Positions 1 through 64,000 are shown, numbered from the stretch's first letter. The stretch: DNA of 64,000 bases from Chloroflexota bacterium (GCA_013112575.1 JABFGG010000002.1:186001-250000); one strand, 5' to 3'. The notes: generated by a model not told the origin, from the letters alone. Numbers and translations are program-made.

Positions 1-816
1 GCCAAGGCCGGTTTGGAAATGGCCCTATGGGATCTATGGGGTAAGCAAGCCAACAAATCCCTGTGTGAGCTTTTTGGTGGCGAAAGTCAACGCGTTGATG
101 TGGGTGTGTCAATCGGTTTACAGGCCTCGCCCGAGGCCTTAGTAGAGACCGCCAGCGATTACCTGAAAAAAGGCTATCGCCGCATAAAAATCAAGATCAA
201 ACCGGGTCGGGATGTAGGCGATGTTGAAGCTATGCGTAGGACTTTCCCCGATCTAAAAATGCAGGTGGATGCCAACTCGGCATATACGCTGGATACGGCA
301 GATGTCCTGCTACCTCTCGACGAATTCGAACTACTTTTGATCGAACAACCCCTTGCCGAAGATGACCTTTGGGATCACAGCCAGTTGGCACCGCGCTTCA
401 AAACACCTCTGTGTCTGGACGAAAGTATTACTTCGTTGAAACATGCGCGCCAAGCATTGGAGATGAAAGCCTGCGGCATTGTTAACATCAAAGCCGGGCG
501 CGTGGGGGGGCTCAGCCAGGGTGTTGCTATCCACAACCTATGTTTGGATCAAGATGTGCCGGTGTGGTGTGGCGGCTTACTCGAGACGGGGGTGGGGCGC
601 TCATCGAACCTGGCGCTGGCCAGCTTACCGGGCTTTACCCTGCCGGGGGATATCTCTGCCACAGAGCGCTATTACGATGAGGACATCATCGAGGAAGAAT
701 TTGTGTTGAATGAGGATAGCACAATTGATGTGCCTGGCAAGCCTGGCTTGGGCATCACGATCGATCAGAAGGCTGTAAAAAAATATAGCCTCCAAAACAT
801 GACTCTCAGCGCCTGA
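1..816 (+). CDS. menC: Enolase-superfamily enzyme, o-succinylbenzoate synthase / N-acylamino acid racemase type (5' partial)
   Basis: The reading frame is open from base 1, so the N-terminal capping domain is cut off by the window edge; about 271 residues of the barrel remain. The residues expected of the MenC type 2/NAAAR group are visible in order: a KIKIKPG segment holding the KxK catalytic lysines, the metal ligands in VDANSAY, IEQPL and LDES, and the second catalytic lysine in NIKAGRVGG. Members make o-succinylbenzoate for menaquinone and/or racemise N-acylamino acids. No other men gene lies here, so the substrate is undecided. The last residues are followed by a 60-base gap and a same-strand cyclase-family gene. 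Family is confident; the menC function is inferred. Confidence 0.82.
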   Translation, partial: AKAGLEMALWDLWGKQANKSLCELFGGESQRVDVGVSIGLQASPEALVETASDYLKKGYRRIKIKIKPGRDVGDVEAMRRTFPDLKMQVDANSAYTLDTADVLLPLDEFELLLIEQPLAEDDLWDHSQLAPRFKTPLCLDESITSLKHARQALEMKACGIVNIKAGRVGGLSQGVAIHNLCLDQDVPVWCGGLLETGVGRSSNLALASLPGFTLPGDISATERYYDEDIIEEEFVLNEDSTIDVPGKPGLGITIDQKAVKKYSLQNMTLSA

Positions 817-876
817 TTTCGTTGGCGCGATAGGTCTCTCTCCCCTATACTGGCTGCATCGTTATCTTGCTTTGAG

Positions 877-1527
877 GTGCCTGCCTTGCAAACCTATGAT
901 ATCACCCTGACCATATCCCCCGACATGGTTGTATGGCCCGAAGATCCCCCTCTTTCCCTCGAACGTGTATCAAAAATTGAAGATGGTGACGTAGCCAATG
1001 TGTCCCGTATGGAACTCAGTGTGCATACCGGGACACACGTGGATGCCCCTTTCCACTTCTTGCGCAAGGGGTCTACCGTAGAAAGCCTGGAACTGAAAAC
1101 ACTGATAGGACGCGCCTATGTATTGGAAATTGGGGAGGACGTTGAACAGATTGAAGTCGAACATGTCAAGAATTCGACCATCCCGCCACGGACCAAGCGG
1201 GTGCTTTTCAAGACGAGGAATTCTGCCTTGTGGTCCAAAGCCAAGCGCCACAAGACCTTTGATAAGAAATATGTAGCAGTCAGCTCGGAAGCTGCCGAAT
1301 ATCTGGTAAACAGAGGGGTAAAGCTGGTAGGGGTCGATTACCTTTCAGTGGCACCCTTTGATGATGTCACGCCCACGCACGAGATTCTACTCAAGGCCGG
1401 CGTCATCATCGTGGAGGGCTTGGACTTGTCAGCGGTGTCACAGGGACGTTATAACTTCTATTGTTTACCACTCAAGATTGCCGGTTCGGATGGTGCCCCT
1501 GCCCGGGCTATTTTAGTTGGGGTTTGA
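877..1527 (+). CDS. Cyclase-family metal-dependent hydrolase (kynurenine formamidase-like)
   Basis: This 216-residue protein has the signature of the cyclase/KynB family, HTGTHVDAPFHF, around residues 50-61, whose His and Asp residues bind the metal. Family members hydrolyse N-formylkynurenine, isatin or related cyclic amides and are soluble cytoplasmic enzymes. The chosen start is GTG at 877; no in-frame ATG fits the N-terminus, and the conserved YDITLTISPDMVVWPEDPP segment begins only seven residues later. A TATACT hexamer lies at about 846-851, some 25 bases before the start. The gene ends in a strong hairpin shared with the convergent reductase gene. No tryptophan-catabolism genes are nearby, so substrate is unknown. 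Confidence 0.85.
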   Translation: MPALQTYDITLTISPDMVVWPEDPPLSLERVSKIEDGDVANVSRMELSVHTGTHVDAPFHFLRKGSTVESLELKTLIGRAYVLEIGEDVEQIEVEHVKNSTIPPRTKRVLFKTRNSALWSKAKRHKTFDKKYVAVSSEAAEYLVNRGVKLVGVDYLSVAPFDDVTPTHEILLKAGVIIVEGLDLSAVSQGRYNFYCLPLKIAGSDGAPARAILVGV

Positions 1528-1555
1528 GTTCGATTAATCCAAAAGATTGAAATAA

Positions 1556-1582
1556 AAAAGTCTCCCTATTCGGGAGACTTTT
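1556..1582. terminator. Bidirectional intrinsic terminator between convergent genes
   Basis: AAAAGTCTCCC (1556-1566) and GGGAGACTTTT (1572-1582) form a perfect 11-bp stem with a 5-base loop. It has T-runs on both strands and serves the cyclase gene and the convergent reductase gene. The arm at 1572-1582 and the loop lie inside the last codons of the reductase. Confidence 0.85.
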
Positions 1583-2408
1583 CGCTTGTTTTTTCAAGAG
1601 CGGCCCGGGTTTCGTCCGGGTCTACACTGCTGTAGGGTAGCAGTGTTTGGCCGCCGTCTACCAATATCGTCTGGCCGCGGATCATGCTGGCACCGGGGGT
1701 ACATAGGAAAGCCACTACATCAGCGACATCTTCTACACTGACCAATCTGCCGGTCGGGTTATCTTTAGCCAATTCTTCTAGCAGGCCGTCCTGGCCCATG
1801 GTCTCAAAGTAGTTCAGAGCATCGGTAGCCACGATGCCAGGGGAAACCGCATTGACCACCACATTTTGGGGGGCCAGCTCGATTGCCAGATAACGCGTGA
1901 TGGCTTCCAATGCCGCTTTGCTGGCTCCCACAACGACGTATTCCGGCAGCACCTGGAATGAGCCAGGGCTGGAGATGCTGACGATGACACCCCCGCCGCG
2001 TTTTTCCATGAGGGGAACAGCTTGTTGGGAAGCGAACAATAGCGAGCGGGCGTTGATGTTCATCGTCCAGTCCCAGCCTTTGGGGCGCTGGTCCATGACG
2101 GGCCGGTTATAGCCCGAGGCGGCATTACTGATGAAGAAATCAAGCCCTCCGTAGTGCTCTTCTGCAGCCTGGAAAAGTTGCTCGATATCCTCAATCTCGC
2201 CGACATTGGCCTTCACAATAATGGCTTCACGGCCCAGTTCGCGAACTGCTTCGGCGGTTTCCTCAGCAGGTTCACGATTGCGGTAATAATTGATGACTAG
2301 GTCTGCGCCATCTTTGGCCAGGCGCAATGCAATGGCGCGGCCAATGCCGCGCCCAGAACCGGTGACGAGTGCGATCTTATTTGTTGGGGTCAAATTGGTT
2401 TCCATCAA
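1566..2408 (-). CDS. fabL: SDR-family enoyl-ACP reductase III-like (FabL type)
   Basis: A 280-residue short-chain dehydrogenase. The cofactor motif TGSGRGIG is at residues 16-23 and NAA at about 95-97. The catalytic Tyr and Lys are spaced Y157-x6-K164 (YVVVGASK) rather than the usual Y-x3-K. That spacing, with the SKAALEAITRYLAIEL segment after it, is the hallmark of FabL, the NADPH-dependent enoyl-ACP reductase described in Bacillus. Such enzymes catalyse the last step of fatty-acid elongation. The start overlaps the end of the upstream zinc-ribbon gene by 32 bases in another frame, so the two are co-transcribed. A second Met (2405) is equally possible as start. It could also reduce another 2-enoyl substrate. 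Confidence 0.8.
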   Translation of the reverse strand: MMETNLTPTNKIALVTGSGRGIGRAIALRLAKDGADLVINYYRNREPAEETAEAVRELGREAIIVKANVGEIEDIEQLFQAAEEHYGGLDFFISNAASGYNRPVMDQRPKGWDWTMNINARSLLFASQQAVPLMEKRGGGVIVSISSPGSFQVLPEYVVVGASKAALEAITRYLAIELAPQNVVVNAVSPGIVATDALNYFETMGQDGLLEELAKDNPTGRLVSVEDVADVVAFLCTPGASMIRGQTILVDGGQTLLPYSSVDPDETRAALEKTSEKSPE

Positions 2409-2583
2409 AGTGATTGAAATTTGGGAGCATGGTATTGGTTTCGGGGTCGAAATTGAGGGTTAGATCAGAACAATCAAAGCGGAAGCCGCAGTTGGGGCAA
2501 CTGATCTTGCAAGCATGCGCATACATCGGTGTACCGCAGCAGTCACAAAGATAAGTTTGTTTCTTGAGTTGCTCTGTTTGCAT
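2377..2583 (-). CDS. Small zinc-ribbon protein
   Basis: A 68-residue protein of unknown function with a dense cysteine cluster: CDCC at about 13-16, then HACKISCPNC, and CS near residue 38. The two CxxC-like pairs are typical of a structural zinc ribbon. It lies between a DUF309 gene (gap 5 bases) and the FabL-like reductase (overlap 32 bases), so it is probably translated from one mRNA with them. No Shine-Dalgarno sequence is obvious before ATG 2583. Its size and cysteine layout suggest a metal-binding adaptor rather than an enzyme. No better assignment is possible from the sequence. Confidence 0.7.
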   Translation of the reverse strand: MQTEQLKKQTYLCDCCGTPMYAHACKISCPNCGFRFDCSDLTLNFDPETNTMLPNFNHFDGNQFDPNK

Positions 2584-2588
2584 TGGGT

Positions 2589-3020
2589 CTAATTTCTAAC
2601 CAGGGGTTTAAAAAGGTTCGTATCGAATTGATCCAGCCTTTCCGGGCCTAACCTGCCTGCTGCATGCATGGCTTCTACAAGGTCATGGCGTAACTGCTCT
2701 ACATTAACCCCGCGGCAGGCATCTGGTAACGGCTCCAGATAACGCTTGCTGCGTTCAAACATCTTGGCCGCGCCAACAAAATTCTTGCGCTCGATCTGCA
2801 GGTACGTAACACCTGCCTGCAAGATACCAATGTAGAGGATGCGTGCCGGGCCTTCTTCTGCCAGCCAGGCTTCTTCCAGGGCTTCATGCGCATGCCAAAA
2901 ATCGCCTGCATCAAAAAGGCGCATGCCTTCAATGGCCATAGGGTGCAAGTCTCCCTGACAAGCTTCTGCCAGTTCCTCTTCTGATGGGATTTCGACATCG
3001 CGGTAGGGGGTTTGAGCCAT
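2589..3020 (-). CDS. DUF309 family protein
   Basis: The protein shows the DUF309 core, FDAGDFWHAHEALEEAW, followed by a helical stretch ending in a KMFERSKRYLEPLP segment. Function is unknown in the family; the conserved His/Glu in HAHEALEEAW suggest a metal or ligand site. I place the start at ATG 3020 (143 aa) rather than 3089: the extra codons would run through the terminator of the upstream gene, and a TATACT -10 box sits 10 bases before this ATG. There is no Shine-Dalgarno sequence, consistent with a very short leader. It heads a unit with the zinc-ribbon and reductase genes. Confidence 0.78.
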   Translation of the reverse strand: MAQTPYRDVEIPSEEELAEACQGDLHPMAIEGMRLFDAGDFWHAHEALEEAWLAEEGPARILYIGILQAGVTYLQIERKNFVGAAKMFERSKRYLEPLPDACRGVNVEQLRHDLVEAMHAAGRLGPERLDQFDTNLFKPLVRN

Positions 3021-3030
3021 AGCGAATTGC

Positions 3031-3036
3031 AGTATA
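3031..3036 (-). promoter_or_regulatory. -10 box of a near-leaderless DUF309 transcript
   Basis: TATACT on the minus strand lies 10 bases before ATG 3020, with no ribosome binding site between them. No convincing -35 box is seen. Confidence 0.45.
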
Positions 3037-3044
3037 TCACGCCC

Positions 3045-3078
3045 AATAAAAAGAGGCTGCCTGGCACAGACAGCCTCT
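3045..3078 (-). terminator. Intrinsic terminator of the SHOCT-like operon
   Basis: On the minus strand AGAGGCTG and CAGCCTCT pair (3071-3078 with 3052-3059), the inner CTG/CAG adds to the stem, and TTTTTATT follows. It lies 20 bases past the stop codon of the last operon gene. Confidence 0.8.
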
Positions 3079-3098
3079 AAATGTCTCATAAAGAGCTA

Positions 3099-3467
3099 TT
3101 ATTCAATAAAGATTTCTACGTGTTCACCATCTTCCTCATCATGGACGTCAACGATCTTACCGGTCATACCGGATTTGATGGCCTCGCTAACATCTTCAAC
3201 GCCAATGTCCGGCACAAAGTTGGAGGCGATGTTTAGTCCGGCATCCACAAGACCCAGGGGCAGGTTTACGCTGACCTTGGTCTTGCCTGACCGGCTGTCG
3301 GTGACGCGCACGCGCATATAACGCCCTTCTCCCTGGCGTACCGTGGAGCTCTTCTGTTGGTTGCCGGAAAGGGCCGCCAACAATTTGGCGCCATCTTCCG
3401 CGCTGATCTTGTTGTCCTGCACCATTTGTAGGATCTTCATGCGTTCTTCGCTGGTTGCCATCATCAT
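3099..3467 (-). CDS. SHOCT-like (YvlB/LiaX N-terminal type) domain protein, last gene of operon
   Basis: A 122-residue cytoplasmic protein of unknown function. Residues about 6-33 (EERMKILQMVQDNKIS through KLLAAL) are the short helical module also found in three other products of this operon and in Bacillus YvlB and Enterococcus LiaX, proteins linked to envelope stress. The C-terminal half, VSVNLPLGLVDAG to HVEIFIE, is homologous to the C-terminus of the upstream 239-residue protein: both end DGEHVE(I/V)FI. The start could be any of three consecutive Met codons. It is separated from the upstream gene by 21 bases and followed by a terminator. Confidence 0.75.
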   Translation of the reverse strand: MMMATSEERMKILQMVQDNKISAEDGAKLLAALSGNQQKSSTVRQGEGRYMRVRVTDSRSGKTKVSVNLPLGLVDAGLNIASNFVPDIGVEDVSEAIKSGMTGKIVDVHDEEDGEHVEIFIE

Positions 3468-3488
3468 AATTGTATCCCTGAAATTTTT

Positions 3489-4208
3489 TTATCCAATGAA
3501 CACTTCCACATGTTCACCGTCGTCATCATCCTCAACTTCAATGTAAAAAGGCTGGCCATCATTCTTGTTCTTATCGAGTGCGTCAATAACTTCGTCCACT
3601 ATGGTCTCATCCATGTTTGGAATGTGGTTACCAAAATTCCGCAAAACCCAGGCCGCTGGACGTATGGGTAGCGGTAGACTCACTGCAACTTTGCTATCTC
3701 GGGTTTGAGAGGATTGTTTGACGCGCACGTGCAACCAGGGGCTGTTTCGGCTGGCCCAGGCCAAGGCTATAGCTGCGACACCCAGGAAGAGGGGCACAAA
3801 ACTGCAATAGAACCAGAAATTTGTTCCCGCGGATTGCAAGACACTGTACATCCAGAAGCTTGCGAGGACCGTGGCAGCTACTCCCACCCATAGTGGGATC
3901 GTCCACCAATTTTGCCAGCGTTTGACGCGTGGGTTGTCCTGGAAATGGGATGCTGCTTCTTCGTCTCGAATGTAGCGCATACGAGGCCCATCACTATTGC
4001 TGGCTTCTTCCTCGAAACGGTTGACGGCTTCGTCCGGGCTTAGTTCGCCCCGCTCAACTTTTTCGAGTACTTGCATGGTTTCATTCTTTTCCTGCCCAAC
4101 TGGATTATCCTCTTTTCCCAAGTTGGTAAGCATCTCTGCCCCTTGCTCGGGGTCGAGTTCGCCGTTTTCTATCTTGGCGAGAATACTCATTCTTTCATTG
4201 TCATTCAT
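3489..4208 (-). CDS. Membrane protein with two N-terminal SHOCT-like modules
   Basis: 239 residues. The N-terminus carries two tandem copies of the short module, MNDNERMSILAKIENGELDP and ETMQVLEKVERGELSPDEA. Two transmembrane helices follow (about residues 104-125 and 131-150, WWTIPLWVGVAATVLASFWM and FWFYCSFVPLFLGVAAIALAW). The C-terminal soluble domain, VAVSLPLPIRPAAWV to HVEVFIG, matches the C-terminus of the next gene. The module-membrane-domain layout suggests an inner-membrane partner for the soluble proteins of the operon, an inference from shared domains. It begins 5 bases after the DUF4097 gene ends. No enzyme motif is visible. Confidence 0.75.
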   Translation of the reverse strand: MNDNERMSILAKIENGELDPEQGAEMLTNLGKEDNPVGQEKNETMQVLEKVERGELSPDEAVNRFEEEASNSDGPRMRYIRDEEAASHFQDNPRVKRWQNWWTIPLWVGVAATVLASFWMYSVLQSAGTNFWFYCSFVPLFLGVAAIALAWASRNSPWLHVRVKQSSQTRDSKVAVSLPLPIRPAAWVLRNFGNHIPNMDETIVDEVIDALDKNKNDGQPFYIEVEDDDDGEHVEVFIG

Positions 4209-4213
4209 TTTGG

Positions 4214-5488
4214 TTAACTCTCAGATTCCGCAGGTGGCTCAGGAGCCTCTGGTGGTGTCGGTGCTTCAGGCACATTGCCGTCACTTGCCAGATCACCCTC
4301 TAACGCAGATAAAAGTAACTCAGCTTCTTCTACTGTGATCTTTTGGTCCTGCAACATCTGCAGAATGGCCTGGCGCTCATCATCGCTTACCGGCTCATTT
4401 TTACTTTTGGCGATATTTATGGGAGCGGTGAAGGCAAAGCGTGTTTTGCCACGCTTGCCAGCTTTGCGTGCCTGCCTTTCTGCTCGGCGCTGGGTAGCAG
4501 CTAGCTTGAGCTCTAATTTCCTTTGCGCTCGCTCTACCTTTCGCTGTGCTTTTTCGGCAGCACGTTGGGCACGATCGGAACTTGCCCCGCCAAACTGGAC
4601 GGAGAGCTGGCTTAGCTGGTCGTTGAGGGTGCTCATCTGGGCCTCGATCTGGTCCGTGACTTGCTGGGTGATATCGTCGGCCAGAAATGCCATATCCTCT
4701 GCGAATTCCATATTGACAGCATCATCAAAGTCGTCAAATGGGGCAGTCACGCTAAAATCTATTCTTTCCCCTGCTTCCAGGTCGATCGCCGCGTCCCCTT
4801 CACCGATAGTGAATTCGTGTTTCTCTGCACTGAAATTGTCGGAGCCTTCGGGAGTTTTGACACGAATAGTCTTTGCTTTACTGCGAAGTTGAACTTTCGC
4901 TCCAGTAGCGACCTCTGCTTTACAGGAAAGATTTCCGCCTGCCTGAACCTTGTATTTTGCGCCAGTTTCCACTTCTAATCGCAGACCGACATTGCCTTTG
5001 GATGTGCACTGGATATCTTTTCCCACACCACGATAATTGAGATTGCCATGAATTAAATTAGCTATGAAGGCTTCTTCTACGTCCCTCACAGTTGCGTTGC
5101 CAATCACTTCATCCACGCGCAAACTGCCTTCAATGCGGCTGGCAGCCAGGTTACCCTGGACACTCTCGATCTCCGCAGAACCTAAAAGCTTTAGCGTTGT
5201 ATTGCCATCAATCTGGCCAATTCGAACGTCACCTTCAATTGATTTGAAAGTGGCTTCTCCATGCACGATTTTTATCTCTACCGTTGCGTTGGTAGGGACT
5301 CGCAAATAGAGATTGTCGCGGCAATGACCTTCGATCTTGAAGTCGTTTTGCTGCACATCGAGTGCATCCTTGTTGTCGGCGTCAAAGCGTACGTCGGGTT
5401 GGTCCCATCCTTTGACGCGCAAATTGCCTTCCACGCGATCCAGAACGATAGTTGGTTCGTAAGTAGTATCTTGAAAAATCTTGCTCAT
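4214..5488 (-). CDS. DUF4097-type beta-helix protein with C-terminal SHOCT-like module
   Basis: 424 residues. Residues about 10-235 are short beta repeats rich in V/I and G (VEGNLRVKG, IEGDVRIGQIDGNTTLKLLG), the DUF4097 putative adhesin/beta-helix pattern. A charged helix rich in R, K, A and Q follows (about 305-350), likely coiled coil or nucleic-acid contacting. The end is another module, DDERQAILQMLQDQKITVEEAELLL, before a Pro/Glu tail. There is no signal peptide or membrane helix, so it is predicted cytoplasmic despite the adhesin name. The ATG overlaps the upstream stop codon as ATGA, which implies translational coupling to the DUF2089 regulator. Confidence 0.8.
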   Translation of the reverse strand: MSKIFQDTTYEPTIVLDRVEGNLRVKGWDQPDVRFDADNKDALDVQQNDFKIEGHCRDNLYLRVPTNATVEIKIVHGEATFKSIEGDVRIGQIDGNTTLKLLGSAEIESVQGNLAASRIEGSLRVDEVIGNATVRDVEEAFIANLIHGNLNYRGVGKDIQCTSKGNVGLRLEVETGAKYKVQAGGNLSCKAEVATGAKVQLRSKAKTIRVKTPEGSDNFSAEKHEFTIGEGDAAIDLEAGERIDFSVTAPFDDFDDAVNMEFAEDMAFLADDITQQVTDQIEAQMSTLNDQLSQLSVQFGGASSDRAQRAAEKAQRKVERAQRKLELKLAATQRRAERQARKAGKRGKTRFAFTAPINIAKSKNEPVSDDERQAILQMLQDQKITVEEAELLLSALEGDLASDGNVPEAPTPPEAPEPPAESES

Positions 5489-5871
5489 GTGGCTAACTCG
5501 TTTTCTTGCAACAGGCGCATGGCTTCCTCATAATCGATCTTGCCCTCGTTCAGGTCATCGAGGATGGCGGTGCGTTCTTCTTCACTAAGCCCGCTGATCT
5601 CTTCGCCAGGTTCGTATCCCAATGCTCGGATCACATCATGCAGGCGGTTGCGGATAGTTGGATAAGAAAGATTTAGCTCATCCTCCAAACGGTTAAGCTT
5701 GCCCTCATTACGGATGAACAACTCTACAAAAGCCAGTTGTTCTGGTGTGAGTTGTGCAAAGGGGCTGGCGATAAAACGCCCTTCAATCGTGGTCTCACAA
5801 TTGCGGCAGTGCAATTTGGATACGATCATTTCATCGCCACATACAGGGCAGTCACTGAATATAGGATTCAT
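5485..5871 (-). CDS. DUF2089 family zinc-ribbon/HTH regulator with SHOCT-like module
   Basis: 128 residues. The N-terminal zinc ribbon has CPVC at about 8-11 and CRNC at 22-25. A helix-turn-helix follows (FVELFIRNEGKLNRLEDEL to YPTIRNRLHDV, about 49-80), the DUF2089 arrangement. The C-terminal 25 residues (SEEERTAILDDLNEGKIDYEEA) are the same module shared by the downstream proteins. This is the likely transcriptional regulator of the operon. A weak AGGA lies 7 bases before the ATG, and the gene starts 8 bases after a small upstream gene. The regulatory role is inferred from domains. Confidence 0.82.
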   Translation of the reverse strand: MNPIFSDCPVCGDEMIVSKLHCRNCETTIEGRFIASPFAQLTPEQLAFVELFIRNEGKLNRLEDELNLSYPTIRNRLHDVIRALGYEPGEEISGLSEEERTAILDDLNEGKIDYEEAMRLLQENELAT

Positions 5872-5879
5872 ACCAAGTC

Positions 5880-6086
5880 CTAATGGAAACGGAGTGAGGA
5901 TGTCCGCTGGTACTTTGGTTTACTTATGGGTAGCCGGGTAGGGAGGCGCTTTTGGATTTCGCGGATAAAAAAACGAAAGTCCACAAAGACGCGGGTAAGG
6001 AGGCTCGGGCTGGTCAAACTTTCCAGACGATCAGCCTGAAGATTGCGAGCAGCTTCGTACTGCTGTCCTTCCGTTGTGCAATTCAT
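5880..6086 (-). CDS. Small hypothetical protein, first gene of the SHOCT-like operon
   Basis: A 68-residue, Arg/Leu/Ser-rich basic peptide with no recognised family. It is kept as a gene because GGAGG sits 4 bases before ATG 6086, a perfect consensus promoter lies just upstream, and the next gene starts 8 bases after its stop. It might be a leader peptide or a small regulator; there is no zinc motif or membrane helix. The coding call rests on translation signals and position, not on homology. Confidence 0.5.
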   Translation of the reverse strand: MNCTTEGQQYEAARNLQADRLESLTSPSLLTRVFVDFRFFIREIQKRLPTRLPISKPKYQRTSSLRFH

Positions 6087-6126
6087 TCTGCCTCCAAATA
6101 AGCAAAAACTACGCTAATATGGAAAC

Positions 6127-6154
6127 ATTATAGCAAGAATATCAATAATGTCAA
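6127..6154 (-). promoter_or_regulatory. Perfect consensus sigma-70 promoter for the SHOCT-like operon
   Basis: On the minus strand TTGACA (6149-6154) and TATAAT (6127-6132) are separated by exactly 16 bases. Both hexamers match the consensus at every position. Transcription would start about 33 bases before ATG 6086. The surroundings are strongly AT-rich. Confidence 0.88.
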
Positions 6155-6189
6155 GATGAAACTTTAGAAATGTTTAATATTATTTTCTT

Positions 6190-6230
6190 TTTATTGATTT
6201 TTTATTGGCGAGAATGCATAAATCAATAAA
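6190..6230. repeat. AT-rich inverted repeat, possible terminator of the ygfZ gene
   Basis: TTTATTGATTT (6190-6200) and AAATCAATAAA (6220-6230) are perfect inverted copies separated by 19 bases. It lies between the end of ygfZ and the operon promoter. A stem made only of A/T, except one C, is weak, so the terminator role is uncertain. Confidence 0.4.
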
Positions 6231-6254
6231 GTATAGCTTTTTTTGACATCTAGG

Positions 6255-7244
6255 TCATGTATTTTGCGTTTGCCCCTTCAATATGGCTATTGAACCAGAT
6301 ACTCGCTCCTCACCCTTTTCGACCTCCACAGCCGTTCCTGGGGCATTGTGGGGCCGTTTGAGGACTGCCAGGGCGATCGGACCAAGCTTCATTGAAATTG
6401 CGATTGAGGTGATCGAACCTGCTGTTTTGCCATCAACCAACACTTTTGCGCCTAACTCAACCATTTGCTCTAACCTAAGCTGGATAAGGTTTTTGGTGAC
6501 TTTGTCATAGGTTATCTGGCGGGCGATGACCTCCTGACCAGTGTAGCAGCCCTTGGTGTCAGAAACCCAGTGAGCTAATCCGCTTTCAAGGGGTGTGTAA
6601 TTAGGTGTGAGTTCGTGGCCCATTGCAGGTTGTCCTGCCTCGATCCTCAGAACTTGATAGTCATCTTGCTCCAATTCTTTGAAGCCTGCATTTTGTAAGG
6701 CCCCCAATATTGTGTTTTCACTATGCTTGCTTGTCAACAACAAATAGCTTAGCTCACTTGTCAATCCCTGTATCCCAATAATGCTGACGGCATTCCCGGC
6801 TAACTCTGTTTCAATGACTTCATCTAATCCGGGCACTTGGGTGATGCCCAACTCCCCAAAGCGATCCACCGCCTCAGGCCCGTGGACTTCAATCTGGCTC
6901 CAATCGTCGCTATGATTATGTACTTCAACCTTGTCCATGAAAAAGATATGGCTTTTCAGAAAGACTTCAGTGCTGTCTACGCGTCCCGGAGGCACAAGCA
7001 AGGCGATATGTTCATCGCGGTCGAGCATAAGGAATATTTCCAGAATGCGGGCAGTGGCTGATGTCAGCACGTTGTTCACAGCCCGGTTGGGCATCAATAA
7101 GCCAAGGTCATTGGTGGTCTGGCGCTGGAGGAAGTCCACGCGATCTTCGCTGTGGACCTCAAGGTAGCCTACATTGGGTCGTGGGATATACACAGCATTC
7201 TGCTGTGCGGCTTGGTATGCAGGTGAGCTTTTTAGTTCAGCCAT
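6255..7244 (-). CDS. ygfZ: Folate-binding protein YgfZ (GcvT-like, Fe-S cluster maintenance)
   Basis: A 329-residue GcvT-fold protein with the YgfZ signature KGCYTGQE at residues 231-238, including the conserved Cys 233. YgfZ/IBA57 proteins use tetrahydrofolate to support assembly or repair of certain iron-sulfur enzymes in the cytoplasm. Length and domain order (folate-binding N-terminal lobe, KGCxxGQE loop, C-terminal beta barrel) are normal. The start is ATG 7244. A TATAAT hexamer (7253-7258, minus strand) sits only 8 bases upstream and there is no ribosome binding site, so the mRNA may be leaderless. Confidence 0.9.
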   Translation of the reverse strand: MAELKSSPAYQAAQQNAVYIPRPNVGYLEVHSEDRVDFLQRQTTNDLGLLMPNRAVNNVLTSATARILEIFLMLDRDEHIALLVPPGRVDSTEVFLKSHIFFMDKVEVHNHSDDWSQIEVHGPEAVDRFGELGITQVPGLDEVIETELAGNAVSIIGIQGLTSELSYLLLTSKHSENTILGALQNAGFKELEQDDYQVLRIEAGQPAMGHELTPNYTPLESGLAHWVSDTKGCYTGQEVIARQITYDKVTKNLIQLRLEQMVELGAKVLVDGKTAGSITSIAISMKLGPIALAVLKRPHNAPGTAVEVEKGEERVSGSIAILKGQTQNT

Positions 7245-7252
7245 AGGTTCGC

Positions 7253-7258
7253 ATTATA
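7253..7258 (-). promoter_or_regulatory. -10 box of ygfZ, 8 bases before the start codon
   Basis: TATAAT on the minus strand ends 8 bases before ATG 7244. No Shine-Dalgarno sequence fits between, suggesting a leaderless transcript. Confidence 0.5.
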
Positions 7259-7284
7259 AAAGTGAATTATGAGACTGGCACAAA

Positions 7285-7310
7285 CAAAAAGCCCGGCATT
7301 AGCCGGGCTT
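7285..7310 (-). terminator. Intrinsic terminator after the 7343-7798 membrane-protein gene
   Basis: AAGCCCGGC (7289-7297) and GCCGGGCTT (7302-7310) form a 9-bp GC-rich stem with a 4-base loop. On the minus strand it runs into TTTGTTTG. Confidence 0.85.
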
Positions 7311-7342
7311 CGAGATTTTAGATATTTGTGTGCTTTTTGCAA

Positions 7343-7798
7343 TTACTGCCCAAGGAACGGTATCAAAGCTCGATCCCAGGGGATACCTGCGAGAAGTAAC
7401 ACGAATGTCAATGTATAAAATATGGCCAGGTTGCGGAAGCGCGGCCCAGATTGTTCGTAGCGCCTGATACCTGCATAACCGATATGCGCGGCGATCACTG
7501 CGATCAACATAATAAGGATGTGTTCAACTGCATAAAAACGCAAAGTTGTATTTGCCATTGCCCCCCCAAAGTCCTGAAAGGCAGCCTTTGTAATGTCACT
7601 GAAGAATAGATACAGAAGAAGCCCTAACAATAGCTGGGTATCCATAGCAATGATGAAGATCAGGTTTGGGCGTTTGTCTCCATCTGTCCATTCTTTTTTA
7701 CCGAACCATCCTTGATATGCGCGAATTACTACGTAAATGCCCACAATAAGAATGATCCAGCGATTGAGGTCATGCAGTTCCCGGAAAAATACGTTCAT
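7343..7798 (-). CDS. Four-helix integral membrane protein, unknown function
   Basis: About 151 residues with four predicted transmembrane helices: RWIILIVGIYVVIRAY, NLIFIIAMDTQLLLGLLLYLF, AVEHILIMLIAVIAAHIGYAG and LAIFYTLTFVLLLAGI. Histidines in the first and third helix regions (LHDLNRW, VEHILIM, AAHIGY) recall b-type haem proteins, but I cannot assign a family. I prefer ATG 7798 to 7807 because AGGA lies 8 bases upstream of the former. The gene is divergent from pckA, sharing a 106-base intergenic region, and ends in a strong terminator, so it is probably monocistronic. Confidence 0.7.
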   Translation of the reverse strand: MNVFFRELHDLNRWIILIVGIYVVIRAYQGWFGKKEWTDGDKRPNLIFIIAMDTQLLLGLLLYLFFSDITKAAFQDFGGAMANTTLRFYAVEHILIMLIAVIAAHIGYAGIRRYEQSGPRFRNLAIFYTLTFVLLLAGIPWDRALIPFLGQ

Positions 7799-7868
7799 AA
7801 GAGTCATCCTAAATGTAATTGGTAGTTTCGGATTTTAGCACAATTTTTCACAAGCTTTTAGCAACGAG

Positions 7869-7874
7869 TATAAT
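7869..7874 (+). promoter_or_regulatory. pckA promoter -10 box
   Basis: TATAAT at 7869-7874 with a partial -35 (TTTTCA, 7845-7850, spacer 18). This gives a leader of about 25 bases that contains the strong GAGGAGG ribosome binding site before ATG 7905. Confidence 0.6.
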
Positions 7875-7904
7875 GAGCGCGTTATCTTGAATTGAGGAGG
7901 CAGT

Positions 7905-9512
7905 ATGCACAAGCACCTTGGCATACAAAGCCAGTTAGGGTTGGAAAACCATGGTCTTACCGACTTAGGCAAAATCTATTGGTCTCTAAACACACCTTTA
8001 CTTCTTGAACAGGCTATTGCTCGCGATGAAGGCCAGATGGCGCGTGAAGGTGGCTTCGTAGCTACTACCGGCCAGCATACCGGGCGTTCCCCCAATGATA
8101 AATTTACAGTCATTAATGAACTGACTGAGGGCTCCGTTTGGTGGGGAACCGTCAATAAATCTATCACTCCGGAGCAATTCGAGCACGTCCACCAACGCAT
8201 GTTGGAGTACTACAAAGGCAAAGACATCTTTGTCCAGGATACCGCAGCAGGAACCCATCCCGAACACCAATTGTCCATTCGCGTAATCACGACCCACGCC
8301 TGGCATAGCATGTTCGCACGCAACATGTTTTTGGAATTGCCTATTGATACGCTCCCGCGGCATCAGCCTGAGTTTGTTGTACTCCAAGCACCTGGCTTTG
8401 AGGCTATCCCTGAAAAAGAGGGCACCAACTCCAAGACCTGCGTTTTAGTTGATTTTGAACGCAAACTGGTCTTAATTGGCGGTACAAGTTATGCCGGCGA
8501 GATCAAAAAATCCATCTTCACCGTGCTGAACTTCATGCTTCCGGCCAAAGGCGTCTTGCCTATGCACTGCTCAGCGAATGTCAGCGATTCTGGTGAAGTA
8601 GCGCTGTTCTTTGGCTTGTCGGGTACTGGCAAAACCACACTGTCATCTGATGTGGAGCGTAGTTTGATCGGGGATGATGAACATGGTTGGGCGGATGATG
8701 GCATCTTCAACTTTGAGGGTGGGTCTTATGCCAAGGTCATTCGTTTGCGTAAAGAACTTGAACCTTTGATCTGGAATGCCTCTAGGCGTATCGGTACGAT
8801 CCTCGAGAATGTAGTCATTGATCCGGTCACTCGGGCTGTGGACTACGATGACAATAGCCTTACAGAGAATACACGTGCCTCCTATCCAATCGATTTTTTG
8901 CCCAATCACGTACCCTCAGGCCGTGCAGGACACCCCAACAACGTCTTCTTCCTGACAGCCGATGCTTTTGGCGTATTGCCTCCGATTTCTAAGCTGACCC
9001 CGGAGCAAGCCCAGTACCACTTCATTTCTGGCTATACCTCCAAGCTGGCCGGCACGGAAAAAGGACTGGGTAAAGAACCACAGGCTACATTCTCTGCTTG
9101 CTTCGGAGCACCGTTCTTGCCGCAGCATCCCAAAGTCTATGCCGACCTGTTGGGCGAGAAGGTGCAAAAACATGGCGCCAATGTCTGGTTGGTGAACACC
9201 GGCTGGACAGGTGGTGCATTCGGTCAGGGGGAGCGCATCAATTTGCCATATACGCGCTCGATGATCAAAGTAGCCATGGAAGGTGCTTTAGATGCTGTCC
9301 CAATGCGCACAGACCCGAACTTTGGGTTGGCTGTGCCCGAGCATGTCCCAGATGTGCCGGATGAAGTGCTAGATCCACGCCAGACCTGGGCGGATGGTGA
9401 TGCCTATGATGCCCAGGCTGCCAACCTGGTCGAGCGCTTTATCGAGAACTTCAAACAGTTCGAGAGCGAAGTTCCAGGCGAAATCGTGGCAGCCGGGCCA
9501 TCCGCAAATTGA
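7905..9512 (+). CDS. pckA: Phosphoenolpyruvate carboxykinase (ATP)
   Basis: A 535-residue ATP-dependent PEP carboxykinase, which interconverts oxaloacetate plus ATP with PEP, CO2 and ADP for gluconeogenesis or anaplerosis. Seen in order: the substrate-binding TGRSPNDKF near residue 60, the P-loop GLSGTGKTTLS around 238-248, and the metal-binding GDDEHGW just after. Length is normal for the family. GAGGAGG lies 5 bases before the ATG. A terminator follows, then an ADP-forming acyl-CoA synthetase gene on the same strand. With mdh and gltA nearby this forms an organic-acid metabolism block. Confidence 0.97.
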   Translation: MHKHLGIQSQLGLENHGLTDLGKIYWSLNTPLLLEQAIARDEGQMAREGGFVATTGQHTGRSPNDKFTVINELTEGSVWWGTVNKSITPEQFEHVHQRMLEYYKGKDIFVQDTAAGTHPEHQLSIRVITTHAWHSMFARNMFLELPIDTLPRHQPEFVVLQAPGFEAIPEKEGTNSKTCVLVDFERKLVLIGGTSYAGEIKKSIFTVLNFMLPAKGVLPMHCSANVSDSGEVALFFGLSGTGKTTLSSDVERSLIGDDEHGWADDGIFNFEGGSYAKVIRLRKELEPLIWNASRRIGTILENVVIDPVTRAVDYDDNSLTENTRASYPIDFLPNHVPSGRAGHPNNVFFLTADAFGVLPPISKLTPEQAQYHFISGYTSKLAGTEKGLGKEPQATFSACFGAPFLPQHPKVYADLLGEKVQKHGANVWLVNTGWTGGAFGQGERINLPYTRSMIKVAMEGALDAVPMRTDPNFGLAVPEHVPDVPDEVLDPRQTWADGDAYDAQAANLVERFIENFKQFESEVPGEIVAAGPSAN

Positions 9513-9523
9513 AAGACATTTAG

Positions 9524-9557
9524 AAATGGGTGATAATCGATTGTCACCCATTTTTTT
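9524..9557 (+). terminator. Intrinsic terminator after pckA
   Basis: AAATGGGTGA (9524-9533) pairs with TCACCCATTT (9544-9553), followed by four more T. The T-run abuts the GGAGGG ribosome binding site of the next gene, so read-through could still feed it. Confidence 0.75.
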
Positions 9558-9570
9558 GGAGGGCCCAGAC

Positions 9571-11679
9571 ATGACAACATCACTGCAAGCCTTTTTTGAT
9601 CCCAAGAGTGTTGCCATTGTAGGAGTGTCGCAAGACCCCAAGAAGTTGGGCTATGGGCTGGCCCGCAATCTGATCAATAGCGATTACCAGGGTGCCATCC
9701 ATTTTGTGAATCCCAGGGGCGGTATGCTGTTCGACCGCCACATATTGAATGACATTACCAGCATCCCAGACCCTGCCGACCTGGCCGTGTTACTTATTCC
9801 CGCTCCTTTTGTACCGGATGCCATCGAGGAATGCGGGCAACGTGGCATCAAGGCTGTCGTCATTGCGTCGGGTGGGTTCCGTGAAGTGGGTGGTGAGGGT
9901 ATCGCTCTTGAGGAAAAGTGTCTTGAAGTTGCAGCCCGTTATGACATCAGGTTGATCGGCCCCAACTGCATTGGCTTGTTAGATACACATTTGCCCATCG
10001 ATACCACATTTTTGCCGCCTCCCGGCCCACAGCCCGGCCACGTGGCATTTGTGTCGCATTCAGGTGCTATTTGTGCGGCAGTTATCGACTGGGCCAGGGG
10101 GCAAGGCTTTGGGCTTTCGCGGCTGGTCAGTTTGGGTAATCAGGCAGACATTACGGAAACGGATGTGTTGGCGTCTGTGGCGGATGACAAGTATACGCGC
10201 GTGCTGACCATGTATCTGGAAGGCCTTAGTGATGGGCGTCGCTTTGTTGAAGAAGCCTCCAAAGTATCTCTTGAGAAACCTATCATTGCTCTTAAAGTGG
10301 GGCGTTTTGAAAGCGGGCAAAAGGCTGTGGCCTCTCATACCGGAGCGTTGGCCGGGGCAGAGCATGCTTTTAATGCCGCTTTCCGGCGCGCTTGCGTCAT
10401 CCGGGCGGAAAGTAGCGAGGAGATGTTTGATTGGGCGCGTGCTTTAGCTTGGTGTCCTTTGCCTAAAGGCCCCAACGTGGCTGTGCTGACCAACGCCGGG
10501 GGCCCGGGGGTGACGGCTGCGGACGCCCTCGAAGCCCTGGGGCTAAATATGGCCTCCCTCCAGCTAGAGACTACCCAACGGTTGGAAGCCATTTTGCCCC
10601 CGGCAGCCAGCTTGGGTAATCCGGTAGACATGCTGGCCTCCGCTTCCCCGGACCAATATGCGAATAGTTTACAGATTTTGCTGGATGATCCGGGGGTGGA
10701 CAGTGTGCTGGTGATCTTGCCACCACCACCTATGTATACCTCTGCGGGTGTGGCCAATGCCATGATCCCCATCATTCAAACTTCAGATAAACCCGTTGTG
10801 CTGGCCCTGATGGGTGAACGTCTCATCCAGGAAGCCGTGGAACGCCTGCGCTCGGCGCGCATCCCTGAATATCGTTTTCCGGAGCGGGCGGCCTCTGCCT
10901 TGCATGTCCTATGGCAACGTGAAAATTCCATATGCGATAAACACGATAAGCAGATAAATGCAGGCAAAGTAGATGCCAAACTAGTTAAAACTTTGCTCTC
11001 CAAAGCCCAACCGGGCAATGATGGCTTTCTCTCTCAGGAGACGGTTGCCCAGATCATGGATGCTTACAACATCCCGATATTGTCTATGCAATTGGCCCGC
11101 AATGCTGAAGAAGCTGTTGAGATTGCCCAGAAAATCGGCTTCCCGGTGGTTCTGAAACTGGCTTCGCCCGATGTGGCGCACAAAAGCGATGTGGGTGGTG
11201 TGCTAGTCGACCTCAGTTCCAAGTCCGAAGTTGAAAAAGGCTTTTTTGAGATACTGCAAAATGTGCAGGATGCCCGTCCGGGTGCCAAATTCATGGGGGG
11301 CCACGTACAGCGCATGATTCCTCAGGGGCAAGAAGTCATTGTGGGCGCGGTGCAGGACCCACAGTTTGGTGCCCTGGTAATGTTTGGCTCTGGCGGTGTG
11401 GACGTGGAGGGGCTGGGTGACGTAGCCTTTGCCCTGGCCCCGATTATTGAGGACGATGCCGAATATTTGATAAACAGTACATGGGCAGGAAAAAAGTTGA
11501 CCGGTTTCCGCAGTCATGCCCCTGCTGATAAGGAGGCCGTTATTGATGTGCTGGCACGTTTAGGCCAACTGGCTGCCGATTTTCCGGAGTTAGCCGAGAT
11601 CGAGATCAATCCTCTGCGCGTGATGCCTGAAGGCCAGGGTGTTTATGCTGTGGATGTACGTGTACGGATGGCCCAATGA
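9571..11679 (+). CDS. Acetate--CoA ligase (ADP-forming), fused alpha-beta acyl-CoA synthetase
   Basis: 702 residues from ATG 9571, preceded by TTGGAGGG; upstream in-frame codons lie inside pckA and its terminator and are excluded. Domains: CoA-binding Rossmann domain (about 1-130), succinyl-CoA-ligase-like alpha domains with SHSG near 167 and SHTGALAG at about 256-263, then an ATP-grasp beta domain from about 480. The His in SHTG matches the phosphohistidine position of the archaeal acetyl-CoA synthetase alpha subunit (His257). The enzyme makes acetate (or another acid) and ATP from acyl-CoA, ADP and phosphate. Its stop codon overlaps the adenosine deaminase start as ATGA. Acid specificity is not readable. 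Confidence 0.92.
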   Translation: MTTSLQAFFDPKSVAIVGVSQDPKKLGYGLARNLINSDYQGAIHFVNPRGGMLFDRHILNDITSIPDPADLAVLLIPAPFVPDAIEECGQRGIKAVVIASGGFREVGGEGIALEEKCLEVAARYDIRLIGPNCIGLLDTHLPIDTTFLPPPGPQPGHVAFVSHSGAICAAVIDWARGQGFGLSRLVSLGNQADITETDVLASVADDKYTRVLTMYLEGLSDGRRFVEEASKVSLEKPIIALKVGRFESGQKAVASHTGALAGAEHAFNAAFRRACVIRAESSEEMFDWARALAWCPLPKGPNVAVLTNAGGPGVTAADALEALGLNMASLQLETTQRLEAILPPAASLGNPVDMLASASPDQYANSLQILLDDPGVDSVLVILPPPPMYTSAGVANAMIPIIQTSDKPVVLALMGERLIQEAVERLRSARIPEYRFPERAASALHVLWQRENSICDKHDKQINAGKVDAKLVKTLLSKAQPGNDGFLSQETVAQIMDAYNIPILSMQLARNAEEAVEIAQKIGFPVVLKLASPDVAHKSDVGGVLVDLSSKSEVEKGFFEILQNVQDARPGAKFMGGHVQRMIPQGQEVIVGAVQDPQFGALVMFGSGGVDVEGLGDVAFALAPIIEDDAEYLINSTWAGKKLTGFRSHAPADKEAVIDVLARLGQLAADFPELAEIEINPLRVMPEGQGVYAVDVRVRMAQ

Positions 11680-12755
11680 ATATAACCGAGTTCATTCACA
11701 ATTTGCCCAAAGCCGAGATCCACGTGCATCTGGAAGGGGCCACCGAACCGGAAACTGTGCTGGAATTGGCCCAGCGGCATAAGATGCTGGATCGTCTGCC
11801 ATCTACACAATTGGAAGACATCCGGCAGTGGTTTGTTTTCCGCGACTTTCCGCATTTCTTGGAGATCTATTTAACTATCCAGGACCTCATACGCACCCCA
11901 GAAGATTTTGCTTTACTGACCTATAAGTGTGCTGAGAAGATGGCGGCTCAGAACATCCGTTACCGGGAAGTGACTTTTACACCTTACACCCACACGAATT
12001 ATCTCGATAAAGGCTTAGGCATCAAAGACATTCTGGGTGGTTTGGAAGCAGGCCGGGTACAGGCTAGAGAGGAGTTTGGCGTTGAGATACGCTGGGTCTT
12101 TGATATCCCCCGCAACTTGGGCTTTGACAAAGCCGGCAACTATAAACCGGAATGTGCCGAGCGCACTCTGGAATATGCCATTGAGGGTAAAGAGCAGGGT
12201 GTCGTCGGCTTTGGGCTGGGTGGTTTTGAAGTCGGTGCCCCGCCTGAGCCGTTTGCGCATTCCTTTTCGGAGGCCAGGGCTGCCAGTTTGTTGAGCGTCC
12301 CACATGCTGGAGAGACAGAAGGTCCGGCAAGTGTGCGCGGGGCTATTGAGGCGCTGGATGCCGACCGCATTGGGCATGGCGTGCGTGCCATTGAGGACTC
12401 CGAGTTGCTGCTTTTACTCAAAGAGCGCCAGATACCTCTGGAGATCAATCCCACCAGCAATATCTGCTTACACGTCTATCGCAGCCTGGCTGAGCACCCA
12501 TTCCCGCACTTGGATCGCATGGGCTTGTTCGTCACCGTCAATACAGATGACCCGCCTCTGTTCAACGCTACTTTAAACGGTGAATATGAACTATTGGCGA
12601 ACGTATTTGGCTATCAGGTGCATGACCTCGTACGCATTGCACGCAATGCATTTGTGGCTGCCGGAGTAGAGGATGAAGTAAAGCAACGCTTGCTTTCAGA
12701 ATTTGATAAGCAATCAACAGAATTGTTGGAGCAGCTCGAGAAATCTGACCAATAG
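11676..12755 (+). CDS. add: Adenosine deaminase family protein
   Basis: 359 residues of the metal-dependent amidohydrolase fold. The zinc ligands HVHLEG lie at about 17-22, HAGE at about 209-212, the IGHGVRAI segment after it, the NPTSN substrate loop, and NTDDPP near 289-294 with the catalytic Asp pair. The reaction is deamination of adenosine to inosine. The same family includes aminodeoxyfutalosine deaminase of the futalosine pathway, which cannot be excluded. Translation is coupled to the upstream synthetase gene by an ATGA overlap, an unusual pairing with no obvious metabolic link. Confidence 0.85.
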   Translation: MNITEFIHNLPKAEIHVHLEGATEPETVLELAQRHKMLDRLPSTQLEDIRQWFVFRDFPHFLEIYLTIQDLIRTPEDFALLTYKCAEKMAAQNIRYREVTFTPYTHTNYLDKGLGIKDILGGLEAGRVQAREEFGVEIRWVFDIPRNLGFDKAGNYKPECAERTLEYAIEGKEQGVVGFGLGGFEVGAPPEPFAHSFSEARAASLLSVPHAGETEGPASVRGAIEALDADRIGHGVRAIEDSELLLLLKERQIPLEINPTSNICLHVYRSLAEHPFPHLDRMGLFVTVNTDDPPLFNATLNGEYELLANVFGYQVHDLVRIARNAFVAAGVEDEVKQRLLSEFDKQSTELLEQLEKSDQ

Positions 12756-12845
12756 AGTAAGGTAAAATTTCCTTTGTTAGTGCATCTATATTTTGGTGAT
12801 AATTAGCACGATTAGAATTTTCTCAGTAGAGTGAGGTTAATTTAT

Positions 12846-13808
12846 ATGGAATTGAATCCTGAAGCTTCCAGTAACGGCTCAGGCGAAAGCCAGCACGTCA
12901 AGATGTTGGTGATTGGTTCGGGCCCGGCTGGTTTGTCGGCGGCCTTGTACGGGGCTCGTGCCGAGCTAGAACCTGTGGTATTGACAGGCATGACTCTGGG
13001 CGGGCAGGTTGCGATTACGCATATTGTCGAGAACTACCCCGGTTTCCCTGAAGGTCTGGGTGGCCCCGAGTTGGGCGATCTGTTCAAACAGCAGGCCGAA
13101 CGCTTTGGTGCTCAAGTTGTCTTCGATACCGCTACCGAAGTGGATTTCTCGGAACGACCATTCAAAGTAAAAACCTATGGCAACCAGTATTTGGCCGACA
13201 CAGTCATCATCGCCACCGGCGCTACCCCCAAACACCTCAATATCCCCGGCGAAGAAGAATACGTCGGTAAGGGCGTCTCCTATTGTGGCACTTGTGATGG
13301 CTTTTTCTTCAAGGACAAGGAAGTCGTGGTGGTGGGGGGCGGCGACAGTGCCATGGAAGAAGGCACTTTCCTGACGCGCTATGCCAATAAAGTGACTGTT
13401 GTCCATCGTCGTGACGAGTTGCGCGCGGGTGCCATCCTTGAAAAACGCGCTATGGAGAATCCCAAGATGGAATTCGTTTGGGATACCCAGGTGAACACCA
13501 TCGCTGGCGAAGACGACGTGGACTATCTGGAGTTGGAGAATCGCAAGACGGGCGAGAAAAGCCGCTTCGATACCGATGGCATCTTCATCTTCATCGGCCA
13601 TAAACCCAATACTGAAATGTTCGACGGCAAACTGGACATGGAAGAAGGTTACATCACGGTCAATAAATATATGGAGACCAGCACCCCCGGTGTTTTCGCT
13701 GCTGGGGAGGTGGCTGACCCGCATTTCCGCCAGGTAATTACCTCATCTGGTATGGGGGCCGCAGCAGCCATTCAAGCCACCCGCTGGCTGGAAGACCAGC
13801 AAGACTAA
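12846..13808 (+). CDS. trxB: Thioredoxin reductase (NADPH)
   Basis: 320 residues from ATG 12846, chosen over GTG 12831 because GAGG lies 9 bases upstream. FAD-binding GSGPAGLSAA is near residue 24. The redox pair is in YCGTCDG (C147 and C150), the NADP site is GGGDSAMEE, and VHRRDELRA follows, as expected for low-molecular-weight TrxB. The cysteine pair is CGTC rather than the common CATC. The enzyme transfers electrons from NADPH to thioredoxin in the cytoplasm. About 16 extra polar residues precede the first beta strand. A strong terminator follows. Confidence 0.95.
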   Translation: MELNPEASSNGSGESQHVKMLVIGSGPAGLSAALYGARAELEPVVLTGMTLGGQVAITHIVENYPGFPEGLGGPELGDLFKQQAERFGAQVVFDTATEVDFSERPFKVKTYGNQYLADTVIIATGATPKHLNIPGEEEYVGKGVSYCGTCDGFFFKDKEVVVVGGGDSAMEEGTFLTRYANKVTVVHRRDELRAGAILEKRAMENPKMEFVWDTQVNTIAGEDDVDYLELENRKTGEKSRFDTDGIFIFIGHKPNTEMFDGKLDMEEGYITVNKYMETSTPGVFAAGEVADPHFRQVITSSGMGAAAAIQATRWLEDQQD

Positions 13809-13826
13809 ACTATGCATCTCGAAGTC

Positions 13827-13867
13827 AAAAGCCTCACTATAAGAAATCCTTATTGTGAGGCTTTTTT
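13827..13867 (+). terminator. Intrinsic terminator after trxB
   Basis: AAAAGCCTCAC (13827-13837) pairs with GTGAGGCTTTT (13855-13865). The stem extends inwards through ATAAG/CTTAT, and the T-run follows. Confidence 0.88.
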
Positions 13868-13885
13868 ATATGCGAATGCCGATGT

Positions 13886-14069
13886 TATAATCGAAATAAC
13901 TTACCATCAATCAATATCCAAGAAGGGACAATTGCCCTTTTGAACATAAGCTGTCTACACCTAGCTGATCATATAGATAAGTTCAACCATATAAGATACG
14001 TATGTTTCCCTGTCGCATATTCATGCCGGAACGTACGAAAAATCAGAAGCTCTCAGGAGAATTCCATTC
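13886..14069 (+). promoter_or_regulatory. Putative mdh promoter and long structured leader
   Basis: TATAAT at 13886-13891 has no clear -35. It would give a leader of about 170 bases before ATG 14070. The leader contains a small hairpin AAGGG-ACAATTG-CCCTT (about 13923-13939), TTGAAC and GTTCAA as distant inverted copies (about 13940-13945 and 13981-13986) and a 23-codon reading frame from 14002 whose TGA overlaps the mdh ATG. A regulatory role is speculative. Confidence 0.35.
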
Positions 14070-15002
14070 ATGAATAAGATTTCCATCATTGGCGCGGGCA
14101 TGACCGGCTCTACGACCGCGCACTGGCTGGCCGAGCGTGAGATCGCCGATATCGTGCTGGTTGATATTGTTGAAGGCATGCCGCAGGGCAAAGCCCTGGA
14201 TATGCTTGAGTCGATGCCCGTCATTGGCAAAGATGTGTCCATCATCGGCACGAACGATTATGCAGATACTGCCGGTTCCGACATTGTGGTCATCACTTCG
14301 GGCTTACCCCGTAAACCAGGCATGAGCCGCGACGATTTGATCAAGACCAATGCCGACATCGTTAAAGATGTTACGGAAAAAACCTTTGCCGTCTCCCCCG
14401 ATGCCATTTTTATTGTGCTGACCAACCCGTTGGATGCCATGTGCCAGGTGGTTTTCGATACCACAGGGCTGCCACGCGAACGTGTCATTGGCCAGGCAGG
14501 TATCTTGGACTCGGCCCGCATGCAGGCTTTTGTTGCCATGGAAACGGGCGTAAGTGTAGAGAACATCAACTGTTACGTGTTGGGTGGGCATGGCGATACG
14601 ATGGTGCCCCTGACGCGTCACTCAAATGTTGCCGGGAAACCCCTGGACAAGATGATTCCCGAAGACCGCCTAGCGGCCATTGTGGAACGCACCCGCAAAG
14701 GTGGTGGGGAGATCGTTGGTCTTCTCAAAACGGGCAGCGCCTTTTATGCGCCTTCAGCCGCCATCGCTCAAATGTGTGAAGCCATTCTAAAAGACAAGAA
14801 CCTCATCGTACCCACATCGGTATACCTACAGGGTGAGTACGGTGTCAAGGACTTATTCTTTGGTGTACCTGCCCAGTTGAATCGTCAGGGTGTTGCCAAA
14901 GTGATCGAGTATGATCTGAATGATGCAGAAAAAGACGAAATCAAAAGCTCCGCCGACCACGTGCAAGCCAATGTGGACAAACTGGCGGAGCTTTTAGCTT
15001 AA
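14070..15002 (+). CDS. mdh: Malate dehydrogenase (LDH-like NAD-dependent)
   Basis: 310 residues. The nucleotide-binding IIGAGMTGSTTA is at residues 5-16. The substrate-binding arginine loop is in LPRKPGMSRDDL near 84, then the TNPLD segment and the catalytic His in GGHGDTMVPL around 174. The Arg in LPRKPGM marks it as malate rather than lactate dehydrogenase. It oxidises malate to oxaloacetate. AGGAGA precedes the ATG by 9 bases. The citrate synthase gene starts 24 bases after its stop, so the two TCA enzymes are co-transcribed. Confidence 0.96.
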   Translation: MNKISIIGAGMTGSTTAHWLAEREIADIVLVDIVEGMPQGKALDMLESMPVIGKDVSIIGTNDYADTAGSDIVVITSGLPRKPGMSRDDLIKTNADIVKDVTEKTFAVSPDAIFIVLTNPLDAMCQVVFDTTGLPRERVIGQAGILDSARMQAFVAMETGVSVENINCYVLGGHGDTMVPLTRHSNVAGKPLDKMIPEDRLAAIVERTRKGGGEIVGLLKTGSAFYAPSAAIAQMCEAILKDKNLIVPTSVYLQGEYGVKDLFFGVPAQLNRQGVAKVIEYDLNDAEKDEIKSSADHVQANVDKLAELLA

Positions 15003-15026
15003 CCAATTCCTCGGAAGGAGCAGTAC

Positions 15027-16313
15027 ATGGCAAACGATACACTGACCATCAAAGATAATCGCACGGGGAAAGAATACGAAGTTCCCATTGAGAATGATAC
15101 GATCAAGGCGATGGACTTGCGCCAGATCAAGGTCAACGATGCCGACTTTGGCATGATGAGCTACGACCCCGGCTTTAAGAATACAGCCAATACGAAAAGT
15201 ACCATCACTCTGGTGGATGGCGGCAATGGCATTTTGCGTTACCGCGGCTATCCTATTGAGCAATTAGCCGAGAGTAGCACTTTTCTTGAGGTTGCCTATC
15301 TGATCCTCAACGGCGAATTGCCCTCAAAGGATGCCTATGAAAAATGGGTCTATGACATCACGCATCACACCATTGTGCATGAGAATATCAAGGACCTGAT
15401 GAGCGCCTTTCGCTATGATGCGCATCCAATGGGCATGTTTATCTCTACCGTAGCTGCGCTTTCGACTTTTTATTCGGACTCCGGTGATATCTTCAATGAG
15501 GAAGCACGGGACCTGAACATCACGCGTTTAATTGCCAAAGTCCCTACAATAGCCGCCTTCTCCTACCGGCACTTAATGGGCTTTCCGTACAAACTCCCGG
15601 ACAATAATCTTAGCTATACCGGCAATTTCCTGAGCATGATGTTCAAGATGGCCGAACTGCGTTATGAACCCAATCCGGCTCTGGAACGTGCTCTAGACGT
15701 ATTGTTCATTTTGCATGCTGACCACGAACAGAATTGCAGTACAACCACCATGCGCACCATTGGTTCCAGTCAGGCTGATCCCTATTCAGCTTTAGCCGGC
15801 GCAGCTGGGGCTTTGTACGGACCACTGCACGGTGGTGCCAATGAAAAGGTGCTCCGCATGTTGCGCGAGATCGGCGATGTCAAGAACGTTCCCGATTACG
15901 TCGAACGTGCCAAGAAGGGTGAATTCCGTCTGATGGGCTTCGGGCATCGTGTATACAAGAATTATGACCCACGTGCCAAATTCATTAAAAAGGTGGCTGA
16001 AGATGTCTTTGAAGTTACTGGACGCAGCCCCCTGATTGATATCGCCGTTGAATTAGAGAGAATTGCCCTGGAAGATGATTACTTTGTGGAACGCAAACTT
16101 TATCCCAATGTCGACTTCTATTCGGGCATCATCTACGAAGCCATGGGCTTCCCCGTCAGCATCTTCCCGGTGTTGTTCGCCGTACCCCGCACTGTGGGCT
16201 GGCTGGCCCAATGGCAAGAGATGCTCGCCGATAAAGAACAGCCCATTGCCCGTCCGCGCCAGGTGTATCTCGGCGAAGGCGAACGCGACTACGTGGCGAT
16301 GGATAAGCGCTAG
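15027..16313 (+). CDS. gltA: Citrate synthase
   Basis: 428 residues with the type II citrate synthase features: catalytic His in HADHEQNCSTTTMR (about 229-242), the second His in GFGHRVYKNYDPR (about 303-315) and the catalytic Asp in NVDFYSG near 363. It condenses oxaloacetate and acetyl-CoA. GGAAGGAG lies 6 bases before the ATG. It is the second gene of an mdh-gltA unit that ends in a bidirectional terminator. Length and motifs are regular, and nothing points to the methylcitrate synthase branch. Confidence 0.96.
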   Translation: MANDTLTIKDNRTGKEYEVPIENDTIKAMDLRQIKVNDADFGMMSYDPGFKNTANTKSTITLVDGGNGILRYRGYPIEQLAESSTFLEVAYLILNGELPSKDAYEKWVYDITHHTIVHENIKDLMSAFRYDAHPMGMFISTVAALSTFYSDSGDIFNEEARDLNITRLIAKVPTIAAFSYRHLMGFPYKLPDNNLSYTGNFLSMMFKMAELRYEPNPALERALDVLFILHADHEQNCSTTTMRTIGSSQADPYSALAGAAGALYGPLHGGANEKVLRMLREIGDVKNVPDYVERAKKGEFRLMGFGHRVYKNYDPRAKFIKKVAEDVFEVTGRSPLIDIAVELERIALEDDYFVERKLYPNVDFYSGIIYEAMGFPVSIFPVLFAVPRTVGWLAQWQEMLADKEQPIARPRQVYLGEGERDYVAMDKR

Positions 16314-16331
16314 TTAGATTTTCTTGAATTG

Positions 16332-16358
16332 AAAAGAGGGCCAGCGCGGCCCTCTTTT
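16332..16358. terminator. Bidirectional terminator between gltA and the HD-domain gene
   Basis: AAAAGAGGGCC (16332-16342) and GGCCCTCTTTT (16348-16358) form a perfect 11-bp stem with a 5-base loop and T-runs on both strands. Confidence 0.9.
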
Positions 16359-16375
16359 ACTTTAATTTATTGTTT

Positions 16376-16990
16376 CTAGGGGGTGAAACCAAAAGTGTTC
16401 TCTACAACTCCATCTAATACAGAATAGATCGAAGCACCAATGGTCTCTTCAATTTCGGCCTGTATCTCAAATGTGACTTGCCATCTTTTGAGGGTGTAGT
16501 CATTTACCCCGCGGCGCATCGCGGCATCTAATAGCCGTTTTTCAAGTAATACAAAGCCACTGGGCATAGCCAGGGCATCACATAGTTGGAGCAGCTTGTC
16601 GTAGTCGTTGAATTCAACCTTATCCAAATAGTCTTGCGTGAACTCCATTTGTTCCTTTGGCCCGTCCCACCCGTCACTCACTTCATCAACACGCTTGGTG
16701 GGAAATGAATGAGTTATACAAATGCGTGCAGCATCTGCATGACCTTGCTCTTCAAGGAATTTATGCCCTTCGTAAGTGTGACGGATATTCATTACACCAA
16801 AGCGACGCCCGATGTCGTGCAGGTAACCGAGGATTTGGGCAATGTCTGGGTCTAAAGAGGGGTGCTGTTCAGCAATAAGCTTAGCCGCTTCGCCTACGTA
16901 ACGCGAATGGGGTATCCAGGGGCCGGGGTTAAGCTCTTCAGCCTCCAATAGATAAGCTTCTGCTTCCTCGATTGAGGGAATCTTCTTCAA
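16376..16990 (-). CDS. HD-domain phosphohydrolase
   Basis: 204 residues. Metal-binding residues of an HD domain are visible: PHSRYVG (His 27), YLHDIGRR (His/Asp near 57-58), RHTYEGH and CITHSFP, with a later Asp in LQLCDALA. HD proteins hydrolyse phosphate esters of nucleotides or signalling molecules; the substrate is not readable. The start appears to be TTG at 16990 because no upstream ATG exists before the preceding gene's stop, 15 bases away. No Shine-Dalgarno sequence is visible. It follows the LysM-protein gene on the same strand and is probably co-transcribed with it. Confidence 0.8.
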   Translation of the reverse strand: MKKIPSIEEAEAYLLEAEELNPGPWIPHSRYVGEAAKLIAEQHPSLDPDIAQILGYLHDIGRRFGVMNIRHTYEGHKFLEEQGHADAARICITHSFPTKRVDEVSDGWDGPKEQMEFTQDYLDKVEFNDYDKLLQLCDALAMPSGFVLLEKRLLDAAMRRGVNDYTLKRWQVTFEIQAEIEETIGASIYSVLDGVVENTFGFTP

Positions 16991-17005
16991 GATAATTGTG
17001 AAAAG

Positions 17006-18184
17006 TTAGGGTGTCGGTGTGGCTTCGATCACATCCCCAGACCAGCTAAACACGCGCACCACACTTACCGGGCCTCCCGAACGAAAGGTCGGGTTGCCAT
17101 CCTCATCCACACCGATCTGAGCTACGGTTTCCACGCGCCACTCAAAGATGTGCGGGAACAGCACATTGGGGCGCAATGACTCAGGAACGTTGAAACTTGT
17201 GTCTTTGACCACAGAGGTCAACCGGGTATTGTCCCCGGCCGTAATGTCGACGATTGTGATTTGGTAGAACTCGTTTTCGCGCAGTGAACCAACCGATGAC
17301 CACTGCAAGGTCACCACATCGTTTTCTAGGGTGAAAGCCGCGCCATTGGAGGGCAGCAATAATTCAGGGGCAGGGTAAGGCGGAGCGGGGGAAGGTGTCA
17401 CTGTAGCTGCACCAACTACCAGGCGTTCACATAATGGAATGATCAGGAATTGCCCCTCAAACACTGTGTCGGAGGCCAGGCTATTCCACTCCTGGATAGC
17501 TTCTGCAGGGACACCAAAGGAAAGCTCGATCAAACTTAGGGTCTCATCAGCTTGCACGACATGATCCGTCGTCTCACAGGCCTGCACGGTGGCTTCGCCA
17601 CTACTCAAAGTTGATGTTGCTTGGGGAGATGGTGTAGCTGTGGGAGCCGGGATGCGCAGTTCTTGACCTATTGATAACAAGCATGTGGCGGCCAGGTCAT
17701 TTTCTAATACGATTGATTGGACAGAGATACGGAAGAAAGTGGCAATACTCAGGCAGGTGTCACCGTCCTGAACGGTGTATGTCGATGGGGTGGCTGTTGC
17801 CTGCGGTGTCCAGGTGGCTGTCGGTGTCTCTGGTGTAGGCGAGAGCGAAGGGCTGGGGCTGAGGGTAGCTGTGGCATCGCTGGCGGCCCCTTCTGCCGCT
17901 GGCGTGATCTGGCTCAATATCAGGAACGTCAGACCGCCACCCACGATCAGGAAAAGGGTCATTAGTCCGATGATGACGGGCAAGCTGAGGCTGACCTCTG
18001 GCATGCGCGCTCCTCGGATGTTGTTATTTGCTGGCTGGCCACGTCTGGGTCGTGGCGCGGTTGCCGGGCGTTCGCTGTTGGCCAGATTCGTGCCGCATAC
18101 CAGGCACTTAGTGGCCGTGGCAGTAACACGCGTACCGCAGGTTGGGCAGGTTTGGGTGGGGACGGACTTGGGTTCAAGGCTCAT
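17006..18184 (-). CDS. LysM-domain membrane protein with N-terminal zinc ribbon
   Basis: 392 residues. The N-terminus is a cytoplasmic zinc ribbon (CPTCGTRV at about 13 and CLVCG at about 28). One transmembrane helix follows near residues 66-91 (LSLPVIIGLMTLFLIVGGGLTFL), then a Thr/Pro/Ser linker. Two LysM domains come next (YTVQDGDTCLSIATFF about 135-180; HVVQADETLSLIELSF about 208-252), and a beta-rich domain with FEWRVETV at the end. LysM domains bind glycan such as peptidoglycan, so the outer part probably sits in the wall. A TATAAT lies 11 bases before the ATG without a ribosome binding site. Confidence 0.8.
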   Translation of the reverse strand: MSLEPKSVPTQTCPTCGTRVTATATKCLVCGTNLANSERPATAPRPRRGQPANNNIRGARMPEVSLSLPVIIGLMTLFLIVGGGLTFLILSQITPAAEGAASDATATLSPSPSLSPTPETPTATWTPQATATPSTYTVQDGDTCLSIATFFRISVQSIVLENDLAATCLLSIGQELRIPAPTATPSPQATSTLSSGEATVQACETTDHVVQADETLSLIELSFGVPAEAIQEWNSLASDTVFEGQFLIIPLCERLVVGAATVTPSPAPPYPAPELLLPSNGAAFTLENDVVTLQWSSVGSLRENEFYQITIVDITAGDNTRLTSVVKDTSFNVPESLRPNVLFPHIFEWRVETVAQIGVDEDGNPTFRSGGPVSVVRVFSWSGDVIEATPTP

Positions 18185-18195
18185 AAGCAGCGGGC

Positions 18196-18201
18196 ATTAT
18201 A
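18196..18201 (-). promoter_or_regulatory. -10 box of the LysM-protein gene
   Basis: TATAAT on the minus strand, 11 bases before ATG 18184. It lies in the 91-base divergent region shared with hemW, and no Shine-Dalgarno sequence follows it. Confidence 0.45.
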
Positions 18202-18240
18202 CTGTCTTTCCCCTGAGGGGGAAGGGGCAAATTGTGGACT

Positions 18241-18269
18241 TTTTCACAGCTATTCGAGGGTGATATACT
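18241..18269 (+). promoter_or_regulatory. hemW promoter, leaderless configuration
   Basis: TTTTCA (18241-18246, 4 of 6 to the -35 consensus) and TATACT (18264-18269) are spaced 17 bases. ATG 18276 begins only 6 bases after the -10 box, so transcription should begin at or next to the start codon. Confidence 0.55.
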
Positions 18270-18275
18270 GCCCGC

Positions 18276-19463
18276 ATGTCGTCTTTTTTAGGCCCGTATA
18301 GTCTTTATTTGCACATTCCTTTTTGCCGCCACAAGTGCGGCTATTGTGACTTTAACACCTACGCGGGCAAAGAAGACTTGCAGCCTGACTATGTTCGAGC
18401 CTTATGCGCTGAAATCACCCAATTCGCCGAAGCTGCTGGTGAACGTTTACCATTGCATACGGTCTTCTTTGGGGGCGGCACACCCTCCTTGCTGACCAGC
18501 CAGCAATTAGAAGCCATTCTCTCCGCCGTCAGTGAGGCATTTGAATTACTGCCTGACAACGAGATCACCCTGGAGGCCAACCCTGGTACGGTTGACTTGG
18601 CTTCACTGCAAGCTATGCACGCCATGGGTATCAATCGCCTCAGCATGGGAATGCAGTCTGCTAACCCGGCCGAGTTGCGCATTTTAGAACGTCAGCACGA
18701 CTTTGATGATGTCGTACAGGCTATAGATTGGGCGCGGGCTGTGGGTTTCGAGAACATCAACCTGGACCTGATCTTTGGTTTGCCTTATCAGAGTATCGGG
18801 GACTGGCAGCGCAATGTCGAGTTGGCCCTTGGTTTAAATCCAGAACATCTCTCTCTCTACAACTTGACCATCGAACATGGTACGCCTATGGAGAAGCAGG
18901 TGGGCCGCGGCTTATTGCCCGAGCCTGACCCGGATGAAGCTGCCGAAATGTACATCTGGACCATGCAGCACTTAAACGCTGAAGGCTGGCGACATTATGA
19001 AGTGTCGAACTGGGCGCGCCCTGATGATAATGGAGAACCCTTGGCCTGTCGTCATAACCTGCAATACTGGCGCAACCTACCGTATATTGGCCTGGGTGCG
19101 GGGGCGCATGGGTTTATCGGGGGATTGCGTGTAGCCGACGTGCTGGGGCCAGGAGTTTACATTGAAAGGTGTTTAAATGGTGCCTTGAGGAAATTCCCGC
19201 GAACGGCCGCCACGGCCAGCGTCAACGAAATTGGCCCTTACACCGAGATGCAGGAAACGATGATGATGGGCTTACGCCTGCTGGAGGAGGGAGTATCGTC
19301 GTCAGACTTTGAGGAACGCTTCGGGAAACAGTTGGAAGATGTTTTCGCGGAAGAAATAGCTTATCTTAGGGGATTGGGCTTGCTGGAAAAGCATGACGAT
19401 CGCTGGCTATTAACTGGCAAAGGCCGCATGTTGGGCAACCAGGTTTTTATGCAGTTCGTTTAG
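18276..19463 (+). CDS. hemW: Radical SAM haem chaperone HemW (coproporphyrinogen oxidase-like)
   Basis: 395 residues. The N-terminal radical-SAM cluster is HIPFCRHKCGYCDF with C17, C21 and C24 (CxxxCxxC). A further Cys sits after CxxC only as Phe (CDF rather than CxC), the usual criterion separating HemW from true HemN. The GGGTPSLL SAM-binding motif follows near residue 66, and a C-terminal HemN domain ends the protein. HemW binds haem and delivers it to respiratory proteins. The gene is divergent from the LysM gene and convergent with the prenyl synthase gene, so it is monocistronic, apparently translated from a leaderless mRNA. Confidence 0.88.
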   Translation: MSSFLGPYSLYLHIPFCRHKCGYCDFNTYAGKEDLQPDYVRALCAEITQFAEAAGERLPLHTVFFGGGTPSLLTSQQLEAILSAVSEAFELLPDNEITLEANPGTVDLASLQAMHAMGINRLSMGMQSANPAELRILERQHDFDDVVQAIDWARAVGFENINLDLIFGLPYQSIGDWQRNVELALGLNPEHLSLYNLTIEHGTPMEKQVGRGLLPEPDPDEAAEMYIWTMQHLNAEGWRHYEVSNWARPDDNGEPLACRHNLQYWRNLPYIGLGAGAHGFIGGLRVADVLGPGVYIERCLNGALRKFPRTAATASVNEIGPYTEMQETMMMGLRLLEEGVSSSDFEERFGKQLEDVFAEEIAYLRGLGLLEKHDDRWLLTGKGRMLGNQVFMQFV

Positions 19464-19473
19464 GAGGAGGCTG

Positions 19474-20487
19474 CTACACTTCCCGTTTAACCAATCGCTG
19501 AGCCAGTTGCTTGAGCCCCTCAGCAGCATCCCCTTGAGGCTTTGCGCTTTCTAGATCCTCTAATGCTCCACCCGTCAACCGGTCGGCAGCGTCCTGGGTG
19601 TACTGGCGTGCGCCTTCTTCTTCTAACTGATTGGCAATTGCCTCAACTTCATCCTGTTGGATAGGGCCTTGTTCCCACCTTTTGGAGAAATCACCTTCTT
19701 TAGCTATGGCATATAAAACAGGTAAGGACTTCTTGCCCGAGATCAGGTCGCTGGCTGCCGATTTACCGGTCAGAGCTGCATCCCCCCAAATGCCCAATAG
19801 ATCATCATAGGCCTGGAACGCCAGCCCCAATTGCTTGCCAAAAGAGCAGTACAGGTCCCTGATATTTTCGTCAGCCCCGGCCACCAGCGCACCCAATTGG
19901 GTGCAGGCGGCTAATAGGGCCGCAGTTTTACCGTTGACCATCGGCCAATAGTCATCCACCGTAAGGTTCTCGCGGGTTTCGTAATCCAGGTCAAGGTATT
20001 GACCCTGGGTAAGTTCCAGGCTGGTTTGTGGTAGTACGCGCGCAGCTTTGAGTGCAACTTCAGGTTTTACATATTTGTCCAAGCGCTGCAGGGAAACGTG
20101 CGCCAGGGCGAACATGGAATCACCCGCATTGATCGCCTGAGCCACATTCCATTTTTTCCACACTGTAGTACGACCTCGACGTAGTTCGCTATCGTCCTGG
20201 ATGTCGTCGTGGATCAGGGAAAAGTTATGGATCAATTCCACAGCTGCTGCGGCAGGCAGGGCTTGTCGCCAATCACCCCCTGCAGCTTCGCAAGAGAGGA
20301 GTACAAGCATAGGGCGCACGCGTTTGCCACTCGCCTGGGGGCCTGCCCCTTCGCCTTCCCAACCGAGATGATAGGCCATCATATGGTGCAGTTCTTCGAG
20401 GCCGGGCCCATTGGCCAGGGCTACACAGCCTTGCATTTCTTCTTCTATGGCGGGGAGCATGGTGTCGAAGAAGTCGTCGAGGATCAT
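19474..20487 (-). CDS. Polyprenyl (geranylgeranyl/farnesyl) diphosphate synthase
   Basis: 337 residues from ATG 20487, which has GGAG upstream; the longer reading to 20571 would overlap the isomerase gene and looks non-coding. The first aspartate-rich motif, HDDIQDDSELRRG, begins near residue 93, with GKRVRPML at 54-61 ahead of it. The second motif, QAYDDLLGIWGD, is about residues 225-236. Enzymes of this family add isopentenyl units to allylic diphosphates for quinone side chains, carotenoids or undecaprenyl precursors. Product chain length is not readable. The gene lies 17 bases after the type 2 IPP isomerase gene, so the pair forms an isoprenoid operon. Confidence 0.9.
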   Translation of the reverse strand: MILDDFFDTMLPAIEEEMQGCVALANGPGLEELHHMMAYHLGWEGEGAGPQASGKRVRPMLVLLSCEAAGGDWRQALPAAAAVELIHNFSLIHDDIQDDSELRRGRTTVWKKWNVAQAINAGDSMFALAHVSLQRLDKYVKPEVALKAARVLPQTSLELTQGQYLDLDYETRENLTVDDYWPMVNGKTAALLAACTQLGALVAGADENIRDLYCSFGKQLGLAFQAYDDLLGIWGDAALTGKSAASDLISGKKSLPVLYAIAKEGDFSKRWEQGPIQQDEVEAIANQLEEEGARQYTQDAADRLTGGALEDLESAKPQGDAAEGLKQLAQRLVKREV

Positions 20488-20504
20488 GGCGTTGCTCCGG
20501 GTAA

Positions 20505-21533
20505 TTATGCTGGAATGAGTTCGGTGTTTTGCAATTGTTCGATGTTGCCCACGCCCGCTGCAAACATACATATCTGTATCTCGCGGGCGATTTCGTCGAT
20601 CGTCTGGATCACGGCTTCTGTGGATTGGTCTGCTGCTTTGAGATAGGGGCTGGCCATGCCGCCTAATGAAGCACCCAGGGCGATACTCTTGGCGATGTCG
20701 ATGCCGGTACGCAAACCGCCAGAAGCAATAATAGGCAGCTCTGGGGCAAGTTTGTTCACATTTTGGATGGCCTCGGCAGTTGGCACACCCCAGCCTATAA
20801 AGGCTGCTGCCAACCGTCTCTGGCTTTCGTTCGTGGCCCGGTACATCTCCACCTGTGACCAGGAGGTGCCCCCGGCCCCGGCCACGTCAATTGCGGCTAC
20901 ACCAGCATTCATAAGCAACTGTACGTCGGTTTCTGAGAAGCCCCAGCCCACTTCTTTAGCAATTACTGGCACGGTTAGCGTATTGCAAATAGCCTCGATC
21001 TTCTTTGCCAGCCCTGTAAAGCGCGTGTCACCCTCTGGTTGCACGGCTTCTTGCAAAGCATTGAGGTGCAGGATCAGGGCGTCTGCCTCGATCATGTCAA
21101 CAGAACGCTGACATTCTTCTACATCATAGCCATAATTCAACTGCACTGCGCCCAGGTTGGCGAAGAGGAGGATGTCTGGGGCGTATTGTCGTACTCGGAA
21201 ACTGTCTGCCAGCTCAGGGTCTTCAATAGCGGCGCGTTGCGAACCGATGCCCATTGCAATGCTGGTTTCCTGGGCAGCTTCTGCCAACCGCGCATTAATT
21301 TGCATGGCTTCTTCAGCCCCACCGGTCATCGAAGAGATCAATAAAGGGGCTTTGAGTTGGCGTCCAAACAGGTTCTGGCTGAGGTCCACGGCCTCCAGAT
21401 CTAGCTCAGGAAGTGCCCGGTGGCTAAAATGGAAACGTTCCAGTCCGGTGGTCAGACTAGAACGTACGTCTTCGTCAAGGTTGATGCGAATATGATCAAC
21501 TTTGCGCGTACTGGTTTGCGTAACTTTTGGCAT
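20505..21533 (-). CDS. fni: Type 2 isopentenyl-diphosphate delta-isomerase
   Basis: 342 residues, FMN-dependent TIM-barrel isomerase that interconverts IPP and DMAPP. Diagnostic segments include RKVDHIRI at the N-terminus, SSMTGG near 68, MGIGSQRAA near 94, the GTSW segment in [13 protein letters not shown], and [12 protein letters not shown] near the phosphate-binding end. Type 2 enzymes are common in archaea and many Gram-positive and Chloroflexota bacteria. It heads a two-gene unit with the prenyl synthase. A TTGACA-N17-TAAGAT promoter lies upstream on the minus strand, back to back with the acyl carrier protein promoter. Confidence 0.94.
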
Positions 21534-21559
21534 GGGGTGGTGTTCCTGTGCGTGAGGTA

Positions 21560-21588
21560 ATCTTACCAGTCCGGTATAGCACTGTCAA
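21560..21588 (-). promoter_or_regulatory. fni promoter
   Basis: On the minus strand TTGACA (21583-21588) and TAAGAT (21560-21565) have a 17-base spacer. The -35 box lies inside the inverted repeat shared with the divergent acpP promoter. Confidence 0.75.
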
Positions 21589-21603
21589 TGAATGCTTGAC
21601 AGT
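21581..21603. repeat. Inverted repeat containing both divergent -35 boxes
   Basis: ACTGTCAA (21581-21588) and TTGACAGT (21596-21603) are perfect inverted copies around a 7-base spacer. Each arm holds the TTGACA of one of the two divergent promoters (fni and acpP). Confidence 0.8.
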
Positions 21604-21623
21604 GCCCTGAATAGGGATAAAAT
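21596..21623 (+). promoter_or_regulatory. acpP promoter
   Basis: TTGACA (21596-21601) and TAAAAT (21618-21623) with a 16-base spacer, followed by a leader of about 35 bases that ends in AGGAGG. Confidence 0.8.
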
Positions 21624-21667
21624 TGCCTCGTTTGGCTGCAGAAAATAATCGTGTAGGAGGAAGACAC

Positions 21668-21901
21668 ATGGCTGACACCTTTGTTGAAATCAAAGGAATC
21701 ATCGTAGACCTGCTTGGCGTAGATGAAGACAAAATCACCCGCGAAGCTCGTTTTCGTGAAGATCTCGAAGCTGACTCGCTCGACATCGTTGAAATGATCA
21801 TGGCACTGGAAGACAAGTTCAATGCCGAGATTTCGGATGAAGATGCACAGAACATTTCCACCGTCGGCGAAGCTGTTGATTATATTGACAATCGCAAATA
21901 A
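21668..21901 (+). CDS. acpP: Acyl carrier protein
   Basis: 77 residues, acidic, with the phosphopantetheine attachment serine in ADSLDIVE (Ser 37). Length, charge and helix pattern are those of the fatty-acid-synthesis ACP. The start is ATG 21668 with AGGAGG 7 bases upstream; the longer reading to 21623 begins inside the promoter and is rejected. Here acpP stands alone rather than next to fabF as in many bacteria; fabF and plsX are 31 kb away in this window. A perfect 32-base palindromic terminator follows. Confidence 0.96.
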
Positions 21902-21922
21902 TTCGCAACTTTATAGTTGTGC

Positions 21923-21954
21923 AAAAAAGTCCCGCTCATGAGCGGGACTTTTTT
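21923..21954. terminator. Palindromic bidirectional terminator after acpP
   Basis: A perfect 32-base palindrome, AAAAAAGTCCCGCTC on the left with its complement on the right, centred on CATG. It has T-runs on both strands and serves acpP and the convergent lipoprotein gene. Confidence 0.9.
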
Positions 21955-21978
21955 GTTTGATATCTTTGGAGTAGTTCT

Positions 21979-23088
21979 TCAATCGTTTATCTCGATATTG
22001 TTGAAAGTTACCAGCCACATACGCTCAAAGCCCCAAAAAACTGCCATTTGATTGTCAGGGGATATTTTATATAGGCGACTATCGATTCCTGCACTCAGTA
22101 ACTTGCCCGCGTTGACTACCTCATACTTCTCTCCGTTTTCTATGTCATATCCGAAAAGCGAGGAACCTGAAAATATTTCCCAGAAAAAGATAGTATTGCT
22201 GTCTAAAGACCAAGAAATATCGTGAGCTTCATCTGACACATAAATGCTTTCCCCCGATTGGTAATTTACTAGAAAAAGATCTTGGGTTCCAGACAGAATA
22301 TCTCTACTTGTGTACCAGTTGCCATCAGGTGAAATACTTGTGGCACCATTTGCGTATTTGGTTTGCCCGTTGACATCTGCAATTATATATTCTGCGATAC
22401 CCTCACCACCAAAGCCCATTAGGACTCGGTTTTCGTCTACCGTCCAATGAGTAGAAAATATGCGCCGTATGATTATTTCTACAACAATTGTGCGTTTTCC
22501 TGTCAGTGTATCAACAATCCAGTGCTCATATTGAAAAGGTTCTAAACCTGCCGGAAAAGGTGTAATCCCGGGATTAAGCACATTTGTCTCAAATTGATAA
22601 CGAAGGCTAGGGGAACGCAAGTCTCCCTGGAATTCCCAGGAACTTAAACTTGAGCGGTATCGAGGAATTACTTCTATTGTCTCTGAAATGTCTCCAGTGA
22701 CTAGATTATATTCATACCATTTGTATTCATCTGAGCCGCGATCAGTTGGGACTGCAAAGTAAAACCCACCACCTTCCTCTTGCCACACAACGGTTTCTAT
22801 TCCACCGCTTGTGCTTGGATGGATGATCTCTATCCATGAGAACTCGTTATTTTTGCCGCTTGTTATCTGGGGGGGCAGAGTTGGTGTGATGGTGGGGAAT
22901 AATGTGGGTGCAGGTGTTTTTGTAGTGGTCAGAGCAATGGGTACTTGTGTTGGAATGGGTGAACTCACTTGGATAACACCTGGTTCTTGTGTTTCCTCAC
23001 GATCAGGAACAGTTGAACAGGACGTAATAACGGATAATGCCAGAAATAGAATGCACAAAGATTTACTGTTGTTGAGCATGCGCCCCAT
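21979..23088 (-). CDS. Lipoprotein with TolB/WD40-like beta-propeller
   Basis: About 369 residues. A lipoprotein signal peptide (SLCILFLALSVITSC) ends at a lipobox cysteine near residue 24. A Thr/Pro-rich linker follows, then repeated beta-propeller blades such as VDENRVLMGFGGEG, ISPDGNWYTS and WSLDSNTIFFWE. It is predicted to be anchored outside the cytoplasmic membrane. Start choice is uncertain among GTG 23094, ATG 23088 and ATG 23079; I use 23088. The gene is visibly more AT-rich than its metabolic neighbours, like the WD40 genes at 33659 and 39882. No enzymatic motif is seen. Confidence 0.75.
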   Translation of the reverse strand: MGRMLNNSKSLCILFLALSVITSCSTVPDREETQEPGVIQVSSPIPTQVPIALTTTKTPAPTLFPTITPTLPPQITSGKNNEFSWIEIIHPSTSGGIETVVWQEEGGGFYFAVPTDRGSDEYKWYEYNLVTGDISETIEVIPRYRSSLSSWEFQGDLRSPSLRYQFETNVLNPGITPFPAGLEPFQYEHWIVDTLTGKRTIVVEIIIRRIFSTHWTVDENRVLMGFGGEGIAEYIIADVNGQTKYANGATSISPDGNWYTSRDILSGTQDLFLVNYQSGESIYVSDEAHDISWSLDSNTIFFWEIFSGSSLFGYDIENGEKYEVVNAGKLLSAGIDSRLYKISPDNQMAVFWGFERMWLVTFNNIEIND

Positions 23089-23280
23089 AGTCACCCTGCC
23101 AAATAATTGTTGTCTTATTCATTCTACCCGAATAAGGGAGTGTTTAGACGAATGGGCTTATGTATCTCAAAAGATGCCATTAGCAAAGGCACAGCGTATT
23201 ATGCCCGGCTTATTCTATTATCCATTTCCATCCAAAAAAAGCATAGTTGTCAGACAAGTACTAGTACCCCCCCCCCCAAT
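23089..23280. other. Intergenic stretch with an 11-base C homopolymer
   Basis: No gene is seen between the lipoprotein gene and the sucD terminator. An uninterrupted run of 11 C lies at 23267-23277, preceded by CTAGTA. Such a run is prone to slippage or sequencing error. Confidence 0.6.
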
Positions 23281-23312
23281 AAAAATCCTCCCGCATTTCG
23301 AAATGCGGGAGG
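23281..23312 (-). terminator. Intrinsic terminator after sucCD
   Basis: CCTCCCGCATTT and AAATGCGGGAGG (23287-23312) form a perfect 26-base palindrome. On the minus strand ATTTTTATT follows. It lies 25 bases past the sucD stop codon. Confidence 0.88.
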
Positions 23313-23337
23313 TTGGCTTTTAATAATCGAGTAAAGA

Positions 23338-24204
23338 TCAGCCTTTGATCAATTCGGCGATTTGCTCGGGGTGATCGGCCACCTGTACACCAGCGGCTTG
23401 CAAGGCTTTGATCTTGTCTTCAGCCGTGCCTGCGCCACCTTCAACGATGGCACCGGCATGGCCCATGCGTTTGCCTGGAGGCGCAGTTTTGCCTGCGATA
23501 AAGGCGAACACAGGTTTATTCATATTGTCGGCAATGTATTGGGCGGCTTTTTCTTCATCTGTACCACCGATCTCACCGATCAATACGACTTTGTCCGTGC
23601 CGGGATCATCCTGGAACATCTGCAATACATCGATGAAATTGGTGCCGTTGATGGGGTCGCCACCAATGCCCACACAGGTGCTGGCTCCAATGCCCACATT
23701 CTTGAGAGCGTAGAGCACTTCGTAGGTCAGCGTGCCCGAGCGTGAAACCACACCCACGTTGCCGGGGATAGCAATGTCGCCGGGGATGATACCGATGTTG
23801 CATTCGCCAGGGGTTTGTACACCAGGGCAGTTAGGCCCAACCAATCGCACACCCTTCTGGTCCAGGTAGCTGCGCACGCGCATCATGTCCTGAACAGGGA
23901 TGTGTTCGGTCAGGCAGATGATCAGGGGGATGCCTGCGTCAGCAGCTTCCAGCATGGCGTCCGGCGCAAAACGTGCCGGGACCATCACCAGACTTGTGTT
24001 GGCCCCAGTGGTTTCCTTGGCGATCTTGACTGAGTCGAAGACGGGGACTTTTCCATCCAAGACCCACTCGCCACCTTTGCCGGGACGTACACCTGCAACT
24101 ACCTGGGTGCCGTATTCGATCATGCGCTCGGCATGAAAAGATCCCTGTCGGCCTGTGATGCCCTGCACCACTACTTTTGTGTCTTTGTTGATAAGGATGC
24201 TCAT
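23338..24204 (-). CDS. sucD: Succinate--CoA ligase (ADP-forming) subunit alpha
   Basis: 288 residues. CoA-binding Rossmann domain with [15 protein letters not shown] near residue 14, the GPNCPG loop, the SRSGTLTYE segment, and the phosphohistidine in [11 protein letters not shown] near residue 246. With the beta subunit it converts succinyl-CoA, ADP and phosphate to succinate, CoA and ATP in the TCA cycle. The ATG is 5 bases after the sucC stop, so the subunits are translated together. Length and motifs are normal. Confidence 0.97.
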
Positions 24205-24209
24205 GGTGG

Positions 24210-25346
24210 CTAGGCTCCTTTGGCGGCTTCTACGGCTTTCTGCGCCGCTTCAGAGAGGGTTTCTGCAGTGATCATGTCCGCCTCGGCCAGCAATTTTCGG
24301 CCTTCTTCGGCATTGGTGCCCACCAGGCGAATCACCATAGGAACGTCCGGGTTGACTTCTTTAAGCGCCGCCAGAATGCCCTTGGCGACTTCGTCTCCAC
24401 GCGTGATGCCGCCGAAGACATTGAACAGTACGGCTTTGACGCGCTTGTCCTTGAGGATGATGCGCAACGCTGCCGCTACTTTCTCTTCGCTGGCCCCACC
24501 GCCGATGTCAAGGAAGTTGGCCGGTTCGCCACCATAGAGTTTGACCATGTCCATGGTCGCCATGGCCAGTCCTGCGCCATTGACCATGCAGCCGATCTCA
24601 CCATCCAGCCGGATGTAGGTCAGGCCGAATTTGTTGGCTTCGATCTCTGAATTGTCTTCTGCATCCAGGTCGCGCATTTCGACCAGATTCTGTTGACGGA
24701 ACAGCGCATTGTCGTCCAGAACGACCTTGCCATCTACCGCCAGCAATTGACCGTCACCTGTGATGACCAGCGGGTTGATCTCTGCCAGGGTTGCATCGCT
24801 TTCAAGATAAGCTTTCCAAAGCCCATGTGCGATTTGCCCAAAGGCTTTCCAGTGGATTCGTGGTAGTTCGATGCCGGCTGCTAGATCATTAACGTTGTAG
24901 TCACGCAGGCCTAAGAGTGGGTCAACGTGGACGCGAATGATCTTTTCCGGTGTGGTTGCAGCAACTTCTTCAATGTCCACACCCCCGGCTGCCGAAGCGA
25001 TTAATACGGGCCTGCGCGCTGATCGGTCATTGGTGATCCCAAAATAGATCTCTGTTTCGATATCTATTCCCTGGTCTACCAACACTTTGCGAACCGGCAG
25101 GCCTTTGATCTCCATGCTGAGGATTTCTCTCGCCAGTTGTTCGGCTTCATCGCCATTATTTGCCAGCTTGACGCCCCCGGCTTTGCCGCGACCGCCCACC
25201 AACACTTGCGATTTAATTACAACGCGGCCACCCAGTTCATCTGCGATTTCTCTCGCTTCTGCTGCGGTAGCCGCTACTCTTCCCTTTGGTATGGGGACCC
25301 CATATTGGGCGAAGAGGTTTTTCGATTGGTATTCGTGCAGTTTCAT
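24210..25346 (-). CDS. sucC: Succinate--CoA ligase (ADP-forming) subunit beta
   Basis: 378 residues with an N-terminal ATP-grasp fold ([35 protein letters not shown]) and the C-terminal ligase domain ([37 protein letters not shown]). It pairs with SucD directly downstream. The ATG is odd: a perfect 16-base palindrome, CATAGAACGTTCTATG, overlaps it, and the likely ribosome binding site GAGGTGG is 13 bases upstream, further than usual. Folding of the palindrome would shorten or block that distance. Confidence 0.96.
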
Positions 25347-25359
25347 AGAACGTTCTATG
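25344..25359. repeat. Palindrome overlapping the sucC start codon
   Basis: CATAGAACGTTCTATG is a perfect 16-base palindrome between the GAGGTGG ribosome binding site and the sucC ATG, whose three bases are its end on the minus strand. It may be an operator or a translation-modulating hairpin; both are inferences. Confidence 0.6.
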
Positions 25360-25394
25360 CCACCTCTTTTATGTGATTATTGTCTCCGGCGGGC

Positions 25395-25400
25395 ATTATA
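25395..25400 (-). promoter_or_regulatory. Possible sucCD -10 box
   Basis: TATAAT on the minus strand, 48 bases before ATG 25346. The -35 region is weak. Confidence 0.4.
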
Positions 25401-25434
25401 CCATGTGGGTATTTTCCAAAATTTCACATATTTC

Positions 25435-25468
25435 ACAAAAAAAAGGACGCGGCTTGCCGCGTCCTTTT
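25435..25468 (-). terminator. Intrinsic terminator after the Agl23-like gene
   Basis: AAAAGGACGCGGC (25441-25453) and GCCGCGTCCTTTT (25456-25468) form a 13-bp stem. On the minus strand it runs into a further T-run. Confidence 0.9.
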
Positions 25469-25488
25469 AGCATTTACGATCTCAGTTT

Positions 25489-28400
25489 TTACGGCAATGT
25501 GTAGTGCACCAATTGGTTGTTAGTGCCATCACTGACCCAGATGCCGCCATCACCATCATAGGCAATGCCAGAGATAAGACCTAGGGTGGTGTCCTGCCAG
25601 AAGTACTGGAAGTCGCCATTCTCATTGAAGACCAGCACGCGCACAGCTTCTGTATCTGCCACGTACAGGTTACCTTCGTCATCCGTGGTCATGTAGGGTT
25701 TGTTGTTCAGCGATTGGCCGAACCAGCCGTTGATGTCCCACATGTTGAAGGTCAGGTAGCTGCCGTCGCCATTAGGGAGGAAGGATTGGATGCGTTGGTT
25801 CCATGTGTCGGCCACGTACAGTACACCATTGGGGCCAACGGCCAGACCAACCGGCTCATCGAATTCTCCGGCCTGGAAGCCAAAGCCTCCAAACTGGCTG
25901 ATAGCATTACCATTTTCGTCGAAGATGGCAATGCGCTTGTTACCTGTATTGGTGACGATTACGTTGCCATCCAGGTCAACAGCCACATCGCGCGGCCCCC
26001 AGAAAGCCAGCTGGTCTTCTGTTTGATCGAAGAAGCCCCATTTTGTAATGAACTCACCATCAGGTGTGAATTTCTGGATGCGATGGTTCCAGGTGTCTGA
26101 TACGTATACAGACCCGTCCGGCCCGACCGCTACACTCCAGGGTTCGTTGAACTCCCCGTCAGCCTCACTGAGGCCATTACCCCAGGTGCTGATGATCTCG
26201 CCATCCTGATCAATATGCACGATGCGGTGATTGGTCGAGTCGGCTACATAAATGGAGCCATCTTCAGCCACCGCGATGTTACGTGGTTGGTTGAAGATGC
26301 CTTCGCCTGTCCCTATGAAAGCATCTGCCTCAATAACGATATCTTTGCCTTCATAGGGGTCAGCTACCGGTTCTTCTACTGGGGCAATGCCATAGTCCCA
26401 CATAGAAGCTGCTACATCTTTGCGCACGTACATGCGCATCTGGGCAGAGGGTGTCCAGTTCGGTAAACTGAAGTCGCCACCTCTAACTTGCGAGTAGGCT
26501 TCATAGTCACGGTTTAGCCAGATGTCAAAGATGGCCGCACGCATTTCTGGGTTGCTGATCGTTTCTTGAATGCTGTCTGTTGTTAGTCCAAAGTAATCCT
26601 GGTTTGGCCACCACATGCGAATGTAATCAAAGCGGTAGTAGGCCTGCCCAACGATAGGCTCGATCTTGTCGAAGTTAGCGTCGCCAACCAGGATGATGGG
26701 ATAGTCGCGCAGTTCGCGTCCAGGTGCGGCCCCGTAAAAACTTTGGTTAGGATAATTACGCAGGTACCACCAGTAGGGGTATGAAGTGACATCATCGTAA
26801 GCCACCTGAATAGCCAGGCCATTGGTGGTGCGTCTGGAGATCTCTTCGATCTGCTCCATGATTTCTTTAGGGCCATTGGCAGTATGTGCGTACACAAGGT
26901 ACTCGGTGGCATAGTCATAGTTGATATACGTTGCCAGGATGGCCGTTCTGGCTGTCAGGATGCCCAGTAAGCTGAAAAATGTGAGGATAACGAGGTTTAC
27001 TACCTGTTCCCATTGCCAATCGCGCAATAGAAAGAATATGCCGAAGCCGCTGCCAAGAGCTGTTAGCAGGGATAACAAGAATGTGCTAGTGGATTGCAAT
27101 TGTGCCAATTCAGATCCTTGAAAGGGGGGATTATTCCCTAACAATTGGCCAATAACTGCGAAGAAGCTCAAGATGAACACAGGCATGAGCAATATTGCCA
27201 GTAAACCACGCCTTTGGATTACTGCTTGCCAATCTGTACGTTCGATGACCTGCCCAAGTGCCCAGCCAGCCAGCAGCAGCATGGGCAGCGCGATGTGAAC
27301 TGTAAGCCAGGGCATCTTCTCGCCGGCCAGTGTGTAGGCGATGAAGCTGGTCACTACCCAAAAGGCGATCATCCACACAGCAGTGCGGCGGGTTTGCGCT
27401 GGGTTGAGATGGTTGACTGAAGTCTCCCTCTCAAGCATCTCAACCTGTTGTTCTTCTATTTCTTCTCGGGGTTCGGGGCTAGAGCGTCTGCTCTTGATCC
27501 AGTATGTAATCCCCAATCCAGCCGCCAGGAAAGAGCCCAGCAGTGCCAGATACTCATAAATGGGCACCTGAATGAGCGCATAGTAATACTGTGGTTGGCT
27601 GCCACGCTCGACCCCCTGTTGCTCCAGCCAATAGCCTAATGAACCTATGAGACCGGTGAAAAAGCCATTGCCGTTGGTAAATACCGTGGTGAAGAACACG
27701 ACGAAAATCCCGTAATAAATGGCATTGGCGATCAGCCACTCGCGCGGTTTCCACATCAGCCCGAGGCCTGCTGAGATAAGCACTAAAGGTACTAGGAAAA
27801 TTCCCACTTGCCAGTAAATCTCAGTGCTTCCATAGGCCATTGGGTCCCATCCCATCGCCCGCACTGGGAATGCTACGAGAGCCGGCAATATCAATGTGAG
27901 TTGTAACAACATCAATCCGAAAGCGCGCTGTTCTCGCAAAGCTGGAATGCTATACCCTTGCAGTAGGAAAAAGAAAGCGATCAGGAAAGTCAACAGAGCC
28001 AGTCCGCCAAAGATCAGAATGAGCGGGTTGACCGATGACAAACCGCTTATACCCCCTTCCAATTCCTCACCAGGTATAGAGGGTTCGACAGGTTGTTCCG
28101 CAGAAATTGTAGGGGATACACCTTCAAAGGCGAACACGCCTCCCGCTACGGTTAGCAGCACCAATGTGCCGATCAACAAATAAAAGAATATCTTTTTCGC
28201 ATTTGTTTCTTTCCAGCGGTCGCGTGAAATCTGGTAAAGAAACACCAAGCCGAGGAATACCAGCGCCTGGGCTGTGTAAATGAATGATGTTTCTTTAGAG
28301 GCAAAATGCAATACAGTCACGATGGTCAGCCAATATAGATATCTTGCTCCCCCCGTTTCCAAATACCTCAGCATAGCCCACAACATGATCACACCAAAGA

Positions 28401-28857
28401 GTGCCACCAGGGCCTCATTGCGCACGTAACGTCCGTAGTACAACATGAACGGGGAGATCAGGAATAATGCCCCGGCTACTAAAGTGCCTGCACGTCCTAG
28501 ATAGCGGCGATAGTTCCATACGAAGGCCACCGTGGCGATACTGGCTAACACTGCCGGGATACGCGCCGTCAGGTCATTGTCCCCAAATAGGAAATAGGAG
28601 AGAGCGATCAGGTGGAATTGAAAAGGGCCATGCAATAGAGGGGAGTGTTGGAAGCCCTGTCCTTTGAACAACTGCCAGGAGAAGTAAACGTGGGAGGTTT
28701 CATCATGACTCATCACGCGTGATTCAAGGTCGTAGAACCGGCTGAAGATTGCCGCGATGATGATTAGGCTGAAGATCACAGTTTCCCAATTGATCGTGAT
28801 CCTGGAAAGTAAAGGCTGGTCCAACCAATTTACACGTTGCTCTTGAGTAGCTTCCAT
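25489..28857 (-). CDS. Agl23-type membrane glycosyltransferase-like protein fused to NHL beta-propeller
   Basis: 1122 residues. The N-terminal two thirds is a multi-pass GT-C protein like the flippase activity-associated Agl23 family. It begins SRFYDLESRVMSHDETSHVYF, where the Asp/Glu after H marks the catalytic loop, and contains FASKETSFIY. At least ten hydrophobic helices lie between about 25 and 660. From about residue 795 to the end there are six NHL repeats (GEFNEPWSVAVGPDGSVYVSDTWNHRIQKF type), making an outer propeller. It probably transfers or handles lipid-linked sugar at the membrane, with the propeller binding a partner. GGAG lies 6 bases before the ATG, and the gene ends in a strong terminator. 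Confidence 0.83.
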   Translation of the reverse strand: MEATQEQRVNWLDQPLLSRITINWETVIFSLIIIAAIFSRFYDLESRVMSHDETSHVYFSWQLFKGQGFQHSPLLHGPFQFHLIALSYFLFGDNDLTARIPAVLASIATVAFVWNYRRYLGRAGTLVAGALFLISPFMLYYGRYVRNEALVALFGVIMLWAMLRYLETGGARYLYWLTIVTVLHFASKETSFIYTAQALVFLGLVFLYQISRDRWKETNAKKIFFYLLIGTLVLLTVAGGVFAFEGVSPTISAEQPVEPSIPGEELEGGISGLSSVNPLILIFGGLALLTFLIAFFFLLQGYSIPALREQRAFGLMLLQLTLILPALVAFPVRAMGWDPMAYGSTEIYWQVGIFLVPLVLISAGLGLMWKPREWLIANAIYYGIFVVFFTTVFTNGNGFFTGLIGSLGYWLEQQGVERGSQPQYYYALIQVPIYEYLALLGSFLAAGLGITYWIKSRRSSPEPREEIEEQQVEMLERETSVNHLNPAQTRRTAVWMIAFWVVTSFIAYTLAGEKMPWLTVHIALPMLLLAGWALGQVIERTDWQAVIQRRGLLAILLMPVFILSFFAVIGQLLGNNPPFQGSELAQLQSTSTFLLSLLTALGSGFGIFFLLRDWQWEQVVNLVILTFFSLLGILTARTAILATYINYDYATEYLVYAHTANGPKEIMEQIEEISRRTTNGLAIQVAYDDVTSYPYWWYLRNYPNQSFYGAAPGRELRDYPIILVGDANFDKIEPIVGQAYYRFDYIRMWWPNQDYFGLTTDSIQETISNPEMRAAIFDIWLNRDYEAYSQVRGGDFSLPNWTPSAQMRMYVRKDVAASMWDYGIAPVEEPVADPYEGKDIVIEADAFIGTGEGIFNQPRNIAVAEDGSIYVADSTNHRIVHIDQDGEIISTWGNGLSEADGEFNEPWSVAVGPDGSVYVSDTWNHRIQKFTPDGEFITKWGFFDQTEDQLAFWGPRDVAVDLDGNVIVTNTGNKRIAIFDENGNAISQFGGFGFQAGEFDEPVGLAVGPNGVLYVADTWNQRIQSFLPNGDGSYLTFNMWDINGWFGQSLNNKPYMTTDDEGNLYVADTEAVRVLVFNENGDFQYFWQDTTLGLISGIAYDGDGGIWVSDGTNNQLVHYTLP

Positions 28858-28972
28858 TCGTACTCCAAGTATTTGCTATTTGTAGAAGACTATTTTATTG
28901 AGCGGCATCGAATCCGGCAAGTTTTCTATCGGGAGAATACCCCAAAACGCTTAATTATTTATGAACTTATTC
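28858..28972. other. Gene-free interval between rluB and the Agl23-like gene
   Basis: 115 bases. I see no clear promoter or terminator, apart from the GGAG ribosome binding site of the downstream minus-strand gene. Confidence 0.5.
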
Positions 28973-29740
28973 TTAGCGCCGCCTGCCGCGCCTTGGTTTC
29001 TTTGTAGATCGTTTGCCCTTCGTAGGCTTTTTGCCTTGCAATAGGGCCACTTCTTTCTCTGCCAGTTCTCTCCATTCGCCATTTTTGAGATTGCCCAGCT
29101 TGAGCGAGGCAATCTGCACGCGGATAAGGTTGACAATAGGTAGGCCGAACTTGTCCGCGATCTCCCGAATCTGGCGTTTACGCCCTTCGCTCATAGTGAT
29201 GCGCAACCAGGCCCCTTTACCGTAATAAGTCTCCAGTTCCACCTCTGCCGGTTGGGTGGTGTAACCATCTTCCAGATCTACCCCCTTGCGCCATGTATCC
29301 AATTCCTCATCTGTAGGATGGCGTGCAACCAAAACACGGTAGATCTTCTTATGTCCGTAACGGGGATGCGTAAGTCGATTGGTAAGTTCGCCATCGTTGG
29401 TCAGGAGGATCAGGCCTTCGGACATATAATCCAGGCGGCCTACGGGATATAAACGGCCTTTGTTGGGCACTAGGTCCAGAATGGTCTGGCGGCCTTCTTC
29501 ATCATCTGTAGTCGAGACTACGCCACGCGGTTTGTGCAGGGCAATGTATATCTTTTTCTCAGCAGCCTGAATGCGCTTGCCATCCACGCGGATGTCATCT
29601 CTATTTTTATCGGCTTTATCTCCTAAAGAGACCTTCTGGCCATTTACGGTGACGCGGCCTTTCTCAATAATGCCTTCACAGGCGCGTCGTGATCCGTAAC
29701 CAGCGTGTGCAAGGATCTTTTGTAAGCGTTCTTCTGGCAT
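28973..29740 (-). CDS. rluB: Pseudouridine synthase RluB/RsuA family (23S rRNA)
   Basis: 255 residues. An S4 RNA-binding domain (RLQKILAHAGYGSRRACEGII, residues 5-25) is followed by the RsuA-type catalytic domain with GRLDYMSEGLILLTNDGEL, where Asp 104 is the nucleophile. A strongly basic tail (KGKRSTKKPRRGRRR) ends the protein, probably for rRNA contact. RluB modifies U2605 of 23S rRNA in E. coli; the RsuA alternative cannot be ruled out by motif alone, but the neighbourhood with scpB favours RluB, as in many bacteria. It follows scpB by 50 bases, with a hairpin between them. Confidence 0.92.
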   Translation of the reverse strand: MPEERLQKILAHAGYGSRRACEGIIEKGRVTVNGQKVSLGDKADKNRDDIRVDGKRIQAAEKKIYIALHKPRGVVSTTDDEEGRQTILDLVPNKGRLYPVGRLDYMSEGLILLTNDGELTNRLTHPRYGHKKIYRVLVARHPTDEELDTWRKGVDLEDGYTTQPAEVELETYYGKGAWLRITMSEGRKRQIREIADKFGLPIVNLIRVQIASLKLGNLKNGEWRELAEKEVALLQGKKPTKGKRSTKKPRRGRRR

Positions 29741-29755
29741 GGGAGGAGGCTTTGA

Positions 29756-29778
29756 GAGGGAACCTGTCAGGTTCCCTC
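29756..29778 (-). terminator. Hairpin between scpB and rluB (weak terminator or attenuator)
   Basis: GAGGGAACCT (29756-29765) and AGGTTCCCTC (29769-29778) form a 10-bp stem with a 3-base loop. On the minus strand only TCTC follows, so full termination is doubtful and it may modulate rluB expression. Confidence 0.55.
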
Positions 29779-29790
29779 AATAAGTAGTCG

Positions 29791-30396
29791 TTAATCCTTT
29801 AGTAACTGCATTTGGGTATCTTCAGCTTCTTCGCTGGTCTCCGGCTCAGGGATTGCCAGTGGTGGCAATTCATCCAGGGAGGTCAATCCAAAGTGCTGTA
29901 AGAAGTCGGGGGTGGTGGTGTATAGCACAGGGCGGCCGGGTCCTTCGGCACGGCCGGCTTCATCAATAAGACCTTTGCTCAACAAAGTACGAATAACACC
30001 GTCACTGTTGACGCCGCGCACTTCATCGATCTGCGGGCGGGTGACAGGTTCCTGGTAGGCGATCATAGCAAGGGTTTCCAGAGCGGCACGGCTGAGGCGT
30101 GAAGTGGCTTCCAGGCTCAGGAAGCGCTCGACCTGTCCGGCACTCTCCGGTGCGGTGGTCAGCTTGATCTGCCCGCGGTGGTGTTGCAGGCGGATGCCGC
30201 GTTGGGCATAGCTTTCTTCCAGCTTTTCTAAGGTTATTTCAACCCTACGCGGCGTGATCTCTAATGCTTCTGCTAATTGTTTGGGGGTGACCGCGCCGGG
30301 CGCAACGAATAATAAAGCCTCGACTTGCGCTTCCAGGCTCAATTCTTCGGTTTTTATAGGCTCAGAGCCATTTTCGTTTGTGGTATCAGCGGCCAT
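29791..30396 (-). CDS. scpB: Segregation and condensation protein B
   Basis: 201 residues with the two winged-helix domains of ScpB: LEAQVEALLFVAPGAVTPKQLAEAL, then the second domain with LETLAMIAYQEPVTRPQIDEVRGVNSDGVIRTLL. ScpB binds ScpA and the SMC ATPase to form the condensin that organises the chromosome. No scpA is in the window. Acidic tails precede and follow the core. The gene starts divergently from the lipoprotein gene at 30455, only 58 bases apart. Confidence 0.95.
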   Translation of the reverse strand: MAADTTNENGSEPIKTEELSLEAQVEALLFVAPGAVTPKQLAEALEITPRRVEITLEKLEESYAQRGIRLQHHRGQIKLTTAPESAGQVERFLSLEATSRLSRAALETLAMIAYQEPVTRPQIDEVRGVNSDGVIRTLLSKGLIDEAGRAEGPGRPVLYTTTPDFLQHFGLTSLDELPPLAIPEPETSEEAEDTQMQLLKD

Positions 30397-30400
30397 CTAC

Positions 30401-30406
30401 TATAAT
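30401..30406 (+). promoter_or_regulatory. -10 box of the 30455 lipoprotein gene
   Basis: TATAAT at 30401-30406, 48 bases before ATG 30455. It lies only a few bases outside the divergent scpB start. No good -35 is seen. Confidence 0.4.
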
Positions 30407-30454
30407 CGTCTCGTTTTGATGATTGGTATGTTTATTGTATCCACGCTAAATGTA

Positions 30455-32077
30455 ATGAAGCGCAACGCGAGATTATACCAAGCCCCTCAACAACTAACTC
30501 AATGGATATTTGGCAGTCTCCTTTTTGGGTTTTTTCTGGTTGCCTGTGGGCCTTCCCAAACGCCACAAAGTCTCATCAGCGTCGAATTGACTTATGAGGG
30601 CAGGGTGGAGAGTATCGAAGTTCCCGCAGGTTCAACCGTGCGTGAAGCCTTTGAGATAGCCGGGGTTGAACTCAATGAGCTGGACCGCGCCGAGCCAGCC
30701 TTATTCAATGTGCTTGTGGAAGACTCAAGTGCCCAACTCGTCAGGGTGGAGGAAGAATTTGAGATCGAAGAACTTGTCATTGCTTACGAAACGCAACTCC
30801 TCCGTAATGAATCTTTGCCGGAAGGTGAGCAGCGTCTGATTCAACCCGGCGTCAATGGCTTGCAGGAAATTACCTATCGCCGCCTATTTGAAGATGGCAT
30901 TGAGATCTCACGCAATGTCGTCAAGACCGTGAACGTGGAAGATGCCGTCCCAGAGATCATCATGGTGGGCAGCCAGACTCCCTTCGCCTCTGTCACCATC
31001 CTCGGCCAATTGGCTTACATTTCTGGCGGCAATGCCTGGATTATTGAAGAAGTCACCGGCAATCGCCGCCCGGTGGTCACCACAGGCGACCTGGATGGCC
31101 GCGTCTTTTCGGTCTCGCCTCAGGGCGAGTGGCTTTTGTATACTCGCGCCGATGAAGATCCTGACATCATAAACACCCTCTGGGTGGCGCGCATCGATGA
31201 TGACTCTGGTACACAAGTTGACCTGGGTGTCTCAAACATCATCCATTATGCTGATTGGGTCCCCGGTTCTGTTAATAACGGGGTGGTCTTCTCTACTGTA
31301 GAATCCAGCCAGACTGCTCCCGGTTGGCAGGCCAACAATGATCTTCAATTCCTCAATTTCAGCGAGAACGGCTGGTCGTCCAGCCCCAGCACGGCTATCG
31401 AGGGCAGTTCGGGCGGTCTGTATGGCTGGTGGGGCACTACATTTGCCTGGTCACCAGATGGTGAATTGCTGGCCTACGCCCGCCCCGACGGCATCGGTTT
31501 TGTGGACTTTGATGCCGAAGAACTGGTACCCAGCTTTGAAGTCACGCCATTGCTCACGCGTAGCGATTGGGCCTGGATGCCCGGCCTGAACTGGTCGCCT
31601 GATGGTAATTACTTGCTGACGGTTGATCATCCTCCTCAGGAGGGCTTGATCTCTGCAGAAGAGTCGCCTTTATTTGATCTGACAGTTGTGCCGGCCTTTG
31701 AAAGCCCGCCGCTAACCATTGCCCAGGAAGTGGGCATGTTCGCCTATCCTGTCCCATCTCCTCCCAAAGGTCTCGATTCCGGCGAGTTCGCGTATCGTAT
31801 TGCCTATTTACAGGCCATAATCCCAACTCAAAGCGACTCCAGTGGTTACCGCCTGGCGGTGATGGATCGTGACGGCTCTAATGCGCGTGCTCTCTTCCCA
31901 CCTGAGGGCGCCCCTGGCATGGACCCCCGCTTGGTTGTGTGGGAGCCGCTTGGGGATGGCAACCCCAATTTGATCGCTGTGGTTTATCAGGGCAACCTCT
32001 GGCTCATCAATGCTGACAACGGCGAAGCCCAGCAGTTAACAGGGGATGGACTAGTAACGCGCTTGGATTGGAAGTAA
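30455..32077 (+). CDS. Lipoprotein with DUF348/G5-type domains and TolB-like propeller
   Basis: About 540 residues from ATG 30455. I chose this start because it gives a normal lipoprotein signal peptide (MKRNARLY then WIFGSLLFGFFLVAC); earlier codons overlap scpB or the -10 box. After the lipid anchor come a DUF348-like segment (YEGRVESIEVPAGSTVREAFEIAG) and a G5-like beta region (LIQPGVNGLQEITYRRLFEDGIEISRNV). Several propeller blades follow (FSVSPQGEWLLYTRADEDPD; LNWSPDGNYLL). DUF348 and G5 often occur on wall-associated proteins. It is probably exported and anchored. Its substrate is unknown. Confidence 0.78.
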   Translation: MKRNARLYQAPQQLTQWIFGSLLFGFFLVACGPSQTPQSLISVELTYEGRVESIEVPAGSTVREAFEIAGVELNELDRAEPALFNVLVEDSSAQLVRVEEEFEIEELVIAYETQLLRNESLPEGEQRLIQPGVNGLQEITYRRLFEDGIEISRNVVKTVNVEDAVPEIIMVGSQTPFASVTILGQLAYISGGNAWIIEEVTGNRRPVVTTGDLDGRVFSVSPQGEWLLYTRADEDPDIINTLWVARIDDDSGTQVDLGVSNIIHYADWVPGSVNNGVVFSTVESSQTAPGWQANNDLQFLNFSENGWSSSPSTAIEGSSGGLYGWWGTTFAWSPDGELLAYARPDGIGFVDFDAEELVPSFEVTPLLTRSDWAWMPGLNWSPDGNYLLTVDHPPQEGLISAEESPLFDLTVVPAFESPPLTIAQEVGMFAYPVPSPPKGLDSGEFAYRIAYLQAIIPTQSDSSGYRLAVMDRDGSNARALFPPEGAPGMDPRLVVWEPLGDGNPNLIAVVYQGNLWLINADNGEAQQLTGDGLVTRLDWK

Positions 32078-32204
32078 CCTCTCAACTTCAAAACTATCTA
32101 ACTAATCCCCACTTGTTGCTTATCGAAATTGACATTAAAATCCCCAGGCTTTTGGGCCGCTTCCCTGTTACTATTGGCCTGACTAAATCAAAGGAATCAT
32201 CTTT

Positions 32205-33164
32205 ATGCGTGTATTGATCACGGGAGCAGCGGGCTTCCTGGGTTCCCACCTGTGCGACCGTCTGCTCAAAGAAGGCCATCAAGTTGTGGGGCTTGATAAC
32301 TTCATCACCGGCAAGCGAGAGAACCTGGCTCATCTGGCTACCAATGAAGATTTCAAATTCATTCGCCACGATGTCTCTAACTACATTTTCGTGCCCGGCG
32401 AGTTGGATGCCGTCCTGCACTTTGCTTCACCTGCTAGCCCTAATCCCAATTCGGCAGTGGGCTATCCCAATCTGCCCATCCAAACCATGAAAGCAGGTGC
32501 CCTGGGCACGCACAATACTTTGGGCGTTGCACTGGCGCACAATGCACGCTACTTGCTGGCATCCACCAGCGAGATCTATGGTGATCCCTTGGAACATCCC
32601 CAGACCGAAAGCTACTGGGGCAACGTTGATCCCATTGGGGAACGCTCCGTATATGATGAAGCCAAACGCTTTGCCGAGTCACTTACCATGGCTTATCACC
32701 GTTTTCATGATGTTAATACGGCCATCGTGCGTATCTTCAACACTTATGGGCCGCGCATACACTTCGATGATGGGCGTGTTGTTCCCAACTTCATCACCCA
32801 GGCCATCCGCGGCGAACCCCTGACAGTATATGGTGATGGGGAGCAAACGCGCAGCTTCTGTTATGTCGATGACCTCATCGAAGGCATTTATCGTTTATTG
32901 ATGTCCGAGGAACATTTTCCGGTCAACATAGGTAATCCTGCTGAAACTACAATGAACGAATTCGCCGCAGTGGTCAACAAGCTGGTGGGCAATCAGGCTG
33001 GCGTCAAACACCAGGAATGGGAACGCAAACCCGGCGACCCACAACGCCGCCAACCTGACATCACGCGTGCCAGAGAACTACTTGGCTTTGAGCCTAAGGT
33101 CTCCCTGGAAGATGGCCTGCGTCACACCGTTGAATTCCTCAAGACCCAGATCGAATTAGCATGA
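32205..33164 (+). CDS. NAD-dependent nucleotide-sugar epimerase/dehydratase, UDP-glucuronate decarboxylase (UXS) type
   Basis: 319 residues, extended SDR. NAD motif GAAGFLG is at residues 7-13, the catalytic T/S-E pair in STSEIYGDP at about 120-128, and Y150-x3-K154 in SVYDEAKR. The segments [14 protein letters not shown] and RIFNTYGPR are typical of UDP-xylose synthases, which decarboxylate UDP-glucuronate to UDP-xylose for surface glycans. AAAGGAA lies before the ATG. The stop codon overlaps the GtrA gene start as ATGA, linking the pair. Confidence 0.85.
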
Positions 33165-33613
33165 TCCTTGTAAAAAGCCAAAGAGAACGCACACGCTTCT
33201 TGCGTTTTGCCACTGTGGGTGCCATCGGTGCAGTCATAGATTTCATCGTCTTCAATATTTTGCTGAGCCTGGGCTTGATCGTCAAGCTCGCAGGCGCTCT
33301 CTCTTTTGTTGCTGCCGTAAGCAGTAATTTCACTTGGAACCGCCTTTGGACCTACCCTGATTCGCGCTCCAAGTCTGCTCGACGACAGATGGTCCAGTTT
33401 CTGATTGTGAGTGTGCTTGGCCTTAGCATTCGGCTCGTCATGCTGGCCATCACCGTAGAGCCTTTTACCAATTTGTTTGAGAATTTTGGTGGAGCCTTGC
33501 CTATTTCCCCGGAGACCCTCGGCCCCAATCTGGCTCTGGGCCTCGCTATTGCTATGGTCATGGTCTGGAATTTCTTCGTCAATCGCTACTGGACCTATAA
33601 CGACGTGGAGTAG
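33161..33613 (+). CDS. GtrA-family membrane protein
   Basis: 150 residues with four predicted transmembrane helices and the GtrA pattern: [26 protein letters not shown] near the N-terminus, then [21 protein letters not shown], and [14 protein letters not shown] at the end. GtrA proteins help move polyprenyl-linked sugars across the membrane. Its coupling by ATGA overlap to a nucleotide-sugar enzyme suits a role in surface glycan decoration. Confidence 0.88.
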
Positions 33614-33658
33614 ATTGTCTTTGTAACTATGTGGGGATAGAATTTGGCGGGAGATTTT

Positions 33659-35630
33659 ATGAAATAAATTTTCAATTATGCTTTTGTATCCTTGATTCTC
33701 TTTAGTTGTCACCAAAGTGATTCGCCAGGGATTCCTACATCTACATCTGCTGCAATCCCTACACTAACCAACACGCTTGCGCCAGCTCCCACGGAAACCG
33801 AGATATTGGAGAATCGTGAAGTCATTACCACCGAGAACGCTTCACAGATTGAAGCACTTCATCGATTGGGCTTTCGGCGGGCATTGGAATTGGATATCTC
33901 TCCTGATGATTCTATGCTTGCTGTAGCTTCTTCAACAGGTGTGCAAGTATATGATTTGACTACATTTGAATATCTGTTTGGCAACAATGACAATTGGAGC
34001 GATAGTGTAGATTGGTCGCCGGATAGCAGCCAATTGGTATCTGGTCATTATGATGGCAGCTTGAATATTTGGGATGTGGAAACACAGAAGGTTTTCACTA
34101 GCAAGAATATGGATGAGAGGGTTTGGTCAACAGCTTGGCCGCCAAATGGACAAGGCCTTGCTTCATCTTCCTCAATGGAAATGGTTATTTGGGAAGCAGG
34201 AGCATTTGAGAAAACCCAAACAGTTGAAGGAAATTTTCAAAATGGTATTATCTGGACAGAGGATAGCAAAAACATCGTTTTTCATTCTGGTCATGCAGTA
34301 AGAGTTGTAGCTCTAGATACGGGCGTAACCAATGGCTATCAAGATGCGGATTCGCAATCCTTCGGTGGAGGGTCCTACATTTGGTTCCAGTTCAGGAGGA
34401 CTTGTTGGTCTATACAATGAAATGGGACGGGAGGTAGTTAGCGGCGATGGGCACTCCAAAACCTTATTTCGTGTTGAAACCCCATCCGTCTTGTTCTACC
34501 TTACAGGGAGATTGTTGAAATACAATACTGCTACCAAGGAATTTATCGAAATAATGAAATTAGATTCGCGATTTTCCACTGAAATGGACTGGAATTCTGA
34601 TATGACCACATTCGTTTCAGGGGGTACTCGCGGAGCGCTGGTTGCAATTGATTTAATAACTGGTGAAACGCTTGGAGAAATTCAAGGCTATTATTGTTGC
34701 TTTGAAAATGTAGCAATTGCCCCAGGTGGAACAAAAGTTGCCTACTCAAATACTTCAGATAATCATAATTTATATATCTGGGACTTGGAAAGTCAAGTTG
34801 TTGAAGAAGGCAAGGAATTGATAAATGACCATCCTGTGCGTATTGGCAGCATCAGGTGGCCAACAATTGGAACGCTTTATGTTTCAAATGGTTTGTATTT
34901 TTCCGCTAATGAAGTGCTTGTTTGGAATGGGCTTACAGGAGAAGTGCTGCTAGATTTCGATAAGCTAGTAAAAGAGACTCCGTTCTCAAACTTCCTCATT
35001 TCTCCCGATGGGAGTATGCTGACGGTTAAATCCTCTGAACCGTATTGGGATTTAGTGTTCAGCGTAGAAGAAGAAAAAATGGCGTTTCGCCGTTCGGATT
35101 TCTCGCGTCGCAGTACACTTTTCTCTTGGTCAGCGAATAGTCAGCTTATTGCGATTTCCACATTTGAAGGCAATAAGCATGGCTCTGCGGACGACCGTTA
35201 TGGTTTTCAGATCTGGCACATTGAGACTAATTCAAAGATTGCTGAATGGAAGGTAGAAGCTACGAACCCAGAGGAGTTCTCGAATCACTCTACGGTTTCA
35301 TTAGCAGTAACAAATAGTGGGGAATTCCTGGCTTGGAGGAATCGTCTCGGAGATTTATTTGTGCGGCAAGTAAAAACAGGGAAGCATGTTCTAGCAATAG
35401 AGCTAGGTGAATTTGATGTATATTTCTCCGTCTCCTGGTCACCTAATGACTCACTTATTGCCTACGATACGCCAGAAGGCTTGATTATTTGGGACCTAAT
35501 TGCCCAACAAGAAGTTGCCGTTCTTACCGGTTTTTCCAGCGGCATGAAAGATATCGTTTGGTCTGTCGATGGCACACAGATTGCCACTGTTGGTGAAGAT
35601 GACACCATCCGTATTTGGGGCATCCCCTAA
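33659..35630 (+). pseudogene. Broken WD40-repeat lipoprotein gene (nonsense codon 3 and a frameshift)
   Basis: With GGCGGGAG just upstream, ATG 33659 reads ATG AAA TAA, then continues in the same frame as IFNYAFVSLILFSC, a lipoprotein signal peptide with its lipobox cysteine. A single change of AAA to TAA at codon 3 would explain the stop. The frame then runs through a Thr/Pro linker and WD40 blades until about 34372, where one extra G in a GGG run (34370-34372) shifts it. The propeller resumes in the next frame (LVGLYNEMGREVVSGDG) and ends IRIWGIP at 35630. Repaired, it would encode about 656 residues. TTG 33692 could still express a fragment. Two independent lesions argue for decay rather than a single sequencing error. 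Confidence 0.8.
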
Positions 35631-35713
35631 ATTCACTACTTTGAAATCCTAATCTAACAAAATAGTTATGTCATGGGGGAGTATTTTCCTATATCATCAT
35701 ATAGTCAAATCGA

Positions 35714-35719
35714 TATAAT
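35714..35719 (+). promoter_or_regulatory. -10 box 9 bases before the 35729 gene
   Basis: TATAAT ends 9 bases before ATG 35729. There is no ribosome binding site between, another leaderless candidate. Confidence 0.5.
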
Positions 35720-35728
35720 GGACGTGCT

Positions 35729-36112
35729 ATGCAACAACCCACCACAACTCAAGCTCTGGCTATTTATACATCTTTAGGGGACGTTGAAGGTTTTCTCGTT
35801 TATCCCTATCTCCACAATCGTCGTGGTGAGTGGATCGGCTGGGTGACTGCCCAACGTGAGGTCTATTCGGTACACGGTGATTACGTTGGCTGGATCAGCA
35901 AAGAACCCCGCCTGCTGGCCAAACGTACGCGCCCATACGACAAGCCTAAATCTACACCTCCTCCCATGCCTCAGCGCATTGTGCCGCCATCATCTATGCG
36001 TCTGGCGCCCATGATGTCGGAACTTTCTTATGACACGATTGACATTTTGCAGGATGAGCCTGAACGTCTCCCCACCATCGATGCAGGTGAGTTGCGCCCC
36101 GACATGGACTAA
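35729..36112 (+). CDS. Hypothetical protein with short beta-repeat N-terminus
   Basis: 127 residues, no firm family. The first 60 residues alternate aromatic and glycine turns (DVEGFLVYPYLHNRRGEWIGWV and SVHGDYVGWISKE), resembling four-fold beta-flower repeats, but this is only a visual likeness. The rest is Pro-rich and acidic, probably disordered. There is no signal peptide or membrane helix. It stands alone, with a TATAAT 9 bases before the ATG and a terminator-like hairpin downstream, so it is likely a monocistronic cytoplasmic protein. Confidence 0.6.
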   Translation: MQQPTTTQALAIYTSLGDVEGFLVYPYLHNRRGEWIGWVTAQREVYSVHGDYVGWISKEPRLLAKRTRPYDKPKSTPPPMPQRIVPPSSMRLAPMMSELSYDTIDILQDEPERLPTIDAGELRPDMD

Positions 36113-36124
36113 ATAGACGTTTCC

Positions 36125-36178
36125 TCCGAAGTCCTTACGTCTCTATCCGAGACATAATCTCTGTTGACTTCGGATTTT
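36125..36178 (+). terminator. Nested hairpin terminator after the 35729 gene
   Basis: TCCGAAGTC (36125-36133) pairs with GACTTCGGA (36166-36174), followed by TTTT. Inside the loop GTCTC and GAGAC (about 36139-36153) form a second stem. Confidence 0.65.
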
Positions 36179-36240
36179 AGACCCTGGACGATCTAACTAT
36201 CCAACTACCTAACTTCTCAACTACACATCTACTTTCACGA

Positions 36241-36246
36241 TAAAAT
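36241..36246 (+). promoter_or_regulatory. -10 box 8 bases before the thioesterase gene
   Basis: TAAAAT ends 8 bases before ATG 36255. No Shine-Dalgarno sequence is present. Confidence 0.4.
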
Positions 36247-36254
36247 AAATATCA

Positions 36255-36746
36255 ATGAGTGATTTACAGTCTAAACCTGTATCTGCTTCACGCGTGTCCC
36301 TGTCCCAGTTGATGCAGCCTGAACACGCCAACCTGATGGGCAACGTGCATGGCGGCTACATCATGAAATTGGTGGACGAGGTTGGGGCCTTAGCCTGTAT
36401 GCGCCACGCCAACCAGCGTGTTGTGACTGTGGCCGTCGACAACCTCACCTTTCGCCAACCGATCCACATTGGCCATCTGGTCATGTTCACTGCCGAAGTC
36501 AGTTACACTGGGCGTACCTCCATGGAAGCTGAAGTGCGCGTTGTGGCCGAAAATCCGCTAACTGGCGAACGCACATTTACCAACACCGCCCATCTTGTAT
36601 ACGTGGCGCTCAACGAAGATGGTAAACCAGTTCCTGTACCACAAATCGAGTGTGAGAATGAGCAGCAGGAGCGCCGTAAGAAGCAAGCCGAAGCCCGTCA
36701 GGAATACCGTTTACAACAGGCCCGCGAAGTCGAGCCGAGCGTATAG
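36255..36746 (+). CDS. Acyl-CoA thioesterase (hotdog fold, YciA/BFIT type)
   Basis: 163 residues with the hotdog thioesterase core: MQPEHANLMGNVHGGYIMKLVDEVGALAC (Asn and Asp catalytic region), VDNLTFRQPIHIGHLV and VSYTGRTSMEAEVRV. Such enzymes hydrolyse acyl-CoAs to free acid and CoA, controlling acyl-CoA pools. A charged helical tail rich in E, Q and R follows the domain and may mediate oligomerisation. The ChlI-like ATPase gene begins 3 bases after the stop, so they form an operon; the functional link is unclear. Confidence 0.87.
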   Translation: MSDLQSKPVSASRVSLSQLMQPEHANLMGNVHGGYIMKLVDEVGALACMRHANQRVVTVAVDNLTFRQPIHIGHLVMFTAEVSYTGRTSMEAEVRVVAENPLTGERTFTNTAHLVYVALNEDGKPVPVPQIECENEQQERRKKQAEARQEYRLQQAREVEPSV

Positions 36747-36749
36747 CTT

Positions 36750-37973
36750 ATGAGTGAAGATCCACAGGTCAACGCAGAGGAAGTTCAGGCCGAGAATGAT
36801 GCCACCGCGCCCCAACCTATAGCGGGCATCAACTCCTTGCGCGACCTGGTCGATCATGTCACTGGCCGCGACCTCAAAGGCGTTTACCCTGAAGAAGATT
36901 CGGGTCTGGCCGAGGTCATGCCTTTCCCCTTCCTGGGTTTGGTCGGTCAGCGCGAGATGAAACTGGGGTTGCTGCTTTCCTTGATCAATCCCGCTGTGGG
37001 TGGTGTCTTACTCATTGGCCCGCGCGGCACCGGCAAGACCACCGCTGTGCGCAGCCTGATCGACTTGCTGCCTGCCGTCTGGCACAGCCAGTGTCATTAT
37101 GGCTGCCTCCCCGAAGATATTGAAGCGGGTGGCATTGACGCCGTTTGCCCCGATTGTGCTAAGAAATTTGCCGAAGACCAGCCACTGGCACTGCTTGAGC
37201 CTGTGCGCCTGGTGGAATTGCCCCTCAACTCCAAGCTGGATGACGTTGTGGGCGGTATCGATGAACGCGCTGCCCTCAACGACCGTCGCCGCATTCGTCG
37301 CGGCATACTGGGGTTGGCTGACCGCAATTTACTTTATGTAGATGAGGTCAATTTACTAAACGACCAGGTGGTTGACGCCATTCTGGATGCCGCTGCTCAG
37401 GGGCGTTACACGGTCCGCCGCGGCCCGGTGACTGCCACCTATTGGTCCCGTTTCACCCTTATCGGAACCATGAACCCTGAAGAGGGCAACCTGCGTCCCC
37501 AGATGCTTGACCGCTTTGGTCTACGTTTGCTCGTGCGTGGCCTCGAAGAAGAAGAAGAACGCCTGGAGGCCTATCGCCGTTCCGAGGCTTACATCAAGAA
37601 TCCGCGCCAGGTCGCTGGCTTATTTGCCAATGACACCCTTATCGCCCGCGATGAAGTCCAGGCGGCGCGTGACTTGCTGCCTAATGTAGAGTTACCTGAC
37701 GAAATTGCTCGTCATGGCCTGACCCTCATCAAGAACTTTGGTATCGCTTCCTTGCGTGCCGAATTGACCTTATTTGAATCAGCCCGTGCCCACGCTGCCG
37801 CCGATGCCCGCACAGAAGTCAATACTGACGACCTGCGCCAGGTTGCGCCCATGGCCCTGCGCTTCCGCAAATCCCCCTTCATCGATCAATACTTCGAAGA
37901 CCAGCAACAGGAAGAGAGCCTCATTGCGGCTGCATTGGCCGAACTTCCCGAAAAAAATTCGAACAAAGAATAA
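36750..37973 (+). CDS. Magnesium-chelatase ChlI/BchI-like AAA ATPase with Cys4 insertion
   Basis: 407 residues. Walker A is GPRGTGKT at 90-97 and Walker B is NLLYVDEVNLL near 190-200, with the ChlI-type sensor segment TLIGTMNPEEG and MLDRFGLRL after it. Between them are C115, C119, C133 and C136 (CHYGC and CPDC), a likely zinc site also found in many BchI-like proteins. In chlorophyll makers it inserts Mg with subunits D and H; neither is in the window. It may instead act as a MoxR-like chaperone or with a cobalt chelatase. An acidic N-terminal tail precedes the domain. Confidence 0.82.
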   Translation: MSEDPQVNAEEVQAENDATAPQPIAGINSLRDLVDHVTGRDLKGVYPEEDSGLAEVMPFPFLGLVGQREMKLGLLLSLINPAVGGVLLIGPRGTGKTTAVRSLIDLLPAVWHSQCHYGCLPEDIEAGGIDAVCPDCAKKFAEDQPLALLEPVRLVELPLNSKLDDVVGGIDERAALNDRRRIRRGILGLADRNLLYVDEVNLLNDQVVDAILDAAAQGRYTVRRGPVTATYWSRFTLIGTMNPEEGNLRPQMLDRFGLRLLVRGLEEEEERLEAYRRSEAYIKNPRQVAGLFANDTLIARDEVQAARDLLPNVELPDEIARHGLTLIKNFGIASLRAELTLFESARAHAAADARTEVNTDDLRQVAPMALRFRKSPFIDQYFEDQQQEESLIAAALAELPEKNSNKE

Positions 37974-38030
37974 GTCACCACTTATAATTCTTGCTAACCA
38001 TGTCCCAATCCCCTTCTGATCCCAATGTAG

Positions 38031-38050
38031 GGGCGACCGGCTGGTCGCCC
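38031..38050 (+). repeat. REP-like GC palindrome after the ChlI-like gene
   Basis: GGGCGACC (38031-38038) and GGTCGCCC (38043-38050) form an 8-bp stem with a 4-base loop. No T-run follows, so it looks more like a short intergenic palindromic repeat than an intrinsic terminator. Confidence 0.5.
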
Positions 38051-38118
38051 GCCAAAACCTACTGTAGTATCTATTCATTCACTTTGGGGCATAGGTCTCT
38101 TCTCTTACGGGTTACATT

Positions 38119-38703
38119 GTGAGTCGCCTTCGTGTCATTGCTGGCACTGCCCGCGGCCGTAAACTACGTTTGGTCCCCGGCGACAGCACCCGCCCTATTA
38201 CTGACCGTGTCAAAGAATCCCTGTTCAACATCCTCAGCCAGGATATCCCTGCTTCTCGATGGCTCGATCTATTCGCAGGTACGGGTAGTGTGGGCATAGA
38301 AGCCCTCAGCCGCGGTGCTGAATTTGTTCGTTTCATTGATCGCAATAAACAGGCCTTCGATACCGTTCAATACAACCTGGAGTTGACCGGTCTGGAGGAA
38401 CAGGCCCAACTGCTCCTGCAGGATGCATTCGCTACGCTGGCTCGGCAACCTGATAAACAATTTGACTACATCTACATCGCCCCGCCTCAATATAAAGATA
38501 TGTGGCACGAGGCTTTGAAAACTTTGGATGAAAACCCAGATTGGATGGTAGAGGATGCCTGGGTCATTGTACAGATTGACCCGGTCGAGTACCAGCAAGT
38601 ACAATTACAAAACCTTTCCGAATTCGACCAGCGCCGCTATGGCAGCACCTTATTGGTATTCTACGAACGGCAAGAGCATTCAAATGACCATGCAAACGAT
38701 TGA
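38119..38703 (+). CDS. rsmD: 16S rRNA (guanine966-N2)-methyltransferase RsmD family
   Basis: 194 residues from GTG 38119. The opening RVIAGTARGRKLRLVPG and RPITDRVKESLFNIL are the RsmD signature, followed by the SAM-binding DLFAGTGSVGIEALSRGA near 55. The family methylates G966 of 16S rRNA. The catalytic motif IV, usually DPPF/Y or NPPY, reads APPQY here, so the first acidic/polar residue is replaced by Ala. The gene overlaps the following histidine-kinase gene by about 20 bases. Confidence 0.88.
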   Translation: MSRLRVIAGTARGRKLRLVPGDSTRPITDRVKESLFNILSQDIPASRWLDLFAGTGSVGIEALSRGAEFVRFIDRNKQAFDTVQYNLELTGLEEQAQLLLQDAFATLARQPDKQFDYIYIAPPQYKDMWHEALKTLDENPDWMVEDAWVIVQIDPVEYQQVQLQNLSEFDQRRYGSTLLVFYERQEHSNDHAND

Positions 38704-39868
38704 CGATCAGATCATCCGCCGCGCTCTCACCACCGCTTTCCCGGGTATCCGTCCCAGTGACGCCGATTTCCTCATCAAGTCTGGGGAGGTCAAGCAGGTG
38801 CCTGCCAGCACGGTGGTCTGTGCCGAGGGTGAGGTCGAATACACCTTTTACGTCATCCTTGATGGTGAATTTCGCGTCAGCAAGGTCATCAACGATGATG
38901 AGGACCGCCAGCTAAACCAGCTTCATCCTGGGGCCTTCTTTGGCGAGATGGCCATAATTGATAATGCCCCCCGCGCTGCTACGGTGGCCTCGCTCACCGA
39001 TGCTACTGTGCTGGAGATCCACAAGGGCGTCTTCGAGAAAGCCTTGCAAGACAGCCCCAGCATGTCACAGGCCATGATGCGCGAGGTCAGCAAGCGTCTG
39101 CGCGATAATGACGAGCTGGCCATCGAAGACCTCCGTCAGAAGGCCAAAGAACTGGCCGATGCTTACCAACAACTGGCCGAATTGGAATCAGCCCGCCAGG
39201 AATTCCTCACCACCATTGCCCACGAATTGCGTACTCCCTTGACTTCGGCCAGTGGCTTTATGCAGATGGTGCGTTTGGGTATGTTCCAGGGTGATGACGC
39301 TCAAGGAGCATTGGAAACGGTGGGCCGCAACATTGATATCATCGTTTCCCTCACCAATGACATCCTTTTCCTGCAGGAGATGGACCTCATCCTGGCCGAC
39401 TTCGAGCCGGTGGATATGCAGGCTCTGGTTGCTGCAGCCGTGGAAGCGGAACGCGAACACGCCGAGAAATATGATATTCAGGTCAATGTCTCTGCCCCAG
39501 ATGACTTGCCCGCCGCCCTTGGTGACGCTACCAGCCTCGAGCGTGTGGTTGTAGCTGTGCTCAACAATGCTATCAAATTCAGCTCTATTGGCAGGGCGGT
39601 GGATGTGTCATTGGCCTACGTATCACCTCACGTCGTACTCACGGTGATCGATGAAGGTATCGGCATAACAGAAGAAATGCTGCCCCGTATCTACGATCGT
39701 TTTGTGCGCCTCGAAGAATTTGAAGGCCGTTTGTTTGGTGGTGTTGGTCTGGGGCTTTCCATCGCCAAAGAGGTCATTGACCAGCACGAAGGTAGCATCG
39801 AAGTTGAAAGTAAGTCTAAGCAGGGGGCCACTGTCAAGGTCTTACTAAAAGCCGCTAACCAGGATTAG
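38684..39868 (+). CDS. Sensor histidine kinase with cyclic-nucleotide-binding domain
   Basis: About 394 residues. An N-terminal cNMP-binding beta barrel (about 15-130, with PGAFFGEMAIIDNAPRAATV as the phosphate-binding cassette) is followed by a coiled linker. The HisKA dimer domain has IAHELRTPLTS (His 170). The HATPase domain shows the N box VLNNAIKFSS, the G1 box DEGIGI and the G2 box GVGLGLSIAKE. There is no transmembrane helix, so it senses a cytoplasmic ligand. No response regulator is adjacent. The start may be ATG 38684 or 38690; both lie inside rsmD, implying coupled translation. Confidence 0.9.
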   Translation: MTMQTIDDQIIRRALTTAFPGIRPSDADFLIKSGEVKQVPASTVVCAEGEVEYTFYVILDGEFRVSKVINDDEDRQLNQLHPGAFFGEMAIIDNAPRAATVASLTDATVLEIHKGVFEKALQDSPSMSQAMMREVSKRLRDNDELAIEDLRQKAKELADAYQQLAELESARQEFLTTIAHELRTPLTSASGFMQMVRLGMFQGDDAQGALETVGRNIDIIVSLTNDILFLQEMDLILADFEPVDMQALVAAAVEAEREHAEKYDIQVNVSAPDDLPAALGDATSLERVVVAVLNNAIKFSSIGRAVDVSLAYVSPHVVLTVIDEGIGITEEMLPRIYDRFVRLEEFEGRLFGGVGLGLSIAKEVIDQHEGSIEVESKSKQGATVKVLLKAANQD

Positions 39869-39881
39869 CTTTATTGGAGGG

Positions 39882-42179
39882 GTGATGGCTAAACATACTC
39901 CCAGACAATTGATAAGCTTCATTGCTACATTGTTTCTGTTAGGCGTGTTGATCTCCTGCCAGGTGGAAGCCGCGCTCCCCACACCCACAGATTCCCCCTC
40001 GCCAACCCTAACCCCCGCGCCCACCCCAACACCCTTGCCGCCCGAGATTCAATACTTGCGTGACAATCTGCATGCTGGCCCTATCCCCGAGGGCGCGGTT
40101 GCCAGATTGGGTAAAGGCAGTATACAGGATGTTGCCTTTTCTCCTAATACTAATGTTTTTGTAATTGCCACTTCGATTGGAGTATATGTGTATCAAGCTC
40201 CAGAATTTGAACTAATAGATTTTGCCCCAATAGTTCAAAATATTGCAATGATTGAATTTTCTAACGATGGCACTTTGTTGGCAATTGGGGGTAAGCAAGG
40301 AATGGTATTTGTATTGGATACTTCGACTTGGGAAATGGTTGCTGAGCTTCAAGTCGTAGGCGATCAGCCTGGCGAAGTCAATGAAATAATCTCGCTGCAA
40401 TTTTCAACAAATAGTAATTATGTCTTTGCTATTGGGAGAAGAGGTTACAGTAGTGAATTCTTAAAGGTCTGGCGAGTAAAAAATTGGCAAACAATCCTTG
40501 CGAGAGGGGGTGAATATTCTCCTGATGGAGTCGCATTTTCTCCGGATAGCAAATCGATTGCCTTGGCGACAGAAGGTTGGTTGGGTTTACTAGACCTAGG
40601 AACTGGTAAATACAGGGAATCACACACAATTTCTTCTTTGAGAAGCAGGGTTCGCTTCTCTCCTTCCGGTCAATTTCTTACTGCAGTAAGTCGTATAAAT
40701 GTAAATGTGATTTCACTTAATAATGAAATAGACAGTAGCGCTTTCATTATCCGTGGAGAAGAGTATGTCACCGACATTGCTTTTTCTTCAAGTGAGCATA
40801 TGCTTTTTGTGACACGCACAGATGAATTACAAATCTGGGATTTAGTACAAAATGAGATTATCTCGGAAACTCAACTTCTTTTGAGATATGACGGGGTAAT
40901 GTATCAGACCAATATTGAAACTCAATTGCTTATTGAGGGAGAAAATGATATCTATTTTCTGGATCTTGAAGATCCAAAGGCACCACAAATCGTTGATAAA
41001 TTCCAGCATGAAATGACTAGTTCTCGGTTGCCCATGTCTTTAAATGTGCAGGGCGAAGACTTAGTCTGGAAACCTTCAGGAGGAAACGTTTATGTTCTTG
41101 ATGTCGCATCTCGCGAGAGCATTGCCCTGGAAGCAAAACTGGCAGGAAGATTGTGGGGGCTGGAATTTTTACCGGATAAGGATTTCCTTGTTTCATGGTC
41201 AAGATCTCAGGCTTTAATCTGGGATACAACCGATATGAGCCCAAAAAAGTTGTTTGACGGGTTTTCCAATGACTTCTTCGATGACCTTAGTTTCGTTAAA
41301 GGGGAACCACATTTGATTGCAAGTAAAAGCTCTGATAATTTTCTCGAATTTTGGGATTTCCAAAGTCAAGAAGTTGTCAAAAACTACTCTGTTCACTCAA
41401 CCACCTTCTCGCGAATGGTATTGCCGAATAAGGAAAACATTTTGGCTATCGGATCATTTGATGATGTACAAATATGGGACATTGACAGTGATGCTCAAAG
41501 TGTAATTTTTGAAGATGCAGGCTTTTATATTTTTAACTTGGAATTTTCTTCTGATGGTAAATATCTTGTTGTAATTTCTCTTATGGAAGGGACGGTTTGG
41601 GATTTAGATCAAGAGGAAATAGTAAATAGTTTTGGTGGCCTCTTCGGACCTAAAACCGATGTAGCTTTTTTACATGAAGACACACAGTTCGTTGTAGGGA
41701 ATAATCGGCGGATAGAAACCTTTGAGAGAGAAACGGGCAAGCTAATTAAGACTGTTGAGTTGGACTATGCGGGCGCAGAATTGGAAAACATATCTAGCCA
41801 AGTGAAGTTGGTCCTAAATGAAGGATATTTCATTACTGCTGGGAGTGATGGGGAATTTCACTGGCTGATAATGTGGGATGTGAATACAGGCCAGATGATA
41901 GATAAAATGAAATTGTCTTCTGACCGCAGTAGATTGTCTGACTACATAATAGTTAATGACCAGTGTTTTTTAGTAAGTGAAGTGGGGGATGGATTCGCGA
42001 CAATCTGGAACATAACTACCCGGGAGCAGCTCGCTTCAATTACCCAGGACGATACTTCCATTTCTAACGCTTACATCTCGCTTGAACATAATTTGCTTGC
42101 AACTACCTCAGGGAATGGAGCTGTAGCTTCTGGTAATGGCACTATTGTTCTCTGGGAATTGCCACCCTTGTGTGAATAA
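39882..42179 (+). CDS. WD40-repeat lipoprotein
   Basis: 765 residues. A lipoprotein signal peptide (LISFIATLFLLGVLISC) is followed by a Thr/Pro-rich linker. Then come a dozen or more degenerate WD40 blades ending in IWD-type motifs (KIWDTTDM-like segments, WDLVQNEI, WDFQSQEV, WDIDSDAQ, WDLDQEEI, MWDVNTGQ, IWNITTRE). It is predicted to be anchored on the outer face of the membrane as one or two propellers, likely for protein binding. The layout matches the broken gene at 33659, suggesting paralogues. It is AT-richer than the kinase gene 14 bases upstream. No catalytic motif is seen. Confidence 0.82.
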   Translation: MMAKHTPRQLISFIATLFLLGVLISCQVEAALPTPTDSPSPTLTPAPTPTPLPPEIQYLRDNLHAGPIPEGAVARLGKGSIQDVAFSPNTNVFVIATSIGVYVYQAPEFELIDFAPIVQNIAMIEFSNDGTLLAIGGKQGMVFVLDTSTWEMVAELQVVGDQPGEVNEIISLQFSTNSNYVFAIGRRGYSSEFLKVWRVKNWQTILARGGEYSPDGVAFSPDSKSIALATEGWLGLLDLGTGKYRESHTISSLRSRVRFSPSGQFLTAVSRINVNVISLNNEIDSSAFIIRGEEYVTDIAFSSSEHMLFVTRTDELQIWDLVQNEIISETQLLLRYDGVMYQTNIETQLLIEGENDIYFLDLEDPKAPQIVDKFQHEMTSSRLPMSLNVQGEDLVWKPSGGNVYVLDVASRESIALEAKLAGRLWGLEFLPDKDFLVSWSRSQALIWDTTDMSPKKLFDGFSNDFFDDLSFVKGEPHLIASKSSDNFLEFWDFQSQEVVKNYSVHSTTFSRMVLPNKENILAIGSFDDVQIWDIDSDAQSVIFEDAGFYIFNLEFSSDGKYLVVISLMEGTVWDLDQEEIVNSFGGLFGPKTDVAFLHEDTQFVVGNNRRIETFERETGKLIKTVELDYAGAELENISSQVKLVLNEGYFITAGSDGEFHWLIMWDVNTGQMIDKMKLSSDRSRLSDYIIVNDQCFLVSEVGDGFATIWNITTREQLASITQDDTSISNAYISLEHNLLATTSGNGAVASGNGTIVLWELPPLCE

Positions 42180-42235
42180 ATCTCCCTATACTATCTGTGG
42201 TTGCCTAACCTCCCCAATTTTAAAATCTCCTCCTC

Positions 42236-43492
42236 CTACATCCAAAATTGAAACAAGTCCAACCCCTCGATAAATAGGTTAGGATCAAGTCCGAGAAGGA
42301 TAGAAAGTTGCCCCATAGTTGACCAGAAGATGCTGGAAAATCCAGGCAGGAATATGATCGCGTACAAGATCACGAAACCGAACATCCTCATCGGGTTCAG
42401 GATCGATTGCAAAGTCTCGGGCAACCATACTCGAATGATCCCATAGCCATCAATGCCTGGGATCGGCAACAGATTGATTGCCAGTGCGATCAGGTTTAGG
42501 AAAGCCAGTAAACCCAGCGCTGGCCATATCCCTGTAGTATCCACGAAAAAGAAATTGCCCGGATAAAAAAACCAGATGGGGATTAGGCACAGCAATGCCA
42601 CCACAAAGGTCATGGCTGGCCCTGCCAACGAAACTAGTGAACTGTAGCGATAATCTCGCAGTGCCTGGTGGTTTACGTACACCGCGCCGCCCGGCAAGCC
42701 AATCCCGCCCATCAGCAGGAAGATGATCGGCAGCAAGATGCTCAACAGCCCGTGTGCATACAGGATCGGGTTGAGGGTCAGGTAACCTTTCTCGATGATC
42801 GAATCATCCCCGGCCATATAGGCTACGATGGCATGCCCATATTCATGCAGGCTGACCGAGATGATCCAGCCAAAAAGCCCGAACAGAAATACGCCCAGAT
42901 AATCCGGGATCAATTCAAGATTCAGCAGCACTCCGGAACCGATCACGATAGCGAGCATGCCCAGGAACACCGGATGGATTTGCCTCAGTGGCTTCACTTC
43001 CCTCAGCCTGCGCATGCTGATGCTCAACTCTTGAGAGAGCAGGCTACCAGTTTTCGCCTTCGCAGGCTGTTGGTTGGCTTCAACTGCTACGAAAGCATCC
43101 AGGTCCCGCTTTACCTGTTTGGAACGTAAACCATGTTGGGCCAGCAAACGCCCCGGCCCTTGTCCACTCTGTACAAATGCCAGCAGTAGATCAAGTTGAG
43201 ATACGAGGGGGCGATCTTTCCCTGCTGTCCGCATCAATTCTTTGAGTTTGTTGTCCTCGGATAATTTCTCGTTGCTCGCTTCTTTGGCCGAAGGCAACTT
43301 CTCTTCGACCTTGTTCCACAACTCAGCGATGTCGATGTCCGACTTTTTGAGTAATTCCTTGGCAGGCCCTTGTGCGTCTAGCAACATGCCTAAGAGGAGA
43401 TATTCGGGAGTTAAATGCTCTGCTCCCCGGGCTTTCGCCCAGTTGTGTGCAAACATGTAGGCGCGTTGCAAGTCTTTGCTTTGATTGCTCAT
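42236..43492 (-). CDS. Clp-N domain fused to site-2-protease-like M50 metallopeptidase
   Basis: 418 residues. Residues about 1-130 resemble a Clp N-terminal double repeat (RAYMFAHNWAKARGAEHLTPEYLLLGML, then LVSQLDLLLAFVQSGQGPGRLLAQHGL). Clp N domains dock substrates or adaptors. The C-terminal half is a polytopic M50 protease: HEYGH at 206-210 supplies the zinc ligands, and LLPIPGIDGY near 350 is the second metal motif. Such intramembrane proteases release factors from membranes. The domain fusion is unusual and suggests a membrane protease with its own substrate-docking head. It is convergent with the WD40 gene. Confidence 0.83.
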   Translation of the reverse strand: MSNQSKDLQRAYMFAHNWAKARGAEHLTPEYLLLGMLLDAQGPAKELLKKSDIDIAELWNKVEEKLPSAKEASNEKLSEDNKLKELMRTAGKDRPLVSQLDLLLAFVQSGQGPGRLLAQHGLRSKQVKRDLDAFVAVEANQQPAKAKTGSLLSQELSISMRRLREVKPLRQIHPVFLGMLAIVIGSGVLLNLELIPDYLGVFLFGLFGWIISVSLHEYGHAIVAYMAGDDSIIEKGYLTLNPILYAHGLLSILLPIIFLLMGGIGLPGGAVYVNHQALRDYRYSSLVSLAGPAMTFVVALLCLIPIWFFYPGNFFFVDTTGIWPALGLLAFLNLIALAINLLPIPGIDGYGIIRVWLPETLQSILNPMRMFGFVILYAIIFLPGFSSIFWSTMGQLSILLGLDPNLFIEGLDLFQFWM

Positions 43493-43526
43493 CTGTGTTT
43501 ATCTGTATCCATCTGTGGTTGCTTTC

Positions 43527-44027
43527 CTAATTCCACCGTATTACCAGCTCGTCATTCTTATCGTAAGAATAGTGCGCCCACAATGGTGCATCCCCAGACT
43601 GCATCGCCAATACTCGGGGTAACAGGTGGGGGATGTCTTCCACCAGATCAAGTTCCTGAATAGTATCCTTGTTGATCCATTCCAGCGTGCCCTCATCTGA
43701 AGATCGTGGTTCGCCTTCTAAGCTTTCACCCAGAAACACATGCATGCTGATGCCCAGGTCCTGACCAGTATCAATATTGACTACTGCGCATAGCCACAGG
43801 TTTTCGCAGGTCAACCCGGTTTCCTCCTGGACCTCACGTCTGGCCGCGTTCAATATATCCTCATCCCGTTCGATGTGACCACCCACGCCGTTGTATTTAT
43901 TGGGCCACACGCGTTTGGTGGGGGCCCCTTTGAGTAGCAATACCTTGTCCCCACGTGTTAAGAAAATCAAGGCACGCGGGATTACCGCGTACCTATCTTT
44001 AAAAACACCTTGATCGGAAGATGGCAT
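43527..44027 (-). CDS. NUDIX hydrolase
   Basis: 166 residues with a complete Nudix box at about 50-72: G-x5-E (GHIERDE), then REVQEETGL supplying the Mg ligands. NUDIX enzymes cleave nucleoside diphosphates linked to another moiety; the substrate here cannot be read. The HVFLGESLEGEPR segment after the box resembles 8-oxo-dGTP diphosphatase (MutT)-like members. It is separated by 34 bases from the Clp-N/M50 gene on the same strand and by 141 bases from the aldolase-like gene. Confidence 0.88.
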   Translation of the reverse strand: MPSSDQGVFKDRYAVIPRALIFLTRGDKVLLLKGAPTKRVWPNKYNGVGGHIERDEDILNAARREVQEETGLTCENLWLCAVVNIDTGQDLGISMHVFLGESLEGEPRSSDEGTLEWINKDTIQELDLVEDIPHLLPRVLAMQSGDAPLWAHYSYDKNDELVIRWN

Positions 44028-44117
44028 TATGTTTTTCGGTCTAGAATATGCTCAACAAACTCTAGTAGATGCGAATTATTTGCGTCGATTACTGGACGAC
44101 ATTGTGTGTCTTTGTCT

Positions 44118-44138
44118 GGTGTTTGCGCAGCAAACACC
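44118..44138 (-). repeat. Inverted repeat between the aldolase-like and NUDIX genes
   Basis: GGTGTTTGC (44118-44126) and GCAAACACC (44130-44138) pair around a 3-base loop, 30 bases past the aldolase-like stop codon. A T-run is lacking, so a terminator role is uncertain. The rest of the 141-base interval shows nothing convincing. Confidence 0.45.
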
Positions 44139-44168
44139 CTAAGCAAAAGCACAACTTTTGCGTCTGCG

Positions 44169-45599
44169 TCAGTCTGCCAAATCACTCGTATCTTCTTCAA
44201 CCACCACTTCACCGGCCATCGCCACGTAACTCTCAAAGCTCGGCAAAACTTTCACGGGGGTGACATGCTTCTCAACGTATTGTCGTGTATCTGCGATACC
44301 CAGCAGGTCGAACAATTGCGTGAACTGGTCTTCCCAGGCTTGGCAGATCTCGGCTTTCTTGTCTGCTGGCAGGTCCCAGAAGTGTCGCTTGAAGGCCCCG
44401 ATGGCCCGCTTGCGGGTCTTGTAATAGAACTGCTCGTCGGTCTGGCCTTCTTTACGTTCGTTCGAATTGTTCTTGTCCAGGTAAGCCTTCACTTCATTGT
44501 ACAGTTCATCCGGCAGGCGGTCGTACAACATATTCTGGAAATTGGTCGCCAGATGTACTTCGCAGGCTTCGTATTCCACGAACTTGCCAAAGGCTTCCAT
44601 CGGTAATGTCGAAGCCCCGTGTTGCACTGCCCCGGCTGTGCCATATTCCAGCCGTGCGATCTGGCTGAGTTGTTTCATACGTTCAAAGTCTACTGCTACC
44701 TCGGCAACCGAGCCATCCGGCAATACCGTGCCACCGTGTGACGTACCCGTCTGGATACTGATCTTGCTCAAGCCAACGGCATCAGCGTCCAGCTTAGCAA
44801 GTTCTGCATTGAAGCCATCTGTGTAGGCGCGCAGTTCCTCTTCAGTAGAGTTCTCGGTGCCCACCTCGCCGATCTCGCCACCCACAGACACAGTCACGCC
44901 ATCCGGCTCGTTGTCGCGGATGTACTTCGTGAACATGGCCGAGAGGGTCGTATTGAGTATTTGCTGGTCTTTCACGTCTTCCTTGCTGATGTCTACCAGC
45001 GTGGAAGTATCTACGTCGATATTGTAGAAGCCGGCTTCAAGTGCCTCTTTGGTCAGGTCACGTACCGCCTGTAATTCGCTTTCTGCATCTGCTTCGTAGC
45101 GGCTGGGCGATACCTGGAAGTGGTCGCCTTGGATGAAGACCGGGCCTTCATAACCCTCGGCGATCGCTGCCGCCATGATGTTGGTAGCATACTCGGAAGG
45201 TCGTTGCTCTGTATAACTCATTTCGGAACGCGCTAATTCAAACAATATGGCCGCGCCGTTAATACGTCCCGCTACTCTAAACACCGCTTTGGCGGCATCG
45301 AAAGCCAATGCCCGCAGGTTGATGGCCGGGACCGTAAAGGTCAGCGGAACCTCTCCGCGGCCGCGCCCCATATACAGGTCCTGGATCGAGGCGGGAATAG
45401 CACCCAGTTCCAGAGCTGCAGAACGCACCAGCCAGCGTGCGGCGAATTTGCTGGCGCCTTCGCCAAATGACGAAGCTTCTACTAGTTTGTCTATGTTCTT
45501 GCGTAAGGCATCGGCGTTGGTCACGTGGATGTGCTCACCATGTACTTCGATGCTATTTTCAACTTTTTCTAATAAGGCATTTAGTTCTGGGGAATTCAT
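44169..45599 (-). CDS. Class II fructose-bisphosphate aldolase-like protein
   Basis: 476 residues, longer than the usual 280-350. The TIM-barrel aldolase core shows metal-binding and catalytic segments: FIQGDHFQVSPSRY (His), VGGEIGEVG (Glu), TGTSHGG (His) and VQHGASTLP. These parallel HxDH, EGEIG, GTSHG and HGSSG of class II aldolases. An N-terminal helical segment of about 100 residues and a C-terminal helical region (YKTRKRAIGAFKRHFW) extend the core. It probably cleaves or forms a phosphorylated sugar, but the substrate may not be fructose-1,6-bisphosphate. It is divergent from the 45786 gene. Confidence 0.78.
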   Translation of the reverse strand: MNSPELNALLEKVENSIEVHGEHIHVTNADALRKNIDKLVEASSFGEGASKFAARWLVRSAALELGAIPASIQDLYMGRGRGEVPLTFTVPAINLRALAFDAAKAVFRVAGRINGAAILFELARSEMSYTEQRPSEYATNIMAAAIAEGYEGPVFIQGDHFQVSPSRYEADAESELQAVRDLTKEALEAGFYNIDVDTSTLVDISKEDVKDQQILNTTLSAMFTKYIRDNEPDGVTVSVGGEIGEVGTENSTEEELRAYTDGFNAELAKLDADAVGLSKISIQTGTSHGGTVLPDGSVAEVAVDFERMKQLSQIARLEYGTAGAVQHGASTLPMEAFGKFVEYEACEVHLATNFQNMLYDRLPDELYNEVKAYLDKNNSNERKEGQTDEQFYYKTRKRAIGAFKRHFWDLPADKKAEICQAWEDQFTQLFDLLGIADTRQYVEKHVTPVKVLPSFESYVAMAGEVVVEEDTSDLAD

Positions 45600-45677
45600 A
45601 TTGACCTCTCAAAATTTGCAATCGAGTGGATTTTACCATTGGAATTAATATCAAATTGAGGCCGCGTTAATATGCTA

Positions 45678-45708
45678 TTGATAATCGCCCTTTAATCTCA
45701 TGTATAAT
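45678..45708 (+). promoter_or_regulatory. Promoter of the coiled-protein/SPFH operon
   Basis: TATAAT (45703-45708) with TTGATA (45678-45683) upstream, spacer 19. The leader of about 70 bases ends in GAGGAGG before ATG 45786. Confidence 0.55.
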
Positions 45709-45785
45709 AATTATGCAGATGATTGAGTTCACTTTTTCTAACCACAACCTTAGTCAATCATTTGACCACCTTTGAGGAGGACGGG

Positions 45786-46304
45786 ATGAGTGATTTATTC
45801 GACCGGGTCACTGAAGATCAGGACCCCATCACCAAGCTAGCCAGCAAAATCCCCGGATTTGATGGATATATCGAGCGCCAAACGCGTCGCAATGCCGATA
45901 AGTTACTGCGCGAAAGTATGGCTTCCAGCTATGAAGAGCTGGTCAAGCGCATCAGTGATATCCAGAAAGATCTGGTCAGTTCTGGCGAGATCAGCGTCTT
46001 AGACGATTTGGAGACCGCCGTTACCAAGCTGCAAACTTTTGTGGATAAGATCCGCAACGCTTCTTACGGTTATTCAGGTTTCTTTGATGCCGTCAAGATC
46101 AACGAAGATGAACTAGCCCAGATCTATCACTACGATCTGTCTATGCTAGAAATGCAGGAAGGCATCAGCAGTGCCATCGACAATATAGAACAGTCCATTG
46201 GTTCAGACGGTTTACCTGCCGCCATCCGCCACCTCATCGGCCTCAGCCGCGACCTCGTTTCTGCTTATGAAAAGCGCGACGAAGTCGTCACGGCCATGGG
46301 CTAA
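45786..46304 (+). CDS. Hypothetical helical protein paired with the SPFH protein
   Basis: 172 residues, from ATG 45786 with AGGAGG 5 bases upstream. It is almost wholly alpha-helical by pattern (KLLRESMASSYEELVKRISDIQKDLV, VLDDLETAVTKLQTFVDKIRN, MLEMQEGISSAIDNIEQSIG) and probably forms a coiled-coil bundle. No enzyme motif, signal peptide or membrane helix is seen. It begins the unit with the SPFH gene 37 bases downstream, so a role with that membrane-scaffold-like protein is likely. It might play a PspA-like part, but that is inference from position and helical character only. Confidence 0.7.
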   Translation: MSDLFDRVTEDQDPITKLASKIPGFDGYIERQTRRNADKLLRESMASSYEELVKRISDIQKDLVSSGEISVLDDLETAVTKLQTFVDKIRNASYGYSGFFDAVKINEDELAQIYHYDLSMLEMQEGISSAIDNIEQSIGSDGLPAAIRHLIGLSRDLVSAYEKRDEVVTAMG

Positions 46305-46341
46305 GTACCTTGATTGACAAGATATCTCAGGAGAATAATCC

Positions 46342-47385
46342 ATGGCTCGAATTTTTGATGTAGTTGAATATCCCGATGAGATGCGCGAGGAGTTGGTGCA
46401 TCGTTTCCCTGAAGAGGGTTTTGGCGATTTTCGCATTGGCTCACAGGTCATTGTCCGCGAATCCCAGAATGCTGTCTTCTTCCGTGATGGCCGCGCCCTG
46501 GACGTTTTTCAGCCAGGCCGCCACACTATCGCCACGGCTAACATCCCCCGTATCATCGATTTCATTGGCAAGGCCTTTGACGACCGTACGCCTTTCCCGG
46601 CTGAGGTCTACTTCGTCTCCATGCGTGAGTTCCTTGATCGCAAGTGGGGTACGCCTCAACCCATCGTGATGCAGACCCCCGGCATTGGTCTTGGCTGGCT
46701 GCTGTTGCAAAGCTTCGGCACTTATTCGTATGAAATTGCCGACCCGCAGCAGTTCGTCACCCAGGTCGTTGGCACGCAGGGCACCTATCGCACTGACGAG
46801 ATCGAGAATGACCTCCGCTCCCGTTTATTGCGCAGCCTTTCCGACATGCTCGGTGAGATGAAGGGCAGCTACAGCACTGTACAGGACATCATCGCCAACC
46901 AGGAAGAGATTGGTGCTGGTGTACGAGCCAAGGTTTCCGATGACTTTGAAGCCCGTGGTCTTAAGCTCAAGGCTTTTGTGGTCACTAACATGTCTCCGTC
47001 CAAGAAGACGGCAGACGAACTCCGCGATATGGGCTTGCTGGATACCGCAACCTATACCCAACTACAGGCGGCAGACGCTATGAGAGATGCAGCACAGAAC
47101 GAAGGTGGCGGTGCAGGCCTCACGGCCGGCATCGGCGCTGGACTTGGTATCGGCAACGTAATGGGCGAAGCCCTCAAAGGCGCTACAGCCAGTGGTGGCG
47201 GCCCTGGAGCGGCCGCAGCAGCCGGTATGCCTGATGTGATGACCCCCGCAGAAGCGGCCCAGGCCCTCAAAGTTTCCGAAGAAGACGTTATCGCCGCCAT
47301 TGATGCTGGCGACCTGAAAGCCAAGAAACTGGGCAACGCCTACCGCATCAGCAAGGACTCGCTCGAAACCTTCCTCAATAGTTAG
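46342..47385 (+). CDS. SPFH-domain (YdjI-type) protein with C-terminal excisionase-like HTH
   Basis: 347 residues. The first 230 or so match the YdjI-type SPFH family (VIVRESQNAVFFRDGRALDVFQPGRHTI, FSMREFLDRKWGTPQPI-type region, FEARGLKLKAFVVTNMSPSKKTADELRDMG). A Gly/Ala-rich linker (about 245-295) follows. The last 50 residues (MTPAEAAQALKVSEEDVIAAIDAGDLKAKKLGNAYRISKDSLETFL, in sections) form a MerR/excisionase-type helix-turn-helix. Relatives usually end in a zinc ribbon. The fusion suggests a membrane-associated scaffold that can bind DNA. AGGAGA lies 8 bases before the ATG. A decayed copy of its 3' end lies at about 48985-49090. Confidence 0.82.
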   Translation: MARIFDVVEYPDEMREELVHRFPEEGFGDFRIGSQVIVRESQNAVFFRDGRALDVFQPGRHTIATANIPRIIDFIGKAFDDRTPFPAEVYFVSMREFLDRKWGTPQPIVMQTPGIGLGWLLLQSFGTYSYEIADPQQFVTQVVGTQGTYRTDEIENDLRSRLLRSLSDMLGEMKGSYSTVQDIIANQEEIGAGVRAKVSDDFEARGLKLKAFVVTNMSPSKKTADELRDMGLLDTATYTQLQAADAMRDAAQNEGGGAGLTAGIGAGLGIGNVMGEALKGATASGGGPGAAAAAGMPDVMTPAEAAQALKVSEEDVIAAIDAGDLKAKKLGNAYRISKDSLETFLNS

Positions 47386-47406
47386 TCCAATTTAGTTTGA
47401 ATTACA

Positions 47407-47436
47407 AAACCCCTACAAGATTGCTTGTAGGGGTTT
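47407..47436 (+). terminator. Intrinsic terminator after the SPFH gene
   Basis: AAACCCCTACAAG (47407-47419) pairs with CTTGTAGGGGTTT (47424-47436) around a 4-base loop, 21 bases past the stop codon. The T-run is short. Confidence 0.8.
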
Positions 47437-47480
47437 GTGCTTTAAGCTATACTTCGCATATCTTGATCTGGTACGTCTCT

Positions 47481-47526
47481 AGGAGGAAATAATATGGCAG
47501 GTGCTAAAAATATCTTGGTTTTATGA
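47481..47526 (+). other. Ten-codon reading frame behind a strong ribosome binding site
   Basis: AGGAGG (47481-47486) precedes ATG 47494, which reads MAGAKNILVL and stops at TGA 47524. The upstream bases (CTTGAT, TCTC, AGGAG, AATAAT, ATGGC) resemble those before the SPFH gene start at 46342. It may be the 5' remnant of a second SPFH-like copy, or a leader peptide for the AT-rich gene. Confidence 0.35.
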
Positions 47527-47605
47527 AATAGATTGACAGTATAGATGTAAGGCATTTCGTAAACTGTCTTGCAGATGGTCACGAATAAGTTGTTAGGAGG
47601 AAAAT

Positions 47606-48925
47606 ATGAACGACGATAGTATTTCATTACGTAAAGGGCTTCCAGGGTGGATGGTAATAGTCGCTGTTGTTTTATTTGTAAGTTTTGACGCAATTTCAAT
47701 TTCCGCAAATGTTAATAATAATAGTTTGCTTAACCAGTTTGGGACTAGTATAGCTATGCTTACACCAAGTCCTCTTACAACATTTTTAGTAGCAATTATT
47801 GCGGCAGGTAGTTCAGGTATTCCACTCGGATACATAATTCATGAACTTTATTACTATATAAAGTGGAATTCTCCCATTTCTAAAGGAGGATTATTGCCCC
47901 CTTTAATTAGTGGGTGGGAAAATGCATTAGTCAGAGTTTGTGTTGAAGTCGACCCTCCTGGGAAAATAGAGGAAGAGTCTACAGAGGAGGACGCTGGAAA
48001 CGAAAATAATTTCCGGCGGTTTTTCAAGTTATTAGATCCAAGGTCTTTTATAAGACGTGAGAAAGATAAAAAGAGACTTATCGATGAGGTATACAAAAAA
48101 AATATAAGGATATTAGCCCCCGATGACCTTAGAATTCGTGATGAGTTAGCGAATAGAAAAAGAGTTTCTTGGCATTATATTACTGAACTTGTAGAAGCCG
48201 TGATGATTTCATTTTCCAAGGACACAGCCGAGGCAGAACTAAGGATTAATAAGTACGAAAATAGAATTGATCGGATGCACTCATTGGGGGCAAGCCATTT
48301 GGGGTTCTCTATAGGCTTTGGGATTTACTTGATTTTAAAACTGCTTTTAGGTATTCAAAATGATACTGTCTCTGTTTATTACATTTTTGGCGCATTATTA
48401 CTAACTTTAATAACTATGACTTTGCTTTCAATTAGTTTTGATAGTAAGGGGCAATATGCGGAAATATTTATTGCAACGCTATTATTTTTATCCTGGAGCT
48501 TGAATCCAAACGTTTTATCACTGGGCATATTAGATAGTGACGACCTTCCAAAAATCCAGCCGGGTATTTCATACGCTATTTTAGGTTTTTGTTTAATATT
48601 AATCTTACTGTGGATTATTGCTCGCCACAATGTTCATAGGTACACTGCGAAGTTTTACATTGAAAGTGGTTCAATTTTGTTGCTGTTTATTATTTCTATT
48701 ATTATTAGCCAGCCTGCTAGTTCTCTAATTGAAGACTTCAAATGTGCAAAAATTGAACTCTTAGATATTGAATGGACCATTATTCAAAGTATTCTTATCT
48801 ATTGCGCAATCTCTGTTGCTTTTACCAAAAACCGAGCTCAATTAAAAGAGAGGATTCTATTTTCTCAAATTAGTTTGTTAAAGGAATATATAGAGAGAGG
48901 CGAACAAAATGCATCTCAACGATAG
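47606..48925 (+). CDS. AT-rich multi-pass membrane protein of unknown function
   Basis: 439 residues. Transmembrane segments are seen near the N-terminus (GWMVIVAVVLFVSFDAISI; LTTFLVAIIAAGSSGIPLGYII), then an acidic and basic cytoplasmic stretch (about 110-220, EEESTEEDAGNENN and RREKDKKRLIDEVYKKN). Five more helices follow from about 235 to 420. No family is recognised. The codon use is strikingly A/T-rich compared with all flanking genes, a sign of transfer. AGGAGG lies 5 bases before the ATG. It sits between the SPFH gene and a degraded duplicate of that gene's 3' end, so it may be cargo of an inserted segment. Confidence 0.72.
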   Translation: MNDDSISLRKGLPGWMVIVAVVLFVSFDAISISANVNNNSLLNQFGTSIAMLTPSPLTTFLVAIIAAGSSGIPLGYIIHELYYYIKWNSPISKGGLLPPLISGWENALVRVCVEVDPPGKIEEESTEEDAGNENNFRRFFKLLDPRSFIRREKDKKRLIDEVYKKNIRILAPDDLRIRDELANRKRVSWHYITELVEAVMISFSKDTAEAELRINKYENRIDRMHSLGASHLGFSIGFGIYLILKLLLGIQNDTVSVYYIFGALLLTLITMTLLSISFDSKGQYAEIFIATLLFLSWSLNPNVLSLGILDSDDLPKIQPGISYAILGFCLILILLWIIARHNVHRYTAKFYIESGSILLLFIISIIISQPASSLIEDFKCAKIELLDIEWTIIQSILIYCAISVAFTKNRAQLKERILFSQISLLKEYIERGEQNASQR

Positions 48926-48984
48926 TTCTCCATTCTTCATTATATTGGAAATAAACTATCCTCGAAAGCAAAGACACTTTGGGC

Positions 48985-49090
48985 ATACTGGTAACCTAGT
49001 TTTTTCCTCTCTCAATACTAGTAGAGTTTGTCTTGTATTTACAATAGGCAAAGACTCGTTCGAGAGCTTCCTCAATGGTTAGTCCACCTC
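48985..49090 (+). pseudogene. Degraded duplicate of the SPFH-HTH gene 3' end
   Basis: In one frame this stretch reads ...VCLVFTIGKDSFESFLNG and a stop, against ...NAYRISKDSLETFLNS and a stop in the intact gene. At the DNA level the 36 bases from about 49048 match those from about 47350 with only six or so differences, and the match continues past the stop codon (TTAGTCCA). No start codon or domain precedes it, so only a C-terminal remnant remains. Confidence 0.65.
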
Positions 49091-49140
49091 ACGACCAAAC
49101 CTCCTGCAGAAAAGCGTTTTTGTGTAACGTCTTGTGATTT

Positions 49141-49163
49141 AGAACGAGGTGAGAACTCGTTCT
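49141..49163. repeat. Inverted repeat before the BtrH-like gene
   Basis: AGAACGAG (49141-49148) and CTCGTTCT (49156-49163) are perfect inverted copies around 7 bases, 69 bases before ATG 49232. It may be an operator or hairpin. Confidence 0.55.
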
Positions 49164-49231
49164 AAAAAGTGAGATTAGGTCTAAAAGCATCTTATTATTG
49201 GGGGGAACCTCTATCAATTAAGGAAGATTTG

Positions 49232-50416
49232 ATGATCTTAGACGCTTACAAAACACTGGGGGGCATCCAACCTGAAACCGCTAACATAAAGAACGTCCTT
49301 ACCTACCACGGCGTGAAAGCCCCTCACACGGGCAAGCCTTTTACGGAGGCTATGCTTCTAGGCATTGGCGGGGGCTTGGGGGCTACATACATGCTGTGGG
49401 GTTTCAAGAAACGCGAATATCCCAGCCTGGTGATAGGTTTCCGCAACCTGTACAACTATCCCGTCAAATTCATTGAGAGGCTTTGCGAACGTGTGGGCGC
49501 AACAACGCGGCAGCTTGAGACCGGAGGGAAAAAGAAGGCCCTCACAAATTTGGAACAAACCCTTGCAGATGAGCATCCAGCGCTGGCGTGGATTGATCTC
49601 GGTGGAGCGCCGTACTATATGTCCTTCCTGCATAGCGGGGTCAAGGTCGTTTATGGGCTTGAAGATGACAAAGTATGGGTAGACCATCTTGCCAGCAAAC
49701 CATACATCCTTAATTCACAACTGGTTGCTGAGGCCAGGGCCAAAGTGCCTTCCTACAAGAATCGTATCATGACTGTTGAACCCGGCGGAGAGATGGATAT
49801 CGAGGCTGCTATTCGCGCTGGCCTGCATGACCAGATTGATTACCTCAACGCCTCCTCGGACTCCTTTTCCCTGCCCTCCATCCGTAAATGGGCGCGGATG
49901 ATGACCGATACGAAGAACAAGAAGGCCTGGCCCGTGGTATTCAAAGGTGGTCGCGGCCTGTATGGTTCATTACGCACCTTGTATGAAGGCATCGAGATCG
50001 TCGGCACGGGTGGGGGTGGCATGCGAGGTATGTATGCCGATTTCTTAGATGAAGCAGCCCCAGTTATCGAAGTTGAAGATTTAAAAACTGTGGCAACTTT
50101 GCATCGGGCTTTGGAGAAACACTGGAGGCAACTGGCACACGCCCTTTTGCCAGACTCAGTTGCTGTGTTCAAGAAAACGAAAGATATGCTCAGCGAGCGT
50201 GCCGGAATCGAATTAAAACAAGGTAGTGCCGGGCTAGAAGCCATCACGCCTCTGAATGACGAACTCCACGCCATCAAAGGTGAGCTGAACGAAGATTTCC
50301 CTTTGAGTGCCTCAGAGATCTCCGAACTATTTGAAAATATACAGTCCCAACTCGAAGAGATCTACGCAGCAGAGAAGGAAGCTTTAGTAACTTTGGAAAA
50401 TGCTGTAAAGAAGTAG
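49232..50416 (+). CDS. BtrH N-terminal/DUF4872-like protein
   Basis: About 394 residues from ATG 49232, preceded by AAGGAAG at 7 bases; GTG 49169 would add 21 residues without a ribosome binding site. The N-terminal domain resembles BtrH_N (NIKNVLTYHGV, then FTEAMLLGIGGGLGATYMLW). In butirosin biosynthesis BtrH transfers an acyl side chain, and this domain usually opens with a Cys before the ETxxLRN segment; here it reads IQPETANIKNVL, without that Cys. The C-terminal half fits DUF4872. No biosynthetic cluster surrounds it, so function is open. It lies after the degraded SPFH remnant. Confidence 0.75.
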   Translation: MILDAYKTLGGIQPETANIKNVLTYHGVKAPHTGKPFTEAMLLGIGGGLGATYMLWGFKKREYPSLVIGFRNLYNYPVKFIERLCERVGATTRQLETGGKKKALTNLEQTLADEHPALAWIDLGGAPYYMSFLHSGVKVVYGLEDDKVWVDHLASKPYILNSQLVAEARAKVPSYKNRIMTVEPGGEMDIEAAIRAGLHDQIDYLNASSDSFSLPSIRKWARMMTDTKNKKAWPVVFKGGRGLYGSLRTLYEGIEIVGTGGGGMRGMYADFLDEAAPVIEVEDLKTVATLHRALEKHWRQLAHALLPDSVAVFKKTKDMLSERAGIELKQGSAGLEAITPLNDELHAIKGELNEDFPLSASEISELFENIQSQLEEIYAAEKEALVTLENAVKK

Positions 50417-50473
50417 TTGTTATCTTTATCTCATAGGCCAGAATACCAACAGCTTGATGGTGGGATGAATGGC

Positions 50474-50592
50474 CGGAACCGAAGGTTCCGTCGGGTGTAG
50501 CCCGCATGAAATATCAAAGCAAACCCGAACCCGTTAGGGCAAAATTCCTATCCCCGTTGCTTGCAGCGGGGATAGGAATTTTGAGGGTTTGC
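50474..50592. terminator. Compound hairpin region between convergent genes
   Basis: Several stems follow the BtrH-like gene: CGGAACC/GGTTCCG near 50475-50490, CGGG/CCCG near 50490-50505, then a long stem AAAATTCCTATCCCCG (50541-50556) with CGGGGATAGGAATTTT (50567-50582). The last is enclosed by GCAAACCC (50519-50526) and GGGTTTGC (50585-50592). The long stem probably terminates both convergent genes; the rest is unexplained. Confidence 0.65.
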
Positions 50593-50625
50593 CATTTACT
50601 TAGATTGCTGCCAGAATTACAACCC

Positions 50626-51117
50626 TCAATTAAGCCGGTGAAAACCGATGCTACGGAAAATCACCCGCATCATAGAGTGTGCAAAGTCCGGTTCCAGATA
50701 TTGATTGGGGCAAGTGCCAGGTATCACGGCGATGCCATTCTCTCGACACATATCCACCGCATCCTGTGACACACTGGTCATGCTGGCTGCCAAACCAGGT
50801 TTTGTACCCATCATGCAATGCATCCATACGTGCTTGATACCCAGGTCAACACATTGCTGCACGATCTCGTCGGTCACATCTGGTTTAGCCAGGATGAACA
50901 CCGCATCAGGAACTTCTGGGATTGCATGCAAGTCTGGGTAACAAGGATCACCCTCAAACGTTGATATTCGGGGATTTATCCCAAACACCTCGTAGCCGTT
51001 GTCTTTAAATCTTTTGTAGGCCAAATTACAGCCTGTGTCTCTCCGGTCTGAAACGCCAACCACTGCCACCTTTTTATGGCCGAGGAAATCTTTTACGTAA
51101 TTATCAATTGCTGCCAT
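50626..51117 (-). CDS. CoA-binding domain protein (YccU type)
   Basis: 163 residues forming a single CoA-binding Rossmann domain: KKVAVVGVSDRRDTGCNLAYKRFKDNGYEVFGINPR at about 15-50, then PDAVFILAKPDVTDEIVQQCVDLGIKHVWMH and NGIAVIPGTCPNQYLE. It resembles the N-terminal lobe of succinyl-CoA synthetase alpha without the ligase domains. Such stand-alone proteins are widespread and of uncertain role. It is convergent with the BtrH-like gene and precedes a long repeat-rich intergenic region on its start side. Confidence 0.88.
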   Translation of the reverse strand: MAAIDNYVKDFLGHKKVAVVGVSDRRDTGCNLAYKRFKDNGYEVFGINPRISTFEGDPCYPDLHAIPEVPDAVFILAKPDVTDEIVQQCVDLGIKHVWMHCMMGTKPGLAASMTSVSQDAVDMCRENGIAVIPGTCPNQYLEPDFAHSMMRVIFRSIGFHRLN

Positions 51118-51508
51118 TGGAAATCCTTATCCTAGTCATCCAGTGTAAACATTGTTCAGAGTATAGGGGACAATTACACTGCTAAGTAGTGACAAATATC
51201 CCACTAAAAGCAGACAATTGTCACAGGAGGATAGATTGAGGGAAGGAATGGCGAACCTTGGGTTTGACAAGGTACATTAACCCTACATACGGGTACATTA
51301 AATTGCCTCGTTTTCGCCATCTTTTCTCTCAATAACCCCCATATATTCCACTCAAAACTTTTGTAATCCCATATATTGGGGTCATAGTACCCATCCCCTT
51401 GCAAACCCCTACATTAACTACAAAGGCTACATTAATTGCTGTTCCAAATCACAGGTTTGACAGTAATTGTTCTTGAATGACTGTAAGTCTTAAAGATTTC
51501 TGGCACCA
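51118..51508. repeat. Repeat-rich AT intergenic region
   Basis: About 390 bases without a credible gene. TACATTAA occurs four times in the same direction (51273-51280, 51294-51301, 51410-51417, 51428-51435), in two pairs spaced 21 and 18 bases apart. CCCATATATT occurs twice between those pairs (about 51340 and 51368). The arrangement is unlike CRISPR and recalls iteron-like or operator arrays; no replication gene is nearby. Confidence 0.6.
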
Positions 51509-51538
51509 TTGACAAATGCAACCCCTATTAGCTATGAT
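51509..51538 (+). promoter_or_regulatory. Promoter of the 51584 gene
   Basis: TTGACA (51509-51514) and TATGAT (51533-51538) with an 18-base spacer, followed by GAGGAGAG (51565-51572) before the TTG start at 51584. Confidence 0.7.
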
Positions 51539-51583
51539 AGTACTCAGGTACTGCATTAGTGCCTGAGGAGAGAGTGAAGAGCG

Positions 51584-52192
51584 TTGGATCCCCAAAGTCG
51601 ATTACGGGAAATTGCATATACTAGCCAATCACAAGGCTACAACCTTTTGCTTTTTAAAAGTGTTGACGATTCGCGTCCCCATTTTGCACATGCTGCTCAA
51701 GCCTTGAAAGATCTCAATCAGCTGTACGCACAGGATATTCGCCCAATTGATGAGCAGGCTCGCACCGATCTTGAGATTGCCCGTATGTATTGGCGCGCTG
51801 CCGACGAACGCTCCCTGGTTCATTTTGATTCTGCCTTGGAGGCTTATGGCTTCGGCCAGATGATGCAAGACCCCCAGATAAAACTTCGTTCGGCTTATGG
51901 TTGTGCCTATATCCGACTTTTCCTTGAAGAATTCGATCAAGCTCGTGAAGAAGCGCAGCTCGCTTACCAATTAGAAAAACTACCCAGTATGCTCGTGCCG
52001 GCTCAACTTGGCAATTTATATGGGGAACTGAGTTACCAAACTCAATACGAAAAAATCTCTGGTATAGCTAAAAATGTAGATACCATCCACGCTTTCATTC
52101 ATGGCAACCGCGAGACGCTTCCCCAGCGTGAACTCCTCCAGTTACTTGACTTGCAGGATTTCTTCAAGTGGCGCTTAGTGCATTTGCAATAA
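51584..52192 (+). CDS. Hypothetical helical (TPR-like) protein
   Basis: 202 residues from a TTG start at 51584; GAGGAGAG lies 11 bases upstream. The sequence is helical with paired amphipathic stretches (HFAHAAQALKDLNQLYAQD; ARTDLEIARMYWRAADE; KLRSAYGCAYIRLFLEEFDQAREEAQLAYQLEK), resembling tetratricopeptide-like repeats, but no clear TPR consensus is met. There is no signal peptide or membrane segment. It stands alone behind a repeat-rich region and a good promoter, and its regulation may depend on those repeats. Function is unknown. Confidence 0.65.
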   Translation: MDPQSRLREIAYTSQSQGYNLLLFKSVDDSRPHFAHAAQALKDLNQLYAQDIRPIDEQARTDLEIARMYWRAADERSLVHFDSALEAYGFGQMMQDPQIKLRSAYGCAYIRLFLEEFDQAREEAQLAYQLEKLPSMLVPAQLGNLYGELSYQTQYEKISGIAKNVDTIHAFIHGNRETLPQRELLQLLDLQDFFKWRLVHLQ

Positions 52193-52227
52193 GGCGGTAA
52201 ACAGTTAATTCCACCCGTACATTTAAT

Positions 52228-52908
52228 CTAATCCGTCCCCCCAAACAAAGCATTCAACTTTTTAACCTGCGCAGGCCGTAAACCCGTTTTTTGGTTAGGT
52301 GCCGCCACGGTTTTTCTCAGGTCTTTCATCACTATCGTCGGCACCGGTGCACCTTTGGCATCTACTGTTGCGCTGTCATGCGTAAACACAATTGCCGCAT
52401 TGACAAACAAATTATCATCCTCATCCCAATATTTTGACAAATAACGATCGATCGAATCCGCCTGGGTGCCCAGCTCGACGTCCGGTCTTCCCAAACCCTC
52501 GAACAAGCCACCAATACCTCCACCAGAGCGTTTCCAGCGGTTCTTGTTCGTGTTGTATGTGATCTTGCCACGGGTGGTTTTGGGCACCAACATCCATAAG
52601 CCCGTCGGGCCTACCAGCACATGCGGAGCCGGGGCACTGTGATGATACAGGGTGAAGTCTTTATTCAATTTGCTAAGTGCATCATTTAATGTCAAGTCCG
52701 AGCGCCGCCCATAACGAGAAAGCGCGCTCCCGATCTGCGCCAGGATGAAGGCCACAAAAAGCAAACCCGTCCACAAAAGATAATTGATTGCTACTGTATC
52801 TTGTGTGATCCACACCAACACCACCAGGATGAGGATCGCAACAATTGTGGTGGCAAAACCCAGTCGGATGTTGCGGTTGATCAGCTTTTCGTTAGTGACG
52901 ATTTTCAT
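52228..52908 (-). CDS. Membrane protein with NERD-like domain
   Basis: 226 residues. Two transmembrane helices lie near the N-terminus (LGFATTIVAILILVVLVWI; YLLWTGLLFVAFILAQIG). The cytoplasmic part then shows a NERD-like fold pattern: HHSAPAPHVLVGPTGLWMLVPKTTRGKI, then NKNRWKRSGGG, and FVNAAIVFTHDSATVDA. NERD domains relate to nucleases, but no catalytic acidic cluster is obvious here, so activity is doubtful. The start overlaps the fabF stop as ATGA, placing it last in a plsX-fabF unit. Confidence 0.75.
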   Translation of the reverse strand: MKIVTNEKLINRNIRLGFATTIVAILILVVLVWITQDTVAINYLLWTGLLFVAFILAQIGSALSRYGRRSDLTLNDALSKLNKDFTLYHHSAPAPHVLVGPTGLWMLVPKTTRGKITYNTNKNRWKRSGGGIGGLFEGLGRPDVELGTQADSIDRYLSKYWDEDDNLFVNAAIVFTHDSATVDAKGAPVPTIVMKDLRKTVAAPNQKTGLRPAQVKKLNALFGGTD

Positions 52909-54173
52909 GCAGGCGATGCGCCATTGTAGCGTTTTAAAACCAGGCAGGCATTTTGCCCACCCAAGCCGAAAGAATTCGACAGTGTAACCGTTACGTCGCG
53001 CTCACTGGTCTGCTTGGCGTTGTAATTCAGATCCAGTTCTGGGTCCTGGTTATCCAGGTTGATGGTGGGGGGGATGATGCCGTGCTCAATGACTTTGGCA
53101 CAAACGATAGCTTCCAGCGCACCCGAAGCTCCCATTGCATGCCCCAGCATGGATTTGGTGGAGCTAATGGTCACGTCGTAAGCACCTTCGCCAAAGACGT
53201 GTTTGATGGCTTTGGTTTCGGTCAGGTCGTTGAGAGGCGTCGAGGTGCCGTGAGCATTGATGTAATCCACGTCAGCCGTATCCAGGCCAGCATCATTTAG
53301 GGCCCAACGCATAGCACGTTTGGGGCCGTCCGCATCCGGGTGGGGCTGCGCCACGTGGAAGGCATCACTTGAAGAGGCATGTCCGGCAACCTCAGCAAAG
53401 ATCGTCGCCCCACGTGCCAGGGCGTGTTCTTCACTTTCCAGGATCAATGTTGCAGCACCCTCGGAGAGCAGAAAGCCTTCGCGAGCAACGTCAAAGGGAC
53501 GTGAGGCAGCTTCGGGGTCATCATTAAAGCTGGTAGGAAGGGCGCGCATGGAGGAGAAACCACCAATGCCATAATCGGAAACTATGGCCTCGGTGCCGCC
53601 TACAATAGCGACATCGGCTGCGCCCCGGCGGATGTACTCTGCCCCATCCCCGACCGCCTGAGTTCCCGTTGCACAAGCTGTCACTATGGTGCTGTTGGGG
53701 CCCAGACATTGGAACTGTTTACTTATGAGGAAGGTGGAATAGTTGGGAATAGAGCCACCAGCTATGAACGGGTTGACCTTACGATAGCTATCGTTGCGCA
53801 GGGTGGTGATGCCCAGGTCTAGGAAATCTACACCACCCATAGCGGTGCCGTAACTGACGCCCACACGTTCCGGGTCTGGCATGGTTTCCGGTAAGCCTGC
53901 GTGTTTAACGGCGTTGATGGCCGAGCCCAGGGCCAGTTGGGCGGAACGCGGCACTCGCCGCGCTTCCTTGAAGGTCATGTACTTGGTGGCGTCAAAATCA
54001 GGGATCTCCCCGGCGATCTGGCAGGGGAAGTCGCTGGCATCAAAAAAAGAGATCTTGCGGATACCAGATTTCCCAGCTATCAGATTGTTCCAATAGTCTT
54101 GGAGGTTATCCCCCAGTACACTCACTACGCCCATTCCAGTGATGACTACGCGAGGGCGGTTGCCGTTATTCAT
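52905..54173 (-). CDS. fabF: Beta-ketoacyl-ACP synthase II
   Basis: 422 residues. The active-site Cys 167 is in TACATGTQAVGDG, and the two catalytic His residues are in NAHGTSTPLND (about 309) and SMLGHAMGASGA (about 345), with the C-terminal NSFGLGGQNA. It extends acyl-ACP with malonyl-ACP in fatty-acid synthesis. Both ends overlap neighbours by ATGA: plsX upstream and the NERD-like gene downstream. This supports a tightly coupled lipid-synthesis operon. ACP itself is encoded elsewhere at 21668. Confidence 0.96.
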   Translation of the reverse strand: MNNGNRPRVVITGMGVVSVLGDNLQDYWNNLIAGKSGIRKISFFDASDFPCQIAGEIPDFDATKYMTFKEARRVPRSAQLALGSAINAVKHAGLPETMPDPERVGVSYGTAMGGVDFLDLGITTLRNDSYRKVNPFIAGGSIPNYSTFLISKQFQCLGPNSTIVTACATGTQAVGDGAEYIRRGAADVAIVGGTEAIVSDYGIGGFSSMRALPTSFNDDPEAASRPFDVAREGFLLSEGAATLILESEEHALARGATIFAEVAGHASSSDAFHVAQPHPDADGPKRAMRWALNDAGLDTADVDYINAHGTSTPLNDLTETKAIKHVFGEGAYDVTISSTKSMLGHAMGASGALEAIVCAKVIEHGIIPPTINLDNQDPELDLNYNAKQTSERDVTVTLSNSFGLGGQNACLVLKRYNGASPA

Positions 54174-55183
54174 GCATTTTCCTTCTGTTTAGTTTTTTCC
54201 ATCTGTGTGCCAATGCTTTGGCGTACTGCGTCCATAAGCCCAACTTCAACAGCCTGGCGTGCCTGGCCAATGGCACTGACGAGAGCACGGGCATTGGAGC
54301 GACCATGTCCTACCATTACGAGGCCATCCAAGCCTAACAGGGGGATGGCTCCGATTTCTGCCGGATCCAGGTCTTTGCGAATGCCTGCAAAGGCAGGGCG
54401 GGCCAGTGCGCCACCGATCTTTGTGCGCAATGAACTCATCATGCCCTGGCGAATACTGTCCGTCATGTACTTGGCGAGGGCTTCGCTCACTTTGAGGATC
54501 ACATTGCCAGTAAATCCATCGGTAACGACCACGTCAGCTTCTCCGGCAAAAACCTCTTTGCCTTCCACATTGCCGATAAAATTGAGCCCGCTGGTTTCTA
54601 GCAGCGGGTAGCTTTCTTTGACGAGGTCATTGCCTTTGCCGGCTTCTTCTCCATTGGAGATCAAACCAACGCGGGGATTGTTCTTGCCAAGCACGGTTTC
54701 AGCATAGGCCGATCCCATTTTAGCAAACTGTAGCAAGAATTCCGGACGACACTCAGCATTGGCGCCGATGTCCAACAGTACGGTCTTGCCGCCTTTGACG
54801 GGGAATAAGGCACACAGGGCTGGGCGCTTGACACCTTTGATACGTCCCAGCGTGAACAGGCCGACCGTCATGGCGCCGCCAGTATTTCCAGCAGTTACAA
54901 AGGCATCTACTTCGCCATCTTTCAGCATTTGCATGCCCACGGCCATGGAATTTTGGGCCTTGCCGCGTGCCGACCGGGCCGGTTTGTCGGTCATGTCCAA
55001 AGTTTCTGGGGCGTGTACAACGCGAACATTGGAAGCGTTGTGCTTCTTTAACAGGGGGTTGAGTTTGTCCTCATGACCTACCAGGATGACTTCATCGCCG
55101 AACTGTCGGGCCGCCTGAACAGCGGCCAGCACTTCGGGTTCGGGATGGTTGTCGCTACCCATCCCGTCCAACACGATGCGCAT
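54170..55183 (-). CDS. plsX: Phosphate acyltransferase PlsX
   Basis: 337 residues from ATG 55183, with AAGGAG 5 bases upstream; the longer reading to 55213 adds residues not typical of the family. Conserved PlsX segments are MRIVLDGMGSDNHPEPEV, AVGMQMLKDGEVDAFVTAGNTGG, GGKTVLLDIGANAECRPE, VGLISNGEEAGKGN and ADVVVTDGFTGNVILK. It makes acyl-phosphate from acyl-ACP for phospholipid synthesis. It is the first gene of the plsX-fabF-NERD unit; its start is 117 bases from the divergent tRNA gene. Confidence 0.96.
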   Translation of the reverse strand: MRIVLDGMGSDNHPEPEVLAAVQAARQFGDEVILVGHEDKLNPLLKKHNASNVRVVHAPETLDMTDKPARSARGKAQNSMAVGMQMLKDGEVDAFVTAGNTGGAMTVGLFTLGRIKGVKRPALCALFPVKGGKTVLLDIGANAECRPEFLLQFAKMGSAYAETVLGKNNPRVGLISNGEEAGKGNDLVKESYPLLETSGLNFIGNVEGKEVFAGEADVVVTDGFTGNVILKVSEALAKYMTDSIRQGMMSSLRTKIGGALARPAFAGIRKDLDPAEIGAIPLLGLDGLVMVGHGRSNARALVSAIGQARQAVEVGLMDAVRQSIGTQMEKTKQKENA

Positions 55184-55299
55184 GGGGGCTCCTTGACGCC
55201 AGAGCAGAGACAAAACCCGTCTGGCTTGACTTTAACAATGGGCCGATTATAATACGCCTGCCCTCAAACTGGGGTTACAGACTTCAGTTGTGTACATAT

Positions 55300-55381
55300 G
55301 CGCTGGTGCTGGAACTGGTAGACAGGCACGGTTGAGGGCCGTGTGTCGCAAGGCGTGTGGGTTCGATTCCCACCCAGCGCA
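55300..55381 (+). tRNA. tRNA-Leu (GAG)
   Basis: 82 bases. The acceptor stem is GCGCTGG (55300-55306) with CCAGCGC (55374-55380) and discriminator A. The anticodon arm is CACGG-TTGAGGG-CCGTG, giving anticodon GAG. A long variable arm (around TGTCGCAAGGCGT) identifies a class II tRNA, and the T arm GTGGG-TTCGATT-CCCAC is standard. No CCA is encoded. A terminator follows 5 bases later. Confidence 0.95.
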
Positions 55382-55385
55382 CTTC

Positions 55386-55415
55386 AAGACCGCTATCTGG
55401 CGGTCTTTTCTTTTT
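55386..55415 (+). terminator. Terminator of the tRNA-Leu gene
   Basis: AAGACCGC (55386-55393) and GCGGTCTT (55400-55407) pair around a 6-base loop, followed by TTCTTTTT. Confidence 0.85.
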
Positions 55416-55557
55416 GGGAAATAGCAAGTAGTTATTGGAAATTGGCAATTAGAGATTTGTGTCTGGAGATTCGAGACTACATTCAGATATATCTACTGAA
55501 ATAGATACTGCTATCTCTAATATAATATGTGCATCTATTTGATTTTCAGGAGCTTCT

Positions 55558-55977
55558 ATGTCTGCCATTTTTCCTTCTCCAGAGTGGGTAACCAGCCTTT
55601 CCGATAAGCTCAATAGTGATGAAAAATATGGTCAGACGGCCCATAAATGGGAGGGGGACCTGATGTTCTTAATTGAACCGGGAGACGGCCTGGAAGAGGA
55701 AATGCAGATCTACCTTGACCTGTGGCACGGGAAATGTCGCGATGGCTACATTGTGGAAAAGGGCAAGGACCAAGAAGCTGCCTTTGTTTTGCAAGCGGCT
55801 TATGGCAATTTTTCACGTGTGTTGACCGGCAAGCTTGACCCCATGCAGGCGATGATGACGCGCAAGCTAAAAGTGCAGGGAAGCATGGCCTACATGATGC
55901 GCAATGTGCCTACCGTATTGGAATTCGTGCGCTGCGCCCAGGAGATCACAGATAGTTATATTGGCCAAGAAGTCTAA
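55558..55977 (+). CDS. SCP-2 sterol-transfer family protein
   Basis: 139 residues with the SCP-2-like lipid-binding fold pattern: WEGDLMFLIEPGDGL, then IYLDLWHGKC, ending in a helix with LTGKLDPMQAMMTRKLKVQGSM, the family's most typical segment. Such proteins bind acyl-CoAs or other hydrophobic ligands. GGAG lies 6 bases before the ATG. Its stop codon abuts the start of the aldehyde ferredoxin oxidoreductase gene with no gap, so the pair is co-translated. It might present a hydrophobic aldehyde or acid to that enzyme, an inference from position. Confidence 0.85.
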   Translation: MSAIFPSPEWVTSLSDKLNSDEKYGQTAHKWEGDLMFLIEPGDGLEEEMQIYLDLWHGKCRDGYIVEKGKDQEAAFVLQAAYGNFSRVLTGKLDPMQAMMTRKLKVQGSMAYMMRNVPTVLEFVRCAQEITDSYIGQEV

Positions 55978-57804
55978 ATGACCTTGCAACCCATCCTGAC
56001 GGTTGACCTCACTGCCGGGGAGATCGGCCAATTTAATGTGCCCGCGGAATGGGAAAGGGATTATCTGGGGGGGGCGTCATTGGCGGCGCGCATGCTTTAC
56101 GATGAACTGACTCCTGAGCTTGATCCTCTTTTACCAGAAGCGCCTTTGCTATTCCTTAATGGGCCGCTGTCCGGGACTGCTGGGCCTGCGGTGGGGCGCT
56201 TTGTGACCTGCGGCAAGTCCCCGGCGACTGGGCTGTGGGCGGAGTCAAACTGTGGGGGCTTCTGGGGGCCTGAATTGCGCAAGGCGGGTTTTGATGGGGT
56301 GTTGATCCACGGGCGGGCGGAAAAACCAGTTTATATATGGATCAAGGATGATGAGGTGGAGCTACGCACTGCGGAGAATATTTGGGGAATAGAGACTTAT
56401 CAAGTTCAGGAAATGATTTTGAAAGAATTGAATGTCAATGGAGCGCGGGTAGCGACGATTGGCCCTGCAGGAGAGAGGCAAATCCCGTTCGCATTGATCC
56501 TTACCGACCACGGACGTGTGGCCGGTCGCACAGGTATGGGAGCTGTGATGGGGTCCAAGAATCTGAAAGCGGTGGCGGTCAAAGGCACTGCCACGGTGCC
56601 GGTGCTGGATGCCAAGGCATTCGCTCCAGTGCGCTCCAAGGCCAACCGTGATCTACGTGAAGACTCTGTTACCAGTGCACTACGTGAGTTGGGTTCGGCC
56701 AGCGCTTCGGATTACTTTGATTATCTGGGGGAAAGTTCGAAAAAAGGCTTTTCGCGAGGATCAATGGAAGGTTTTGAGCGTGTTTCCGGCTCAAGTTTCA
56801 GCGAAAGTTTGTTGGTGGGCGTGAGTGCCTGTCACGCCTGCGTGATCGCCTGCGGGCGAGTAGTGGCACTTTCGGAAGGCGACAAACGCAAGGGGCCTGA
56901 ATATGAAACCATCATGGGCTTTGGACCAAATCTCTGGATCGATGATAAAGATTTCATCACTCGAATGGGGGAGTTGTGTGACCGATATGGCATGGATGTT
57001 ATCAGCTTGAGCAATACGATAGGTTTGGCCTTCACATTATTCGAGCTAGGCGTTATTGCAGAAGGCGACATAGGTGGGATGAAGCTTCAGTGGGGTGATA
57101 TGGAAACTGTCGAGAAACTGATTCATATGACTGCCAGACAGGAAGGATTTGGCGCACAGTTGGCAGAGGGAGCCAGAGCATTAGGGCAACAGTACGCGGC
57201 TGAGGAACGAGCTATACAGGTCAATGGTTTGGAAGTGGCTTATCATGATCCAAGGGGGGCATCGGGTATGGCGCTGGTGTACGCTACATCTCCACGTGGT
57301 GCCTGCCATAACCAATCGGATTATTTCCTGGTCGATATCGGCCAGGTTGAGACAGAATTGGGGATGGAGTTCTTTGACAGGCAAGCAGGTGCTGAAAAAG
57401 CGACCAATGTGGCCCGGCACCAGGATTGGCGGACAGTCTTTAATGCGTTGGTGATCTGTTTCTTCGCCAATGTGGCTCCACAAACAGTGGTGGATCTGAT
57501 CAATCCGGCCTGTGGTTTGGATTGGAAAATCGAGGACATGCTGTTAGCAGGGGAGCGGGCATGGAACCTTAAGCGGGTGATCAACAACCGCCTGGGTATC
57601 AGCAAAGAAAATGACCGTTTGCCAAAGCCTCTGTTAGATCCCTTGCCTGATGGTGGCTCGGAAGGTTACATAATCGATCTTGATGCTATGCTGAAAGTAT
57701 ATTATGAAGCGCGCGAATGGGATCCTGATACGGGGTTTCCGACCCAGAAAAAGTTGAAGGAACTGGGATTGGATTGGGTGGCAGACGATTTGAAGGAGCT
57801 TTGA
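55978..57804 (+). CDS. aor: Aldehyde ferredoxin oxidoreductase (tungsten enzyme) family
   Basis: 608 residues, normal for the AOR family. The N-terminal domain has VDLTAGEI, YLGGASLAARMLYDEL and TGPLSGT-like LNGPLSGTAGPAVGRF. The pterin-binding segment GRTGMGAVMGSKNLKAVAVKG is near 185-205. Cluster cysteines are CHACVIAC (about 285-292) and NPACGLDW (about 511), matching a single [4Fe-4S] site near the tungstopterin. These enzymes oxidise aldehydes to acids with ferredoxin, or the reverse. The substrate is unknown. It directly follows the SCP-2 gene. Confidence 0.93.
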   Translation: MTLQPILTVDLTAGEIGQFNVPAEWERDYLGGASLAARMLYDELTPELDPLLPEAPLLFLNGPLSGTAGPAVGRFVTCGKSPATGLWAESNCGGFWGPELRKAGFDGVLIHGRAEKPVYIWIKDDEVELRTAENIWGIETYQVQEMILKELNVNGARVATIGPAGERQIPFALILTDHGRVAGRTGMGAVMGSKNLKAVAVKGTATVPVLDAKAFAPVRSKANRDLREDSVTSALRELGSASASDYFDYLGESSKKGFSRGSMEGFERVSGSSFSESLLVGVSACHACVIACGRVVALSEGDKRKGPEYETIMGFGPNLWIDDKDFITRMGELCDRYGMDVISLSNTIGLAFTLFELGVIAEGDIGGMKLQWGDMETVEKLIHMTARQEGFGAQLAEGARALGQQYAAEERAIQVNGLEVAYHDPRGASGMALVYATSPRGACHNQSDYFLVDIGQVETELGMEFFDRQAGAEKATNVARHQDWRTVFNALVICFFANVAPQTVVDLINPACGLDWKIEDMLLAGERAWNLKRVINNRLGISKENDRLPKPLLDPLPDGGSEGYIIDLDAMLKVYYEAREWDPDTGFPTQKKLKELGLDWVADDLKEL

Positions 57805-57917
57805 TCATTTTTACTATAGTCCAATGATTTGTGAAAATTTACACTATTGGGGTGGATGTGAAGATAAAATAGCTAAAAATTCCAATACTAGGTTCGGAAA
57901 TAATCATAGAGAAATCA
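57805..57917. other. Interval between the AOR and NnrDE genes
   Basis: 113 AT-rich bases. No terminator hairpin or convincing promoter is seen; AGATAAAATAG near 57862 is only a weak -10 candidate. Co-transcription with AOR remains possible. Confidence 0.35.
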
Positions 57918-59468
57918 ATGTCCCCAAAATTTGTATCGGTTGAAGAAATGATTGCCATTGAAAAGGCGGCGGATGCCAGCGGGCATTCTTATGCCCAAAT
58001 GATGGAACACGCCGGACGCGGCATGGCTGAAATCATCCTCGAAAGCTATGGGCAATTAGCAGATAAGAGCGCCTTAGCATTGGTAGGCAAAGGCAATAAT
58101 GGGGGTGATGCTCTGGTTGCGCTGGACCATTTGAACCAGGCAGGCTGGCAGACGACAGCGCTGATCGTAAATGGCAGGGGAAAAGATGAACTTGTAGAGC
58201 GCCTGGTCGGGCAGAGTGAACTCCTCTGGACCGACAAAAACGATGCTGAGGCTTTGGGACACTTGCTCAGCAACCACAGCGTGTTTGTTGACGGTTTATT
58301 GGGAACGGGTATTAAATTGCCTCTAAGTGGAGAGGCCAGCCAACTTCTTGCTCAAGTGCAGCGATCCCTTTTGTTAATGGAACCAACCCCAAAAATTGTA
58401 GCTGTAGATTGTCCATCCGGGATGGATTGCGACACTGGCGAGGTAGCTCCTGAAACACAACGTGCTGATTTGACTGTCTGTATGGCAGCGGTAAAAAAGG
58501 GCATGTTGACCTTGCCTGCTTTTGAATATCTGGGGCAATTGCGTATAGCCAGTATCGGATTACCTGATGGATTAGGGGCTTATTCAGAGGTCCAGCGCTT
58601 TGTAGTCGAAGGTGATTGGGTTAGAGAGGCATTGCCGGAGCGACCCCTGGATGCACATAAAGGCACCTTTGGCAAAGTTATGATCATTGCAGGATCGCGC
58701 AATTACAGTGGGGCCAGTTTGTTGGCGGCGCGGGCGGCATTTCGTTCCGGTTCAGGCTGGGTCATGCTGGCTGTGCCTGAACCACTGCAATCCGGTCTTG
58801 CGGGTCATTTCCCCGAAGCGACCTGGATACCCCTGGCACATGTAGACAGTGCCATCGCTCCAGCAGCAATACAAGAGATCAATGAAAACCTGGGAGTCGC
58901 TAAGAGTCTTTTACTTGGGCCGGGTTTGGGATTAGCTACAGTGACCGAAGCTTTTGTGCAGGAATTACTCAGCCCAGATTTGCCCCCAATGGTGATCGAT
59001 GCCGATGGGCTAAAGTTGTTGGCGAGGGTGGATAACTGGTGGGAGAAGTTGCCCGCGGATAGTGTCTTGACGCCCCATGCAGGTGAGATGTCTATCTTAA
59101 CGGGAATGGATCGGGCTTCTATTCAGCCTAACCGCTTAGAGTTAGCGGAGCAATTTGCATCTCAGTGGGGCCACATTGTAGTGTTGAAGGGCGCTTTTAC
59201 AGCCATCGCAGCACCAGATGGACGCACGGCGATAATCCCTGTAGCCAGCCCGGCATTGGCACGCGCTGGCACGGGAGATGTTTTGGCGGGCATCATTGCA
59301 GGGCTGCGCGCTCAGGGCATGGAAGCCTTTGAGGCAGCTGCCGCCGGGGCCTGGCTGCATGGGCAAGCAGGTTTGAATGCAGCACAAAGTGTGGGCAGCA
59401 CGGCGGCTGTTTTGGCCGGAGATCTGGTAGGCGAGTTGGGGCCTCTGTTGAAAAAGGGGAGTAGGTAA
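57918..59468 (+). CDS. nnr: Bifunctional NAD(P)H-hydrate repair enzyme (epimerase and dehydratase)
   Basis: 516 residues, a fusion of NnrE and NnrD. The N-terminal epimerase domain has GKGNNGGDALVALDHL near 56-71 and VDCPSGMDCDTGEV near 163-176. The C-terminal dehydratase (from about 240) has HKGTFGKVMIIAGS, the ADP-binding LTPHAGEMSILTG and ARAGTGDVLAGIIAGL, whose Asp is the catalytic base. Together they repair damaged NADH and NADPH hydrates. The length is right for the fused form. It ends 4 bases before the convergent esterase-like gene. Confidence 0.94.
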   Translation: MSPKFVSVEEMIAIEKAADASGHSYAQMMEHAGRGMAEIILESYGQLADKSALALVGKGNNGGDALVALDHLNQAGWQTTALIVNGRGKDELVERLVGQSELLWTDKNDAEALGHLLSNHSVFVDGLLGTGIKLPLSGEASQLLAQVQRSLLLMEPTPKIVAVDCPSGMDCDTGEVAPETQRADLTVCMAAVKKGMLTLPAFEYLGQLRIASIGLPDGLGAYSEVQRFVVEGDWVREALPERPLDAHKGTFGKVMIIAGSRNYSGASLLAARAAFRSGSGWVMLAVPEPLQSGLAGHFPEATWIPLAHVDSAIAPAAIQEINENLGVAKSLLLGPGLGLATVTEAFVQELLSPDLPPMVIDADGLKLLARVDNWWEKLPADSVLTPHAGEMSILTGMDRASIQPNRLELAEQFASQWGHIVVLKGAFTAIAAPDGRTAIIPVASPALARAGTGDVLAGIIAGLRAQGMEAFEAAAAGAWLHGQAGLNAAQSVGSTAAVLAGDLVGELGPLLKKGSR

Positions 59469-59472
59469 GTCT

Positions 59473-60222
59473 TTATTTCTCCCTGAAGCTTTCTAATAGT
59501 TCGTACAATGCGACGCCATCCCCTAGGCTTTGAATGACGTGGCCTTCGCCTGCCATGACCTGCAAGCTAGCATCTCCTCCCAACTCATTGAGACTAGTTT
59601 CAGTATCCTGCATAGCGCCGACCCAGCCCTCATCCAGTTCGCCAACGAACATGGTTACAGGGATGTTTACCAATAGATTCAGTTTGTTCTTATCCTCTCC
59701 ACGCGGAAAACCGGGCAAGGCCAGTACAGAATGAACCAAATCTGCATTGCCTGTAGCAATTCGAAAGGCGCTGATACCACCGTTGCTGATGCCTGCTATA
59801 TGGTATTTGCCGCCTTCCGGTTGGAATTCCTCAGCAGTCTTTGATAAGAATTCAGGAATGAGCGCCTCTGAACCCTGGAAGAAAAGTACCCCATCTGGGG
59901 CAATGGGGCTGAGGATGATCCAGCCGTTTTCGATGGCCCCATTAGCAAAGAAGCTGAAACCGGCATCGACCATGTCTCGGGTTTGGCCGCCGGGTGGAAG
60001 TAGTAACAGGATGGGGTAAGTCTGTTGAGCGTCGAAATTGGCGGGTAAAACCAGGCCATAATGCAACTGTGTTCCCGAATCTAAAGACATGGAGCGGAAT
60101 TCCATAATGGGCTCCTCATTGGGGGTTGGTTCTATAGCCGCTGGTTCTGAGTTTGAACAGGCGTACAAAATGGGAAATATCAGGAAAAATAATCCTAGGC
60201 GACCGAGTGAGAATTTATGCAT
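59473..60222 (-). CDS. Alpha/beta-hydrolase lipoprotein (esterase-like)
   Basis: 249 residues. A lipoprotein signal peptide (LGRLGLFFLIFPILYAC) with lipobox cysteine at about 22 begins the protein. The hydrolase domain follows: YPILLLLPPGGQTRDM supplies the oxyanion region, GISNGG holds the nucleophile Ser (about 145), and the Asp/His of the triad probably lie in VGELDEGWVG and GEGHVIQS. It resembles PHB depolymerase-like esterases, but the substrate is open. GAGGTG lies 6 bases before the ATG. It is anchored outside the membrane. It converges on the NnrDE gene with only 4 bases between stops and no room for a terminator. Confidence 0.85.
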   Translation of the reverse strand: MHKFSLGRLGLFFLIFPILYACSNSEPAAIEPTPNEEPIMEFRSMSLDSGTQLHYGLVLPANFDAQQTYPILLLLPPGGQTRDMVDAGFSFFANGAIENGWIILSPIAPDGVLFFQGSEALIPEFLSKTAEEFQPEGGKYHIAGISNGGISAFRIATGNADLVHSVLALPGFPRGEDKNKLNLLVNIPVTMFVGELDEGWVGAMQDTETSLNELGGDASLQVMAGEGHVIQSLGDGVALYELLESFREK

Positions 60223-60372
60223 GCCTACACCTCAATGAGGAAGTTGCTCATTTTTCATAACTTGTTCTATCTAAAGACAAAATGTGGGACTGTTCTTTTA
60301 CCTTACATACTACAATTTCTCACGATAGAGACACCAGCCTAAAGAGAGACTTGTTCCTGAACGTCCAAACGC
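60223..60372. other. Intergenic region between YtxH and esterase-like genes
   Basis: About 150 bases. It holds the upstream region of the esterase-like gene (a GAGGTG ribosome binding site) and no gene; no clear promoter is seen. Confidence 0.4.
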
Positions 60373-60400
60373 AAAAGACCCGCCATGGCGGGTCCTTTTT
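60373..60400 (-). terminator. Intrinsic terminator after the YtxH gene
   Basis: GACCCGCC and GGCGGGTC form an 18-base perfect palindrome (60377-60394) flanked by A-runs and T-runs, so it can work on both strands. Confidence 0.88.
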
Positions 60401-60419
60401 GTAATAACTGTTGAACTGG

Positions 60420-60824
60420 TTAGCTCTTCTTTTTGGCGGCAGGGGCTTTCTTTGCTGCACCATCTTCGGCAGGGGCCTCGGCTTTTTCTGCCGGGCGGGC
60501 TGCGTCAACAACTTTTTCGATGCGGCTGCGCTGTTCTTCCAGCACAACCTGACCGCGAGCACGCAGGTCATCGGCGCGCTGGCGGGCTTCTTCGGCCAGT
60601 TCTTCTGCGCGTGTGCGTGCATCTGCTGCTGCTTCCTCAGCACGAGCATAAGCCTGCTCTGCGGTTTCAACCGCGCGGTCGCGTACTTCCAAACCTTTAT
60701 CTTTGATCAATGTACGAGTTTCTTCACCGGACTGGGGGGCCATAAGCAGGGCAACTACTGCGCCTACCATGCCGCCGATCACAAAACCGGATAAAAAGCT
60801 ACCAAGATCATCACGTTCAGCCAT
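60420..60824 (-). CDS. YtxH-like protein with long charged helix
   Basis: 134 residues. The N-terminus has one transmembrane helix of the YtxH kind (FLSGFVIGGMVGAVVALLMAPQSGEETR at about 9-36). A long Ala/Glu/Arg-rich helix follows (AYARAEEAAADARTRAEELAEE), then a Lys/Ala tail (KKAPAAKKKS). This looks like a membrane-anchored coiled coil or DNA-binding tail; function is unknown. It follows the 61335 gene by 55 bases on the same strand and ends in a strong terminator. Confidence 0.8.
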   Translation of the reverse strand: MAERDDLGSFLSGFVIGGMVGAVVALLMAPQSGEETRTLIKDKGLEVRDRAVETAEQAYARAEEAAADARTRAEELAEEARQRADDLRARGQVVLEEQRSRIEKVVDAARPAEKAEAPAEDGAAKKAPAAKKKS

Positions 60825-60879
60825 TGTTACACTCCTTCAACAAAATTCGTTGTCTAATTGTAAATTCAGGAAACCTATT

Positions 60880-61335
60880 TTAGCGCCCAATGTTGAGTAA
60901 ATCAAGCATGCGGCGTACTACGGCCAAATATTCGTTTAATTTTACGACAGGCTCGACCATGTTTTCGCTCAGAAAAGTAGCTGTACCACGCAAGGTATTG
61001 GCCGTCTCGTTAGTGGATTCGAGGATGGGTTGGATCTCGTTTTGTAGCAAGTTGATCAGGCGGGCAAGCTGGATAAGCAAAATGACGAGGGCTAGCCCGA
61101 TGACTGCAAATTCTAAGGCAAGTAGGATGATCATGACATCGCGAAAGACTGTGGTAGTTTCAGGATTGTCTATCGCCAGAAAAATTCCACCAATCAATAA
61201 CCCAACCAGAAGTAGTAAAAATGCAACTGCTCCAACGACCATTAACCGTTGCTGTCGAAGTTCTTGTGGAGTCAGCTCGGGTTCTTGAGTTTGAGGCGCT
61301 TCTATCTGCGGATAACCATTACTGCTTTCTGTCAT
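60880..61335 (-). CDS. Two-helix membrane protein (DUF948-like)
   Basis: About 151 residues from ATG 61335. Two transmembrane helices (LMVVGAVAFLLLLVGLLIGGIFLAI and VMIILLALEFAVIGLALVILLIQL) are followed by a helical region (LARLINLLQNEIQPILESTNETANTLRGT) like DUF948 proteins. A start at 61356 is rejected because it begins before the TATAAT at 61345-61350, which lies 9 bases upstream of the preferred ATG. It heads a unit with the YtxH-like gene. Function is unknown. Confidence 0.75.
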   Translation of the reverse strand: MTESSNGYPQIEAPQTQEPELTPQELRQQRLMVVGAVAFLLLLVGLLIGGIFLAIDNPETTTVFRDVMIILLALEFAVIGLALVILLIQLARLINLLQNEIQPILESTNETANTLRGTATFLSENMVEPVVKLNEYLAVVRRMLDLLNIGR

Positions 61336-61344
61336 AGCAGCCGT

Positions 61345-61350
61345 ATTATA
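61345..61350 (-). promoter_or_regulatory. -10 box of the 61335 gene
   Basis: TATAAT on the minus strand, 9 bases before ATG 61335 with no ribosome binding site, suggesting a leaderless transcript. No clear -35 is seen. Confidence 0.5.
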
Positions 61351-61380
61351 CGCCAAGTTATTCGCATTTCTATTTGAGCT

Positions 61381-63873
61381 TTATAAACCTCTCAGGCGTT
61401 GGAACCAGAACCACATGACATCTTCGGCCGGCTTGCCATGCACCGATATGGACACCCCCTCCAGTTCAACCGGTGGATAATAGCCCTGGGACATGAAGCC
61501 ACTGATCCAGGATTTACCGTTGATGACGTTAAAGAATGCAGCGTAAACATCAACCTGTTCTTGCAAGTCGGGTGTCAGGGCTGTAGCTGCAGGAGAGCCG
61601 GGAGCTAACTCTGCCAGGCTGAGGCAGTTGCCTTCAGGGGCCGCGGCACAACCAGCTATGCCACCATTGGCTGATGGGTAGCCAGCCATGACCACAATTG
61701 GTAATTCAAAGCGCTGCTGAATAGGAAGAATGTCATCGTTAAGTAAATTACTTAATCTTGACTCGATCTCAGATTGGGGTGCATCGGCGCTGTTCCCCAG
61801 TGGGTGATTGAGCTGGATGACGATTAGGTCCGTCTGTTTTAAAAATGAAGGCTGGAGGCGCACTCCATCCGGATAGGGAAGTACCCAGGCAATCGAACCA
61901 TCGAAATGAATGTGCAGGTCAGCAATGAGCGCGCTCCATTTCTGGTCCGCAAAATCGGCGGGCAGATTGGTGTTGCCACCGTTATTCAGTTTGCCACCGG
62001 GCAACGCGGGGGTGAGCCACTCGCCACCCAGGATGAGCATACCCGCACCATTGCGTTGGGCCATATTGGCGTGATGGATGTAAAAAGTGCGGACGCGCTC
62101 AAACCAGGTATTCCACCAGGATTCAGTAAGTTGGGCTTTTAACCACCAGTCCTCGGGGGTATCAGGGAAGTTTGCTCCTGGATAAATGGCGACATTCAAA
62201 CCATTGGCTTTGGCCGTGTCGATCATGCTTACACTGTTTGGCCAGAGGATATCCTGCCCAGGCTCTAAAGCGAGGTTGGGGGCATTATGGTCTACAAAAG
62301 TCCAGGTGGGGGTCAATGTGACCCAATTGCCGCCACTGCTTGCAATGTGTTCGAAAGTAGATGGAGTATAGCTGTCCCAGGAAGGGCGGTAATCTGGATC
62401 GAAGGCCACGCCTGCAATGAAGCTGCTACCCCTTACCTCAATATTGGTAGCTTCTATGGTGGTCGTGCCAAATTCGGGGCTAAGCCAGTGCCAGTCATCC
62501 AGGATGTCGGTGAGGTAGGGTTCCTTCAAAATGTCCGCATCCAGGTAGCGGTATTGATTAAACTCGGCTGTGGCGATTTCCCCTAAGGTGCCGCATTGGG
62601 CGTCGCGACAAAAGCGATAATTCAAACCGTCTGGCACGTCGATGGGACTATAAAGGCGCAGGCCCCAGCGATTGTCCTCGGCATGCCACATGGGTAGTGG
62701 CTCCATCCATTCGTCCAATTCAAACTGGATGTATATCTCGTCCGTGGCGGGTGTGTAGGCCGGGAAATGGAAATCGAACCAGATCGGTTCCGCGGAGTCT
62801 GATTGCCAGGTGGAGATCACATCCAATACTCCTAAACCCTCGCCGCTTTCCGGCACAATGATCTGGCGCAGACGAAAATCACCCAGACCAGTATGTTCGG
62901 CATTCCACATGCCATCTCCCAGCGTGTATTTGTAGCGCAAATCGGCTCCGGCGGGCAGCGAAAGTGTGATGGTGTAGTTATTATCATCAAGCTGTTGCAG
63001 GATGGGCATGCGTTTTGCTAGGGTGCTGACCCCGCCATCGAGGTCTGCAAAGGTGTTGCCGAATTGCAGGAAGTTGCCAGCGAAACGGATAGGCACCCCA
63101 ACAGTAGTGTTCTCCGGGGCACGCACGTTAAAGGTCACGTCCACAAAATCGGTAGGGGTGAGTTGCAAAGAAGCCGGAGTAGCCGAGGCGCTTTTGACGA
63201 TGGCTTCCTGTTTAAAGGTACGGTAGCTGCCGTCCAGGGCATAACCAATAATAAAGTGTTTGCCCTCTGAGAGACCATCCAGGACAAATGATCCGTCCGA
63301 GGCGGTGAAAGTGCGGATGCCGCCTGCCACAACCATCAAGTTAGGGATAGGCACACCGTTATTGATATTGAGGGCTTCACCAACGATACGACCTGTAGCC
63401 ACTATGGCTGGGGTATCTTCCCAACGGCTGACCACGTCTGAGACGGTGGCAGGGCCGTCGACGTAATACATGCGATAACGCACATCACGCCCGTCTGCCG
63501 CTTTTTCGTAGACGCGTTCATCTCCCACGCGTGAATAGCGATATTTGACCACGCTGCCGACCGGCACACGAAGAGTGGCCGTGTAACGAAGGGGAGTTAT
63601 CTGGGTGAGTGCCTGATGTGAGGGATTGAATGGCAATCCGGTGACTTCATCCACCACAGAGAATTGCACGACCGTCCCCGCGGGTGTGTTGGCGGGGATG
63701 TTGACCTCGAAGGTGATCTCAGCTTCGGGGAGACTGGTGCTTTCTTGAATAGATGTTGAAAAGCCGGGGCTCTGAGCAGTTTGCGTGGCAAAAGCCTCGT
63801 TGGGGGTGAGATTACAACTGCCCAGGCCAAGCAGCACAAAGCAGCTGAGGATAAGCGCTAGGCGGCGCGCTAT
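61381..63873 (-). CDS. Large lipoprotein with beta domains and TIM-barrel glycoside-hydrolase-like region
   Basis: About 830 residues if it starts at ATA 63873, or 818 from GTG 63837. The GTG start leaves only MLLGLGSC before the lipobox, too short for export. The frame upstream reads ARRLALILSCFVLLGLGSC, a normal lipoprotein signal with an AGAGG 5 bases before ATA. After the anchor come beta-sandwich domains, a carboxypeptidase-regulatory-like domain (VATGRIVGEALNINNGVPIPNLM with TASDGSFVLDGLSEGKH), and starch-binding-like repeats (RYKYTLGDGMWNAEHTG). A C-terminal region resembles GH113-type barrels (FIAGVAFDPDYRPSWDSYTP; GNWVTLTPTWTF; LILGGEW). A glycan substrate is likely but unproven. It overlaps the upstream stop as ATAG. 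Confidence 0.75.
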   Translation of the reverse strand: MARRLALILSCFVLLGLGSCNLTPNEAFATQTAQSPGFSTSIQESTSLPEAEITFEVNIPANTPAGTVVQFSVVDEVTGLPFNPSHQALTQITPLRYTATLRVPVGSVVKYRYSRVGDERVYEKAADGRDVRYRMYYVDGPATVSDVVSRWEDTPAIVATGRIVGEALNINNGVPIPNLMVVAGGIRTFTASDGSFVLDGLSEGKHFIIGYALDGSYRTFKQEAIVKSASATPASLQLTPTDFVDVTFNVRAPENTTVGVPIRFAGNFLQFGNTFADLDGGVSTLAKRMPILQQLDDNNYTITLSLPAGADLRYKYTLGDGMWNAEHTGLGDFRLRQIIVPESGEGLGVLDVISTWQSDSAEPIWFDFHFPAYTPATDEIYIQFELDEWMEPLPMWHAEDNRWGLRLYSPIDVPDGLNYRFCRDAQCGTLGEIATAEFNQYRYLDADILKEPYLTDILDDWHWLSPEFGTTTIEATNIEVRGSSFIAGVAFDPDYRPSWDSYTPSTFEHIASSGGNWVTLTPTWTFVDHNAPNLALEPGQDILWPNSVSMIDTAKANGLNVAIYPGANFPDTPEDWWLKAQLTESWWNTWFERVRTFYIHHANMAQRNGAGMLILGGEWLTPALPGGKLNNGGNTNLPADFADQKWSALIADLHIHFDGSIAWVLPYPDGVRLQPSFLKQTDLIVIQLNHPLGNSADAPQSEIESRLSNLLNDDILPIQQRFELPIVVMAGYPSANGGIAGCAAAPEGNCLSLAELAPGSPAATALTPDLQEQVDVYAAFFNVINGKSWISGFMSQGYYPPVELEGVSISVHGKPAEDVMWFWFQRLRGL

Positions 63874-64000
63874 GCTGACCTCTGTAATAAACGACGACCC
63901 TGAGCAATATATGCCATGATAATGCTCACAAGATACAGCACGACAAGTGGAATGAGGACCAACATCATGTTAATTGGATCAACCGTTGGTGTTACGGCTG
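63870..64000 (-). CDS. Partial membrane protein at the right edge
   Basis: The reading frame from the window edge to the stop at 63870 gives about 43 residues: AVTPTVDPINMMLVLIPLVVL, then YLVSIIMAYIAQGRRLLQRSA. It has one strong transmembrane helix followed by a basic end, so this is the C-terminus of a membrane protein whose start lies beyond the window. Its stop overlaps the putative start of the large lipoprotein gene (ATAG), indicating an operon. The family cannot be named. Confidence 0.55.
   Translation of the reverse strand, partial: AVTPTVDPINMMLVLIPLVVLYLVSIIMAYIAQGRRLLQRSA

Follow-up and report, generated by a model that had tools for sequence, protein, structure and literature searches.

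A Chloroflexota operon with a shared SHOCT-like module and an operator-like array is probably a self-regulating envelope-stress switch

LiaX combines a helical sensing part with a Toastrack inhibitory part in envelope stress and the peptide-antibiotic response (PMC10269926). In the main text of Ravi et al. (2024, mSystems, PMC11237479), a four-gene Toastrack–DUF2089–SHOCT-like context was described as a putative PSP-like membrane-stress system, with a proposed role in relaying signals from the membrane to transcription. DUF2089, PF22746 and Toastrack occur widely, yet hardly any function has been tested for these families in the accessible literature. As in the context of Ravi et al., the locus analysed here combines a Toastrack gene and a DUF2089 regulator gene (zinc ribbon, HTH and SHOCT-like tail) in one operon, and these two are the only shared genes matched with the main-text description. 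In the original suggestion of a possible uncharacterised sensing system, "uncharacterised" was only half right, since a Toastrack–DUF2089 context is already found in the main text of that 2024 paper.

The window, the whole 64,000-nucleotide stretch of Chloroflexota DNA that was analysed, carries on its minus strand an operon at 3099-6086 with five ORFs, in the order leader, REG, TOAST, TM and SM:

5880-6086, minus strand: leader ORF, 68 aa, a short way downstream of the promoter; Shine-Dalgarno sequence GGAGG
5485-5871, minus strand: DUF2089 regulator (REG), 128 aa, with zinc ribbon PF22747, HTH PF09862 and SHOCT-like tail PF22746
4214-5488, minus strand: Toastrack (DUF4097-type) protein (TOAST), 424 aa
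3489-4208, minus strand: membrane protein (TM), 239 aa, with two SHOCT-like modules, two TM helices and a C-terminal domain
3099-3467, minus strand: small protein (SM), 122 aa, with a SHOCT-like module, a disordered linker and a C-terminal domain

Rechecking of the minus-strand coordinates placed REG, TOAST, TM and SM where they had been reported, and these genes are separated by a 4-bp overlap and then by gaps of 5 and 21 bp. The leader ORF lies within the span first reported and was absent from its description; many relatives have small leader ORFs at the same place, with a predicted amphipathic segment.

The module common to all four proteins corresponds to Pfam PF22746 (SHOCT-like_DUF2089-C), and every protein scored above the curated Pfam cut-off of 27 bits (REG 28.3, TOAST 30.2, TM with its two copies 41.1, and SM 39.8 bits). 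The five copies are as follows:

5509-5580, minus strand: SHOCT-like module 1, C-terminus of REG (PF22746)
4295-4381, minus strand: SHOCT-like module 2, C-terminus of TOAST, residues 370-398 (PF22746 and model)
4107-4199, minus strand: SHOCT-like module 3, in TM (PF22746)
4026-4085, minus strand: SHOCT-like module 4, the weaker copy in TM (22.8 bits alone, E = 5.5e-4)
3357-3449, minus strand: SHOCT-like module 5, in SM (PF22746 and model)

Pairwise comparison of the five 27-residue segments placed all 10 pairs above shuffles (z 2.7 to 7.0). In addition, leave-one-protein-out profiles, with E-values computed for a proteome of 4000, recovered the module in three of the four proteins (E = 8.6e-8 to 1.3e-3); the TM copy was weak in this assay (E = 0.93), though clear with Pfam PF22746. 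The profile and the shuffles therefore agree that the five segments are one module, as had been predicted, rather than unrelated segments. With the classical SHOCT Pfam model, none of the four proteins gave a match at E-values up to 1. Searching the whole genome with PF22746 returned the five operon copies and one in a paralogous DUF2089 gene (C23:58332); every remaining match had an E-value of 0.26 or higher.

The PF22746 module was present in all homologues scanned (TOAST 61/61, TM 46/46 and SM 71/71), and the modules clustered strictly by protein, not by genome (71/71, 71/71 and 81/81). Homotypic pairing was also sought through covariation and rejected, as the TOAST–SM signal fell from z 3.7 to z 1.7-1.8 under clade-restricted permutation; within-operon module covariation of the other protein pairs was null, save a marginal TOAST–TM value at one setting. 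Moreover, in the only direct test found for a classical SHOCT domain, oligomerisation gained no support (PMC3581485). Given this protein specificity, the loss of most covariation under clade control and the behaviour of the classical domain, the homotypic assembly originally proposed gained no direct support, and assembly by the shared module is something we can only infer. The same observations favour a possible, though doubtful, alternative, in which the SHOCT-like modules are independent membrane-targeting hairpins and not docking elements, the proteins attach one by one to the inner leaflet, and REG is controlled by membrane binding; SHOCT-like anchoring is indeed predicted in the main text of Ravi et al. 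(PMC11237479). However, the TM protein has TM helices of its own and would need no module for anchoring, yet one or two are present in it, and the modules are strongly charged.

Domains and folds were assigned at the level of profiles and predicted models. In REG, the zinc ribbon PF22747 (CPxC...CxxC) scored 58.4 bits, with cysteines C8, C11, C22 and C25 invariant in 34 sequences, and the HTH PF09862 scored 74.8 bits (E = 4.1e-21). A kinship of the DUF2089 HTH with sigma region 4 (E = 0.17) was not reproduced with a family profile. The following domains were assigned in the other proteins:

4742-5488, minus strand: predicted right-handed beta-helix (Toastrack) domain, TOAST residues 1-249 (AlphaFold pLDDT 93-99 in 10-residue blocks)
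4445-4702, minus strand: predicted long helical, coiled-coil-like stretch, TOAST residues 263-348 (model)
3747-3905, minus strand: two predicted TM helices, TM protein residues about 102-124 and about 129-154 (hydropathy and conservation)
3492-3737, minus strand: C-terminal domain of the TM protein, homologous to that of SM (profile comparison)
3102-3323, minus strand: predicted C-terminal beta-beta-alpha-alpha-beta-beta domain of SM (predicted model)

The AlphaFold model of TOAST (mean pLDDT 86) runs from the beta-helix through the long helical stretch to a C-terminal module of two helices. When the predicted beta-helix was compared with the PDB using Foldseek, the best match was 4qrk (E = 2.4e-6) and 4opw was also matched, both of which are cited as Toastrack example structures in the main text of Ravi et al. 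2024 (PMC11237479); structural matches of the predicted model reached VIA Z 10.4 (137 aligned, 2.5 Å) and 12.0 (203 aligned, 4.1 Å). Toastrack covers DUF4097, DUF2154 and DUF2807; the DUF4097 Pfam model (PF13349) left the TOAST protein of the window unmatched and matched 28 of its 61 aligned homologues (best E = 3.4e-15). An assignment of TOAST to NCBIfam YtfQ (7e-6) was rejected, as the match sits in the coiled-coil region, far below the 510-bit cut-off.

The two helices of the TM protein carry Lys/Arg on both outer flanks and are joined by a short uncharged loop. Because basic residues flank both helices on the outside, the positive-inside rule suggests an N-in/C-in topology, in which the modules and the C-terminal domain should face the cytoplasm. 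The C-termini of TM and SM end in DGEHVEIFIE and DGEHVEVFIG, respectively, and comparison of the SM-family and TM-family profiles, covering module and C-terminal domain together, gave an hhalign probability of 99.8% (E = 6.7e-29). Furthermore, the SM profile matched the C-terminus of the TM protein alone (E = 4.8e-10), so that the C-terminal domain predicted to be common to the last two proteins was confirmed by both comparisons; it is an unnamed domain. The predicted model of SM (mean pLDDT 75.5) contains a two-helix module, a disordered linker and the beta-beta-alpha-alpha-beta-beta domain, for which the PDB yielded no confident fold match (Foldseek E of at least 0.18, VIA Z up to 5.0). A match to a designed TIM barrel (1.6e-5) was judged to be chance, as no stretch passes alone.

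With an E-value limit of 1e-5, SM was detected in 133 of 301 Chloroflexota genomes. Among 80 named Chloroflexota loci, a sample picked by SM similarity, 55 kept the order REG–TOAST–TM–SM and a further 3 kept it alongside an additional TOAST-like or SM-like copy. The genes are thus conserved together in about 58 of the 80 loci, in line with the conserved operon that had been expected. Seven of the 80 loci showed REG–TOAST–SM with no TM detected, and some had a second Toastrack protein after SM, which in one locus (L084) itself matches the module C-terminally, with a score below threshold. A search of a plasmid collection gave one match, and a megaplasmid of Niallia taxi (Bacillota) carries a reduced version consisting of REG and SM (REG profile E = 4.3e-48, SM profile E = 1.2e-16). 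The 93-aa product of the third Niallia gene was considered as a lone C-terminal domain and discarded (E = 18, not significant).

Upstream of the leader ORF, a sigma-70-type promoter is preceded and overlapped by a row of operator-like sites:

6127-6154, minus strand: sigma-70-type promoter TTGACA-N16-TATAAT, with the -35 box at 6149-6154 and the -10 box at 6127-6132
6185-6197, minus strand: operator-like site I, at about -42, TCAATAAAAAGAA (4.4 bits, just under threshold, degenerate)
6164-6176, minus strand: operator-like site II, at about -21, TAAACATTTCTAA (4.9 bits, weak alone)
6142-6154, minus strand: operator-like site III, at 0, overlapping the -35 box, TTGACATTATTGA (9.0 bits)

Counted from the T of the -35 box, these 13-bp palindromic sites, which resemble TTRATAWTATYAA, start at -42, -21 and 0 and recur every 21 bp. 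The operator motif is A+T-rich and of low information (8.2 bits), and its model, trained on operon promoters, was derived mostly from relatives; the array of the window itself is degenerate, whereas relatives such as L119 and L117 have nearly perfect ones. The promoter sequence is unique in the window's own genome, where the strict operator pattern had no match.

A TTGACA-N16-18-TATAAT promoter with up to two mismatches was found at the same place upstream of REG in 59 of 67 regions, and with up to one mismatch in 53 of 67, against a shuffle expectation of 0.4. Upstream of the -35 box, 158 operator sites were observed compared with 33.7 ± 5.8 in shuffles; site starts peaked at 0, -21 and -42, and the commonest pair spacing was 21 bp. 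The site I phase scored above 4.5 bits in 13 of the 15 closest-set loci, and the site II phase was occupied in 12/15 of these and in 41/45 of the remaining loci. When the model was trained on the 15 closest-set loci only, sites were recovered in the other 45 at -21 (28/45), -42 (24/45) and 0 (15/45), compared with at most 4 per offset in the shuffled control. Moreover, the untrained words TTGA and TCAA showed the same 21-bp spacing.

The specificity of the array was evaluated over 853 kb comprising the 80 loci and the whole window. The 47 arrays consisted of 44 before REG and 3 before MFS genes, with none elsewhere in the 853 kb; the count before REG is partly circular, as the motif was trained there, but this circularity does not touch the MFS matches, the cross-set test or the lack of arrays elsewhere. 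A search of 12 whole genomes with the strict pattern gave clear arrays only at the operon, marking it in several, and those of the other matches that were examined lie inside long ORFs.

Because it is the DNA-binding protein of the operon, DUF2089, with its zinc ribbon and HTH, is the obvious candidate binder of this array and would be the transcription factor of the operon. DUF2089 dimers may bind up to three palindromic operators, 21 bp apart on one DNA face, the last of which covers the -35 box, so that DUF2089 would most likely repress its own operon. An autorepressor that would bind the three operators cooperatively is favoured by the near-consensus promoter and by the placing of one operator over the -35 box and of the other two on the same DNA face. 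Activation by DUF2089, in which the -42 and -21 sites recruit RNA polymerase and site III is merely the -35 box, seems unlikely: two of the three sites do lie upstream of -35 and the TTGACA of site III is required for the promoter regardless, but 33 of the 59 promoters have no mismatch in either hexamer, which is unusual for activator-dependent promoters, and the enrichment extends past the -35 box into the second half of site III (TCAA at +9).

UP elements are located at about -40 to -60, and the phased A+T-rich DNA upstream of -35 could partly be a UP element or curved DNA. That the phased elements are nothing else, strengthening a constitutive promoter and unrelated to DUF2089, we regard as improbable. 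The A+T-rich, low-information motif would suit this explanation, whereas its dyad symmetry, the sharp 21-bp period and the absence of sites half a period out of phase (offsets -32 and -11) speak against it. Furthermore, 26 of 30 unrelated promoters in the same loci had no array, though most of those compared have less A+T-rich upstream DNA; the four exceptions come from loci where an MFS gene precedes the operon.

The MFS genes indicate what else may be controlled. In 33 of the 80 loci such genes form part of the operon or adjoin it, all co-directional, and three of them carry their own operator array; the window's operon has no MFS gene nearby. Among the NCBIfam families most similar to their products are those for multidrug, tetracycline and macrolide efflux (Mef/Tet-like profiles), with scores all below the curated cut-offs, so that they are not named members. 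As evidence of function, the operator array and the efflux genes outweigh the shared module, and both the array and the efflux link are new as far as the accessible literature goes. They also bear on a gene cluster without stress function, whose module would be an old duplication with no current common role. Such a cluster, to which the clustering of modules by protein and the lack of a known phenotype would be congenial, is very unlikely, as the module is kept in every relative scanned and the operon is linked with efflux genes and has an operator array dedicated to it.

We consider it somewhat probable that the operon works as a stress module of the DUF2089–Toastrack type that regulates itself and is associated with the membrane; in it, DUF2089 would repress and efflux would be among the outputs. 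TOAST would serve as a beta-helix scaffold, TM as a two-TM anchor and SM as a small soluble component. All three would be cytoplasmic or face the cytoplasm, and they are likely docking partners or membrane tethers, as they carry the same SHOCT-like hairpin as the REG tail. Given that the partners have this tail module in common with REG and that one of them is a membrane anchor, the simplest arrangement would be for REG to dock on a Toastrack complex beneath the membrane. When the envelope is disturbed, the partners might pull REG off the DNA, or hold it on, and the output would be the operon itself and, in many relatives, an adjacent efflux-type MFS gene, in the operon or with its own array. 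A complete one-component switch for envelope or drug stress, with four proteins wired by a docking hairpin and three cooperative operators controlling the operon and MFS genes, is a more tentative reading of the sequences.

Taken together, the original observation is confirmed, and its interpretation is partly supported and partly anticipated in 2024. Because the proteins share a module and the operator-like row also precedes efflux genes, the operon is probably a self-regulating envelope-stress switch. Since both an operator and an output (multidrug-type efflux) are predicted and a minimal operon is available, the proposed PSP-like role becomes directly testable, and this extends to Bacillota through the reduced REG and SM version of Niallia taxi.

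Compared with the context of Ravi et al. (PMC11237479), whose main-text description names no two-TM protein, small protein with the C-terminal domain, operator or MFS link, the present operon has these elements in itself or its relatives. The predicted relation of the module to the YvlB/LiaX-type Toastrack envelope-stress modules also agrees with that main text (PMC11237479). The LiaX/YvlB systems of Bacillota (liaXYZ and yvlABCD) likewise combine a helical SHOCT-like part with a Toastrack beta domain; however, their module is N-terminal, whereas here it (residues 370-398) is C-terminal to the beta-helix (residues 1-249), and a one-component DUF2089 regulator is found in place of PspC partners. 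No PspC match was obtained in the four proteins, the leader, or the DUF309 and zinc-finger neighbours, and no LiaFS-type gene is among the four operon genes. Antimicrobial-peptide binding and control of LiaFSR are further traits of the LiaX/YvlB type. In the available descriptions of the leaderless-bacteriocin clusters of enterocin DD14, bawcin and thucin A, DUF2089 genes similarly adjoin membrane or export genes in antimicrobial and immunity loci, although these proteins are of 89-98 aa where a size is given and the descriptions mention no Toastrack gene. By analogy, LiaX and the DUF2089 genes of these clusters would point to membrane-active agents as the signal.

A small leader ORF lies between the promoter and the gene encoding the DUF2089 regulator:

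5880-6086: small leader ORF, 5' of the regulator gene

A leader ORF was also found 5' of the regulator gene in related loci L089, L096, L097, L098, L119, L121, L125, L132, L146, L155, and L157, the size being about 60-105 residues across the window and its relatives. The leader ORFs of the relatives carry a pattern like LGxxLIxxGxxLK, which perhaps forms an amphipathic helix. The spacing between promoter and regulator gene seems to fall into two classes, about 50-160 and 216-355 nt, apparently depending on whether the leader ORF is present. The product of this ORF may act as a sensor or effector peptide.

In several loci (L123, L130, L134, L147, and L161), a gene named by eye as a CorA-like ion transporter lies on the upstream side of the operator array. 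It is divergent from the array region and therefore might share this operator region.

The window's own genome contains a second DUF2089 gene (G000:C23:58158-58406, locus L002), which also carries the SHOCT-like tail. No operator array was found at this gene, and no Toastrack gene within the 3 kb examined; the adjoining genes resemble those for an acyltransferase and a MazG-like protein.

In Niallia taxi (L167), a further gene was considered:

L167 6380-6661: 93-residue gene, directly 3' of the regulator and small-protein genes

Its resemblance to a lone C-terminal domain was seen by eye and rejected, the profile scores not being significant. A+T-rich sites at 21-bp spacing also occur 5' of the L167 regulator, within very A+T-rich DNA.

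Three genes follow the 122-residue small protein of the window at short distance:

1566-3089, same strand as the small-protein gene: DUF309 protein, 68-residue zinc-finger-like ORF, and SDR gene

These may be co-transcribed with the small-protein gene, which is followed by DUF309 in 9 of the 80 named loci.
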